Shown in pieces: positions 1 to 64,000 of a stretch of DNA of 64,000 nt (positions are counted from its first letter, which is position 1; each line of letters opens with the position of its first letter). Source of the stretch: Effrenium voratum (lineage: Eukaryota > Sar > Dinophyceae > Suessiales > Symbiodiniaceae); NCBI GenBank assembly GCA_963377175.1, contig CAUJNA010002713.1:62001-126000 (forward strand), read 5' to 3'. Both the position numbers and the translations under genes were made by a program. Under the pieces are notes generated by a model. It worked only from the letters and a program-made list of their open reading frames with translations. It did not search any database and had not been told where the DNA came from.

Positions 1-1396
1 CACCTGGACCGTTTCTCTGAATTCCAGAAATTGGCAAGGCCATGGAAGCCAAAGAGAGTATCTCACTGGCTGAGTGGATGGCCCAGAAAAAGTTCAAACT
101 TTATATTTGCCACTAAAATGGTCTTCCCAAAAAGTTTAAAGTTCATGAACTCAGGAAGTGAGGCATAGGGAACGGTGCAATGCCTTGTGTGTCAAATACG
201 CCGGGGATTTGTTTTTGGGAATTCCAGTTGAATGGACAGGAGGGTACCCCCGCTTTTGAGCCAACCCTTCGCCTTGTCCCCCGGAAAGGCCAAGACATGG
301 TGGGCGCGGAGCTCCAACTGCAAGGCCTGCGCAAGGCGAAACGGTGTGCCTGTTGTCATACCGTGGATGGACGAAATCCGTTCGTATCACTTTGAAACCA
401 TGAGAAACCAAATTGCTTGTTGGGCATTAGCAGGGGATTACTTTGGTGGTGCAGGATTTCGTCCACCCACAGTATCTCCCTGTGACTCAGTGCTGCAGGC
501 AAGCATTCAAAAGCAGACTCTTGGGTCAGTTAGTATGGGGGGTGGGCACGTACCTATACCTGGGGGCTTAGTTTGTTTAGGTACTGTCTGGTCACCATGT
601 GTCTTGGGTTGTCCCCATGTGAAGAAGGAAACATTCGGGATGTGATGCTTGTTCCCGCCCTGTCAACAGAAGCCCTTGCCGAGAGTCAGCAGATTGGGTT
701 TGTTTCTTTGGGCTGGGCGTATTGGTAGTCAAAGGCTGGCAGAAGTTGTTCGTCAAAGTCTGCAGTTTATATCACACAGAAACAAGAGTCGAAGTTGGAA
801 TGCAAGCAACATTCGGCAAGAAACCCTGTATCGGCAAAGGTTGGCTTCAGCAGAAGGATGCTTCCCATCGCAATTCTCTAGACATTGTTTCGCACATAGT
901 TGGGAAACGAAAAGTGCTTGGGTGTAGCTCCTCAGCTGAAGCGGCATACCAGAAATTAAGCACCCACACCAAAACCATTTCCCACATCCCCACGAATGGC
1001 TTCTTCTGAAGGCTGTCAAGTCGGGTGAATAGACTTGGACGCAAAGCGCCCCCGTTAAGCACGCAGGCCACTAAGTATGTCGTGTCTTGCAACAAGGGAT
1101 CCAACAATCCAAGTTTGCCCTTCAGTTTCCCACAGGACCAACACCCACAAGAAGTAACCTCAACAAATGAGACACACCCAAGAGAGTACCTGAGCCTTCC
1201 TGGAGAAAGGCTCCAACTTCCAGCTGGGATCGGTCGATCGGTGCTGGCCTCCGCCTGTGCCGGCAGAAGCGGCACCAGCAGTACCGCCCCATTGGCCCAG
1301 TCGGGGGTGACTTCGCAGCCCGCCCTCCGCACGTCCTCGCCTTGGGCGAGCCGAGCGGGGGCAACAGGCAACCAAGGGCACAAAGATTCTGTCAGC
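1..1396. other. Left flank, no gene assigned
   Basis: No reading frame here has protein-like composition apart from a weak possibility on the minus strand. The segment between about 1464 and 1120 (reading EDVRRAGCEVTPDWANG) could be a further 3' exon of the neighbouring MIB/HERC2 gene, but no splice pair could be fixed. A small inverted-repeat element occupies 358-475. The rest holds nothing I recognise. Confidence 0.5.
358..475. mobile_element. Short foldback (MITE-like) element, copy 1
   Basis: The ends are imperfect inverted repeats of about 22 bp: 358-379 and the reverse complement of 454-475, both containing TGGACGAAATCC. The 118-bp total, lack of coding capacity and terminal inverted repeats fit a MITE. 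A second copy with the same ends lies at 26700-26929, and a piece of that copy's interior recurs at 35842-35958. No target-site duplication is obvious. Confidence 0.6.
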
Positions 1397-4300
1397 TTAA
1401 GGATGTCGGCCATGTTTCGAGTACAAACATCTATTGGGCTGGGCTCTAGCAGGTCTTCGAGCAAGGATAGGAAAACAAGGTTGATGCAAGAAGGATTGCA
1501 TCCAGAACCAGCACCATATCGTTTGAGCAGGCTGAGATGCGGGCAAGGCGCGGCAGTCCTCCAATTCCGGCGAAGTCAGCAGCATGTTCTTGACCTGCGC
1601 ATTGCAGTGCGATAGTCGAAGAACAAGCGCCTGACCACCATGTGGTGTGGACTTCATCGCCCGTTCCGCGTCAGAGGACTTGGGATGCTCAGGGGTGCTC
1701 TCGCTTGATGAATGCTCTGCTTCCGAGTCTGAGGGATCAATATCAATCGTGGATTCCACGCCGGACTCCTGGTGCTGGTCAGAGTCGGCCAACATCACCT
1801 CTTCCACTGTCTGCATACCTAGCTCCTTCAGCTGCAGCAAATGCAAATTGTGCATCATACCAGCCCCTGGACGTCGCTGGGGCTTGACAATCTGCAGGAA
1901 CATGTTTGGGCGGCCCTCAACCAACATGACTCCAATCACTACCAGTTCCATGCTGCCAAATTTCAGCCTCTGTCCATGCTTGAATCCGCCCACCTGGCCA
2001 TGGTCAAAATGAATTGATGAAACAACCACGACCATCCTAAGACTCAAATGTCTTCAACATCCTTCACAAAACCATCAAAACCAAATTTCAGAGCGTTGCA
2101 CACCTGGAGGCAAACTTCGTCACGCACATCGAAGAGTGCAGGACGCTGACGGCCAAGACCGACTGGGTAATGAAAGGTGCATTGTAAGCTGGTGATGAAC
2201 TCGTGGCTGAAGCTCTGCTCTGCATCTTGGGATAGCTCTGGTACCTCTTTCCTGCACTTCACGGACGAGGTCATGCGGACGAAGTCTTGGTCTTCAAATA
2301 TTCCCGCACCAAGCGAGCCATCAACATGCATCCACAGTTTTGGGACTCCTTCGTTGTCTGGCCTGACTCCGATCACAAGGGAGGTTGTCTTCTGTCCCAA
2401 AAGTCCGTGACAAACGACATCACCGTGGCGAAAGCCCCCGACTGCCAAGCAAACGTCATCGCGGATGTCAAAAAGTGCTGGCTCTCCATTTTTCCGCAGG
2501 TACCGGAAGGTGAAGTCGAAGGCAAAGTCGGGATCCAGCTGCTCACGCTCCTGAGATCCTGATCTGGCTTTCCGCAAGCCACGCTCCAGCAACTCCAACA
2601 TACTTTTCAACGTCGCCTTGCCGTCGTTGTTTTTGTACATGGCATCTGAAGCGGGCACTTCCTGCAGTCTGCGCTTGCCAGCCACCTTGAAGTCCTGTCG
2701 GCACAGGTGGTACCTTCCATAAAGCCCTGCTCCTTGTCCTTTTTCAAATTTGAACCACAACTTTGGCACACCATCGTCCATCTTCACACCCACCACCACT
2801 GCTTCGTCCCCATCATGGTCTGTCAGCACCTGACCGTGGGTGAACCCACCAACAGCCCTGCACACGTTTTCTCGGATGTCAAACTTTGCAGGATTCGGAT
2901 CGTGCAAACCTGCAGGGAAATTGAAAGTGCACTGAAGGCGGCCTGCAAGCTCTTGAACCTCAGGCGATGGAGGAGGTTCTTCGAGAAAGTCGTCCGGTGA
3001 TTCTTGTACCTGACGGTGGCCGACCTCAGTCACATGTGGTGACGCCACTCCGCTACACTGTTGCCCGTGCATGCTGGACAGCTGCCAAGCACTGGTCACA
3101 CAAGCGCAACGCTGCTACAATGGTCGAATGATTCAGAACACTAAGCGCTGGGCGACCTGGAAGATTTGCAGATCGAACTCTTTGAAGGTGCCAGCACCCG
3201 GCGATCCATCCACATGGAAAAACAGCTTGGGAATCTGTCGGTTTGCACGCACTCCAATCACAACTGCCATCTTGTTGCGGCCAACCTTCACCACCTGTCC
3301 GTGCTTCAAGCCCCTGCCCACTTTCGTGCATATCTCATCCCGGATGTCAAAGTGCTCCAGGCTTATAGACATGTAGGAGTTCGGCCCGTCTATGTACTGA
3401 AATGTGGGCGCCAAATCCTTGCTGAGCTCAAGCAGCTCCCGGTTGTCCAAACCAGAAGGGGGCAGTGCGGCTTCTCGGACCACTCGCCGGCCATTGGCCA
3501 TAAGCCTCTGCCCATCTTCGAAGATGCCTGCCCCTTCGCTGCAGTCAACATGGAAAAACATGCGCGGCTGTCCTTCATCAGAGTGCACCCCAATGGCAAC
3601 AGCGTAGAGCCCGCTTTTCACGCGAACTTGCTGCCCATGAGCGAAACCGCCGAAGGCCTTGCATACTTCATCCCGGACATCGAAGAAGCCAACATGGGGT
3701 GTCTCAACTCCACAGGGATAGGCAAAGGTGCAGTGCAAGTGCTCTGTGCGGATGCCAGACTTCCCTTGCTGCACGGCCTTCAAGCAGGCAACCTCGTGCT
3801 TGAATGCATCCACGTATCGCAGGTCGTGTCGGCCAACTGCCCCGATGATGCGGTAGACATTCTTCCGGCCGCAGCGCCAAAGGACTGTAGCCCAGCCAGA
3901 GTCGCAGGACTCGAGGCGTCCGACGCATCCATCGCCACCATCCTGATCCTCCCAAATCCAGCCCGCGCCTCGTTCCACCAGCGCGCCCTCCACGACGTTG
4001 CTGGCGGTGACCTGTTCGCCGCCTGCGGGCAGCACCCGGAGGTTCTCGACTTTGACCAACTTTACACTGCCGTCCGGCACCTGCACCATGTAGCGCCCCT
4101 CCTTGGCTGACTTCACCTTGCACGCTTGGCCATTGAGCTGGGTGGCCCCTGATAGGCCCACGATAAGCGCAGTGGAACCTGCGCAGGATATGGGGGCTGT
4201 CAACAACCATCAACATGGCGGATGTATAAGCAAGTTTCTTGAACTTTCAGGGCAGGATCACATTGGAATCAGAATCTTGCGCCTGCACTCCCCAATTCAA

Positions 4301-4632
4301 CTCCTCCTTCCCCGCCTGCAGGGATGCCTGTGACTTCGGCGAGCTTCAGGTTCTTCGCATGGATCATCTTCCTGCTGCCGTCCACCAACTCCACCACGTA
4401 GCGGCCCCTGGAGGCTTGGAACTCTACGATGAGGCCCTGGGCACCTGGAGAACTCTGGATCCATGCGGAGCAACAACAGTGGAATTCGCCTATGGCAGTC
4501 CCATTCCGACCAAATACAAGGCAAGCTGTCCGAGCGGCCATTCAAGGATGGTGTGGCGACCAGGCCGTGCACCTGCACCCAAGCGCCTGTGGAGAACTCT
4601 TGGCACTCGAACACGTCTTCTGGCGGGGGGTC
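1397..4632 (-). CDS. Five-exon gene: SH3-like modules, MIB/HERC2 domain and five novel ~80-aa repeats
   Basis: Proposed exons are 4632-4539, 4444-4316, 4178-3157, 3081-2104 (or from 3060) and 1993-1397. They join in frame (phases 1, 1, 0, 0) to about 939 codons, with GC, GC, GT and GT donors and AG acceptors. Domains in order: an SH3-like module reading LNGAQGLIVEF...GRYVVELVDGS that only forms after splicing exon 1 to 2; a second copy (LNGQACKVKS...GRYMVQVPDGS, 4158-4027); a MIB/HERC2 domain (about 4002-3808, with WIWEDQDGGDG and SGWATVLW); five ~80-residue repeats; and a Ser/Glu-rich tail (ESTIDIDPSDSEAEHSSSES). MIB/HERC2 domains occur in ubiquitin ligases, but no RING, HECT or ankyrin is visible, so no ligase activity is claimed. 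The 5' end is unresolved because no in-frame ATG precedes exon 1. The 3' end may be spliced again rather than stop at 1397. Confidence 0.75.
1860..3738 (-). repeat. Five tandem ~80-residue protein repeats
   Basis: Copies lie at about 3738-3502, 3405-3160, 2937-2686, 2523-2272 and 2190-1860. The last is split by the 110-nt intron 2103-1994. The shared pattern is an aromatic start (LQCTFxYP), then FDxRDEVCxxVGGFxHGQ, then VVIGVxxxxGxPxLWFHVDG, then GAGxF. Linkers between copies are variable and partly helical (for example LKSMLELLERGLRKARS). The repeat core alternates short strands and Gly turns, which suggests a compact beta domain. I cannot match it to a named family. Confidence 0.75.
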
Positions 4633-4771
4633 CTGCTCCCAAAACAAAGGCGCGTGAACGACTCTGAATCACAGCCTGCCAGCCTGCCAGCCTGCCAGCC
4701 AAAGCACCGAAACAAAAGTGATTTGAATTTGCATCCCCCCCCCAGTGTGCGCAAATCGCTCAGCCCCTTCA
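4633..4771. repeat. Short gap between two minus-strand genes with an 8-bp tandem repeat
   Basis: About 140 bp separate the stop at 4772 from the first supported exon of the MIB/HERC2 gene. The interval contains just over three copies of AGCCTGCC (4673-4700). An AG at about 4662 on the minus strand could serve as a splice or trans-splice acceptor. Closely spaced genes on one strand are usual in dinoflagellates. Confidence 0.5.
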
Positions 4772-5013
4772 TCAATTGCCCCCGACAATTCCCTCGACAC
4801 TGCCCGTGTCCTGGTGCTCAGTCATCCCCGCATCGCTAGCGCCACTGGAAATCTGGGAGCCCGCCGATGCTGGCGTGTTGCGCTCTGCCGTGGTGGAGAG
4901 GGGAGGGGAGCTGCGGGCGAAGACAGAGAGACGCTCCAGCTCCAGGAAAACCGCGTTGCGCTCTGCGTCTGGCAGATCCCCATTGATGGCCGCCTCTGAG
5001 TCCACGAAATAGC
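4772..5013 (-). CDS. Probable last exon of the AIG1-like GTPase gene
   Basis: An AG-G acceptor at 5014/5013 opens a frame that starts YFVDSEAAINGDLPDAERN and runs to a TGA at 4772-4774. The start resembles the strand and helix that follow G4 in AIG1/GIMAP GTPases (YFVDS, then a charged helix ELERLSVFARSSPPLST). The rest is a Ser/Thr/Ala-rich tail. It lies on the same strand and downstream of the G1, G3 and G4 exons. Its start phase (1) does not fit directly to the G4 exon end (phase 0), so at least one exon is missing between them. It could instead belong to a separate small gene or splice on into the MIB/HERC2 gene. Confidence 0.45.
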
Positions 5014-5471
5014 CTCGACCCATGTGATTGGTGGCGGCTCAGAAACCACTGATTGGAGGGTTCTTAGCAGCCAGCCGTGCCTTCTTTCTTGCTCTTGCAG
5101 GCAGGGGATGAAAAAATCAAAAGCGGCACAAACGCTTTTTTCTTGAAGCCCTTTCTGTGTTATCAAGCCTAGGCCACCTAAGGGAATACCTAGGCAAGCA
5201 GCAAAGCGTTGACTACCTTTTCACACTGCTGCCAGTGATCTTGAAGTCTGTAGCGGCGGAGCATGTACAAGTACACTCATGCACAGGGTTGGAACCTGAA
5301 TCCACACCCCCCTCATTTGAGATTGAGCAACAACGAAAATGTCGGCAGGTTTTGCAACCCGCTTTGATTCCATACGCACATCCATTGCACGTTGAAAATG
5401 GACATTACACATCCGTCGTGCATGCAAATTGCTACTCTCTCAGAAGGGCTCCGTTGTGATGACGATTGCGT
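5014..5471. other. Flank between GTPase exon and retroelement
   Basis: No coding frame is convincing. This is where the 3' LTR or untranslated end of the minus-strand Copia-like element should lie. I could not find a matching copy on the other side of the element (the sequence just past 16232, which runs into the scaffold gap), so no LTR is called. Confidence 0.4.
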
Positions 5472-6030
5472 TCACCACCTTCCGCTAGTAGACCAGCCGC
5501 GCGAACTCCAGGTCGACCACTGCCAACTGCTCCAGTCCTGACTGCTCCAGTCCTGACTGCCCCAATCTCTCCAGCTTCGGCTTCTGGCAGCGGAGCTGGA
5601 GGCGGGCTGAGCAGGTTGCACAGGTCCGCGGGCGCGGTCCTCGGCGCTTTGCCTCTGGCTGCGCCGTGCGAGCTTCTTCGCGTCGTCCTCCGCCCAGCAG
5701 CAAATCTCCTTGACTTCAGCTTCGAGGTCCTCGGCTCCGGTTGCCCGGAGCGTAGGGAACTTTCCGCCAAAGGTGACAAGGTTGCGCATCCCCGGGAGGA
5801 TGTTGACCTGGGCGACGAATTGATGAAGGCTCAGCATTTTCCCGTTATACGAGAATAGCCATGGAAACGTATGCAGGCTGGCGTCATAGTCCCCGACCTG
5901 GCCGCCGGTGATGTAGACAGTCCTCACGTAATGGAGACCTCGTTTTCCATAGCCTGGCCCAACCCCGAGAAGTCGCTGATCGTAACTCCGTGGAAAATTC
6001 GGGGAGGACACAAAACCTATAGATATCCAC
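5472..6030 (-). pseudogene. C-terminal tail of the Copia-like polyprotein
   Basis: The segment continues the polyprotein with VSSPNFPRSYDQRLLGVG, then GLHYVRTVYITGGQVGD and a helical stretch. It ends in a low-complexity tail of Trp, Ser and Arg/Gln (DWGSQDWSSQDWSSWQWS) with the stop at 5472. The function of the tail is unknown. Its position directly after the zinc-ribbon part, in the correct orientation, identifies it as the end of the same polyprotein. Confidence 0.65.
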
Positions 6031-6840
6031 CATGCGAAGGGCAAAGGTCGCGTCTTTGTCAAACCGATCCACCACATTGTCATATCCAAGCTTGCGGGCC
6101 CTGCTATCATAGTTCTTCGAAGCCTCAATCTGCTTGGCTTCAAAGGATGTTGCTCCTCTCTTCGCAACATCAGCATAGCCCTTGAAATCGTTGATGAGGA
6201 GCTGATCAACCGTCTTGCCAACGCGGTGACTCACCTCCTCAAGCATTTGCGTTCTCCGCTTTGCGGCTCTGAAGAGTTGAACGTCATTGCCCTCCTTGGT
6301 GCTCCGTCCGCAACGCTGGCACTTGAGCTGCCCCTGCATCATGTCCTCGCCGCAGAGGCTGCAGTCCGTGTAATGGACGGGCATGGCGAAGGTCTTGAAC
6401 CTGACGACTGAGGTGTCGGCCGCGGGTTGCCCCGGGCGAGAGGCGGCCGTGTCCTCATTCGTCTGCTCTTCTTCAGGATTTGTGGCCCTGTTTCCCTCCG
6501 CATCGGTCTGAAAGGCCTCGTCTGCAGTCACAGTGACGGCTCGCCTTGCGGCGAGCGTGTCGACAGTCGTTTGGTTCTCCAATGCCTCAAGACGAAGGGC
6601 GTTTCTCCAAAGCACTTCACCTGTCTTCGCATCTGTGTAGTACAGAATGGAGTCATTGGGAACGATGTCGGCGGTCAGCATGACGTCAGACTCCGAAAGG
6701 AAAAACACCACTCCGAGCTCGATCGCATACTTGAAGTCGATGACAAGCTCAATGGGCATTGTTGCTCGAACTCCAGCATTATACGATGAGCTCTCTACCG
6801 GGTGGATGGAGAAGTGGCTCTGCGAGCGGCCACTCTCCGT
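6020..6840 (-). pseudogene. KptA/Tpt1-like domain C-terminal part and zinc ribbon
   Basis: In a shifted frame the domain continues with SGRSQSHFSIHPVESSS, where the family has its V-H-L-S block, then MPIELVIDFKYAIELGVVFF and SESDVMLTADIVPNDSILYY, which match the Tpt1/KptA C-terminus (helix, then 'Gi.F..S.N.V.l' strands). After an acidic linker a four-Cys zinc ribbon appears (CSLCGED...CQRCGR), then a long charged helix (MLEEVSHRVGKTVDQLLIND). The frame shifts near 6020-6030; DIYRF connects to VSSPNFPRSYDQ in the next segment. Confidence 0.7.
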
Positions 6841-7697
6841 GCCCCAACACCACCCGGGATCAAACCTGTCCTGACGATGTTCTCGGCTGCGTTCTTGCTC
6901 GTGCGATGGTATAGTTTGCCAGGGCCATCCTCGATCAGCGAAAGCTGCAGTCCGACCTTGCGAGCGTCCTCCGGGAGAAACTTCCCGTAGATGGCCTTCG
7001 CAAGTGCGTACTGGTTTCGGCTGATGTCGCCATCAGCATCAACGCTGCTGGCGTGTCCCTGACTGGCACGAACCTTGATGACAACCCACTCCTGGTTGTT
7101 TTCGGCAGCCGAAGGATGCTTGATCGCAAGAACAGTGAATCTGCATTTCGGATCGAGTGCAAAAATCTTCAACAGCGTCTTGTACCCGATATTGCTGCGG
7201 GTCTTTCTGTTGAATTTGTCACATAGCTGGTGGACGTCGACAAAATAGTTCTCATCGAAGTCGAGTGGCCTCTGTTCTTGAAACCTGCCACGTAGCATTC
7301 CAGTTATGGTTGTACATCGATCAGTCGAGGACGGCTCTCCCTTCAGGAAGGTGGGCACTTTCAGGATCGTGCCCGGGAGAATCCTCGCCTCGTACTGCTG
7401 GCCGCGGAAGATGACGGTTCCGCCGGGCTTGCCTGGCAATGCGCTTCCGGCAGGGGTTGCCCCCCGCACATCCGATGCCACCGCAGCGGTCGATGCTTTC
7501 GCCTGTGCCTTTGGCGATGCTTTCGCGGTGAACTTGGGTGTAGCCGGAGCGGCCTTGACGCCAAGCGCAGCCTCAGCGGCACTCCCTTGCGGGAGTGCAT
7601 CATCGTCATCATAGTCGATCTCCTCCTTGATTTCGACTTCCTCGATCTTTTCGAGGATGCGGCCCTTCGCGAGCTTGATAGGACGTTGAAGGCTTTC
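6825..7697 (-). pseudogene. KptA/Tpt1-like RNA 2'-phosphotransferase domain, N-terminal part
   Basis: It continues in frame from the TGA at 7698-7700 through an acidic and Ala/Lys-rich linker (EIDYDDDDALPQG, then KASPKAQAKASTAA). It then matches the Tpt1/KptA layout: LRGRF where the family has Leu-Arg-His; the winged-helix-like FVDVHQLCDKFNR...GYKTLLKIFALDPKCRFTVL; VRASQGHAS, the family's R-x-x-Q-G-H signature; and LYHRTSKNAAENIVRTGLIPGG for the ADP-ribosyl-transferase-like L-Y-H-G-T block. KptA/Tpt1 enzymes remove an internal RNA 2'-phosphate using NAD+. The family's first catalytic His is not seen. The frame breaks near 6825-6840. Confidence 0.75.
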
Positions 7698-10103
7698 TCA
7701 TGACTCAAGCGTGAGCTTCCTGTTCGCCTCATACTCAGCCAAAGTGTACGGATTGAGTCCAGCTTCGGCGTCATGGGAATATTCAAGGTGCAACCTCACG
7801 TTGTTGAAATCTTCTTTGTGGGACTCAACGACAGCGACACCCTTCATGACGTTGAAAAGCGACCACAACCGCTCCACCGTCGTCTTCCGGTTCTCGATGG
7901 AGTCCATCATGTGGGAGTTGTCAAGCCTGTCCTGTCGAGACACCAAGAACGTCGACTCCTTCTTGCGAAGGAGCTTGTGCTTGCTGAGCGACTCATCCAA
8001 CAACTTTTCCATGAACTGGTTGTAGATGGGCGGGAGCATATAGCACGAACCCTCGGTGTTGGCCAAGATCGTGATGTTCGCAATGCCCCACCAACTCCTG
8101 CACTCCTCAAGCACATCGATCGCCTTGGCGCGCTTGTTGAACAGCTCGGGCCAGTGACCGTCTCCGCATCGGTATGGCCATTCGGGCTCATCGCAGATCC
8201 CACCGCTGCCAACGAGCTCGTTCCCGGACCAGTACACCGTCACGAAGAAGTCATGGTCCTTAAACTCAGGACGTTTCTTGAGGTCCTTCAGGGCGCTCTT
8301 CACTGTCCACGTGAGAAATGTGAGGTCCTTTCCCCAACACATTCTCACCTCACAGTGGCTACAACTTGTGCTGCGGTTGTAGTTCATGTCCTGCGCGAGG
8401 TCCGCCCTCTTGCGGTTCTTCTTGCCACCGCTGATGAGGGCGAGGCTGGAGTCGCTCACGACGAGGTGCACGCTATTCCGGCCACAGGTTGCCCCGGGCG
8501 TGATGCGGCCAAGGCCTTTGTCATTGACAGCGCAAAGCGTGTCCATGAGTTCCGGCGCGTAGTCAGCCGCCCACATAGCGCATGAGCTTTGGAGAGTGGC
8601 TTGTGCTCCGAGGATCTGCTCCATTGTCTTGCGGTCCTCGGGCCTCGTCTCCTGGAACAGAGTGTTCGATGTAAAGCTCGTCATCACTCCTCGCCAGTAC
8701 TCCAAGTTGCCCTCCGAATACTCCCCGAGGTTGTAAGCAGCCATTGCGGCTACCGGTGAGGGAAGCTTAAGAGCAACAAGTGCACGTTTTGTGGGTCTCT
8801 GAGCCGAGCTATCGGTGACAACCTGTTTCATGCTGTCAGCAAACTCAGAAAAACATTCATGGATCAGGTCAGTCATTTCATACGTGTAAGATTCAGCACG
8901 TTTGAGGGCCGCCCCCCTGGACTGTCCATGCTGATGATCCTTTGTGCACTTATACTGTTGCAGTTTGGCCAACGATTGACAGGAAGAAGCAATAGTCCAT
9001 GACTTTTGCAACAAATTTCCATCCTTGTCCAGGACACCAAACATGCAACCATCGCAATTGTACTTGACCATCTCATATTTCATGAGGAAATCATGCACGA
9101 AATAGTTCTTCCAATAACTGCAAAGCTTAGGAAGTTCCATGTTGATCACAAGCACAATGTCAAGCTGTCGAAGCATAGTGATAAGTTTGTCCAAACGCTT
9201 CAGCAGTTTGCGAAACAACGCCTTGTGCTCCTGGATCTTGGCTTGACCTTCTTGAGTCTGACCATTGATATTGTTCCAGGGGCACCCACCCGTACACGGA
9301 AGTGAAGCATGAAGCATCACGCAGGGCGGTGTTTTGGACTTGACACTCTTCCTGACAAGTTGCACCTCGCCAAATACCCATTGCAACGTATCAGCAACCA
9401 ACGCATTCTGACGCTCAGTTACTCTAAGCACCTTGCAACCAAATGCTGGTAATCTTGATTTGTCGCCGAGCTTGGAATCATCAGAACAGCAAAATTCGCA
9501 CAAGAACCGATCATAGGTTTCATGCGTGGAAACGGCGGAAGCTTGCGCCTCGCTAGTGGGGGCTGGATTGATTGTAATGTTTCCATCCAACTGCACCCAC
9601 CGTACTCCAATAAGATTGCAAGCATGATCCCATTTTGCTTTGCTCGTAAACGGCTTGATCAAGATGTCCGCAACCTGATACACAGTGTTGACGTTGACGA
9701 GATTGAAGAAACCTTTCGTGAATTGTTCTCGAAGCCACGCCAAAGAAGTTCTTTGAGTTCTGTCAGCATGACGAAGCTGTGCGGAATTTCCAGTCTGAAT
9801 GATGTGAATTGTTGCTTGGTTGTCTTCACAAAATGCAACTTTAAACTTCTCATTCAAATGAACATTCAATCCGCGAAGAGGTGCTATCGTTCTTTCATGC
9901 TGCTCAAAACCACCGTACCGAATCTCGTCCAACTCGGGGTCGACATAAACCAACACGGGATTGCCCCCCTGACCGGAGTTGTCCCGGCCTGGAAACGGAA
10001 TCGGCTTGGCGTTGCCACCAGCTGGCTGCTTTTCCTTGGGTGCATCAAGCAATTCCCAGAGCACACTCATGAGTGAAAGCGTTGGTAAACCTTGCGCTCG
10101 CAC
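7698..10103 (-). pseudogene. RNase H C-terminal part, PCTGG methyltransferase-like domain and SGNH-like domain
   Basis: 801 codons, ending at a TGA (7698-7700). Residues 88-165 are the end of Copia RNase H (CEDNQATIHI, HADRTQRTSLAWLREQF, VADILIKPF). Residues 262-335 carry HASLPCTGGCPWNNIN and MELPKLCSYWK. In spacing these recall motif IV (Pro-Cys) and motif VI (Glu-Asn-Val region) of cytosine-C5 methyltransferases, but neither is canonical, so this is inference. A Cys/His-containing part follows (CDGCMFGV, KCTKDHQHG). Residues 545-735 show SDSSL (S552), YWSGNELVG (G627-N628) and DNSH (D728, H731), the order of SGNH-hydrolase blocks I, III and V. The frame after the TGA is unchanged and leads into the KptA domain, so the stop looks like a point mutation. 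Confidence 0.7.
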
Positions 10104-10550
10104 AGAGTGATTACAGCAACAACTTCGGCTTCAGTAGATGACATAGCAGTACTTGTCTGCTTCTTCGAAAACGCATTGATGGGGTACTACGTGTTGGGAC
10201 CGACGATGACCGCCACACAGCCAGTAGTTGACCTCGAGTCGAACTCACCTGCATAGTCGGCATCTCCGAAAACCCATAGTCGGCAATCCAGCAAACTGTC
10301 CCCATTAAAACATGACATCCTGTGATTGAGGGTCGAACTGATATAAGCAACCAAACGATGCAATCCCTCATCACAGTCTTTGGACCATTTTGTAACGCGC
10401 GAAGCAAGTGACTGAGTTGCTCGAAGAAGATCATATCTTGCCATTCTTGCAGCAAAAAGAATCTTCATCAAAACCCGGCTTGCTATGGGTTGCAACTTAC
10501 CAGTTGGTTCTTTCTCGCTCTCACGCGGAAGTGCTGTCCTCATTTCATGA
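10104..10550 (-). pseudogene. RT connection and N-terminal half of RNase H
   Basis: Copia-type connection (LASRVTKWSKDCDEGLHRLVAYI) leads into the RNase H start (VFGDADYAGEFDSRSTTGC). An in-frame TAG at 10187-10189 interrupts the domain. The same frame then continues through AFSKKQTSTAMSSTEAE, the usual second RNase H motif with its catalytic Glu. The frame shifts again near 10100-10110, after which RAQGLPTLSLMSVL continues in the frame of the next segment. Confidence 0.8.
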
Positions 10551-12745
10551 AACGGGTCGAAACATTCTTGAGGGTAGCACGAGAAGTCTTCACAAGCTCA
10601 CAATAAGACTCAACGCACGAATCCAAGAAATCGGCCATGTCGTAATGGACGATGTTGACGGGTTTCTTCACGCAACCGTCTTTTGGGTGATCCATGTCAA
10701 TGAGCTCCTTGAACTTGGATCTCTTTGACTGTTTCTTCGCAGCAGTTTTGTTTCTCATTGCTGCCGCGGCTGCGTGTCCTCCCGCCTGGTCGGCATAGCT
10801 GAAAACTGTGCAGCCGGTCCACCAATTCTTCTCCTTGACATCGGCTTGTGCTTTCCACGAGTCCTCGAGATACTCATATGTGTTGCCCTTTGCGACACAG
10901 GTCACGCGGAGATCCAGCAGTCCCTCAAAGTTCTCGGGGGCATACCTCTTCCTTCTGGGATAAAGATGGTGTCGAACCCAAATCTTTTCCTCGGGGAAAT
11001 GCTCCCAATAATCTTCCGTTCTGTGAGGGACGGCAGGACTTGCGCTCTGCTTTTCGAACACATGAGCCAATGGGTGATGTTCTTTCGCCAATGTCACCTG
11101 ATTCTGCTCCACATGTTCGCAGCCAAAATACCTTCCGAGCGACTCCGGCGTGTCGATCTCGATTGCAGACTCGATGTTCTTCCACCCTTTTGCCAAATTA
11201 GCAGTTGGGCCAGCCAGTTTGAGGTCATCAACATAAACAACCAACAAAAGCTTGAGCTCATCATGGAAGCATACGCTTTGCCAAATGCCTTTCAACAATG
11301 GCCTCCACTTGTTCTTTCGAAGACCAGTTTCGAAATGGTTCTCCCACAAGCCACCGCTGTCAATGTGACCATACAATGCCAAAATCAAAGGTGACAGTGG
11401 ATCAGTGTACTTGCCAATCCATTCTTTGGGCCAACGGTCTCGTGGAAGTCTCACCCATGTAGTGATGCCTTCGAACAACGCCTGCGTGTATGCCTGCTTC
11501 GCATCCCCCTGCTGCTTACCAAATCCAGGCTGAGAACCGTACAGGTCGACAATCTTGCCTGCTTCCATGCTCGCAGGGGAAGAACCAAGTTCGGCAAACA
11601 TCGCTTGCTCGTAGTTCTCATCAACAACACGGTTTCCTTCGAAAACAGTTCTGCCTTTATACTTTCGGCTGGGGTCGCCCACAGCAAGCTCGCTTCCCTT
11701 GAGGTAACACGCCTCAAAGATACGGGCTATGTGGGCCTTTTCCCCCTTTGCCTTTGCTTCGGCAATGACTGTCTTGCACTCTTTTACCCGCGACTCGTCC
11801 CAGGTACCTTTGCTTCTGAGCTTCTCCCATTCGACATCCAAAGCCTTCTTCGCCTCAGGAGTGTTTGCGACTTCCGAGCGCGGAATAAGCCTTGCAACTG
11901 CTGCAGTCATCAACAAAGCATTGACCAAACCTTCACGGTTGTCTTTGATATGCTCTTCAATAACTGCAGTGACACACGCTCGATGCTCATGAACAGTCTT
12001 CCCTTTTTCGTTGACTGTGACAGGCGTCGCAGGGGCAAGCACTTCGGGAATAGCTGATGCAACGGCTGCCGGCGACGGGAGCTTTGTGACTGTGCCCCCC
12101 TGACCATGAACAGCGTGATTGGGCTGAACACAGACGGCCGTGGCAGCTACGTCTGCAGCAGCTGGCTTTGCCTCCTTCTTCATCGCGAGCTCTTTGCGAT
12201 ACTCCTCAGCAACACGAGCGCGTTCTTTGGGAGAGGCAAGTTTCCACATATCTGGTGGAATACCCGGTGGACGACTTGACTTTCGGGCTCTCACCAAACG
12301 AAAACCATCCCATTGAAACCCAGCCGGCATGTGATCAGGATCATGATCAGCAAGTCCCTCGGCAGGTGCAGGAGGATCTTCCATCAAAACCTCCTCCGGC
12401 ACAGCTGCTTCGCCAGGCTGCAAATGTGACTCCGGCTCATATTCCAATTCGTCCGGAGAACACGGTTTGTCGTCGGCAATAGCTTGCTTTGCGGGAAAAA
12501 CAAACGTCTCATCAAGCAGACTGAACTCATACTGCTTGACTCGGAGGGGATTAATGTCACCCGTCCGCAACTTGTCCGGCAAATTCTTGAGCGGCAATAC
12601 CAAAATTTCATGCGTGTAGGTAAAGCCAGGTTGCACATGATAGCCAACAAAAATGCCGACATCCGAAGTTGGCAGAAACTTGGACTGCTTCGAATCGACG
12701 CGCTGACGATTGATCCAGTACAACAATTTTGCACCGAATGGATCT
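10540..12745 (-). pseudogene. Integrase C-terminal part and reverse transcriptase
   Basis: The segment begins with the integrase C-terminal region (IFVGYHVQPG), then an Ala/Pro-rich linker, then a Copia-type RT. Visible RT landmarks are VFEGNRVVDENYEQAMFAEL and the catalytic VVYVDDLKLAG (YVDD box). The C-terminal part includes FGCEHVEQNQVTLAKEHH. The frame closes at 10540, while the RT/RNase H connection continues in the frame that opens at about 10550 (VLMKILFAARMARYDLLRATQ). A one-base indel near 10545-10555 is inferred. Confidence 0.85.
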
Positions 12746-13883
12746 TCGTGTCAGGAAACTCATCACCAAAACGCAAAGCCCACGGCGACTTGTCCTTGTC
12801 ATCTGGAATTGTAACATTGAGAGCAAATGCATGATGTTGAGCTGTCAAAGGCCAAAGCTCAACCGGCAAACCGCTTTGAAACAAATTTGCCCTTGCTCCC
12901 TCCAGAATTGTACGGATCTCGCGCTCGATCACCCCGGAAGATTGACTGACAGATGGCTGGCTCAGCACGTGTCTCCAACCCAGACTCTTTACTGCAGCTG
13001 CGATTTCGCCAGAATTGTCAGAATAGAAAATTCCAACATGATCATCTGGCTGCGTGAAATGTTGAAATGCACGAACACAACTGTCAGCATCTTGCCTTGC
13101 TGAAGGGTAAAGATACCGGAACTGCGTGAACACATCTTTCACAACCAAAGCATTCCACTCGCCCTTGAACCCGTACGTCTCATCATTTGAAATGACGTGG
13201 TCAGCAGTCACATGATCTCCAAATGCATTTGCATCCACTGAAGAAGACCCATGTCTGCGACGAGCTTGAGGTGCTTGCATCTTGGATCGCACACATGTTT
13301 CGCAAAAGGGGTTCTTGGGCCTGTGAGTGAAAAGATGCTCTTCACTTTTGGCCTCACGCATCACCATTTCTTTTGAACGCTTTGACATCGGTTTTGGAGC
13401 TTCCGCAACCTCAGAATTGTCCTCCAATTCCGGATCAAACTCCGGTTCCGGCGGTTCAGCTTCATCATGGCGCAATGGAAACGATGCGGCATCCGGCGGA
13501 GGTCGCCCCCCGCTTGAAGATGAAGGCACTTCAACGCCCCCGATCTTCTGATCGGATGCAGCAAGCGCAACAGGCATAGCGGATTCAGAAGCTATGACCT
13601 CGCACTGATCGTCAACATACGGAACTCGCCCATCGAGCTTCAATATTACCGCTTTGCCATCAGGTCGCACAAAGTACGGAGCACTGTTCTTTCTCCATAC
13701 GAAGTCGTACCCCTTTTCCAAACATCTTTGACCAACAGAAAGAACAGCTGGCGTGCTCGGCAAAACATACGGAGTGACGACCTCGTTCAACTGATCAATG
13801 GAGAAGTCCGCACTCTTGTCTGCACAAATTGATCCATTTGCTGTTGAAAGATTGATTAGAATCAATGCAAAATTTATCCTCTT
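12735..13883 (-). pseudogene. Protease C-terminal part and Copia-type integrase
   Basis: The segment is in the same frame as the preceding gag-protease part. It starts with the rest of the protease (LSTANG..., VLPSTPAVLSVG). After an acidic Pro/Ser linker comes the integrase: a zinc-binding HHCC motif (H177, H181, C188, C191 counted from 13865) and the catalytic triad D222 (ADHV), D283 (YSDNSGE) and E314 (SSGVIERE). The frame is lost near 12735-12745 just before PFGAKLLYW, which continues in another frame. All catalytic residues are still present. Confidence 0.85.
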
Positions 13884-15095
13884 TTAAAATATAACTGCAC
13901 GCTCAGCGTCAACCAGATCTTGTTCACTACCTGTGTCGACAATCCACTGACGAAGCCCTGCTGGTGCTGGCGTAGCAGTATACTCCGGCACATCGTCAAG
14001 GTTCGTTTCATCATCATCAATCCAACAGCCAGGACAATACACACCGCAATAAATTGGGTCATTGTCATCATAGTATTCGCAATAGAACCCACAAGGCGCG
14101 TTGTAGTTTGCATGCATCAACTCAACAACCCCCTCCACCCTCAGACACACAGCGGCTGAGGACTCGCCCTTTTTGCTCTGGGATCGCTTTCTCCCTTTTC
14201 CCTTTGGGGTGGGAGACCTACCTCTGCTGGCTCCTTTCTTTGGGCTCGGCTTATCTGTTGCTTGTGCAGCAGACCGAGTCTCATGCGAAAACGCACAGTT
14301 GTCTCCACGAGTGCATTTCCCCTGACCGCCTTTGAAAAACCTGCACGGGATCTTTTTCAGCTCCGCTCTCTTTCTCGATGCCGACCGATCCCTGTCTCTC
14401 CCCTTGCTGTCAGAGCGCCCCCGACCTTTTCCTTTTAAATTTTGGCTCGGGGGTCTTGGGTCTTTCTCATGCTTGTAAATGCAATTATCCCGAGTGCACT
14501 TGCCTTTCTGAAAATCATAGCAATACTTGACCGCTGAAGGATCTCTTGCACGCCCAGGATTTGCATTGGGAGCTGGAGCACCGACCTTCTGATTGTGAGC
14601 TCGAGCAACACGATCACGATTTGATTGCAATCGCTCCCGAGTCAAAACATCACGAACGGCTTGAACAAGAAACTCGTAGCTCTTGTTATACGACCCATCT
14701 TTTGCACGCTCGTATGTATCGAGGTCATACTTGATCTTGTGACATCCACGAATCTGTCGCAAGAAGATGTCCTTCAAGACGTGCTGCTCCGGAACGATCT
14801 TCATGCCAGCAATGACGGAATCCCAATTCTGAATAAAGGTCATCAAATCATTGCCATGAAGTACCACCTTCAACAAATCTTCAGTGGAATACAACGCTCC
14901 GGCCTCCTCATTCGTTCTGAAATACTGCTCAAACATGAGAAGAACTTGACGTCCACGGACAACTTTGTCCAAAGCGGCTTGTTGCTCCTTGTACGTAAGG
15001 ATCTGCCGACTAAGGTCGCCCCTAGCAATCCGCGACAAGGCTGCAAGAAGCTTTGTATCCAACGTTTCAAACTGCTCTGGATCTGCCAAGCTCAT
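13884..15095 (-). pseudogene. Gag C-terminal part: capsid-like region, two CCCH zinc fingers, start of protease
   Basis: The segment has 403 codons. Residues 1-160 are an alpha-helical gag region. A C-x7-C-x4-C-x3-H finger lies at about 192-209 and a C-x9-C-x5-C-x3-H finger at about 251-271, separated by Arg/Lys/Ser-rich basic sequence likely to bind RNA. A Cys-rich acidic patch follows (about 335-357). At 384-390 is WIVDTGS, the active-site motif of a retroviral-type aspartic protease. The TAA stop at 13884-13886 lies inside the protease. The downstream frame is the same and continues the protease, so this is a nonsense change or a readthrough stop, not a frameshift. Confidence 0.8.
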
Positions 15096-15830
15096 GTTAC
15101 TAACATGAGATTCTTCTTGTCCTCCCGGTTGACGTACACCTTGTTAACCCAGGTGAATGCAGCATCGGGCCGATCTGAAGCAGCCCGAATTTCTTCGCGA
15201 GTAGCTGTTTTCCAGGCTCTGTAGGTCTCAGGAGTTGGAAACTCACTCAGCCTCAACGAATCAGCTTCCTTTGCTTTTGGCCGATCATGCTGATTCCGGA
15301 CAAAGCCGAGGAGGGCCGCACGGAACTCCGCCTCGGTGGTCTCGGGACCAGTCAACCGATCAATGTTCGGCTGACTTGTCGGCTGATTTTGCTGACTTCG
15401 GCTGTTTTCTTGCTCCGAAGACCGTCTCGCATGATCTTTGATATCAAACTGCATTGCACCAGAAATAGGATCAGTCCAACTCTGCTGTGAAATAATCTGA
15501 GGCATAGGTCCAGAAGTTTGTGCATTCTGCGTTGGAAAAAGACGCGGATCATCAAAGGTACTGCCCCTCTTATCCAAAAACGACTCCGAACTGATGTTCT
15601 GAAAACTTGACGCAGGCTGAGGATCTCCGCGCACCATTTCACGCTGCGCCTTTTCGAGATCGTTCCTCAGACGCTCAACGGTGTCGTTCAGCCCGTTGAT
15701 CGTGTCCTGCATGGCGTGGTTCTCCGCCAAAATACTGTCTCTCTGCTCACCGACCGCCTTTTCCGAGTTCTCCATCACAACAGTCTCAGCATGTAAGCTT
15801 TGTGCGAAAGCGCTATACTGCCGTTCTTTG
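15092..15830 (-). pseudogene. Gag middle segment (coiled coil plus capsid-like start)
   Basis: This frame continues the coiled coil (ENHAMQDTINGLNDTVERL), passes through a Gln/Ser-rich linker and enters the conserved gag region (LSEFPTPETYRAWKTATR, then FTWVNKVYV). It ends at a TGA that overlaps the next ATG as ATGA at 15092-15095. The capsid-like region continues in the other frame (LADPEQFETLDTKLLAALSR), which suggests a single-base lesion or, less likely, a deliberate frameshift or restart site. Confidence 0.65.
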
Positions 15831-16232
15831 CGACACAGCTTCGTTCACTTCGGCAGAAATTGCTCCCCGCATCTGGCTAACCTGGGCGCTGAAGAAAGCG
15901 CGGGACTCTGCGAACTGCTCGTGCAGCTCAAGGGTCCGGCGGTTGTTCTCCTCGTCCAGGCGATGCACAGTTTCCGCCAAATGAGCGCTATATTCCGCCC
16001 TTGTAGCATCCATAGCAACGCGATGTAACGTGTTGGCCTCTTCCCTAACAGCGTCACCCGTGTCGTTATGCACATGCATGATGTTCTGGGTGGCTTGGTA
16101 GTTTGTCGCGAACCCGAATACGTTTCGAGGATCGCGAGGGTCAACAGGACCTGTAGGTGCAACTGCACCATCACCACCGTCACCAACTTCTCCAGATATA
16201 TTGTATATAATGGGCAAATCTCCGGATGCCAT
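15813..16232 (-). pseudogene. Gag N-terminal segment of the Copia-like element
   Basis: The best start is the ATG at 16232-16230 (MASGDLPIIYNISGEV). About 140 residues follow: a Gly/Pro-rich start, then a charged helical region rich in Glu, Arg and Ala (HRLDEENNRRTLELHEQF) likely to form a coiled coil. The frame stops at 15813. The neighbouring frame picks up the same helical character immediately (RKERQYSAFAQSLHAETV), so a one-base indel near 15815-15835 has split the ORF. Upstream sequence is lost in the scaffold gap. Confidence 0.65.
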
Positions 16233-16267
16233 GGCGATCTTTGTACAAGCCTTTACGGCTGATAACC

Positions 16268-16367
16268 NNNNNNNNNNNNNNNNNNNNNNNNNNNNNNNNN
16301 NNNNNNNNNNNNNNNNNNNNNNNNNNNNNNNNNNNNNNNNNNNNNNNNNNNNNNNNNNNNNNNNNNN
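16268..16367. other. Scaffold gap of 100 N
   Basis: Exactly 100 undetermined bases. The round number points to a placeholder, so the true distance is unknown. The gap sits just upstream of the retroelement start and beside a GC-rich tetranucleotide repeat that probably stopped assembly. Order and spacing of the GTPase exons across it depend on scaffolding. Confidence 0.95.
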
Positions 16368-16397
16368 CCCGCCCGCCCGCCCGCCCGCCCGCCCGCC

Positions 16398-16457
<60 letters not shown>

Positions 16458-16459
16458 CT
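16368..16459. repeat. CCCG/CACG tetranucleotide repeat
   Basis: About 32 bp of CCCG units pass directly into about 60 bp of CACG units. The 'protein' repeats it spells (ACVR and similar, on both strands) are artefacts of the 4-bp period. Confidence 0.95.
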
Positions 16460-16577
16460 GCGTACCAGCAGTATCACTGATATCCCCTTCCCAAGGTTTG
16501 TATTTTACATGGTGGTTTCTTGAAACTGCAAGGTTTGGAAGGACACCCAGGCACAGGAAGCCGGTCTGAACAAACAC

Positions 16578-16709
16578 CGTGTGATGAGGCTGCTCCTCGC
16601 GCATCATCTCCCGGGTCTTGTTCCCACGACGCCGGGCTGAGCGGGGGTCCGTGTAGAAGCGCGTGAAAACAAGCACCACGTGACGCCAAAAGCGCCGGCC
16701 GAAACACTC
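16578..16709 (-). CDS. AIG1-like GTPase exon with G4-like motif
   Basis: An acceptor AG-G at 16710/16709 opens ECFGRRFWRHVVLVFTRF, then a basic stretch YTDPRSARRRGNKTREMM. The layout (FG, aromatic, hydrophobic strand, T-R) is that of the AIG1/GIMAP family around its G4 region, where the strand ends in TR rather than the usual N/TKxD. The previous exon (17229-17144) joins in phase 0, giving LLRLME-ECFGRRFW, which is the family's normal spacing. The 3' end is approximate: a GT donor at 16578/16577 is possible, and a GA donor just after REE is an alternative. Confidence 0.65.
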
Positions 16710-17143
16710 CTGTCTTCGGAGCATTGGGCGTCTTTGGCTGTGGGTTTCCGAAAACTCCCCGAGGAACCTTAGCCTACCCCCCTAGCGATGCCATAATCAC
16801 TATACCAGATTCAAAGGCTTGAAGGACATGTTTGTGTATTTGTGGAAGTGTCATAGGTTCGCGAAGTCCAACTGTACCGTTGTGTCCGATCATCCACACA
16901 TCTCGGCTACAGGTTTAACCTTTTGCAGGTGCAATGGAACATGTGCTTCCAAAAAGGTCTATTGGGCTAAGATCTCACCAAAGACCACCTAGATAGCCAA
17001 GTTGCTGTTTTTCAGTCACTGTTGGTGGTTTTTTCGGGTAAAGTAGATGGACAAAAAGCGATCGCAACTGGCGATCCGGGCAGCCATGAAATGTTGCGGC
17101 CACCGACGTTCCAAAAACAAAGAAGGGGATCCATCCGTGGCTC

Positions 17144-17229
17144 CTCCATGAGGCGCAGCAGGTTCTCCAGCACGCTGCCGATGCGCGGCTGCTCCGAGTT
17201 GAGCACCACCAGGAAGAGGCTCACATAGC
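17144..17229 (-). CDS. AIG1-like GTPase exon after G3
   Basis: The 86-nt exon reads YVSLFLVVLNSEQPRIGSVL and then ENLLRLME. It is a hydrophobic strand followed by a helix, as found between G3 and G4 of AIG1-type GTPases. Its acceptor is AG-G. The donor appears to be GA (GAG before GAGCCA), giving a 434-nt GA-AG intron. Phase matches on both sides: G is split with the upstream exon (GAS-G-YVSLF), and it is phase 0 downstream. Confidence 0.65.
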
Positions 17230-18454
17230 CTCTGTTCAAAACGGTTGGCCAATCCTTTTCCATCATCCCTACACTCACTTGCCCAAAAAACCTGGAAATA
17301 AAAGGTTAACATTTTGGGACCTGACCAAATATGGAACAAATTTGGAAAGCCAAAGGGTGAAAAAGTCAGCCTTGGCCAACTGAGAATAGAACAATGACTG
17401 GACAAATAATGATCATTGACTTTGAACGAAAAAGCTCGTAACATGCCAAGTCCAGCACCCTCATGTCATGGTTTTCCACATGTGCTAGACTTATTGGAAG
17501 CACTGGCGGTCCCTGGACGTGTGTGCGGTGTGCGGAATTCCGTGCCATCTTAGTCGATTGGCGGTGAGGCCACGCGGGGATTGGAGACCGCTGGCCTTTT
17601 CGTTGAGGTCAGGGAGGCCTTCCCGTTTGGTTCCAGGCAAGCGATACGAAGAAGTGAAGACAGGGCTCCCCGAATAAAAGGCACCCTCAACTTGGTGAGG
17701 TCATAAGCCTCGCCCATTGCACCAGTCAAGGATTACATCAGATATATTCACAGGGTGCTTGTGGACTCTTCTATCGAGTGACAACGATGGGCAGGGGAGC
17801 TTGGCGCAGGCGTTTACTCGTGTCTCAGAGCAAAAACAGGCCTTCCCCATTTATGGAAATCCTTCCCGATGAGCATGGAAATTTGAATGGGGCCCCCGTT
17901 GGTGCTCATTTTGGTGGGATTCACATCCACGTGGTACCCAATTAAAACTCATAGCCAACGGAAATAGCCAACTTTGGCCACACCTGGACACGGCAAGACA
18001 AATTTTTGGGACACCCAAGGAAAAAGTTCGCAAGACGGGCCGGCGGTCTCTCTACGCCTCGTCGCCCAACCCCCCATGCTCCATGTCAACTTAACGCTCT
18101 GGATGAATGGCTCTGAATTTCCGGCTCCCCTGTGCGACTCTTTCCTATTGACCATCTCCTCCAAATGCTTCGTGTTGGATAGCTTTTAATGCCCTCCCAA
18201 AATGGGGTACCGGGTACACCCCAAGATGGGTTTCCCAAACACGTGCCGTTTCCAACTGGCTTGCCCCTTGTGAACAACCACTCAGTTGCCGAAAGAGGTA
18301 GAAATAACAGGTTCACCTTATTGCGCCTCTACAAAAATATGGACCACAAGTAAAACAACAACAACAGTGAAAAAGTGCGGCTTTGGACAACTGCGACTGG
18401 CGACCGACCAAAAACAAAAACGGGTACCCTCCAACCAAAAACACCCCCGACTGC
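17230..18454 (-). other. Intron of the GTPase gene (GC-AG, 1225 nt)
   Basis: Bounded by the G3 exon and the following strand exon. The donor is GC and the acceptor AG-G. No protein-like frame or recognised element lies within it. Confidence 0.55.
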
Positions 18455-18579
18455 CCGAGGCGCCGAAGTCGCGCAGCACGCGCACCACCTGCGCCAGCCG
18501 CGCCGCGTCCGCGTCGCCGTCGCCCACCCCGGGTGGATCCACCAGGATCAACTCCTCCTCGCTGGACCGGCCGAACCAC
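18455..18579 (-). CDS. AIG1-like GTPase exon with G3 (DPPG) motif
   Basis: An acceptor AG-G opens WFGRSSEEELILVDPPGVGD, then a helix rich in Ala/Arg (AARLAQVVRVLRDFGAS). LILVDPPGVGDGD is the Walker B/G3 segment: a hydrophobic strand, then D-x-P-G, as in AIG1, septin and dynamin-like GTPases (usually DTPG). The donor is GC. The exon needs two bases from the previous one, which the G1 exon (ending in phase 0) does not supply, so an exon with the G2 region is probably missed in between. Confidence 0.65.
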
Positions 18580-21338
18580 CTGCGATGAATCCAATCCCAG
18601 GGCTGGAGTGTTGGGGCACCAACAAAGAATCCTTCAGGAAATCAATCCCCTTCTGTTCCCTGCAAGCTGCGTGTTTTTTTTGTTTTGTGTTTGGCTCAAA
18701 ACCAGCAAACCAAAACATCTTCCCGGAATCTTCCCTCCTGTAGGTTTGGAGCTTGGGTAGTTTGAGGTGTTCCGCAGCGATTTTCCACGCGCAAGAACCA
18801 GGGCTTCGAATGCTCCGATTGATCAATCTTCCACGGGGCTGAAGGAACATGAAGGAACGAACGAATGGGGCTTGAGGTAAGCTCAAACTCACTGGGTCGG
18901 CAGTCCGATCAGCTTCTTTTCTTGCATGGCGGTTTGGAGCCCAATCGGCGTTTTGGAGGTGGTTTCCCATTTACCATCTACAACAGTCAGGGTTCAAATC
19001 CTGAAGCCACCAACCAAGGGTGACCTAATACAAGGCTTGGGGAATCTTCCAACGCCAGGCGGCCACGTGACAAGGCAGATGCGGCGACGACATGTTCCCC
19101 AACACAACATGTGTGCAAAAGGGGAAGGCGCTCTGCTCACAAGTAGGTGACAAAAGCGAGAGGGACCCATGCCCATCCTGACCACTCCAGTGCAACGGGA
19201 TGCTCAGACACATAGGTCTTTCAATAATGATTTGTGATGCTAGCGGCGTGTTTTGGATTGAAGTGGGTGATCAGAAGAAGAACAATCAGCCTGCAGTGGA
19301 GTAAAGCGATCCCTTCACAAGGTTTTGCAAAGTCACGCTGCATCCGCCCGACGTGGCAATACCCCTTCCATCTCAAGCCATGGTATAGCCGTCCCTTGGT
19401 AAGTGTTGGCCGCGTGAAGACCCCGGCTTCAGCTTCCATGCTTTGTGGACATACCAACTCCAGCCCAGCCCGCATCTCGCTTGGCACCCTTTCAGCCTGG
19501 TGCGGTGGCACGTAGCCTCCAGAGTGACAGCCTGCGCGGAATCTCCCACCTGCACCAGGGGCAAAACTTATCTCGCCATTTCTCGCCGATGAATCATGAA
19601 AACTTCCCCCCAACTGGATGTTCAGTTCACAAACGAGAGTCTTTTTCTGGGGGACTTGAAAGAAAACTCTGGTTTTCCTCTTGGTTTTCGTTTACACCTA
19701 CAAAGCCTGCAAAACAAGAGGTGCCCCCTTTTTTTAAGAAAAGACAAACCCAACGGCCATCTGACGCCTTGCGCCAGATCCAAGGACGTAAACCGAACCA
19801 GGATCTGAGGCGATTTTGTCCGAAGGCCCATCCCTGCAGGTTTGGTGCTGCTCTGCTGGTTGCAATCTCACGACTGCCCTGCAAAAAGTCGAACTAACAC
19901 TTGTTGTGGGTTTAATTCGGAACACCAACAGGATTTCAACCAAAAAGTTCAAGTCTAAAGATCCTGTACCCAAGAGCAATCAAGCCTGGGCGAATCAAAC
20001 TGCAGCCGAAGAAGGTCGGGCCCTTGTGAGCCAGCGCCAAAAAGTGAGGCTAGAATTTGCCTCGAACCCGAAACACGTACAAACCCACCCAGATTAAAGT
20101 TTTCTTGGGAAAGCAAGAAGGTGTTCAGCTTGTGACATTCTGAGGACGGCGGTTGGGCACCCCAGCTGGATGCACCAGACCAGTAGGCTGCGATTTTCGG
20201 CAAAAGGCTCCAGAAACCGGTTTCCATCCCACGCGCCTATAGCCTCCGGTTCTGAACCGGACATTGTACATCCCTGCACTTGATTAGAATATTTGCTCAT
20301 GTTCCCTGGCCCCGTCTTGTCATATTCCAAGTCACCCAAGCAATAGCTAAAGGGGTCAATTCTGAGCCGTCAGAAATTCTGACTTGCGTTGAAAAGTCAA
20401 CCCCGAAATCCTGTGGATGGGCAAAAACCCTGCACCAGTTGGGATGGATGAAGGCCAGTGAATCGCGAGTGAAACCACCACGTGGGAGGCGAAATTGTCC
20501 AAGGGAGGCTGAAATGTTGCCTTTGAGAACCGGGTGCTCAATGCGAGGTCTGGAAATGGAGAATGTCCTACCCATCCCCTTTTAGTCTCCCGACACTACT
20601 CAAAGCAAGCAGTCTTTTAATTTGTGTTTCACCTCGTGCACAGATACAGCAAATAAAAGACTTATTGAACCACAAACGCAAAACATGTTCCCAACAAATA
20701 GCAACTAGTGACCACAAACTTGCCAAATGATAAACGTAAAACTAAAACCACTTGGGTAAGCAACAAACTACTGTTGCTATTGATCGCACCCAGAGTGTGA
20801 AGTCCAGGAGCTCAGGACATAAGTATTTCAACGAACATCCTTGATGCTGTTTCTCAAAATCGGGAGGGGCAGGACATGGAGAAAAAGGCAACGCAAAGTC
20901 TGGTTTTTGGAGTTGATTTAGGGAATCCGCAAAAACAAGGCGCTACTGGGCGCCAAAACACGCTCCAACAAAAACAAGGCGATACTGGGCGTCAAAACAA
21001 AAAGAGTAATCCTCTTTTTGACCTTCCTTTTAGTTGGCATCAGGCCCTTTTGTGACCTGGGTTTCGTCGCTTTTCTTGAGTCATTGCTGGCTACAAAAAA
21101 TGAGGGGCCCACACAACAGCACGAGCTGAACATCTTGGCGTTTGAGGCAGTCATGCAACCCAAGAAAGGATCCAGTAGAGGCAAGGAAAGGGGGCGCCGT
21201 GCAGTGTCTGCAGCTCTCCTGACCATCGCGTAGAATCCTGTTGCCACCCAGCTGCAGCTCAGATGCGGGGATGGCAGGGGAAGAGCGTCAAGGTCAGAGA
21301 ATGTTGCGTCTATTTGGGGGCTACATCCGGCTATATGA
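18580..21338. other. Intronic or intergenic, no gene assigned
   Basis: No supported coding exon. It contains one copy of a dispersed repeat (about 19897-19970, also near 21880, 26125 and 27240) and a tRNA-like fold near 18928-19012 that I do not accept as a gene. A missed GTPase exon carrying G2 should lie here or just to the right. Confidence 0.4.
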
Positions 21339-21545
21339 AGCCATCGCTGCACGGGAAAAAGATGTGGCAACATGGGAGATGAGTGTAGCGAAAGAAGAAG
21401 AAAGAGACTGCTTGCCCTTGTACTCCAGCAGAAGTTTGTGGACCTGCAAAGCGGTGTGTCGGATGATGGGCTGGCCGTGGATGTTCCAGAGTGGGCTCAT
21501 GCAAAACTGAAAGAGCAAACCCAGAACGAAATGGAAGACCTTTAA
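21339..21545 (+). pseudogene. Plus-strand coding remnant or terminal exon, unknown product
   Basis: The frame ending at TAA 21543-21545 reads QKFVDLQSGVSDDGLAVDVP then EWAHAKLKEQTQNEMEDL. Its composition is protein-like and acidic/helical. Just upstream another frame reads YIRLYEAIAAREKDVATWEM, also helical. The two could be neighbouring exons with the acceptor at 21428/21429, or a single ORF broken by an indel. It is the only convincing plus-strand coding signal within the minus-strand GTPase locus. Family unknown. Confidence 0.4.
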
Positions 21546-22135
21546 TTACAAAGTGGGGCAGGTGCAGGAAAGTGCGCGCGCTGCTCTGAAGAAGCGACAC
21601 GGCGCACGCAAACGCTGGGGAATGTACGGTGATCCTCGACCTTGAGAGTTGCCAACCCTAGTGTGCGCGAAGCAGCGCAGTGCGGTAAAACGGGAACAAT
21701 GCAAACGGAGGGGGCAGGTGGACAGGGCAAGCTACCATTCCCGAACCCCCCACACCCCCCCACACCCACCCCGTCATCAGGACGAGCTTGCAAATGTGTG
21801 GTTTGACACTTTGACATGACGGTCGGTTGACGGCGTGACATCTTTTAGTTGGTGTCTTTCTAGTCTCTCCCCGCTAAAAGTGACTAACTTTTCGTGGGTT
21901 ACATCGAAACTACCACACCAAAAGGCTAAAAAGCTAAGCCCTGAGGTTCAACCCCCAAAGCAAAGGCAACGGCCCAATTTAGAGAATGACCATCCTTAGG
22001 TAAATGGTGGTGGCAACTGAACCCCCATGGTTATAATGCTGGCAACTGAACCCCAGGGTAAGGGGATGGCTGGCTTCGCCAAGCTCAAGGCTTGGCGCGC
22101 TCGGGGCCGGGGGCCGGGGGCCGTGCCTTAAAAAC

Positions 22136-22224
22136 CTCGTTGCTCTGCTGGAGCCCCGCCAAGGCCGTGGCCAAGAGGCTCTTCCCCACACCCACTGGTC
22201 CCAGCAGGACGATGACGGGCGCTC
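22136..22224 (-). CDS. AIG1-like GTPase exon with P-loop (G1)
   Basis: The 89-nt exon has an AG-G acceptor and a GT donor. It reads APVIVLLGPVGVGKSLLATA then LAGLQQSNE. GPVGVGKS is a Walker A/P-loop (GxxxxGKS) preceded by a hydrophobic strand, as expected at the start of a GTPase domain. Together with the downstream G3 and G4-like exons on the same strand in the right order, it supports an AIG1/GIMAP-like protein. On its own, a P-loop could also be an AAA or ABC ATPase. Confidence 0.65.
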
Positions 22225-25200
22225 CTCGCAACCGCGGATACATCCCCGAAAAAGAATGCGAGCCTCAGATGCCCAGTGGATTTTCGTGGGCAAACGAATC
22301 GGCACCCTTCTTGGTTGGTTGACTTTAAAGGAATCGGAACCAAGTTGACAAAATGGAAGCAACCCACTGGGCAACAAAGAAGCATATGTCCAACCGGATA
22401 CATTCCCTCTAGACACCAACAAGGACAAATGCAAAAACATTCTGACACGCACATGGAAGGCGCCAGTTAGCTTTGTCAACCTGAGCTGCCGCTCTCTCCG
22501 CTACATGCTTACCTTCCCAGAGCCCCAGAGGCCACGGGGATGAAACAAAGGCACAGCGCCATTTTGGGTGTTTGATTTTAAAGGGACACCCCCTGCAAGC
22601 AAAAGATGAAACCAGGGGCGGGACAGGGTGTAAACATCAAGGGCCCGAAGTTCCCAGCAACTAGCAGCCAAGCAAACAAATTCCGGGTAAAAACTGCCGC
22701 TGGCCGGGAGTGGTGCATCTCCCGGGGGGGGAACGGCGAAGCCTAAGGAAGCCGTTTCGGAAGCACGAGGATCCCGAAATGAGCTCTCAACTACCCACCC
22801 TGCCTGACTTGCAACATCTTGCAGCATGTTTTGCACGCCTCATATGCACCAACTATGTCTGAAGTCGATCGGAGCAGTGTGGAACAAACAGAAATCGAAA
22901 AGCGCCAACGCGCTCAATCAAAAAGGCTCGGCCGCCGTCACTCGCCAAAGCTGCAGTCCTTTCTGGGAAGAAGTCGCCATCGCGCTGCCGCAAAACCGTT
23001 TGAGCCCGTGCTTCACAGGGCACAAACTCAAATCCCAAGCCCCGCCAGCTTGCTTTGCGGGGCTAATCAGCCGAGTGATTTGCAGCTTAGCCCCATGGAC
23101 ATTCTTTTCAGGAGGGCCGAAACCCAAAAAATGGAACCACGCCCGCCAGTGTGTGAAGGAAGCGCAGCAGCTTAACCAAGTACTCCTAAGCTGACAGAGC
23201 CTCCCAGCAACTTTTGCGTAGGGTTCGGAACTCGCGAGTGAACCGACGCCTCTGAAAAGAGGGTGCCCAACCAGGGGTGGCCTTTTGGAAAAATAGATGG
23301 GTTTCCCTGGTAAATGGAATAAACCCCATCTAACCAGTGGAACCCATCTATGTTTAACCAAACTCACCTAAAAAGGACACCTATGTGCGTAACTCTCGTG
23401 CGCCAGGACGATACCATTTGCAGCCCCCGATGTTTTTCTAGTGATCGATTTCCTCCAAAACCAGCAGGTGTCAATCAAGCATATTCTTAAGCAACGGGAG
23501 GTTTCGATCTGGGTCTTTGCATAGTCCGTGTTGAACCTTTCAGGGACGTCCAAACCAATCGCGGGCTTCGGTTTCTTCACCGAGTATTGCAGGTTGCACC
23601 CTCCCTCCCGTGAGCATGACCCCCCGCGCGTTCGCTGGAGAACCATTCAAGAGCAAGCTAATTTGAGCCAACAGTCCTTGTATTACTCGCTTTTGATGAG
23701 TAGCCACCATTTTCTGAAACTTGGTGCATGTACTTCTACTCAAAGGCTATGTTCTTTGCCACCTGTTGGGGCCATAACCAAAAATAGACCAAACTAGGAA
23801 AACCGGAACTAAATGTTGATCGTGGCTCACTTGCTCTTCGCAGATCCACTGTGAGCTGTTCCAGGTTCCTCAGTTCCTTTGAGACAACGTGTCGCGGAAA
23901 CAGCTTCGAATAAGTTGATCAATGGGTCCACTGGCGGCTTCCAACTGAATTATTGAACCGCTTCTGAAAGTGTCACAGGGGTGGGTCTTGAAGCCGGGCG
24001 CTTTCCAGAAGATGAAACGGGCAAACGTCAACACCCAACTGTTCAGTGACCGTGGTAGAAACTTCGAACGCTTTCTGGGGTTGGAAAGCAATTTCTAATG
24101 GCCCTCAGCAAACGAAGAAGGATAAAGGCCCCTCAATCCACTGGTAAGGGACTGCTGGGACTCTCGGAATCTGGCTGATTCCTGCTGGTTCAGCCACTCC
24201 AAAAAGTCGACCTCAGAATTGGTTGAAATGAACAGATCAGATCAGTCGATCAGTCAAGCCCGAGAGAGTTCGAACCATAGCGCTTGATTAGAGCGCTTTG
24301 CTGCTGAAACACCCCCCGAGTTGTCCCCCTTCTTTGCAACGGCGGAGCTCAACAATGCGCACCTGTTGGGCCAAAGAGAAAACTTGGGAAAAATTATCAG
24401 ATGCCCAGTGCATTTCCACGGGAAAAAAGAATCGGCGTGTTGGTTGACTTTTAAGGGGTACCTTCCCAAAAAAAAGTAAAACAGGGCACCACTGGGCAAC
24501 TGAGGGATTTTTGTCTTTCGGGCTGGGCAAAGAGCGACATTTGGAAATAAACGTCAACAAGCTCAATCTCTGATCGAGCACCCCGTTGCGGAATATGGTG
24601 TTCCGTTGGGCCAAGGCTCTTCGGCCAAACCAGTGGCGAAATCCAAAAAATATCACTTCATGATTGGAATTGCAAAAACAGTCCAAACAACTTGCTGGTT
24701 ACTACAATGGTCTTCCGAAAAAGTGACTAAATGCGAGAAATGGCTGCCCAACTTGCATCGAAAGGACCTCGCAATAAGCAATGCAGCTGAGAAATTCAAG
24801 GGCTCCCCCCTCCCACATCACCACTCCTCACCACCCCCGAGGCAAGCTTCAGAAGGAACGTTTCTGGGGCTGGAGGGCGCCCTACTCGTCCATTTTCGCA
24901 GGGGGAATGCTCCCTTGACCATCAATAGGTGAAAATTACAGCATATTCTGAAACGCAAATGGAAGTCATGTGTCTCGTGTTGCAGGTTGCGGGAGTAGAC
25001 CTTTGCAACTAGAAACTCTTTGGTAGGGGGTTCCCTGGTATCCAAGACGTGAAGCAAACCGCCCTGTTCCAACAGCTTTCAAACATGGACTATGACTTCT
25101 ATTTGCTTAATCCTGGAAGCAACACAAGTTTTTCCAGTGTTGATAGATTCCTTGTAGTTAAAACCAACAGGAGAACATCAACACAGACGCTTAAGCAAAT

Positions 25201-27063
25201 GGAAGAAACCTCAAAGGTACTAATCCAAAAGCTCGGATATCGACTCGAACAAGATCCAAGGCAGGGATCCATTAAAAGAACAGCTGGCAGGAACCGAAAC
25301 CACCATTTGGGGGTGTCTTATTTTTCACGGACCCCCAAAATGGGGGTTCTTGGCGTTCCTTTTGGAACTTGCTTTAAAGCCACAAGAAAGGGGGAAAAAA
25401 AGAGGCACCCACATTGCCGTGCAGAAACGGTTCCCAAACCACAATTTCCGGTTCTGAATTGACCTGACCTGCTCAATGGACAATGGGGAAGCCAATTGTA
25501 AATGGTTATTTCAGGTTCCAGGTGGGTCTTGGTTTCTGGTCGGTTTTCACCCAGTAAGTGTGTTCCCTAAAAAATAACCGAACCCACTCGTTGATCTTGA
25601 GGATGGCTTACTCTCAGTTTGGGGTTCCGCACATAGGAATGGGCCGTCTTTTCGAGCCGAAAGGCTGTGAGTGGATTGGCCCCTGAGAGGTGAGATTCCT
25701 GGTCAGGCGAAATTGGACTCCAACCCAATTCACTTCACATCTGCTTGCTGGTTCCCACTCAGATACCGGTTTGCAAAGGATTGAGGCAGAAAAGGAAACC
25801 ATTTGCTTAAGCCCCCTGGAAACATAAACACACTGCATTTCCGGTAGTGATGGATTCCCATTCACACCTGGGGAAAATGAGTCTCCAGCAAATGTGTCTT
25901 ACTTTCTAATTGTTGCCGCATTGGATTGGACCATGAAGCGCGCTTTGAGACCCAGGCGATTGGAGCATCCAGCGAGCCCTTGGGGCCTTAGGCACATCGC
26001 AGCATTGTGCAGATCGGGGGCAGGGTGGGGGAAGATCTTGGGCTCCGTTCTCAAGGGTCGACATCTGGGATCCTGTGAAAAAGAGCCTCACCTCTTGGTT
26101 GCTGTTGACCCCTCTGCAAAAAAGCCTAACTTTTTGCGGGTTTAATGGAAAAACCCTTGATTCCCCTAAAACGTTAAAGTCTAAAGACTTAACCCTTAAA
26201 ACTCCAAGCCCTGGAGAAGTTAATCTTTTACAGACATATAGCCCACGCCCAAAAAGTTGAGAACAGTTGTGTTTTTAAGAGGTAAGAATAGGATGCGTTG
26301 CCCAAAAACACCCGGGATTTCGCTTCCGCCTTCCGATCCAGTGGATTGGTTCCCCAACATGTGTAGTCCCGGAACTCAGAGACTCAGGGAGTGAGATGAC
26401 GCAACCTTCACCCGCACACAGCAAAACCATATCTTCAGATTCCGGTTGCATATTTGGCCTCCAGTTGCTTGGGCAAATGAACTGGCACTGGGCAACAGTT
26501 TTAAACCTCCCTGAGAAAAAGCGAGCTGCTTGCCGGTTGAAAGGGACAAGGATAACCAAAAAGGCAACACCGTGTCTAAAGCCAAGAAACAACTCTTCTG
26601 GCGTTGTCTCCTCAAAAAGCATTGGGAAAGGAACGTGTAAACCTTGTAGACCGTTCCTGAATTTCGTCCAATTCCACCGCTCTTCTCAGAAACCAGCCAT
26701 ACTATGGATGGACGAAATCCATTCGCACCACTTTGAAACCACACTCCAAACATCAACTCACGCCCGGGCTTCTTAGAGGTGCGAAATGGCCATGGGTCAA
26801 AATCCAAATCGTACCCCCAGTGAACATCCCAATCCCCACTAAAACAGCCGAAAATTGGTGGTGCACCTACCCCAAAATGGCACCAGTGGTTTTGACCCAC
26901 GGCCAAATGAATTTCGTCCATCCACAGTAGGGGAGATTGGGCGAAACCAGAGGAAACCACTACACTTGGACGGATTTCGCAACCATTCCCTGCACTCCCT
27001 GAGATCCCTGAGCTTCACCTACCGATTCGACTCCCCGCCCGCCGAAAAAATGTTTTTCGCCGC
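22225..27063. other. Intronic or intergenic with short dispersed repeats
   Basis: No firm exon found. Two related repeat copies lie at 22264-22375 and 24398-24505 (both with CAGATGCCCAGTG, then a GTTGACTTT(T)AA block, then CACTGGGCAAC). One copy of the repeat seen near 19897 lies at about 26125-26210. The MITE-like element at 26700-26929 is annotated separately. Confidence 0.45.
26700..26929. mobile_element. Short foldback (MITE-like) element, copy 2
   Basis: Terminal inverted repeats of about 20 bp (26700-26719 and the reverse complement of 26910-26929) share TGGACGAAAT with the element at 358-475. The interior (about 26786-26905) recurs at 35842-35958 at high similarity without the ends. 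A second partial terminus (GAATTTCGTCCA) sits just outside at 26658-26669, suggesting nested or repeated insertion. No coding capacity. Confidence 0.65.
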
Positions 27064-27232
27064 CCGCCGAAACGAGCCGAGCCCCGGTACTGCGGTCCAG
27101 CGAGGCGAGGATCTGCTGCTTCCGCGCCCGGAACTCCGAGGCCTGACGCTCGTCGAGTCCGATCGACGCTCGTCTGGGAGGGCGAACGTCGAACCCGTGA
27201 TCCTTACACCAAGACTCGGCTGCTTTCTGCTG
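27064..27232 (-). CDS. Internal exon, unknown protein
   Basis: An open minus-strand frame without ATG reads AAESWCKDHGFDVRPPRRAS, then IGLDERQASEFRARKQQILA and SLDRSTGARLVSAGG. The third-position GC bias and the helical, charged composition stand out from the flanking A/T-rich sequence. A GC donor is possible at 27064/27063. The acceptor is one of several AGs near 27230-27236. It may be an N-terminal exon of the GTPase gene or of another minus-strand gene. Family not recognised. Confidence 0.5.
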
Positions 27233-27865
27233 CGCTACAAGTGACTAACTTTTAGTGGTTTAATACGGAAAACCCATTAGTTGGCAAAAAGTTGTTCAGT
27301 CCTAACATCCCTTGGCAAAATGCACCAAAGAAAATAGCTGGATGGCGCGCCTTAAACCTGGTGCAAAAACATTCAAGTTTGATGTTTAGAGGAGGGAAAC
27401 ACATGTTTGCAGAAAAAGTTGAAGTCTCGGTGCTCTGGTATGGGCCTTGCTGCGCGTTCGTTTGCACACTCCTGTGCCCATCGGTGAGCTCGAGCGCCAT
27501 TTCCGGTGTACTTCATTAATTCCACCTAGGACAACTTGATTCAGAAAAGGATTCTACCCGGGGCGATTTAATTCAATGGAAAGAGGCACCTCCCCGCAAG
27601 CTGAAATCAGCGGCCCCTTCTTCGGACCAACATGCCGGAAACATCCTAAGCCATTGAACACATGATTGGCGCAGTCCACAACACCCTAATTCGAAAGGCC
27701 GATTCTTAGCGAGTGAAGCTAACAAAAGCCCTGGCCTCCAAACTTTACCAAGGTGACCCACTAGGCCAATCATTAGGCACTGGGTTTGAGAGAAACACCC
27801 CCAGCCCAAGATCCTGAATATGAGAGCCTTTCACCCCCAAAGCCCTCCAATAAGGTCTTGGGCTC

Positions 27866-28001
27866 CTACTTAAAGGGGCAGGGTGCTTAGTAAGTGGTTG
27901 GTAACTATGGTTATGACCCAGTTAGGAGACTTATGAACATGGTAAGTGGGTTATAACCATCGTTACTAACCACTTACCAAGTCCCCCGCCCCTATAAGTA
28001 G
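27866..28001. mobile_element. 136-bp foldback element
   Basis: Two arms of about 54 bp (27866-27919 and 27949-28001) are inverted copies, about 85% identical by eye, separated by a ~30-bp loop. Both ends begin CTACTTA when read inward. No coding sequence. The shape is that of a foldback MITE. No target-site duplication is evident. Confidence 0.65.
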
Positions 28002-29033
28002 CACATCGACACCGCCTGCTCAGGGCTGAGGCTCCGACAGGAACTGCCAAACCAGCCATGGCTGCATTGCGCGCGCTGCAGCGGATTGTTTTCGTGGGCA
28101 CTCGCCAATTGGTGTGAAGTCAGATTTCTTGTCGCGGCATGGCCCAGTTCAGCGACCAAATGCGGGATGGACGAGAAGACTCCGCAGAAAGGCAGGCTTT
28201 CGGGCATCCATGTGAGACACCCACACACACACACAGAATCGGACCCCAATCTTGGACCAGTGGTTCGCCGAATATGACATGTTGCATGTGCCGTGCAAAA
28301 CAACAAGTCTGATAGCGACCCCCTGAAAGGGTGTGCGGGCCCAACTCTGGTCCGGGTACACCAAAACATGTTTGGATTCTGGTCCATCTTTCGTCAACTT
28401 GGAGACCACCGTGCGCTCATGCGTGCGAGTTGCTGTTTCAGTCTGCATGGCTCGATCTGGCAGACAGTCGCGACACATACCACGGACAGGCCTCAAGGCT
28501 AGACACGCACAAACAGTTGGTTCTGTCATTTTTTGAGGGACTCCCTGTTGCTTGGTTTCAAAAAGAAACCAACAGAAATAGCATTCTAACCAAAGACACA
28601 TGCCGTTGGTCCCTGGCAGAAGGAAAGGCCCCAGTTCTCCGCTCTCGCCCCGGGGAATCTGATGATGTTTGCCACTGCAGCCTCACCCAAGGCCTCACCC
28701 ATGAGGGTCCGGCTCCTTTTGCATGTTCTCAGGTTGGTAAATGCTGATTGACCCAGAATGCTGGAAGAAGGGTGGCCATCACTTCTGACATGTTGGAATT
28801 TACAGTGTGCTTGTGGAAGAAAGGGCATCTTATTCTCCACATGGTGGAGACAGAAACGCAGGCATGGTGAATGGGTTTGGGGTGCCTTGAATATTGTCCA
28901 TGGCACATGCCTCCCCTCTCCCCCTTTACAGTCTGTATATAGGGTCTTCAGTTTGAGGCTTTTGTTGCAGCCCCCTTGAAAAAAGAAGCTAAGAGCACAT
29001 CAGAATTCCCCCCCCCTCCCCCCTCCCCTGCAC
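28002..29033. other. No gene assigned
   Basis: Nothing firm. A short plus-strand ATG frame at 28058 (MAALRALQRIVFVGTRQLV, then stop) is too short to call. A brief CA run is at about 28214-28228. Confidence 0.4.
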
Positions 29034-29137
29034 CCTGCTTGTTGTTCGTCCTCGCTGTCGCTCTGAGGCTTCACTTTGGCCTTTTCGACGTGGTACAGGA
29101 GCTGGCGCTTGTTGTACTCGATCTCTGCGGCGCGCTC
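29034..29137 (-). CDS. Internal exon, charged helical protein
   Basis: An AG-G acceptor (29138/29137) and a GT-type donor near 29034 flank ERAAEIEYNKRQLLYHVEKA, then KVKPQSDSEDEQQAG. It is a charged helix followed by an acidic Ser/Asp/Glu patch. Codon use is GC-rich at third positions, like the other exons here. Family unknown. It may belong to the same long gene as the GTPase exons. Confidence 0.5.
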
Positions 29138-31282
29138 CTGGGTCAGCAACCGTTGGTGGCCACCAATGCGAGCCACCAAGTGGGAAGTGGGGGGGCCGTG
29201 GGGAGCATAAAAAGGACCTTTACTCAACTCACTTCCTGAGTTGATGGGCGAAACACAGTCCAAACTTGTTGGTCACCATGAAATGGTCTTCCCAAAAGCT
29301 TCAAGTCCGTCCAGGAACTCAGGGAGTGAGTTAAGGGCTTATCCTTGACTTATCCAGTCATAGCCCCTGGTCATTTTGCGCGAGTGATTCCAAGAGACCG
29401 CCTATGACGGACCCACAGCCACCAGGTACCCCGTCTATGCGTCGTGTTGGGCAAATAGCCAAGATGCCGCTTGTAGTGTGTACTGTTCCCTTCGAATTCG
29501 TGTCCCGGGGAAATATCGTTCAACGATCCAACTTGAAAGTCGCCTTCCCAGATTTTCATTTGCGAACGTTTTGATTTGGAGGGCAGCTTGTCAGAGAAAC
29601 CAAGCAGCGGACATTCTGCAGAAAGCTTGCCCCAAAACCGCCCCCCCAAAAACAACAACAACAATTCATTAAAACAAAACAACACTCTAGAGATGCGGGC
29701 TAGCATCCTCCAGGATTTCCTGTCGCTGATTTCTTAGCTTCTGGGAAATCAACTGTAGAACTTCCCTTCACTCCCGTCCTCTGGCGACTTTGGCGGCTTG
29801 GCCTCCGTCCTCAGCTTAGACACGTCAGAGTCTGGCGGGTCTGAAGGTGCGTTTTGGAAAAGAGGCGCGCCCGGTGCATTGGATCAAACAACTTAAGCGC
29901 GTGCTGAAAGCAACATGAAACACACGACATCTGCGAAGGACAGCTTTTCGCTTTGGCCCAGAGCCCCCCCCCTATGGCGCAGACACCCAAACCACTTCCT
30001 TGAAGCGTAGCATCCACTGCCCACTCCCGAGCTACACATCCTGGGTCATGGGCCACTCGGAGTCTCTGGGACACCAGGGACATCTTCCGTCAGCCATACA
30101 CAACCGAAAATGACCCACGCGAGTGAAATTACATCCAGGACGTTTCGTCTGAGTTGGGTTGCTGCACCCAAACGTGGGCTCCTAAAAGGGAGCCAAAGCA
30201 GCCTGGAACCTCACTAGCCCAAGGCAAAGCATCTGTTTTTGTAGCCCGCATGGCCATATCAAGCAAAGACTTTTGGCTTTTAATACAGGCCTGCGCACAC
30301 TTCACCGTACTACTCTTCCTTTTTGGTAGACACCAAAAGTGGGATACTAGTCCCCAGCTGGCATTTCAGGCTACGCTAGGAGAGCAGCACATAGCCAGTC
30401 CACACACTTTATGGAGTATCTGCTCACTTGCGCCCGGCAAAAAATAGAACCCCGAAACGGGAAAACCAAAAGGTCAGATCCGGTCAGTCGCTTTGGGCAA
30501 GCAAGTCTATGGTCACAAGGGTCGATTGGCAACGGCCCAAGGAGACTCCTAAGGAGCCCTTGGAGACATCCTGCTAGAAGGGACATTGGTGGGAGTGGTT
30601 CCTTCTCTTGAGGGCGCCCTTTTGGGTTCCATCGGAAGGCTCATACACTTTTCCAACATTGCCATGGGCTGTCCCCGCCAAATCACAGGAACATATGTTT
30701 GCTTCAGTCCCCTAAAACCAAAGCAGTTCCCGGTGATAGCATCCCTTTAAAAACTCACAGGAGAAAACAAACTTTTCATTTCAGTACCTGGGTGGGTCTC
30801 AACATAGGCGACCCTCCCAAAATGGCCGCGTTTTTTTAGTTTCCCTTTGAACCCCAGCTTTCAAAGGGTGGCCTACTAGGTCCTCCAGTAGAGAGGCTAG
30901 AACAAGCGTACCCTTTTTTCTGCAGTCTATTTTAGTGAGGAATCCTCCCCCAAAAAAGGGGTGGAGAACGGGCGCCTAGCTGGGGGGGACCTAGGAGAGG
31001 TTGCGGTGCTTAGGGTGAGGCAAGCTGCCAATTAAAAGCGTCCCTACATGGTCCATGGCACATGCCCATTTTACAGTCTTCTTGGGGTTCCCTGCAAACC
31101 GAAACCCCAACGCCCTCATTTCCCTTCAAACCGAAACGCTTCAAAGGGTGCCCGCAAGCGAATCAGTGCAGCCACTGTCCCCGCAGAAACTTATCCTACT
31201 CATCAGGCAAACCAGCCAGTGATTCTATATATATATATATCGAGCCTCCGACTGGAGTGAGCTGGCACTTTCGGGCTGAAGC
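29138..31282. other. No gene assigned
   Basis: No convincing frame on either strand. A TA dinucleotide run lies at 31226-31240. Confidence 0.4.
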
Positions 31283-31337
31283 CAAGTCGCGGCGCCGCGG
31301 GCTTGGCCGCAGCTTTCGGCGCTTCTGCCACGGCCGC
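31283..31337 (-). CDS. Short Ala/Lys/Pro-rich exon, tentative
   Basis: An AG-G acceptor precedes AAVAEAPKAAAKPAAPRL, and a GC donor may follow at 31283/31282. The low-complexity linker character makes the call weak. Position, strand and splice pattern match neighbouring exons. Confidence 0.3.
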
Positions 31338-31415
31338 CTGAAGCTGCAACCGGCGGGGCGAGAGAAAGATATGCGGAACCCGGTATTCTAGGCTGGAAAA
31401 AAGGGACCCCAGCAA

Positions 31416-31439
31416 ATATATATATATATATATATATAT
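31416..31439. repeat. TA microsatellite
   Basis: About 12 TA units. Similar TA/CATA runs are at 31226-31240 and 32780-32822. Confidence 0.9.
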
Positions 31440-32849
31440 CTTTTTTGCCAGGTTAGTGGATATCAAAGGGGACCCCAAAAAAGCACACAAGGAAAAGGGG
31501 GAGCTCATTCTGGGGAAGTATTTTGCTGCATGTCCTGACTAGTTGTTGTTGATTGATTCTGGTTACCTGTTGCTTGCTGCCACTTCTTTTGTTACATATT
31601 TGTTGTTGCTAACCATGAAAGGAATTTTGCTTGATTCATTGATGTGGTTGAATATGTTGGTTGGTTGATTTTCATTTTCTTCATGTTGAGTGGCTAAGTC
31701 CGTGTTTAGTGCTTTCGGAATCCTTTGTGACGGTGGTTTCTTAAAGGCGATTTATGGTGGCAACATGCTTGATCCTTTTGTTCAGCGGCCCTTGTGCAGA
31801 AGAATCATGTGTTGGGCTTCGATGATGGAGTCTCTAAGGCATGTAGTGGAGAACCCTTTCCCCAGCGCTCCTTATCCCCCCTACAAATTCCATAAATCAC
31901 CGGGACCACACCAAAACGGGATTTGAAGGGTGAATCCACTGCGCAACTAGATTAAACATCAAGTTTGGATTCATCAGAGGAGTCCGCTCTAATGATTCAT
32001 TTCCCCACTAGGCAGCAGCCACAGTCTGCAACTTGTCATGGATTCAAGCAGCCTAGGCCGTGACTGCCCCTGACTAGCACGGTTCTCCGGATTGACCTGA
32101 ACGTTCAAACGCAGAGTCTCAAAAACAACAACGCAAACTACCCACCTCTGTTTGCCTTTTTTTGCTGGGCTATTTGGCACCCATGAGGGTACTTTGAATC
32201 TAAAGTTAGCCGTTGTCAAAAGAGAACTATGTGACATGATGTAGCCCCTAAAATCGAATCTGACTGAAACACATGAAGCCATCCTCTAGCAACGCTTGTT
32301 GGTTAGCGTGCCTTATGGCTTCGTTGCGGATCCCCCTCCGGTCACTTCCCAAAACCCCAAAACTGATTTCCCTACTGAGAAGCAGCACAAGCCAACAGGG
32401 CCAATGGGTCGGTGGGGGGGCCACCCCGCTTAGTAAGTGATTGCTATCCCAAATGAAGTCCCACTTTGGGGGCCTGAATTCATCACTGGGGATGGGCAGC
32501 ACCTAGATCGCCAGTGCCGCGTTTCTCGGTGATTGCCGGGGCCCCATCCATGGTGATCGCCAGTTGCTGCTTTGTCTCCGACAGCTGTGATTGTTTTTAG
32601 GGCAACGTGCCTTGGGAACAGAAAGCGCAACTTGGCTATCCAGGCACTTCCCCAACTTGGCCCACATCTGGGATGCAGAGACAAGTCAACTTTCTGACCC
32701 TGCTGCATCACAATCAAAGCCAAAGTCACTCCGTTCCATCTTTATAAATAACTCTATACACACACATACATATACGCATGATTCTGTGTACATATGTGTA
32801 CATATATATATATATATATACATATCTTATGTAACACCGCGTCTTAGAG
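31440..32849. other. No gene assigned
   Basis: T-rich sequence near 31540-31690 and a CATA/TA microsatellite near 32755-32822. No supported exon. Confidence 0.4.
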
Positions 32850-32971
32850 AAGATATCCAGCGCCCAGCGGAGTGGTCGGATCGCCGAGCGCGCTCCGAGT
32901 CGGATCGCCTTGGCCATGGTGCGCTCCACTTGGCGCTGCGCGGTTCTGGCGCTCTGCACCGTCGCCTGCAC
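32850..32971 (-). CDS. Internal exon, basic helical segment
   Basis: An AG-G acceptor opens VQATVQSARTAQRQVERTM, then AKAIRLGARSAIRPLRWALD. It is a basic amphipathic helix, GC-rich in third positions, and ends near 32850 where a microsatellite begins. It could be a linker or membrane-proximal helix. Family unknown. Confidence 0.45.
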
Positions 32972-34408
32972 CTCGACGCGACGAGACGCGACGCGCTTGA
33001 GACGGTGGGGGGGGGGGGGGGTGGGAGGCCGTAAGACGCGAAAAGCAGTTGGTGGGGGAGGGGCCTAGTTGTGTTTCCCCACCATCTTAAAGCTTTGAGG
33101 TTTCTGCCCAGATAGGCGCAGATAGGCTATGGGGTGGTTTGGGGCAGCTTTGAGGGACGGCTCCAGAAAAAATCCGGTGGGTCTGTCATTCATATCCTCA
33201 CTTGTACCTCCAGTTCAAAGGTTAACCCTACCTCCATGGAACCCAAACTAGAATTTGTAGAGGAAGCCACTTGGGAATCGGACCCTTTTTGGGTTCCATG
33301 TCAATTTGTGAAGGGACTAGGGACTCCTGCCAGTCTCACTTGAAACGAGCCCCCAAACCAGCTGCTAGGTCAACCAAGAACGCCTGGCAAAATAAAATAC
33401 TTTGTGGGTTTTCTTTCGATAGGGCCAAAAGCAATGATTGTTTTTTGGACTGTACTTTGGGTTTTGGCCATCAACACAAGCGCCGTTGCTGAGCTGTGCC
33501 TGAGAACTTACATAAAGAAACGCGTGTGGCAAAGAGAAGGGCGTGTGGCGCACAGCTCGTCCTCGGACGTCTCTTCTGCGGCTGGCCCTTGTTTGGCCGT
33601 GTTTTTCAGGAACTGTGGCCAGGCGGTCGTCGTCGCACGACATCTTCTCTCGCCACTTCAGGTGCGCACCCGAGACCACTGCCAGATCTTCGGCCTGCAA
33701 GCCGCGCTTCGTGGAATGGGTCTTGGAGGCAGGTCAGCAGCCACGTGGTGTGCCCATCCCCCTTGTCCAGAACGTCCTGGTGAACAAACAGAAGCGCAAG
33801 CACAAGCAAACTCAGAAGGGTTCATCTGCTCCAATGCTGTGCTCACCTGCAGCCAAGCAAGCTGGAGATGCAGAAAACAAAGCGTTGACCTCCATTTTCT
33901 CAAGTCCCTGGGCTGACATCGGTTCCCTTTAGAAAGAAACAGGAATAGGAAGCTGAAAGTTTGAACTCCTTTTACATCCACAAAATCCGGAAATGACATT
34001 CGGCTTCTGTAAATCCTCCGTCAGGTGCAAGGGACCAGACAACCGTTCAATCATCATGTGCCCCAGAAAATCCTGGGAGCTGCGGGACCTCACACACCCC
34101 TCGGCACACCTTTCAGGCACCGCACCTCCTGCAAGCACCTCCGCACTTCGGGGTCTTGCGGCCTTGGTCGGTCCGGTGACAACCAAAAAGGCCCGAAGAT
34201 GCGCGCCTCCTTGGCTCATGGATCGGTATTTGTTGAGTGCTTTGGCACGCCTCCAACCAACCACCGTCCACAATCCCTTGTTCTGCTGATCAGGGTTGCC
34301 CCAAGGTCTCTGCAAAAGGAACACCCAGGCAAACCCCTTTGCTAGCCTCCAAGGCTCTGGTCATCTTGCGGGAGCCTCACCGCGACCCAGCCCCCACCCG
34401 GCCGTCAC
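32972..34408. other. No gene assigned
   Basis: A G-run lies at 33009-33022. A plus-strand frame near 33690-33830 (FVEWVLEAGQQPRGVPIPLV) has some protein-like character, but I could not bound it with splice sites. Confidence 0.35.
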
Positions 34409-34509
34409 CCGCACGCTGAGCCCCGGGCGAGAGGCGGTTGGCCTCCGCGAAGCTCCGCAGCGCCGCGTCTGGGTCGCCCAGCAGCAGCTCGGCGCGGCCT
34501 CGGCGGAAC
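34409..34509 (-). CDS. TPR-like exon
   Basis: An acceptor AG-G and a GT donor flank FRRGRAELLLGDPDAALRSF, then AEANRLSPGAQRAG. The pattern (small residue at 8, G-x-x-x-x-A-L-x-x-F-x-x-A, then P near 32) is that of one tetratricopeptide repeat with its helix pair. TPRs mediate protein binding. Which gene it belongs to is not known. It is on the same strand as the GTPase exons, far upstream. Confidence 0.5.
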
Positions 34510-35759
34510 CTCAGCGACGAAACGCCGCGCCACGGCTGGCGCGCCTGGTTCGATAGACGGGTAGCCCCTAAAAATCCACCAGGAATGCGTTTTGCTTGGT
34601 TTTGTTTCATGTTTTCTTGGGCTTGGTTGCGATGGTTTGGGAAGCTCGTGTGAGATTAGGTGAAGTCCCAACTCCACTAAAATTGTCGCAGGGTTGCACC
34701 AAGCCCTCTGAGCAAAAGGTCGTGATTGACTTTTAGGCTTAATGGAAACACCGTACTAAGCAGCGATGGGCGAGTCAGGCAATTCAGTGGATGTTAAACA
34801 TGGTAGTAACCTGCCAAGGCCATGGTTTTAAGTCCCCAGTCGGTGGGTTAATTTACCCCTGTCAGTTAGACACAAACACTCACACACACTTAATGGAGAC
34901 AACTTCTGGAACATAGAGGAGCTCCATTGATAGATTAATGAGAAACATCGCTAAGCTGTGTCAGCTTGCCCCCTCACCTAAGAACGGCATGCTGAGATGT
35001 TGGTGCATAATCAGTGGACCTTAAGATGTAACACGGTGTCTAAGGTCCCTCATCTAAAAACCTTATGATGCAACATTCTGATATGGAACCTCTTATGATT
35101 GAAAGGTCCCAGTCAGTCCCTTTGGATGCTTGTTCGTCTTCTCCAGCCAAGGGACCACACCCTTGCGTCTGCAGGGTTCAGCTTGAGCGCTCTCTGCGAG
35201 TATCTCTTTGCCTTGCCTGGCGTGCGGAGGTGGTTAACAAACCAGGTTGCTCACAAGAAGAGGCTCCTAGGAGCAAACAATAGACGTTGGCAATACTATC
35301 TTGCGTGAAACAAGAAAACATGAAAGTAAGGCCTGCATCATCAAAGCAACCTCAGCGTTTGCTTTTGCCAAGCAAACAACTGGTTCAGTGCTACCGAACA
35401 ATGAAATGTGAAATCGCCAGCTCCCACAATCCCCCACCAATTGGAGCAATCCGAAAAGGATTCCTACCAATCTGGACCCCTTGAACCATTTTCAGTTGAT
35501 AGCGAGCAAACCACAAGCATCTCACACAGAACGGGAGATGGCCCAGAACCGGTCGTGTCATGTCCGTGCAATACGCACTGAATGGGAGCCCTGAAGTGGT
35601 CCGAACAGACTTCCACAGGAAATTGACACAACTTCGACTTCAGAGAACTTCGGGTGTACAGGACTTGCAACTGAGCTAAATCCTGAACTGGGGCTCGACT
35701 AAATCAACAAAGGCAAAACAATCGGTCAAACGACGACGGACGCAAGGCGGCTGGGCCGC
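34510..35759. other. No gene assigned
   Basis: No supported exon or repeat structure. Confidence 0.4.
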
Positions 35760-35837
35760 CTGCGAAGTTGTCTTCGCTGGGGTTGTCGCCCGTCTCGGCC
35801 AGCGCAGAGAGCGCGGCAGCGGCCAGGTTGGCCAAGC
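35760..35837 (-). CDS. Ala/Leu-rich internal exon bordered by MITE sequence
   Basis: The 78-nt exon has an AG-G acceptor and a GC donor and reads LANLAAAALSALAETGDNPS, then EDNFA. The intron sequence immediately before its acceptor (35842-35958) is a copy of the interior of the MITE-like element at 26700-26929, so the 3' splice region appears to be element-derived. It is a short helix plus an acidic turn. Family unknown. Confidence 0.45.
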
Positions 35838-35841
35838 CTGA

Positions 35842-35958
35842 GATGGCCATGGGTCAGAAGCCCGTAGCCCCAGTGAACATCCCAATCCCCACTAAAATCG
35901 ACTGGTGCACCTACCCCAAAATGGTACCATTGGTTTTGACCCGCAGCCAGATGTCGAC
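35842..35958. mobile_element. Fragment of the MITE-like element interior
   Basis: Closely similar to 26786-26905 in direct orientation (shared blocks include ATGGCCATGGGTCA, AACATCCCAATCCCCACTAA and GGTGCACCTACCCC). The inverted termini are missing. It ends four bases before the splice acceptor of the exon at 35760-35837. Confidence 0.65.
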
Positions 35959-36423
35959 AACCGCCAGGTCCACAGCCCCACCGACCCGAGTGAGTAAAAC
36001 AACACTTGGCAATGGGAACCCCTCTTTCAAGCTGGTCCTATCCCCATTTTTGTGGTGGTTTCAAAGGGACGCCAACAGGAAAACCATCTCTTTTAAAAAA
36101 ACGACCCACCCCTGCTGCTACGTGCTTTTCCGTGCATTACTTCACCCAAATATGAGCCAATGTGTGCTTGCAGACCACACGTGCGAAGAGGATGCGTGGT
36201 TGGGGGCACTTTTGGTTGTGCCCTTGAGATGCGCATGCCAAACTTACAATGGAGTCCTACTGGGCTATGACACGCTTGTTTGAGAAGTAGGTTTGGGCTG
36301 GCCGGGTGTCCGGATCATGCAGGGTGCCCATCTTACAGGGATTCGACGTGGATTTCCAGTGTCTCTTTCAACCATGTGAGCCGTGCCAAATACTCTTGTG
36401 TAAAAAGCGGTCCTATAAACTTG
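35959..36423. other. No gene assigned
   Basis: No supported exon. Confidence 0.4.
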
Positions 36424-36640
36424 CTTTCGCGGACCCTTTCGCGATGCTTTCGCGACCCCATGTTTTGCGTTCGCGGGCTTTGGTTTCTTTAGAATTGCTT
36501 TCGCGACGCTTTCGCGCGGAGCGTCACACAGCATGCAGGCTTTCGCGGGTCTTTCGCGGCGGGACTTACTTTGGTTACTTTCGCGATAAGCTTTCGCAAG
36601 CTTTCGCGGCCTGCGTTTTGGCTTTCACGGGGATTCTATA
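36424..36640. repeat. Cluster of TTTCGCG-type repeats
   Basis: About 17 imperfect copies of a CTTTCGCG(A/G) word occur in about 215 bp at irregular spacing, often as GCTTTCGCGA. Related TTTCGCAAGG words recur at 41200-41370. No coding frame is convincing. Confidence 0.75.
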
Positions 36641-36759
36641 GGACACCCCCCTTTACTACTTTGTATTGTCAGGGTTTCTGGCGCTGCTCATGTGTCAAGG
36701 GGGGGGGGGGGGCTCCAAAGAATTCCCATAGGCCTGCTCGCCCATCAACTAAACTCGTC

Positions 36760-36823
36760 CCGAGCTGCACTTCACGCGCTCGGCGTGCACCTCCTCCAGC
36801 GCTACGTCCGCCTCTTCAAAGTC
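36760..36823 (-). CDS. Short acidic internal exon
   Basis: An AG-G acceptor (36824/36823) opens DFEEADVALEEVHAERVKC. A GA donor is possible at about 36760. The acidic amphipathic helix is GC-rich at third positions. It may be part of a TPR-containing protein with the exon at 34409-34509. That link is only inferred from strand and order. Confidence 0.4.
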
Positions 36824-37644
36824 CTCGCGCGTCGCGTTCGGCCGACAGGCTGAGCAGACTGTTTGCGCATATCCTGAGAACCTGTTGACAAACTGATGTT
36901 GACCCCGCATGGAAGTAGAAACCTGTTTATTAGCCGATTTTCGAGGGGAACGCCCCCTACATGCAAAAAGTTTGCCACAAAACAGTTTGCCATACAGAAT
37001 GCCATGCACCAACCAACCAAATGACGAATGTGCTCGGCATGCTGCTGCGGCTCTCTCAGTTTGTTTGACCTTCGCCCACAGTGAATCGCATGAATGAATC
37101 CTACTAGGGAATAGCGGGACTAACCTGCTACCGACTCGTACAGGATGTCCGAAAGCCATTTAAGTCGACACAGCTTTGGCAGACCCAAAGCACGGAAACC
37201 CTAACCGAGAGACATGACACAAGTAGTTCAACTGTTCAATTCCTGGACCTGTGGATTTCCATTAAACAAGGGCCCTCGAATCCTTCTGCAGGTTGATGTT
37301 CAAGTTTCTTGGCCAGACTTTAGTGGTAAGGGCTCCATGACTCTATAGTCAAAGTGAATCTTGGAGAAGGCTGATCCGACCCTCCTGCAAATGGCCAAGA
37401 AAATATGAAGGCAGCCCAACAAAGCAAAATTGCAACAGGGATAGGCATATTTAAGTCAACTCAGTTCTCTTTGAATTCATTGTTCAGTGCTGTCTTGCGT
37501 GTGTTTTACATACCCAAATTTCGAGGCCCCTCTACCTAACGCGAAAGGGTTGCTCAGCAAAAATGCAGGCCAGACCAAACCTCCAGTAGGACACCCTTTG
37601 TTGGAAGTCCCTGGTACGCCTTCCAAAACATGAAAAGACCAAGG
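36824..37644. other. No gene assigned
   Basis: No supported exon. This interval separates the stop at 37645 from the next exon downstream and so probably contains a gene boundary. Confidence 0.4.
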
Positions 37645-39047
37645 CTACAGGATGGCCAACAAGTCTTGGGCGAGCCCCCTTGCCCGACCAAACTCGACGA
37701 GCCCGGCCTCATCGAACTCCACCATGAACAAGGCGTTCTTGTAGAAGGTGAAGGCCTGATGTTCATTGCGGGCATAAGATGGGTGGGCCACTTTTGGATT
37801 ATCTCAAGAAGGGCATCAAGGTCTCCACTGAAGCAAAAAGAGTGGGCTTTTCTTTGGCTTCCTTCACTTAGAGAGAACACTGTCCAAATCCCCAACATAT
37901 CCAGAGCATCCATGTGGGCAGCGTCTGTCTCCCCCCGGGTTCGGAAGCCGCGAAACTTCCGCGCCTCCTGGGGCCGCTTCTCCCGGAGCTGCGCGTTGCC
38001 TTTGAGGCGCCGGAACTGGGCCACCCGCAGCTGCTGCCGAGGCGTCAGCTCCCACTTCCTCGGCTCGATCCGGCGAAGGCGCTCGGTCGCAAGACCTGGG
38101 TTGGGGTGGGAGGGGAAGTTGGAGGCACTAGCTGACCCCGCTTGTCCCCTTGATCATTGTTGGGGCAGAGTAACTCAAGTGCAGCTTGCCAGCAGGGAGT
38201 AGATCTTTATTTGGAATTCTACGCCCTTTTCTTGGTAGCTGTTTTCAACCCGACACCCGCAAATAGTGAGAAAGGAACATCTTCAGCTTGAATGGCCCAT
38301 GCTTTTCTTGGGGCCCGGTGGCAACCTATGAATTCAATTGGAGAAAGGGGCTGTAGCTGATGTTGGCTGGCGTCGGGAGCAAGACGTTGTGGGGGCAGGG
38401 GGGTGTTGGTTTTGTTGGGGTAGTTGATGCACCCTGTTCTTGGTAGATGTTCAAGGATCCCGCTAACAAATCTTGCATCCTGTGCGTGGTTGATGGCCAG
38501 GAAAAACCAGAAAAAAAAGGGACTTTCGGAACCAGTCGCAACCAGTAGTTCAGCGAAGCTACCAAACAAGAGCAGGGATTTCCGGAGGCCACGGAGAAAC
38601 TGGGGGGGGGGGGTTCAGTGAAGCGTGTTTTAACATGAAATGGTTAGCCCAAAAAGGAAGCAACTGCTTGGATTGGTCGGGCATCTTGATGCATGCTGGG
38701 GTCAAGGAAACTCGAAAGAGCAAGAGGGCAAAGGGCTAGCTGAGTCTGCCAATGGAACAACAACACGATTCCATGTTTTGCAAACAAACCAACGTATTGG
38801 GTGTCAAACAAATGGGTCCGAAAAAGATTCAGGTATAAAGGAGTCCTTCTCGGACAAAAAGTCTTTTCAATGGACACACAGTTCAAGGCTTCCATCCATA
38901 AGCAGCCCCAAAGGCTAGAGGTTCTTGCGTCTGAGGCTCGGCCGTGCATCCAGCGCCTCATCGCTCTCCTCGTCTTTGGCCAATTCCGTGTCGCTGTCCG
39001 CCATGGGAATGGCCGTTTCGCGCGACTCCCGCGGGTGGCGTGATGCC
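37645..39047 (-). CDS. 3' part of an unrecognised multi-exon gene
   Basis: Three exons are supported. The first, 39047 to about 38936, has an AG-G acceptor and reads RESRETAIPMADSDTELAKD then EESDEALDARPSLRRKN. The second, 38096 to about 37930, has an AG-G acceptor and reads TERLRRIEPRKWELTPRQQL, then a basic helix with AQLREKRPQEARKFRGF. The terminal exon, 37755-37645, has an AG-G acceptor and reads AFTFYKNALFMVEFDEAGLV, then EFGRARGLAQDLLAIL and a TAG. The middle donors are not fixed. A further upstream exon may lie near 39905-39970 (ALDAIRGAARALQLLAQLTE), though the opposite strand there is also open. Mixed acidic/basic helical protein; no family recognised. Confidence 0.5.
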
Positions 39048-40069
39048 CTTGGAAGGAACGCGCGGCACAGTCATTTCTATGCCTAAATGGGACCAAGGTG
39101 ATAAAAAGGATGTGTTCCCAATTGTGTTGGTGGAAACAGGGAATCCTCTGCACTGACCCCCCTTGTTGAATGGTTCCCCGACCCGAAGCGGACACCCACA
39201 ACTAGCAGGAGGATGTTGAGAATGGGTGAAATGTGTCTGTTCCGCACTTGTTACATTTAAACATTCTGGGTCTTGCTTCTGAGCATGGCATGGCCAAGCC
39301 ACGGGCAAATCTGGCCGGTTTGGAGCCAGGGCAGGCTGGAGCACTGGTGAGCAGTCACACACTCATGAAGCAGCCAGCAGTACTTTCTTCATTCGCGGCG
39401 TGCCTGTCCTTCTTTAACAATCACGCAATATCGTGTCACAGCGCCCAACAATATCTGCCAATCCTGGAGTGAGGGATCGGGATATTCAAGAAAACCTACA
39501 TCATGGTGAGCTCGCTTCACCCCCATGGGAGCTGGCCATAACATCCCCCACCCACCAACATGGAAACACACGCGACGCTGCGTGCCCTTCTGCCTCCAAC
39601 AGGTTCACCACAAGGTCTGTTTCTCTTGGCCAAGCTGAGCCCCCTTCCAAAAAGTTAACTTTGCCCAAAGATACAGTTGAGAAAGCCAAGAGGCCAAAAC
39701 AGCGACTTAGTCTGGTAATGTTGGAATGAGCAAGGCACCGCCATTCAGGCTCAACGTGGCGGCTGCCAGGACCGGGGATGGTTGGGGCAAGGGGGTGGGG
39801 CCCTCCGACCCAGTGGCTGTGATCACTTTCAAGGGGTCCGTCTCCAACAACAAAAAGGAACACGACGCGCAACCCGCCGGGCTTCTGAACGCTTTAGCAA
39901 CACGCGCGTTTCTCCGTGAGTTGCGCCAAGAGCTGCAGAGCGCGCGCAGCGCCTCGAATCGCATCGAGCGCCGTCCTCTTTGCAATGGGCCAATCCCCAA
40001 GGAACATGGCTTCCTACCAGTAGAGCCGGCGAAGCCGGTGGGCGGAAGCTTCAGACATATAAAGAAACT
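39048..40069. other. Mostly non-coding, one doubtful exon
   Basis: The only coding-like part is about 39905-39970, where the minus strand reads ALDAIRGAARALQLLAQLTE and the plus strand reads FLRELRQELQSARSASNRIE. The strand could not be decided. Confidence 0.35.
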
Positions 40070-41180
40070 ATAGTTCTCTTTCTTTTTCTTTTCCTTCACT
40101 CTGTTTCTCTTCTTGCTGCTGGTCATCGTTCATTGTCTCTGTTGTTTCCCATTTGTTTGTTTCATATGTTTGTCTTTTCCGGTCGGGCTTTCTGCTTCTT
40201 GATTTCCTTCTTTGTTTCTCTCTGTCTTTCTGTGCTTCCTCTTTCCTTTCCCTCTCCGTTTTATGTTGCGGTTTCTCCATTTCTTTGTCTCTTTCTTTGC
40301 GTCCATTTTCCTTTGTCAGCATGTTGTTTCTCCTCAGTCTCAACCTTGATTCTCATTTTCCTTTCCTCTCCTCATTGTCCTGTTTTCCGGATCGTTTGTT
40401 TTCTTTCTTTCCTTTCTTTCGGCAGCAAGTCAATCCAGAAGCGCTCCTTTCCCTTTTGCTCGCGAGCGCGCCTGTATGATCTCGCTACTTATGTATCTCT
40501 GCACTCGGGATACATCTAGTGACCCGTCGGACTACTTGATCATCTCTCCAGTATATCTATCCCTCTAGGTATCTGTCTATCTATGCGCCGATCCATCCTT
40601 TCCATGCCCCAATCGACCAGCTGGCTACCTAAACGATCTGCTTGTCTGTCTATCTACCGACCTACATCTTCATGCGCTTCTTCCTTTCTTTCTTGTCTAC
40701 GTATCTGCTCTAGCTATCCATCGATCTATCTGTCTATATCTCTCTCTATCTTTCTATCTTTCTATGTGTCCATCCATCCATATCGATCTATCTGTCTATG
40801 ATCTGTCTCTGTGTATCGATCGCTCTATCTATCTATATATCTATCTACCTACCTGTCTATCTATATCTCTCTTTTCCTATCTGTCCATCAATCCATCTAC
40901 CCATCTCTGGATTCATCCATCGATATCTGCCATAATCTGTCTACCTATCTGTCTTGCAATGTATCCCCCTCTCTTTCTATCTATCGATCCATCCATTCAT
41001 CTCTCTTGGTTTCTCTTGTTATCCAGCCACTTTCTAGGTTTTTTCCTTCCCAGCTCCTATTGTATTTCTCTTTATCGCTCATCTACCTATCTACATACCT
41101 TTCTATCTACTTACATGTCTGAACGGCTACTGCTCGCTCACTCTCTCTGTCTGTCTCTCTCTGTCTCTTTATGTATCTAT
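40070..41180. repeat. 1.1-kb pyrimidine-rich and degenerate CTAT tract
   Basis: 40070-40480 is strongly C+T biased on the plus strand (CTTTCTTTC-type). From 40540 to 41180 it becomes a degenerate (CTAT)n/(ATCC)n satellite. The long open frames it produces (Leu/Phe/Ser- and Tyr/Ile/Ser-rich) are composition artefacts. Confidence 0.85.
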
Positions 41181-41410
41181 CCACGAACTCTGCACTTGAC
41201 CTTGCGCAAGTGCTGCGCGCGCCGCGCATTCTGCGCCTGACCTTACGAAAGTCAAGTGCAGAGTTCGTGGCAGGGGCAGCACTTTCGCAAGGTCCGGCGC
41301 AGGTTTCTTGGCAGGCGCAGCACCTTGCGAAAGCGGTGCGCGCCACACATTCTACACCTGACCTTGCGAAAGTGCTGCGCCTGCTGTGCATTTCAAGCCT
41401 TGTGAGACCT
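41181..41410. repeat. Inverted repeat plus minisatellite with GCGAAAGTGCTGCGC units
   Basis: 41181-41200 and 41251-41270 are perfect 20-bp inverted copies around a 50-nt loop. Related units (CCTGACCTT(G/A)CG(C/A)AAG(T/C)GCTGCGC) continue to about 41400, some in inverted orientation. No gene seen. Confidence 0.75.
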
Positions 41411-42177
41411 TGCCGCGCCAATGGGCTCGCACTCCGAGACTGGTCTGAAAAAGGTCCAGTCGTGGTCCGAGGTTGCTCCGACCAGGCGTCGTGAACAGGC
41501 TAGCTGTCAGCTCTCCGGAGACGCCAATTCACGCACAGGGCCACGCTTTTTACGCATTGCTATTCTCCCACCACACGCGCGCGCAGTTTTTCTCGCGCGC
41601 TTAGCTTTCAACAAGTTGCAGGAACACGGAAGCTCCTTCTAACCTTCTTTTGATAAGCATTTGCCCTTCAATCATCATCCCAAAGGACGCTCATGTCAAA
41701 AGCGACAGGCATCTTCTTCAAACTCTGATGTTGAAACACAAAGGGTTTCTTACACGCTTCTCCATTAAAAACAAACCCGCAAAAGAGGACCTCAATCTAG
41801 CTTGGCCGTACAGGCAGGTAGTGTTTTAAACACCAAAGGCTCATTTTTTGTCAATGACTTGGTGAAACAAAGTAATCAGCCTGCTTGTTCCACAAAGCGA
41901 CTAACATCCAGAAGCTGATAACTGGGAACGTGAGACAAAGTGAGAGACTTGCCCGCACCTTGCTCAGGCTTCCTGGAACACAAGTATCCTGTTAAACGGA
42001 TCTTCTGGTGGGTCATCCACGCACGTGTGTTATGCAAAGTGAAGCCGTTCTAAGTAAAATAATGACGGCAGTAGGGCTGGCTTAGAAAGCTACGCCAAAC
42101 AGAACAAGGAACAATTCAACCTGGTAAAACGCAGCAAGCAGCCCTTTCCACAGCCAATCGCTTGCGTGGCTCTTCCC
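41411..42177. other. Spacer before the AP2 array
   Basis: No supported exon. 41640-42177 resembles the 3' flanks of the other AP2 copies in parts and probably contains the 3' untranslated region of the first AP2 gene. Confidence 0.45.
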
Positions 42178-44919
42178 TCAGCCCTTCTTGCTCCTTCCCT
42201 TCTTGTCAATCTGTGCCACGGCACCTTCTCGGGCTTGCATCTCCTTCTGCTGCTTCTTGAGCCAGGCAACTGCCTCAGCGAAGGCTTTCTCCAGCTCTGC
42301 CTCTGAGTGGTCCAAAGGCCTAAACGAGCAATACTTTCTGCTCTTGCCTGAAGTTCGGCCCTGCCAGCATTGACTTGGCGCGTGCCAGCCGACGCCCGGG
42401 AACGGCACCTTAGGCTGAATCACTGGCAGCTCCGCCCAGGCAGCGCAGCGCTTCACGGTGCGCTGCAGCCCGTGGAGCTCCCGGAGCTCCAAGGCGCAGG
42501 CCTCCGCCGCGGACTTCTCCGTGAAGCAGCCGCCCTCGATTCTCTTGCCGCCCTTTCTGACCCGGACACGCCACTTCTTCCTGCCTTTCTCAAACTCCAC
42601 CCCGGGCACGTCGGAGGTGCGGCTCTCGTCCCGGACCTTCTCCTTGATGCGGCCCCTGGCCACCAAGTCCGTGCGGAAGTGCTTGGCGGCCTCCAGGGCG
42701 GCGGCCTCAGCACGCTGCTCGTCAAGGCCCTCCTTCATGAAGCTGTTGATGCTAAATCTTTTGTAACACCGCGCGCTGGCTCCTGCTTTGCCTTTCTCGG
42801 TCCATTTAAGCTGCCAACTAAACTGTGGTGCCAGCCAACTAATGCCAGGAACGCCACTTTGCTTCTCCTGCTGCTTGGACAGCACCCTCGCAGGCTTCAC
42901 AGCATTGCTTGGATTCCCTCTTGTATCCCCAGCGGCAACAGCCACAGTGCCGGGCTTTGCAGCAGCTGACTGTGCGGCTGTTGGCGGCTGAGCAGCCGGC
43001 GGCCCAGCAGCTCCGACAGACTCCCAGACTTGGACGTCGTGCATGGCTTCTGCGCCGCCTGCGGAGGACAAGCGCCGCAAGCCATTCTGCTTGTCATAGG
43101 CCAAGCCGCGACCAGCCCAAAGGCCGCTGGGAAGGTCACGCATCCATGGCCACATCTTCATGCTTGCCGGGAAGCTTGCATCCTCGCGCGCGTCGGTTGT
43201 CACAGCACCTAACCAAGTCAATGTTCTCAAAGCAGCTGCGCAAACAAACAGGCACACAGGCACGCTTGCAGACAAAGAATCACAACACTCTTGGTTCACA
43301 CTGGCTTCCGTTTCAGCACATTCTAAAAGGGAACCCCCCATCAGTTGCCAACGCTGACCCATCTGAGTTTCGAACTTGCAAACCGCTTCGTTATGGGGTC
43401 AGCGGCTGCCAGTGGCGCGGCAAAGATGGGATGCCCACGCTTGAAGAAGCGCCGCAGGCAGCACAGCTCCTTCTGAGACAGGCGCTGCACGCACGGCGGG
43501 CCCTCCTCCGGTACGATGAGGGAGTTGAAGAAGAGGCTTGCCGGGCAGCAGGGCCTCCCAACGGACATGGTGTGGTACGCGCAACACGCTCCAGACAAAA
43601 ACCAATTGCGCTGCAACCGACGGGTAAAACAAATTCCAAGGTCTCATGCAAACAACTGCGCCGTGAACGCTGCTTCTTGGTCAGCAGCACCAGCCTTGAG
43701 GGTGTCCAGGTTGACTTTCTGCGAAACTCCGCACACTGATGGGCCCACACAGTCATCTGGCCCTCAAAATCCGTCAGGTCTTTGCCATCAGCCAGGCTGT
43801 GAAGGGCCAACTGACGGCCAGTCCTTTTTTGCCAAGTGGGTTCGTAAAGGGAGGCTGACGAATGTTCAAGTTCACGATCCCACCCGAACACTACAAACAA
43901 ACAAGAAGTAGGACCTGCCACCTGCCAACCGGGAGTCTCTTCCAGCACTGACTCTGCTTTCACCCTGGCGGCCGTTCCGTCTGCTGCCTGCGCCTTGTTC
44001 TTGCCGTCTTTTCCAGATGCGCTGGTCGAAAAGGAAGATTCTGGCTTCACCTGATTCAAGCGAGTGTGACAAGGCGACGAACGACCCGCATTGGCACCAT
44101 GGGGCAAAAGGATGCAGCGCAAGCTCAAGCAGTCATAATTGGCACTTTGCCATCCAAACTGAAAGCTGTCTCTGCAGTCATGATGAACAGGCTGTGCCTT
44201 CAACAACCAAACAACAGCCGAATAAGCTTCCTGAAAACGTCCATTGCCTGCTTTGCCCGACGGCCCAAGCCTGTTGGCTCCCCCCGAAGAAGGAGCCCCA
44301 CCCATTTCCGATGTCCTGCCTTGCAGTCTGCCGGCTCTGTCTTCACTTCCTGCATGCCCGAGAAAGCAAACATGGAAACATGGGGGGAGGCGGGGGTGGG
44401 GACCGCGGAGCAAACATGTGCACAACCAACCTGGAAACGCAAGGAAACCAAAGGAACCCAACATGGGCAACACAGTGTGGGCAGCAAACCGTGGAAACCA
44501 GCTTGGTAAACAGCAAGCTTTGCACAGCTGAGCTTCTTCCTTTACCTCCATCTTGATCTTCAACCAAAGGTTGTGCAAGTCAAGGCCGGCTTCCTTGTTC
44601 TCCTCTTTCTTGCAAATGGCGCCCATGCTTTGGCTCACCTGCACGTCATGACGCTGAAGGCGCCGACGCTTTACCGGCTGCGAGCACCCAGACTCCTGCA
44701 GTTTTTCCTGTGTTTCCAAGCAACCACCACCCAACCCGGAGGAACCGTACTTTGGAAGGGCGCCTATGTAGGAGACGCCTTTGTGGAGGAACTTGGTGTC
44801 CAACAAGCGAGAAGGGGGATCCAATTAAACCCCGCGTCCTGAGTGGGAAGCTCGACTTTGATGTTGGGGATCCGCCCAACCTCTTCGTCCGCAGGATCTT
44901 TCTTGATCTGTCCCTTCAT
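42178..44919 (-). CDS. Three-AP2-domain protein, tandem copy A
   Basis: The large last exon (43208-42178, AG-G acceptor) holds a conserved WPWMRDLPSG.WAGRGLAYD segment, an Ala/Pro linker and three AP2-like domains (VPGISW...WTEK; DVPGVEFEKGRKKWRVRVRK; FPGVGWHAPSQCWQ). It ends in the basic tail IDKKGRSKKG. Upstream exons, supported by conservation among copies, include ESGCSQPVKRRRLQRHDVQ (about 44702-44645, NLS-like), the following LKIKMEVKEEAQL part, a short VKTEP exon near 44340, an exon starting VKPESSFSTSASGKDGKN (about 44060) and an RPCCPASLFF...LSQKELCCLRRFF exon (about 43570-43350). The far 5' ATG used in copies B and C is out of frame here because of a 5-bp length change; the ATG at 44919-44917 is usable. 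AP2-family domains bind DNA, so a nuclear regulator is likely. Confidence 0.65.
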
Positions 44920-47610
44920 GCCTGGCAGGGTGGCGCGATGGCTGGGACAAGTCTGGGAGAGGCTTGATTCGGTTCCATATCTTCAGGAGCCAAAAAGTTC
45001 AACCTAGAGGGATCCTCTGAACGGAATCCTGCAAGGCATCCTGCCTGCAGCTGTCATTTGCCAAGCTTTCGGGAGGCGTACATTTTCTTGAGCAACGCAA
45101 CAACTGATACCTGTGCGGTGACGTCTCCACCATGCCTTGCAAGGACGGTGCACGCAGGAAGCGCAGCAGTGACTCTGTGCGCGCGGCAACCGCGTTCCGG
45201 TCGTGGCAATGCTCCCGTGCCCGGAGCTGAAAATGCTGCGAAAGCAAAGCAACTGCTCAACTTGCCTCAAAAACGGAAGAAACAAAAGCGAGGGGGGGCA
45301 AGCAACTGGTCTCTGTAAAGCAGAAGTGAAGGCTAGGGATTCAGGGCAGCCACCAATCATCTGCGAATCAAACGGTCTTCTGCACATCCCCGAAAGAATT
45401 GTTTGGACTCTTGCAAGTAGTCTTTCAGACTTCCGCGAAAAAATGCGAGTGCATCGGGACTTGGAGGGCCTCCCAACCCTGACAGGGCCGAAACCCTTGG
45501 TGTTGGGCCTTGACAACACGGACTGGGACTCAACATGGACCAAGCCTTCCTACCTCAGGGAGGGGGGACCCCAAATTACCATTTCGGGGGAAATCGGGAA
45601 CAAACAATAGAACCCCCGAAGATAAGTTGGGATGAATGGAAACTTCCTCTACAAGAACATCACCCTGCAAGAAACCCCGGCAGATTCACATGGAACGCAA
45701 GCGTCCATCAGTTTTCGGGGGACAAGACCCCTTCCTTAATCTGACCTGCGGAGTTGACTGGCTGGAAACAACGACTCAGCGCTTCCGGGCCCAAGGATTA
45801 TCAAGACACCGCGCAAATCTGGACAGGTGAGTGCGGCCCAAGCCAAATTTACCCGAATCGGTCATCTCTTGCGTTCAAAGGACCTGGATGCAAATATGCT
45901 GTCGCACATCAAAAAGAAACCAACCATCTTAAGGGACTGGACAAACAAATAGGTCAGTTTTTGCCGAAATCCATTTTGTTCTTGTGGGATCCTGACTTTT
46001 TTGAGGGTACCAGTACAATGACAACCACAAACTGTTGGGACCCCTTCACGCACACATTCCCATCATTTGAATCTTGTCCAAATCGCATCCCTAGCAAAGA
46101 AAATGAACTGCAAAAAATCACCCACCCATTTAAGTTCACAGGCGTCGCCTGCCCCACCGGGCCTTGACCCGAATGCTCGGCGCCGGCGCAGCGCGGTCCA
46201 GCCGCCAAGCCGCGCTCCGAAGCCTCACAAAGCTGAAGCAACCACGTTGGCGGCGGCGATATACTTTTCGAGGGGTGCCTCCCCGATTCTTTTCAGGGAT
46301 CCTTCTTTCTAGAAAACCTCCGGAAACCCACAGAAAACGGCCGGCTATTGGAAAGAACGATGCTTGAAAAGATGGGGAATCAAGCCCTAGAACTTTAAGC
46401 CTTGCCCCTGGCAACTCTTTACCAGCAATTTACCCCAAAAATGTCCCTATCCTCAACCCTAAGATATACTGCATTGCTTGGCCAACCAATAGGAAAGCCA
46501 TCATCTAAAAACCGACACACCCATATGGTTTGGCAAACCAACACCCAACAAACCGTTTGCACATGAAAATCGCCAAGCCTTCTGAACAGACTTGTTTGTC
46601 TTTTGGATGAAAACATGTATAACTGGCCTGGCCAGTGAGCGAAACCTGGATGTTGCAACGTAAAGGGACATATCCAGGTCACTTGCCAATCAACCACCTT
46701 GCCAAAGGTAGCCTCGAGCTAACTTGGCCACACAGGCGAGGTGTAAGCAGCACCCAAATTGGTCAAGCAAAGTCATGAGACTGCTTTACTGCCTTTCCAG
46801 AAAGTGACTAACATCCAGAAACTGGGAAAGCTCACTTCCTGAGGGGTGGCGCAAAAAGTCCAAACTTGTTTATTGCACCCTCATACCCGCCCACGCGGGC
46901 CTGCGTGGGGCTATAGAAAACCTTGGGCGTGTCATCTTTGAAATTCCCCCCTTTTCTGTGGTTCCAAGCTGAAACCAACAGGAGCACCGTTGGCGCCAAT
47001 CAAATTGCTGAGGGGGTCGAACCTGAACCAAGACATTCTTTTTTTGGCATCAAGCCAGGGGCTGGCTTCTGCTCACCTCGCATCAAAGGCCGGCGTGGCC
47101 CAGCCTTGCGCACCGCCTTCAGCATGCAAATGCGGCTCCTGCGGCGAAGAGAGGTGACTGGCTGACACCCATGACCTGATGGGGCATATTTGGTTTCCCT
47201 TGAAGACCACGCTGATCAGGGGCACGGAAAGACATGTCGACATGATGAGCAATCACAATACAATCAGCGTGTTGGTTTGTGCTGAGCCCCCAAATCTGAT
47301 GTGGCTGTGGCTCTAAAAAACACCAACACATGGAAAGTGAAACGTGGAGTTAATATTTCAAGCACCCCAATCCGAACATGTGCTGCGTGCCTGTGCCACC
47401 AAGCAGGTACAAAGAAGCACGTTCGTCATGCTACAGCAATCCGGCATGCGCCACGGAAAGTGAAGCTGTTCCAAAAGAATGACAGCAATATGGCGGGCTC
47501 AGTAGCTACATCACAAGCAGCAAGAATCAGTTCAACCTGGCAAACATCAGTAAGCAGCGCTCTTTTCGCACCAATGCGCAATGCTCACGGTACGCTTGAC
47601 TGGTTCTTTC
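44920..47610. other. Spacer between AP2 copies A and B
   Basis: Contains sequence repeated in the other spacers: blocks near 45810-45890 and 46125-46240 recur near 58065-58140 and 58420-58540, and in part near 51700 and 52075. One such block reads CEASERGL...GQGPVGQATPVNLNGW on the minus strand and could be an exon. A conserved frame near 47150-47085 ends at a GTGAGC donor. These hints are too weak for a gene model. Confidence 0.4.
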
Positions 47611-50600
47611 TCAGCCCTTCTTGCTCCTTCCCTTCTTGTCAATTTTGCCCTTCGCTCCAGCGCCTCCTCCGTCTTGGATCTCCTTCCGCTGCTTCTTGAG
47701 CCAGGCCACTGCCTTGGCAAAGGCCTTCTCCAGCTCCAGCTCCGAGTGCTCCAGGGGCTTGAAAGTGCGTTGCATCCGAATCGTTCCCTTGCTGTCTGCC
47801 TGCCAGCATTGACTTCTCGCGTGCCAAGTGACGCCCGGGAACGCCACCTTGGGCTGAAACACCGGCAGCTCCGCCCGGGCAGCGCAGCTCTTCACGGTGC
47901 GCTGGAGCCCGTGGAGCTCCCGAAGCTCAGTGGCGCGAGCCTCCGCCTCGGCCTTCTCCGTGAAGTAGCCGCCATGGATGTTCCTACTGCCAGGCTTGAC
48001 AATCTGAACCAGCCACTTCTTCTTCAGCTTTTGGAAGCTTACCCCGGGCACGTCGGAGGTGAGGCTCTCGTCCCGGACCTTCTCCTTGATGCAGCCCTTA
48101 GCCACCAAGTCCGCGCGGAAGGCCTTGGCAGCCTCCAGCGCGGCGGCCTCAGCCTCCACCTCATTCAGGCCCTGTTTCATGAAGCTGCTGATGGTAAAAG
48201 ATTGTGCTTGGCGGGTGCTGGCTCCTTTTTCGTCTTTTTCAGTCCATCGAAGCTTCCAAGTGAACTGTGGTGACACCCAACTGATGCCAGGGACGCCGCT
48301 CTGCTTCTCCTGCTGCTTGGACAGCACCTTCGCAGGCTTCAGGGCATTGCCTGGAACATTCCCGCCTGCTGCAGCAGGTCCAGGCGTTGCAGCAGCTGAC
48401 TTTGCAGCAGTAGGCGGCTGAGCAGCCGGCTGCCCAGCAGCTCCGACAGACTCCCAGACTTGGACGCTGTGCATGGCTTCTGCGCCGCCTGCCGAGGACA
48501 AGCGCCGCAAGCCGCTCTGCTCATCGTAGGCCAAGCCGCGACCAGCCCAAATGCCGCTGGGCAGGTCACGCATCCACGGCCACATCTTCATGCATGCCGC
48601 GCCTCTGGCCGGGAAGTTTTTATCTTCTTGCGAGGCGGCTGCCGCAGCACCTCGCCAAGTCAACGGTGACAAAGTAGCCACCCAAACAAACAAGCACATG
48701 GAATTGAATGGATGCTTGCAGCACACGAAACTCCTACAACGACTCTTGGCTTGTTGGAGCACGTTCCAAAAGAAAGGGACCCATTTTTGTGGGCAAACCG
48801 GTGATGATCAGGCTGCATCCCATCCCCTCAGCGCCAATGCCGCCCCATCTGAGATCCCAACGCGCTAAAGGCTTGGGTGTCGGATCAGCCGCTGGAAGTG
48901 GTGCAGCAAAGATTGGATGCCGTCGCTCGAAGAAGCGGCGCAGGCAGCACAGCTCCTTTTGGGACAAGCGCTGCACGCAAGGCAAGTCTTTCTCTTCCGG
49001 CACAATGGGGCTGATGAAGAAGAGGTGTGCCGGGCAGCAGGGCCTCCCAACGAACATGGCATGCCGACACTGTTGATCTAACGGTCCATTGTAGCACAAC
49101 CTGGGATTATACTCTAGAGACATGACCCAACATGGTCCCGAATAACATGTTATTTTCTGCAAAAAGACCCACCGCGCGCAATGCCTCAACGCGTGCAATT
49201 TCGAGCAGTCATGCGAACAACTGTGCAGCGGGCGCAAGCCTTCAACATGCAAACGATCCTGTTTACTTGATTATTGGTCGGCAGCACCGGCCTTGAGGGC
49301 GTCCAGGTTGACTTCCCGCGGAACTCCGCACACTGATGGGCCCACGCGGTCATCTGGCCCTCAAAATTCGGCAGGTCGCTACGATCAGCCAGGCTGTGCC
49401 CAGTTGGGAGGGTCAACTGACGGCCAGTCCTTACATGCCGAGTGGGTTCCCAAAAGACACAAGGGCCGGCATTGGTGTTGCGGGCGAATGTTCAAGTTGG
49501 TGATCCAACACAAAAACGGGAAGCAACAAGAAGTAAAACCTGCAACCGGCCAACCGGGATTCTCTTCCAGCGCTGGCTCTGCTTTCACCATGGCGGCCTT
49601 TCCGTCCGCTGCCTGCGCCTTTCCCACCTTCACTTTTGGCTGGCCCTTGATGTTCTTGCCGTCTTTCCCAGATGTGCTGGTCAAGAAGGAAGCCTCTGCT
49701 TTCACCTGATTCAGGCGAGTATGGAGGGTGATTCACAACGCACATTGGCACCATGGGGCAAAAGGATGCAGCGCAAGTCCAAGCAGTCATAATTGGCACT
49801 TTGCCATCCAAATTGAAAGCTGACTCTGCAGTCATGATGAACAGGCACCAAACAACAGCCGAATAAGCTTCCTGAAATGAGTGAAACACATCAAGTCCAT
49901 TGCCTGCTTTGCACGAGGGCCCCAGCTTATTGGCTCCCCCCGAAGAGGAGCCCAACCCATTTCTGATGTCCTGCCTTGCAGTCAGTCGGCTCTGTCTTCG
50001 CTTCCTGCAATCCGCCCTCCGGGTTGCGCCCGTCCATGGCTTCAATTTCCTGATGCACCGGAAACCCAACATGAAACATAAGGGGCGACCGCGAGGGCAA
50101 ACATCAGCGCGACCCACCTGGAAACGCTAGGAAAACCAAAGGGACCAATCAGTAGAAAGACAATGCAACCCGTGGAAAACCAGCTTGGTAAACAGCAGGC
50201 TTTGCACAGCTGAGCTTCTTCCTTTACCTCCATCTTGATCTTCAACCAAAGGTTGTGCAAGTCAAGGCCGGCTTCCTTGTTCTCCTCTTTCTTGCAAATT
50301 GCGCCCATGCTTTGGCTCACCTGCACGTCATGACGCCAAAGGCGCCGACGCTTTACAGGCTGTGAGTAACCAGACTCCTGCAGAGTTCACTGTGTTTCCA
50401 AGCAACCACCGTTTAACATGCACGAGACGCAATTGTGGAAGAACTCGCCTCAACTCGGTGTCCAACAAGCCACAAGGGGGATCCAGTTGAACCCGCGTCC
50501 TGAGTGGGAAGCTCGACTTTGATGTCGCGGGTCCGCCCAACCTCTTCGTTCGCACGCTTTTTGTTGATCAGTCCCTTCATGCTTGCCGAAGCCTTGGCTG

Positions 50601-50634
50601 GGACAAGTCTGGGAGAGGCTTGATTCGGTTCCAT
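47611..50634 (-). CDS. Three-AP2-domain protein, tandem copy B
   Basis: The last exon is 48650-47611. AP2-like domains are at about residues 155-224, 236-285 and 306-361 counted from an open frame start at 48762 (SGVPGISWVSPQFTWKLRW; SDVPGVSFQKLKKKWLVQI; FPGVTWHARSQCWQ). The tail is KGKIDKKGRSKKG. The 5' exon starts at ATG 50634-50632 (MEPNQASPRLVPAKAS) or the internal ATG at 50580. It is followed by RDIKVELPTQD, the NLS-like SQPVKRRRLWRHDVQ exon, IKMEVKEEAQL, an EAKTEPTDCK exon, VKAEASFLTSTSGKDGKN...VKAEPALEE (from 49705) and the RPCCPA...KELCCLRRFF exon (about 49070-48860). It is very similar to copy C, which points to a recent duplication or gene conversion. Confidence 0.65.
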
Positions 50635-53600
50635 ATCTTCAAGAGCCAGCCCGACAAAGGCAAGTCTAAAAGTTCAACCTAGAGGGATCCTCCGAAATAA
50701 ATCCTACCAGACATCCTGCAACTGTTCATTTGCCAAGTTTTTTGCGGGACGTACATTATCTTGAACCAAACATAAACCCTGATACCTGCGCGCAACGTCT
50801 CCACCGCGCCTGGCGCGCAGGTTCGCAAGCGCACGCAGGTGGCAGCAGTGACTCTGTGCGCGAGGCCCGCGTTCCGGTCGTGGCAATGCTCCAGTGCCCG
50901 GAGCTGAATATGCTGCGAAGGCAAAACTTTTGTTTAACTTGCCTCGCCATCTGACTGCCCGATTTTAAGTCTGACAGCTCAACAGGCAACTGAACTGACC
51001 AACGTCAGTGTGAAGGCATCTAAAGCCGTCTGCTCCTCAATCAGATTTCGTGGCTTGTGAAAAATGGGGGGGGCCTACAGTGTGGGAGGTCAAAAGGCAA
51101 CCAATACAAGTACATCGATGCAAAGGCAACCAAAAAGGACAGTAAGGACAGTAAAGCCAAACAGAGTGTTGTGGCTTGTGAACGAAACGACGGTCTCTAT
51201 GAAACAGGACTGGGGCGCTGGGTTTGGCTGCCACCACTTCTCTTCCAACCGGTGTTGCAGGAATTGGTCTTCTCCACATCCCCGGAAGAACTGTTTGGAC
51301 CCCTTGCAAGTCGTCTTGACTTCCCGGAAAAATGCGAGTGCATCCGGATTTGGAGGGGCTCCCAACCCTGACAGGGCCGAAACTCTTGGTGTTGGGCCTT
51401 GACAACAAGGACTGGGACCCAACATGGACCAAACCTTCCTACCCGAAGCCGGGGAAACTCCAATTCCATTTTTGGGGGAAATTGGGAACAAGCAATAGAA
51501 CCCCCCCAAAACAAATTGGGATGAATGGGAAACCGAAGACTCCCCACACTTCCAAGGAACGTCACCCTGCAGATTCACATGGAACCCAAACATCCACAAG
51601 TTTTCGGAGCAGGCCCCTTTGCGGGTTCCTTCCGCAATCTGGCGGAGTGCACCGGCGAGTGTAGGCTTATGAAGACATCTCACGCATCTGAACAGGTGAG
51701 TCATGAACCCAAACCAACTTTGCTCGAATCGGTCATCTCTTACAATGAAAGGACCTGGATGCAAATTCTATGCTGTCGGGCTCCCGTAGAGGCACCCAAA
51801 GGAAACCAACCATCTTAAGGGATCCTATTTGGAGAAGCACTCATTCAGGTTTTGGCAAAATCTAATTGGATCATTTGGGATTTTGATTGAGTGTCTTTTT
51901 GAGGGTACCATGCTTTGCTGTTGTGGACATTGTTTGGGCCCCCTTCCCCAAAAAAACGCGTACACACACAGACCCACCTTCGCATCATTTGCTGAGTCTT
52001 GCATGTCTGACTGACGTCCCTAGCAAACTTAGCCCTGGATGTAAGGGACTTCAACATGACACGCCCATTTAAGTTCACGTCGCCTGGGCCCACGCTCCGT
52101 CGCCTGAAGCTCCGGCACCAGCGAAGCGCCACAATTCAGCCGCTGCGTTCTCCGAAGCCTCAGGAAAACCGGCGCAAACAAGTTGGATCCATGAGCCCTG
52201 CAAGCAAATCTTAACCACAAGGCTTCAAATCCCATATGTTCCATGTGCGCCTGATCCTTGATTGATCTACGATCATCAGGGGACGGCTGCTGCAAGACTT
52301 GGATTCATGAGTCCATCCGACATCTTGGGTGCGTGGGTCCTGCCTCAAACGAGGTCCGCTTTCGTCAGAAATTCTGCTAACCCCACAGCCACCCAAACCC
52401 ATTTAGGCCTTCGGCCTAACTTTAGCTGAAGGGTTCCTTCTCGCCTGCAGCCTGCCATGGAACCAGAAAGCCAATTCTGTGGAAGGGTTTAGGGAATCCA
52501 AAAGGAAACGAGGAGCAAAGGAAATTGGAGGCGGGCATTACGACCTTGTGACTCCCTAAGTAATTATGCATATAACGAGAATGGATTTCATATCTTGCAA
52601 AAGCTTTCGGGGCCTGAAGTTGCAGCAAATCATTCGAATTGGCACCTGGGCATGATGTTCATTCCTGGATTTGCTAGAAAGCGGTCAATATTTATGGCGT
52701 CGCCTGAAACAGGAATTCTTCAAACCCACACGTTTCACAGTAAGGTTTTTAAAGGCGGGTTGTGGGAAAGAAGACACAACAAAATTGCACTTGGCACCAG
52801 GCAATGGATGGCACTGATCACCAATTCATCACCATTGGCGGGCATTTCCAATTTTCTAGAACAAGGTTCCGACAAGGATGCGTGCAAAGACCACCTGATG
52901 AAGGTGTTTCTTTTGCTAGCCCAATGTACCCGTAAAGAAACCCTTGGACCTGGCCAAGTGGCCGTTCTTAGTACGGCACTGTAGGGCCACCCAACCCCAA
53001 TATTGAAACGAAGCCCTTGGCAGTTGGGGGGAGCGAAGCCCGCAAAACATATGTTCCCATATGGGTGTTCCCATATTGTCCCGTATGTTTCTATGTTTCC
53101 CTGTAATTTCACCATCTACTCCCTACTACGGAGAAGCCGGCAAAACAAACATTTGCAAAGGTCAATGAAGCAACCAGTCGCTATGGGGTTGAAAGCGCCA
53201 ACTGCATGAGTTGGGCAGTTTTCACCCAAGGTGGCACACGCCCACACGCATTGATACCAGCACATATTCACTGCAAGTTAAAGGGATTCCTGAACCAATC
53301 CAGTTTGCCATATGTTGCCGTGGACCTTTGTAAATATATATAGGCCAAACCAGAGAATCCTGACCCTGACATGTGAAAACATGAGGGACAGTGATGCGAG
53401 CGAACGGTCAGTTTTCTGCATCTGCCAAGTGACTTTTGGGTGTTTCCTCCCAGGAAAAAAAGCCTCAGACAAAGTCCTTTGCAGCCCACATGTGAGGCCA
53501 GCGCGGCTCAGGGTCCGCGAGTTGCCTCAGATCCTGCGGCGAAGGGTGAATTCGGACAGGCAAACAACCCTGAGGTCCAAGGGAATATATTAAAAAGACA

Positions 53601-54099
53601 TGGAAATATTGGAAAGATTTGGGGACATGTGGAAACATATGAGAAATATGGAACCCCATAGGAACCTACTGTGATTTCAGTCATAATTATCGTATAGGCA
53701 TGTCTTAGACGGACCATGTTTGGGCTCATCAAGGGAACCCGAAAGGAAGCCATGAGTCACAATGAGCAACCACAATATGATCAGCATGTGGGTTTGTGGT
53801 GAGCCTCCAGGCTGTGGCCCTAAGCAGGCCCCTCGCAAACCATACAGCATGCTGTCATTATATATGTCAAACACCCCGATCCGAACATGTGCTGTGTGTC
53901 TGTGCCACCAGGCAGGTACAAAAAAGGACAAACATACACAACACAGCAATCCAACATGCGTCTCGCAAAGCGAAGCCGTTCTCAAAGAATGCCAAAGCAG
54001 TGTGACTGGCTGAGTAGCTACAAACAAGACAAGGAACATTTCAACCAGGCAAAATGCAGCAGCGCCCTTTCCACTGCCAATCGCTTGCATGGCTCTTCC
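50635..54099. other. Spacer between AP2 copies B and C
   Basis: 50640-51450 is nearly the same as 57006-57830 (spacer after copy C). 52070-52170 matches blocks in the other spacers. No gene is called. About 52400-53750 has no counterpart I can see in the A-B spacer and accounts for the longer period here. Confidence 0.45.
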
Positions 54100-57005
54100 T
54101 CAGCCCTTCTTGCTCCTGCGCTTTTTGTCAATCTTGCCCTTCACCACCACGGCACCTTCTCTTGTTTGGATCTCCTTCCGCTGCTTCTTGAGCCAGGCCA
54201 CTGCCTTGGCAAAGGCCTTCTCCAGCTCCGGCTCCGAGTGGTCCAGAGGCCTAAACGAGCAATACTTCCTGCTCTTGCTGCCTGAAGTCCGTGCCTGCCA
54301 GCATTGACTTCGCGTGTGCCAAGCCACGCCCGGGAACGGCACCTTGGGCTGAAACACCGGCAGCTCCGTCCGGGCAGCGCAGCTCTTGACGGTGCGCTGC
54401 AGCCCGTGGAGCTCCCGGAGCTCCATGGCGCGGGCCTCCGCCGCGGCCTTCTCCGTGAAGTGGCCGCCATGGATTGTCTTGCCACCGGGTGTGGAGATCT
54501 GGGTGTGCCATTTATTGTTGTTTTTTTTGAAACACACCCCTGGCACGTCGGAGGTGAGGCTCTTGTCCCGGAGCTTCTCCTTGATGCAGCCCTTAGCCAC
54601 CAAGTCTGCGCGAAAGGCCTTGGCGGCCTCCAGAGCGGCGGCCTCAGCAGCCTGCTCGTCAAGGCCCTGCTTCATGAAGCCACTGATGCCGAATAATCGG
54701 CTTTGTCGCGCGTTGGTGCCTTGCTTGTCTTTCTCAGTCCACCGAAGCTGCCAACTAAACGTGCTTGACTTCCAACTAATGCCCGGAATCCCACTCTGCT
54801 TCTCCTGCTGCTTGGACAGCACCCTCGCAGGCTTCACAGCATTGCTTGGAGCATTCCCTTTTGCATCCCTAGCAGCAACATCCACAGCCCCGGGCTTTGC
54901 AGCAGCAGGCGCCTGAGCAGCTGACTGCCCGGCAGCTCCGACAGACTCCCAGACTTGGACGCTGTGCATGGCTTCTGCGCCGCCTGCCGAGGACAAGCGC
55001 CGCAAGCCGCTCTGCTCATCGTAGGCCAAGCCGCGACCAGCCCAAATGCCGCTGGGCAGGTCACGCATCCACGGCCACATCTTCATGCATGCCGCGCCTC
55101 TGGCCGGGAAGTTTGTATCTTCTTGCGAGGCGGCTGCCGCAGCACCTCGCCAAGTCAACGGTGACAAAGTAGCCACCCAAACAAACAAGCACATTGAATT
55201 GAATGGATGCTTGCAGCACACGAAACTCCTACAACGACTCTTGGCTTGTTGGAGCACGTTCCAAAAGAAAGGGGCGCATTTTCGTGGGCAAACCGGTGAT
55301 GATCAGGCTGCAGCATCCCATCCCCTCAGCGCCAACGCCGCTGAGATCCCAACGCGCTAAAGGCTTGGGTGTCGGATCAGCCGCTGGCAATGCCGCGGCA
55401 AAGATTGGATGCCGTCGCTCGAAGAAGCGGCGCAGGCAGCACAGCTCCTTTTGGGACAAGCGCTGCACGCAAGGCAAGTCTTTCTCTTCCGGCACAATGG
55501 GTCTGCTGAAGAAGAGGTTTGCCGGGCAGCAGGGCCTCCCAACGAACATGGCGTGCCAACACTGTTGATCTAACGGTCCATTGTAGCACAACCTGGGAAT
55601 ATACTCTAGAAACATGACCCAACATGGTCCCGAATAACATGTTATTTTCTGCAAAAAGACCCACCGCACGCAATGCCTCAACGCGTGCAATTTCGAGGAG
55701 TCATGCGAACAACTGTGCAGCAGGCGCAAGCCTTCAACATGCAAACGATCCTGTTTACTTGATTGTTGGTCGGCAGCGCCGGCCTTGAGGGCGTCCAGGT
55801 TGACTTCCCGCGGAACTCCGCACACTGATGGGCCCACGCGGTCATCTGGCCGTCAAAATCCGGCAGGTCGCTACGATCAGCCAGGCTGTGCCCAGTTGGG
55901 AGGGTCAACTGACGGCCAGTCCTTACATGCCGAGTGGGTTCCCAAAAGACACAAGGGCCGGCATTGTTGTTGCGGGCGAATGTTTAAGTTGGTGATCCAA
56001 CACAAAAAAGGGAAGCAACAAGAAGTAAAACCTGCAACCGGCCAACCGGGATTCTCTTCCAGCGCTGGCTCTGCTTTCACCATGGCGGCCTTTCCGTCCG
56101 CTGCCTGCGCCTTTCCCACCTTCACTTTTGGCTGACCCTTGATGTTCTTGCCGTCTTTCCCAGATGTGCTGGTCAAGATGGAAGCCTCTGTTTTCACCTG
56201 ATTCAGGCGAGTATGAGAGGGTGATTAACAACGCACATTGGCACCATGGGGCAAAAGGATGCAGCGCTCCCCCCGAAGAGGAGCCCAACCCATTTCTGAT
56301 GTCCTGCCTTGCAGCCTGTCGGCTCTGTCTTGACTTCCTTCAATCCGCCCTCCGGGTTGCGCCCGTCCATGGTTTCAAGTTCCTGATGCCCCGGAAACCC
56401 AACATGAAACATAAGGGGCGACCGCGAGGGCAAACATCAGCGCGACCCACCTGGAAACGCTAGGAAAACCAAAGGAACCAATCAGCGGAAAGACAATGCA
56501 ACCCGTGGAAAACCAGCTTGGTAAACAGCAAGCTTTGCACAGCTGAGCTTCTTCCTTCACCTCCATCTTGATCTTCAACCAAAGGTTGTGCAAGTCAAGG
56601 CCGGCTTCCTTGTTCTCCTCTTTCTTGCAAATGGCGCCCATGCTTTGACTCACCTGCACGTCATGACGCCGAAGGCGCCGATGCTTTACAGGCTGTGAGT
56701 AACCAGACTCCTGCAGAGTTCAGTGTGTTTCCAAGCAACCAGCACCCAACCCGGAGGAACCGTACTTTGGAAGGGCGCCTATGTAGGAGACGCCTTTGTG
56801 GAGGAAGACGCCTTTGTGGAGGAACTTGGTGTCCAACAAGCCACAAGGGGGATCCAGTTGAACCCGCGTCCTGAGTGGGAAGCTCGACTTTGATGTCGCG
56901 GGTCCGCCCAACCTCTTCGTTCGCAGGCTCTTTCTTGATCTGTCCCTTCATGCTTGCCGAAGCCTTGGCTGGGACAAGTCTGGGAGAGGCTTGATTCGGT
57001 TCCAT
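54100..57005 (-). CDS. Three-AP2-domain protein, tandem copy C
   Basis: The last exon is 55145-54100, with AP2-like domains SGIPGISWKSSTFSWQLRW, SDVPGVCFKKNNNKWHTQI and FPGVAWHTRSQCWQ. Its tail is KGKIDKKRRSKKG. The 5' exon runs from ATG 57005-57003 (MEPNQASPRLVPAKASASMK) or the inner ATG at 56951, with IKKEPANEEVGRTRDIKVEL. Then come ESGYSQPVKHRRLRRHDVQ (from 56710) and IKMEVKEEAQL, an EVKTEPTGCK exon near 56340, an exon from 56197 (VKTEASILTSTSGKDGKN, VKAEPALEE), a DFDGQMTAWAHQCAEF exon near 55860 and the RPCCPANLFF...KELCCLRRFF exon (about 55560-55360). Relative to copy B an intron lacks about 170 bp near 56265. The exon-1 donor and exact internal joins are unresolved. Confidence 0.65.
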
Positions 57006-60000
57006 ATCTTCAAGAGCCAGCCCGACAAAGGCAAGTCTAAAAGTTCAACCTAGAAGAAAAGCCTCCGAAATAAATCCTACCAGACATCCTGCAACTGTTC
57101 ATTTGCCAAGTTTTTTGCGGGACGTACATTATCTTGAACCAAACATAAACCCTGATACCTGCGCGCAACGTCTCCACCGCGCCTGGCGCGCAGGTTCGCA
57201 AGCGCACGCAGGTGGCAGCAGTGACTCTGTGCGCGAGGCCCGCGTTCCGGTCGTGGCAATGCTCCAGTGCCCGGAGCTGAATATGCTGCGAAGGCAAAAC
57301 TTTTGTTTAACTTGCCTCGCCATCTGACTGCCCGATTTTAAGTCTGACAGCTCAACAGGCAACTGAACTGACCAACATCGGTGTGAAGGCATCTAAAGCC
57401 GCTCCTCAATCAGATTTCGTGGCTTGTGAAAAATGGGGGGGGGGGCCTACAGTGTGGGAGTTCAAGAGGCAACCAATCCGGGCAATACAAGTACATCGAT
57501 GCAAAGGCAAGCAAAAAGGACAGTAAGGACAGTAAAGCCAATCAGAGTGTCGTGGCTTGTGAACGATGGTCTCTATGAAGCAGGACTGGGGCGCTGGGTT
57601 TGCGAGCTGTCACCACTTCTCTTCCAACCGGTCTTGCAGGAATTGGTCTTCTCCACATCCCCGGAAGAATTGTTTGGACCCCTTGCAAGTAGTCTTGACT
57701 TCCCGAAAAAATGCGAGTGCATCCGGATTTAGATTTCCCAACCCTGACAAGGCCGAAACTCTTGGTGTTGGGCCTTGACAAAAAGGACTGGGACTCAACA
57801 TAGACCAAACCTTCCTACCTTAAGGGAGCGGGGGAACCCCCAATTACTTTGAACAAACAACAGAACCCCGAAGACAAGTTGGGATGACTAGGAACCTGAA
57901 GAAGGCTCCACACACTTCCACTAAAAGAGCAGCACAACAGCACCCTGCAAGAAACTCCGGCAGATTCTGCTTTTTCGAGTTCCTTGCGTTATCTAACCTG
58001 CGGGGTTGGCTGGCTGGGAAACGACAGCTCAACAATTTCCGGGCCCAAGACTTATCAAGACACCGCGCAAATCTGGACAGGTGAGTGCGGCCCAAGCCAA
58101 ATTTACCCGAACCGGTCGTCTCTTGCATTCAAAGGACCTGGAAACAAAGGCTGCGAGTAGACCTCCGGACTCCCTCGGCACCAAAAGGAAACCGACCATC
58201 TCAAAGGACTGGAGAAATGGGTCAGGTGTTGGCGAAATTTGATCATGTGGGATCCTGACTTGGGTGGGTTTCTTGAGGGTATTAGTACCCAAAGCAAAAC
58301 GATCACAAATCGTTGGAACCCCTTCACACACACATTCCCATCATTTCTATGAATCTTGTCCAAATGACATGTTTAGCAAACTTGGCCCTGGATGCAAAAT
58401 ACCTGCAAACAATCACCCACCCATTTAAGCTCACAGGAGTTGCCTGTCCCCCTGGGCCTTGACCCGAATGCTCGGCACCAGCGAGGCGCCATGGTCCAGC
58501 CACGGTGCAGCCGCGCCCCGAAGCCTCACAAAGCTGAAGAAAACACATCGGCGCCGGCGATTTACTTTTCTAGGGGATCCTTCTTTCTGGAAAACCTCAG
58601 GAAACCTAGGGAAATCGGCGAGAACGATGCTTGAAATCAATGGAACAGGAATCAAACCCTAGAACTTTAAGCCTTGCCAGGAGTAACTCTTTACCAGCAA
58701 TTTACCCACAAATTTTCCCCATCCTCGTTAAGAAAGCATGCAATTTATTGATAGAAGCAAGCCCTAAGAAATACAGCATTGCGTGGCCAACCTATACGAA
58801 AGCCATCATCTCGACCTCAAAACAGACACACCCATAACACCCAACAAACCGTTCTCACATCAAAACCGCCGAGCCTTCTGAACAAACTTGTTTGTCTTGT
58901 GGCTAGAAACATGTATAACTGGCCTGGCCTTGCCCGAAACCTGATGTTGAAACGTAAAGGGACATATCCAGGTTGCTTGCACTTGCCAATCAAACATCGG
59001 TAGACGTTTAACCACGCAAATTGGTCAAGCAAAGTAATGAGACTGTTTGGTTTACGGCTTTGCCATAAAGTGATTTACGTCCAGAAACTGGGAAAGCTCA
59101 CTTCCTGAGTGGGTGGCAAACAAAGGTCCCGCAGGAAGTGAGAAGTGAGTGTGTGCACACATGGAGAGACTTGCTGATCTGATGTACTTTTTGGCAGAAG
59201 TGCCCTCGCACCCGCCCTCGCCCCGCCCACGCGGACCTGACTAGACAAAATAGAACACCTCTCTTTGGGCATGTTTTTCCCCCCCCCCCCCCCAAAAAAA
59301 AAAATACCCCTTTTCTGTGGTTCCAAGCTAAAACCAATAGGAACACCGTTGGCGCCAATTGAATTGCGGGGGGGGAGGTCGAACCTGAACCAAGACACGC
59401 CCCTGTGTTTGGTTTCTGCTCACCTCGCACCCGAGGCCGGCGCGGCGCAGGCCTTCAGCACCGCCGGCCACTGCATGCCGCGGCCGCTGCACGCCGCGGC
59501 CGCTGCAAATGCAGCTCCTGCGGCGAAGGGTCGGTTCAGGTGACCGGCTGACAAGCCTCAGGTGCATGAGAACAAGTATAAGTGAGAATGCATGAAAACA
59601 TATAATAGAACACAAGGCAAAAGAGAAACATATAGGAACAGGGAACGTGTGGGAGCATATGGGGGAAATATGGAACCTTTGTGGAAACCTGGTTTGCTTT
59701 CGCAAGCAATCTCGTATGGGCAAGTGTTTTTTTCTTTGTGGATGGGGCATGTGTGGTTTCCCTTTGAGACCACGCTGATGAAGGGCGCACAAAGACATGT
59801 GAGACATGATGAGCAATCACAATACAATCAGCAATTTGGTTTGTGGTGAGCCCCCCATATCTGATGTGGCTGTGGCTCTAAAAAACACCAGCACGTGGAA
59901 AGTGAAATGTGGAGTTAATATTTCAGGCACCCCAATCCGAACATATGCTGCGTGCCTGTGCCACCAAGCAGGTACAAAGAAGCACGTTCGTCACGCTGCA

Positions 60001-60166
60001 TGCGCCACGCAAAGTGAGGCTGTTCCAAAAGAATGACAGCGATATGGCCGGCTCAGTAGCTACATCAAAAGCAACAAGAATCAGCTCAACCTGGCAAACT
60101 TGCAGCATGCAGCGCTCTTTTCGCACCCAATGCGCAATGCTCATGGTACGCTTGACTGGTTTTTCC
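57006..60166. other. Spacer between AP2 copies C and D
   Basis: The first ~830 bp duplicates the spacer after copy B. 58065-58140 and 58420-58540 match blocks of the A-B spacer. A homopolymer C/A run is at about 59279-59304. At about 59530-59415 a minus-strand frame (FAAGAAFAAAAACSGRGMQW, then PAVLKACAAPASGA) ends at a GTGAGC donor and may be an exon shared with the A-B spacer. Confidence 0.45.
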
Positions 60167-63142
60167 TCAGCTCTTCTTGCTCCTTCCCTTCTTGTCAATC
60201 TTGCCCTTCGCTGCAGCGCCTTCTCCGGCTTGGATCTCCTTCCGCTGCTTCTTGAGCCAGGCCACTGCCCTAGCAAAGGCCTTCTCCAGCTCCGGCTCCG
60301 AGTGGTCCAGAGGCCTAAACGAGCAACAGCAATACTTCCTGCTCTTGCTGCCTGAAGTCCGTGCCTGCCAGCATTGTTTCTGGACGTGCCAAGTGACGCC
60401 CGGGAACGCCACCTTGGGCTGGAACACCGGCAGCTCCGCCCGGGCAGCGCAGCGCTTCACGGTGCGCTGCAGCCCGTGGAGCTCCCGGAGCTCCGTGGCG
60501 CGGGCCTCCGCCGCGGCCTTCTCCGTGAAGTAGCCGCCCTGGATTCTCCCTCCGCCGGGCTTGGGGATTGAGACGTGCCACTTTTTTCTCGCCTTTGCAA
60601 ATTTCACCCCGGGCACGTCGGAGGTGAGGCTCTCGTCCCGGAGCTTCTCCTTGATGCGGCCCCTGGCCACCAAGTCCGCGCGAAAGGCCTTGGCGGCCTC
60701 CAGCGCGGCGGCCTCAGCCTCCACCTCATTCAGGCCCTGTTTCATGAAGCTGCTGATGGTAAAATTTTGGATATGTCGCGCGCTGCCTCCCTTTTTGTCT
60801 TTTTCAGTCCATCGGAGCTGCCAACAAAACCTGCTAATTTGCCAGCTGATGCCAGGAACACCACTCTGCTTCTCCTGCTGCTTGGCCAGCACCTTCGCAG
60901 GCTTCACGGCATTGCCTGGAACATTTGCCCTTGCATCCCCGACTGCAACAGACCGGGGCGCAGCAGCTGACTGTGCGGCCGTTGGTGGCTGAGCAGTCGG
61001 CTGCCCAGCTCCAACAGACTCCCAGACTTGGACGCCGTGCATGGCTTCTGCGCCGCCTGCGCAGGACAAGCGCCGTAAGCCGCACTGCTCATCGTAGGCC
61101 AAGCCGCGACCAGCCCAGATGCTGCTGGGCAGGTCACGCATCCATGGCCACATCTTCATGCATGCCGCGCCGCTGGCCGGGAATCTAGCATCTTCTTGCG
61201 TGGCGGCTGCCGCAGCACCTCGCCAAGTCAACGGTGACAAAGTAGCTTCCCAAACAAACAAGCACATGGAATTGAATGGAGGATGCTTGCAGCACACGAA
61301 ACTCCAAAAACGCCTTGGTTTCACATTGGCAGCTGTTTCATAGGCCGCCCCATCTGAGATTCCAACGTGCTGAAGGCTTCGTCATCGGATCAGCCGCTGG
61401 CAGTGTTGCAGCAAAGATGGGATGCCCACGCTCAAAGAAGCGCCGCAGGCAGCACAGCTCCTTCTGAGACAAGCGCTGCACGCAGGGCGGGTCCTTCTCT
61501 TCCGGCACGATGGAGGAGCTGAAGAAGAGGCTTGCCGGGCAGCAGGGCCTCCCAACAGACATGGAGTGCCGACACTGTGGATTTAAAACTCCTTGCTATA
61601 TACCTTTGGCTTATGCCCTGGAGACATGCAACACGCTCCCTCAAACAAACAAATATGTTGCTGCAAATGACCCAAACCAACGTAATTTATCGACGGTGTA
61701 ATGCAAACAACCGTGCAGTGGACGCTAGCCTTAACACACACACACACAGAAACACGGCTGCTTCTTGGTCAGCAGCACCGGCCTTGAGGGCATCCAAGTT
61801 GACTTCCTGCGGAACTCCACGCACTGCCGGGCCAACGCCGTCATCTGGTCCTCAAAATCCGGCAGCTTGTTGCCAGCCAGGCTGTGCCCAGTTGGGAGGG
61901 CCGACTGATGACCAGCCCTTACTTGCCCAGTGGGTTCCCAAACAACAGAGTGGCCGCCCTTTTGTTGTGGGCAAATACTAAAGTTGGTGATCCCACACAA
62001 ACATTACAAACAAGCAAAATGTAAACCTGCCACCAGCAAACCGGGAATCTCTTCCAAAGACACTGGCTCTGCTTTCACCACGGCAGCCTTTTCGTCTGAC
62101 CGGCCCTTCTCCACCTTGACTTTCGGCTGGCGCTTGATGCTTGTGCCGTCTTCCCCGGCTGCGGCGGTCGAAAAGGAAGACTCGGTTTTCGCCTGAGCCG
62201 GGTGAGTAATTGTGAGCCGTGTCTACGGATGCACGTTGGCAACATGGGAAAAGTTGCCGACCTGCCACGCACACAACACTGACTCAGCTGTTATGTTGCA
62301 ATGGTTGTGCGTTTAACCAAGCCGAAGAACAGCGAATGACGTTTCCTCAAATGTGTTCACTGCACATCGTCCCGTGTATTTCTCCAGGCCTCCATCATGT
62401 TTATTAAAAAATGATTATTAGGGGACCCCTGGAATAGCAACGGGTTCCTCTTTGTTTCCCTGTGAATCGAATCACCAGGTTCTTTTCCCAAAGAAACAAA
62501 TCGAACCGCACCCATGTTGTCCTGCCTTGGACTCTGTTGGCTCCGTCTTGACCCATCCGCCCGGCTCGTGCCGCTCCATGGCTTCGATTTCCTGATGCCA
62601 TCGGGGGTTGCCATGACGAATCGCAAGCCACACATGGAAGCATGGGGGGGATCGGGGAAACATCAGCACGAGCCACTGGAAACGCTCGGAAAACAACGCA
62701 AGCAAACAAGGGAAGCACAAGGTGGGCAGCAAGTCGTGGAAAACATGGGCAAACCACAAGCTTTGCTCAGCTGAGCTTCTTCCTTCACCTCCATCTTGAC
62801 CTGCAACCAAAGGTTGTGCAAGTCAAGACCCTCCTGGCTCTCCTCTTTCTTGCACATGGCGCCCATGCTTTGACTCACCTGCACGTCATGGCGCCGAAGG
62901 CGCCGACGCTTTGCAGGTTGCGAGCACGCAGACTCCTGCAGAGTTCCATGTGTTTCCAATCAATCACCACCCAACCAGAAGGAAACAGTGGCGTTTCAAA
63001 ACAGGCCCAGAGAACTCGCTTCAACTTGGAATCCAACAAGTGACAAGGGGGAACCCCCGTCCTGGGTGGGAAGCTCAACTTTGATGCCGGGTGTGCACCC
63101 AGCCTCTTCGATTGCATGCTCCTTTTTGATCTGTACGTTCAT
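60167..63142 (-). CDS. Three-AP2-domain protein, tandem copy D
   Basis: The last exon is 61218-60167. AP2-like domains are SGVPGISWQISRFCWQLRW, SDVPGVKFAKARKKWHVSI and FPGVTWHVQKQCWQ, and the tail is KGKIDKKGRSKKS. Upstream conserved exons: MNVQIKKEHAIEEAGCTPGI then KVELPTQDG (from ATG 63142-63140), ESACSQPAKRRRLRRHDVQ and VKMEVKEEAQL (about 62935-62765), a VKTEPTESK exon near 62545, an exon near 62190 with KTESSFST-type sequence, LPDFEDQMTALARQCVEF near 61850 and the RPCCPASLFF...KELCCLRRFF exon (about 61562-61370). The 5'-most ATG of copies B/C exists (63263) but its frame is disrupted. The EAG-to-EG change in exon 2 is a 3-bp in-frame deletion, as expected for coding sequence. Confidence 0.6.
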
Positions 63143-63755
63143 GCCTGTCAGGGTCACTTTGCTGCAGTGTGTTCTTCGAACACTTTGGGAGGGCCTGGTA
63201 GCGTAGCACGAGCTTCGGCGAAACCTTTGGTTGGGACAAGTTTGGGAGAGGTCTGGGTTCCATATCTTCTGTTGGAGCCCGACAATGCAAGTCTAAAAGT
63301 TCCGCCCAAAGGGATCCTCCGAAAGGAGTCCTACAAGGCATCCAACAATCGTTCATTTGTCAAGTTTCTGTGGGGGGCCATACATTTGCTAAACAAACTC
63401 ACCTTGGAAGCTGCGTGCAACGTCTCCACCGTGCCTTGCGAATACAGAAAGTGCACGCAGGTGACTCTGTGCGCGAGGCAACCGCGTTCCGGTCGTGGCA
63501 AAGCTCCGGCGAACGGAGCCGAAAATGCTTCGGAAGCAACGCAGCTGCTCAACTTGCCCTGACGTGACTGCCCGGACAAAAGCTCAACATGTTGCAGATG
63601 CTCTCACCTCAAGTGGGCTAACAGTGGCTTCAAATCAGCAAAGATTGATTCACACCCAAATTTCTGTATGGCTCCCTGTCTCGAGCTCTTCACTCCTTGA
63701 CTTGGTACTCCGTCTAGCGCGTCGCCGTGACGACGCCGTCTTCGAAGACCTCAGA
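63143..63755. other. Flank of AP2 copy D
   Basis: 63280-63560 resembles the 5' flanks of copies A-C, so the duplicated unit extends past the gene start. No supported exon. Confidence 0.4.
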
Positions 63756-63817
63756 CCGCTGGGGCGGAGCAGGTGGTCAACCAGCAGTTGCGCTACAACA
63801 AGGCCACTCCTCCACAG
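63756..63817 (+). CDS. Possible plus-strand exon at the right edge
   Basis: Reads AGAEQVVNQQLRYNKATPPQ and is followed directly by GTATTT, a good GT donor. An AG just before GTGGTC (63772/63773) is an alternative acceptor. The composition is protein-like. The strand is opposite to the AP2 genes, so it would be the edge of a separate gene. Short and unsupported by any copy. Confidence 0.35.
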
Positions 63818-64000
63818 GTATTTTGGGGAACAAATGAGGCCAACAACCAAAATACCAGCGGTACATAATGGATAAACAAAAGAAACAACGCATCTGCGTT
63901 GTTTGGAAAGGGTCGGATCCAAAGCAATCCGCAGTGGGACTCCACAACAACAAGCGAAACCACTACTCCTTGGCAAAAGTGCTACCTCCATTTGCTGAAG
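63818..64000. other. Right edge, no gene assigned
   Basis: No supported feature. Confidence 0.4.

What the first reader, a model, noticed from the sequence alone, without database searches (positions are those of the whole stretch)
5472..10103. Copia-like element carrying three extra enzyme-like domains after RNase H
Seen directly: the same coding stretch that ends RNase H continues ~4.5 kb with a PCTGG/ELP domain, an SGNH-like triad (S552, G627-N628, D728-H731), a KptA/Tpt1-like domain with R-x-x-Q-G-H, a zinc ribbon and a Trp/Ser tail. Known: KptA/Tpt1 removes RNA 2'-phosphates with NAD+, and Copia elements normally end at RNase H. Inference: the element captured RNA- or DNA-modifying enzymes that may help splicing, end repair or escape from host marking.
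Basis: partly seen in the sequence, partly recalled or inferred. Interest (0 to 1): 0.88.

Follow-up and report, generated by a model that had tools for sequence, protein, structure and literature searches.

The report
Retrotransposon carrying its own RNA-end enzymes
A family of recently mobile copy-and-paste elements in what is probably a dinoflagellate genome carries, fused behind its reverse transcriptase, three enzyme-like domains including one of the tRNA-repair type, and appears to start DNA copying from a cut half of a host isoleucine tRNA, which suggests that it may repair its own primer.

Summary
The window (minus strand, 16267-5156) holds a damaged Ty1/copia-type LTR retrotransposon. 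Intact sister copies have one frame of about 3,770 aa, 151-152-bp LTRs at least 99% identical, 5-bp target duplications, 11.8 kb. Behind RNase H come: a C5-cytosine-methyltransferase-fold domain ("PCTGG/ELP"; no sequence match to any family), an SGNH hydrolase with its S, G, N and D-x-x-H blocks, a Tpt1/KptA domain (47 bits), a zinc ribbon and a Trp/Ser tail. The three domains are under purifying selection (pN/pS 0.09-0.10; RNase H 0.06). In an RT tree one 23-row branch carries at least the module's start (seven rows judged by eye), 0 of 8 outside. The Tpt1 site keeps its three arginines, but the histidine that holds the junction 3'-phosphate aligns with glycine. The primer-binding site matches nt 27-40 of host tRNA-Ile(AAU), the end of a 5' half-tRNA, in two families whose module domains are 23-36% identical. 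Best mechanism, inferred: half-tRNA priming, the Tpt1-like domain removing the 2'/3' phosphate left by tRNA cleavage. No chemistry was tested. Copia elements without the module were not checked for their primer.

The parts
16250..16267 (-). primer-binding site GGTTATCAGCCGTAAAGG, next to the N gap that hides the 5' LTR
   Evidence: 13 of 14 nt complementary to host tRNA-Ile(AAT) nt 27-40
13884..16240 (-). Gag (CCCH zinc fingers) and protease (DTGS, by eye); about 470 nt missing at 14136/14137 relative to copy C3101
12384..13883 (-). integrase region (H/C motif read by eye; no Pfam match)
10540..12750 (-). reverse transcriptase (RVT_2 17.5 bits, below the 31.6 cut-off) and start of RNase H
9648..10597 (-). 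RNase H, ending ADILIKPF
8811..9521 (-). C5-cytosine-methyltransferase-fold domain (PCTGG / ELP)
7851..8498 (-). SGNH hydrolase domain: DS 8436-8459, WGK 8322-8336, GN 8214-8234, DxxH 7911-7922
6607..7322 (-). Tpt1/KptA-like RNA 2'-phosphotransferase domain, split here by TAG 6797-6795 and a frame change
6307..6363 (-). zinc ribbon CSLC...CQRC
   Evidence: also in family B
5475..5570 (-). Trp/Ser-rich C-terminal tail
   Evidence: also in family B
5307..5316 (-). polypurine tract ATGAGGGGGG
5156..5306 (-). 3' LTR, TG...CA, 96.7% identical to the LTR of copy C3101

Best explanation
SHOWN: this is a broken member of a recently mobile Ty1/copia LTR retrotransposon family, probably of a dinoflagellate (relatives are named Symbiodinium; the genome itself is unnamed). 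SHOWN: its relatives share a C-terminal module: C5-methyltransferase fold, SGNH hydrolase, Tpt1/KptA-like domain, zinc ribbon, Trp/Ser tail; INFERRED: acquired once. SHOWN: the primer-binding site is complementary to nt 27-40 of host tRNA-Ile(AAU), ending in the anticodon stem, with C facing wobble position 34. INFERRED: reverse transcription is primed by a 5' half of that tRNA, as in Drosophila copia and yeast Ty5. INFERRED: cleavage of the tRNA leaves a 2',3'-cyclic, 2' or 3' phosphate; the Tpt1-like domain, in the same polyprotein as RT, removes a terminal 2' or 3' phosphate with NAD+ and leaves the 3'-OH that RT needs. INFERRED, weaker: the methyltransferase-fold and SGNH domains bind or modify the tRNA, cDNA or particle. 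My odds: anatomy 0.97, half-tRNA priming 0.85, phosphate removal by the Tpt1-like domain about 0.35.
Against: Other half-tRNA elements (copia, Ty5, fungal Copia; PMC10886601 passages) are not known to me to carry Tpt1, so it is not generally required. Human TRPT1 shows no 3'-phosphate activity. The tetrad with its histidine is called essential in other Tpt1s, so the domain may be impaired. The Gly assignment rests on alignment: P0010, P0012 and P0086 read R-G-H, and P0007 has an R-H some 15 residues upstream. The primer of Copia elements lacking the module was not examined, so module and half-tRNA primer are not shown to go together. Whether tRNA-Ile is cleaved at nt 40 in this host is unknown. 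The roles of the MT-fold and SGNH domains are not explained.
Confidence: 0.4

Rival explanations
1. End capping: the Tpt1-like domain ADP-ribosylates 5'-phosphates of element RNA, tRNA half or cDNA, shielding them from nucleases or host sensing.
For: Tpt1 orthologues ADP-ribosylate 5'-P RNA, and ADP-ribose-capped RNA was tested against XRN1 under the heading that capping prevents degradation (PMC9458441 passages); KptA-DNA and 5'-p-ADPR-DNA complexes are among the fold matches of P0010. The three arginines and HxT are kept.
Against: Does not explain why the half-tRNA site is conserved; no 5'-end feature specific to it was looked for.
Confidence: 0.22
2. Counter-defence: the module repairs or masks host attack. 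Tpt1 cleans RNA damaged by host ribonucleases; the MT-fold domain marks cDNA as host-like, as proposed for DNMT-bearing retrotransposons of Symbiodinium.
For: KptA as RNA repair in viruses, including polyproteins of RNA viruses (PMC9503650 passages); the best viral fold matches of P0010 are Tpt1 proteins of Hyperionvirus and Sylvanvirus and a nidovirus polyprotein; DNMTs in Symbiodinium LINE and DIRS elements (PMC5890265 passages); MT fold.
Against: The MT-fold domain lacks the FxGxG of motif I and the QxRxR of motif VIII (read by eye on the sequences; motifs recalled), so methylation is uncertain; I noticed no RNA ligase in the element, but did not search for one as such.
Confidence: 0.2
3. 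The module is structural: catalytically dead domains that bind RNA, membranes or particles, the SGNH domain as in ZfL2-1 ORF1p.
For: Zinc ribbon and low-complexity tail; the ZfL2-1 esterase binds phospholipids (but is also active; PMC3905857 abstract); loss of the Tpt1 histidine.
Against: SGNH blocks and Tpt1 arginines persist at 23-36% identity between families, which binding alone would not need.
Confidence: 0.15
4. Chance cargo: host genes swept into one lineage without function.
For: Retrotransposons capture genes.
Against: pN/pS 0.09-0.10 for the three domains, constant order across divergent families, module start in all 23 rows of the branch.
Confidence: 0.02

Closest known systems
Hemivirus-type Ty1/copia elements (Drosophila copia, yeast Ty5)
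   Same: Copia-type Pol, LTRs, 5-bp TSD, primer site complementary to an anticodon arm
   Different: tRNA-Ile instead of tRNA-iMet (fungal Copia with tRNA-Ile are known, PMC10886601 passages); 11.8 kb; about 1,400 aa of extra domains after RNase H
SymbioLINE-Dnmt and SymbioDIRS-Dnmt3 (PMC5890265, passages)
   Same: dinoflagellate retrotransposons with a C5-methyltransferase fold and purifying selection on it
   Different: LINE and DIRS, recognisable DNMTs; that paper states that Symbiodinium Copia lacks any DNMT domain. Here the fold is Copia-borne and not found by sequence profiles
Bdelloid Vesta LTR elements with a GDSL ORF3 (PMC5408684, passages)
   Same: LTR retrotransposon with an SGNH/GDSL hydrolase behind Pol
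   Different: a separate ORF3; no Tpt1 or MT fold in the passages seen
Tpt1/KptA of fungi, bacteria, viruses (PMC6333775, PMC9503650, passages)
   Same: whole two-lobe domain, three tetrad arginines, HxT; KptA is embedded in some RNA-virus polyproteins
   Different: retroelement-borne, His of the tetrad aligns with Gly

Membership tests
Ty1/copia LTR retrotransposon (Pseudoviridae) | two LTRs with TG..CA ends, 5-bp TSD, PBS, PPT | tested here: met
   C3101 and C78 plus 8 of 10 further copies with both LTRs readable, 8 of 8 with matching TSDs. The window copy lacks its 5' LTR
Ty1/copia LTR retrotransposon (Pseudoviridae) | copia-type RT (RVT_2) | tested here: met
   window RT only 17.5 bits, below the 31.6 cut-off, as in the relatives scanned; but many RT relatives carry a precomputed PF07727 label and P0061 is named Ty1/copia-type in UniRef
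Ty1/copia LTR retrotransposon (Pseudoviridae) | integrase before RT-RNase H | tested here: inconclusive
   order of ORFs fits, but integrase is by eye, no Pfam match
Hemivirus-like priming | PBS complementary to an internal tRNA segment, not the 3' CCA end | tested here: met
   use of the primer itself was not tested
genus Hemivirus | phylogenetic place with copia/Ty5 | not tested
   tree holds no reference Hemivirus
Tpt1/KptA (PF01885) | profile match over both lobes | tested here: met
   positions 10-176 of 177
Tpt1/KptA (PF01885) | Arg-His-Arg-Arg tetrad | tested here: not met
   three Arg kept (R121 is Lys in P0007); the His position aligns with Gly in the four aligned proteins and reads R-G in the other proteins and in family B. 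So: Tpt1-like homologue, canonical activity not claimed
SGNH hydrolase | four blocks S, G, N, D-x-x-H | tested here: met
   blocks I-III in 13 of 16 rows, block V in 12; P0006, P0011, P0014 and P0015 models end before (its block-V hit in P0011 is not counted)
SGNH hydrolase | SGNH fold | tested here: met
C5-cytosine methyltransferase | fold | tested here: met
C5-cytosine methyltransferase | motif IV Pro-Cys and motif VI Glu | tested here: met
   S-L-P-C and E-L invariant in the eight proteins of A5; they follow strands of the model in the expected order (no superposition of residues was made)
C5-cytosine methyltransferase | motif I FxGxG, motif VIII QxRxR, Pfam match | tested here: not met
   motifs by eye; no Pfam or PDB profile match. 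Not filed as a DNMT

The most novel reading that the evidence does not exclude
The module is a self-encoded primer workshop: the element selects a half of tRNA-Ile (perhaps via the MT-fold domain, which resembles enzymes acting on flipped pyrimidines) and makes its own 3'-OH primer with a re-tooled Tpt1 that has lost the residue for internal junctions. This would answer how half-tRNA primers obtain a usable end. C facing position 34 would be the trace of inosine read during copying.
Probability: 0.28. Interest if true: 0.92.

Novelty: new variant of a known kind. Interest (0 to 1): 0.8.

Why it matters
Copia is stated to be the most abundant retrotransposon class in Symbiodinium and to lack DNMT domains (PMC5890265 passage). 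This shows a Copia branch with a hidden C5-methyltransferase fold, an SGNH hydrolase and a Tpt1-like enzyme under selection. It ties an NAD+-dependent RNA-end enzyme to a half-tRNA primer site, making the origin of half-tRNA primer ends directly testable.

Tried and rejected
Canonical DNMT: rejected, no Pfam or PDB profile match and two motifs missing. Canonical 3'-CCA priming: rejected, the site does not begin TGG and matches an anticodon arm; the 3' ends of all host tRNAs were not compared. Module unique to this copy: rejected. Relatives of the MT-fold domain in viral contigs and GTDB genomes: 42 and 38 pattern hits, none confirmed by tblastn. The 810-aa ORF has no PDB sequence match at E <= 5 and no Pfam match at E <= 1. 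Literature: retrotransposon+Tpt1 (15 of 37 papers listed), KptA+retrotransposon (3 of 3), Symbiodini+retrotransposon+phosphotransferase (1 of 1), Copia+dinoflagellate+LTR retrotransposon+polyprotein (6 of 6): none reports such an element by the title and the start of abstract shown; open-access library only. First pN/pS run was invalid because loci were not oriented; one search replaces it. The RH against MT distance correlation failed (too few rows).

Not achieved: tRNA genes with G34, a host Tpt1 gene, primer sites beyond two families and of module-free Copia (genome search mostly unanswered). Family B's LTR end and TSD were not read.
Full report
WHAT IS THERE. The window is C2712:62001-126000 of an unnamed 1.156-Gb genome; that it is a dinoflagellate is inferred from relatives named Symbiodinium natans and S. 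pilosum. On its minus strand, from 16267 to 5156, lies one damaged LTR retrotransposon. The 5' LTR is hidden or lost in a run of 100 N (16268-16367); the 3' LTR is at 5306-5156. Against copy C3101, about 470 nt are missing in gag and 36 nt near 6025, and the frame behind RNase H is broken at 7700, near 6797 and elsewhere.

SISTER COPIES. The 810-aa ORF of the window finds 61 matches in the same genome (56 of 4,759 candidates scored, so a lower bound), mostly 91-98% identical; 16 places are listed with open frames of over 3,000 aa, some of them lengthened by N or flanks. In two copies read in halves, LTRs are 152 bp (C3101, 99.3% identical) and 151 bp (C78, 100%), with TG...CA ends and TSDs CAATC and TTTCC; the frame runs from gag to the Trp/Ser tail (listed as 3,771 and 3,769 aa); element lengths 11,816 and 11,775 bp. 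A third copy lacks its 5' part. Of ten further copies, eight have both LTRs readable (two ends read N): 150 of 151 identical in five, 151 of 151 in three, TSD matching in 8 of 8; PPT in 9 of 9 readable 3' ends, PBS in 9 of 9 readable 5' ends (8 exact over 14 nt, 1 with one change). The family moved recently.

THE ALTERED ACTIVE SITE. Numbering of PMC6333775 (passages): R18, H19, R68, R121 hold the junction phosphates; H101 and T103 hold NAD+. In the elements R18 is kept but H19 aligns with Gly (R-G; directly opposite the LLRH of one solved Tpt1), R68 is kept (RxxQGH), R121 is kept (S-G-R; Lys in P0007), H and T are kept. Caveats: P0010, P0012 and P0086 read R-G-H; P0007 has an R-H some 15 residues upstream; P0002 has YHCT instead of YHRT. 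[quoted passage not shown] I read the loss as a change of substrate; a loss of activity is not excluded.

SELECTION AND HISTORY. Among 27 of 30 loci (351 pairs; the window copy and two loci of other length were dropped) pN/pS is 0.061 for RNase H, 0.087 for the MT fold, 0.090 for SGNH; 0.096 for Tpt1 in the 21 of 27 whose downstream frame stays open for 380 aa or more. Zinc ribbon and tail were not tested. Proteins from the database with the same order are 28-33% identical to P0001. MT and SGNH distances run parallel (r 0.958, 0 of 5,000 shuffles, 11 rows); RNase H and SGNH r 0.946, 5 of 5,000, 6 rows. A search with an RT-RNase H piece gave 167 hits, 120 listed. Of the proteins held, 31 with a recognisable RNase H end and at least 380 aa before it went into a tree. 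One 100/100 branch holds 23 rows, 16 with module motifs; in the printed tails of the other seven I read the start of the MT fold (P0019, P0041, P0058) or of a dioxygenase-like domain (P0023, P0026, P0035, P0049). Outside are eight: six end 18-66 aa after RNase H, two have another tail of 271-273 aa. I infer one acquisition. Against it: with the raw motif labels, which count those seven as lacking the module, the tree needs 5 changes and at least 3 by its starred branches, and no bootstrap tree has one. The root is a midpoint, some outside branches are long, and gene models may be cut by contig ends.

VARIANTS. P0007, P0011, P0015, P0029 and P0096 carry between RNase H (where present) and the MT fold an extra domain with H-x-D...H...R, like Fe(II)/2-oxoglutarate dioxygenases; P0030 and P0084 have it and SGNH but no MT motif. 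No PDB match at E <= 10 and only one chance-level Pfam hit; one RT relative, P0105, is named Fe2OG dioxygenase in UniRef (not inspected).

FAMILY B. A search with P0015 scored 26 places (of 7,526 candidates) 52% identical in Pol in the same genome, 16 of them in frames of exactly 2,591 aa. In the one read, gag-pol-MT ends in a TGA that overlaps the ATG of a second ORF (ATGA), which encodes SGNH, Tpt1, zinc ribbon and Trp-rich tail. To P0001 its MT fold is 36%, SGNH 23% and Tpt1 34% identical. P0003's own family was not found in this genome (best 34%; 28 of 12,287 candidates scored), so P0003 probably comes from another species.

THE PRIMER. Directly after the LTR stands GGTTATCAGCCGTAAAGG. Its complement ends TACGGCTGATAACC. 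The host's tRNA-Ile(AAT) genes (two found, L037 and L038) read TACGGCTAATAACC at nt 27-40. Thirteen of 14 nt agree; none of 20,000 shuffles of that tRNA reaches 13, and chance over 46 tRNAs is about 4e-4 by formula. The pattern was itself chosen from this site, so the two genes were looked for, not drawn blind. The one difference is wobble position 34: A in the gene, where the site has C. Position 34 of tRNA-Ile(AAU) is normally inosine (recalled), which pairs with C. Family B has the same GGTTATCAGCCGTA, after which the sequence differs, so what is conserved ends where complementarity ends. Anticodon-loop priming is known for copia, Ty5 and fungal Copia, tRNA-Ile included (PMC10886601 passages); ICTV separates Hemivirus by use of a short tRNA segment (PMC8515867 passages). 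A G34 tRNA gene as an alternative could not be excluded.

MECHANISM. A tRNA half must end in 3'-OH to prime. Metal-independent RNA cleavage leaves 2',3'-cyclic phosphates that become 2' phosphates (PMC9503650 passages). Some Tpt1 enzymes act on 3'-phosphorylated RNA (PMC9458441, passage citing Munir 2019; the cited paper itself was not held). A Tpt1-like domain in the same polyprotein as RT, apparently re-tooled at the residue for internal junctions, is therefore a plausible primer-healing enzyme. This is inference; the comparison with module-free Copia was not made.

NOVELTY. PMC5890265 (passages) says that Symbiodinium Copia lacks any DNMT domain; PMC9503650 (passages) lists KptA in phages, sawfly baculoviruses, a giant virus and a few RNA-virus polyproteins; none of the passages I saw reports it in a retrotransposon. 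The listings (15 of 37 shown) show none either. I rate it a new variant of a known kind.

Noticed in passing
P0007, P0011, P0015, P0029, P0030, P0084, P0096: Sister elements carry an Fe(II)/2-oxoglutarate-dioxygenase-like domain behind RNase H; dinoflagellate DNA is known for 5-hydroxymethyluracil (title of PMC11071213 in the listing; otherwise recalled), so this is worth a look.
   Followed up: partly
L073 869-872 (family B): ATGA stop-start overlap between gag-pol-MT and the SGNH-Tpt1 ORF, suggesting termination-reinitiation.
   Followed up: no
window 2044-4209, minus strand: ORFs with a Mib_herc2 match (43.8 bits, in 3133-4209) and repeated FD-x-RDE-x-C...GGF-x-HG-like units.
   Followed up: no
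window 16268-16458: Run of exactly 100 N beside a CGCA/CGCC repeat, where the 5' LTR should be; a possible assembly join.
   Followed up: no
P0069, P0071: Copia relatives outside the branch with an unrelated tail of about 270 aa behind RNase H and a precomputed Pfam label PF00658 (not looked up).
   Followed up: no
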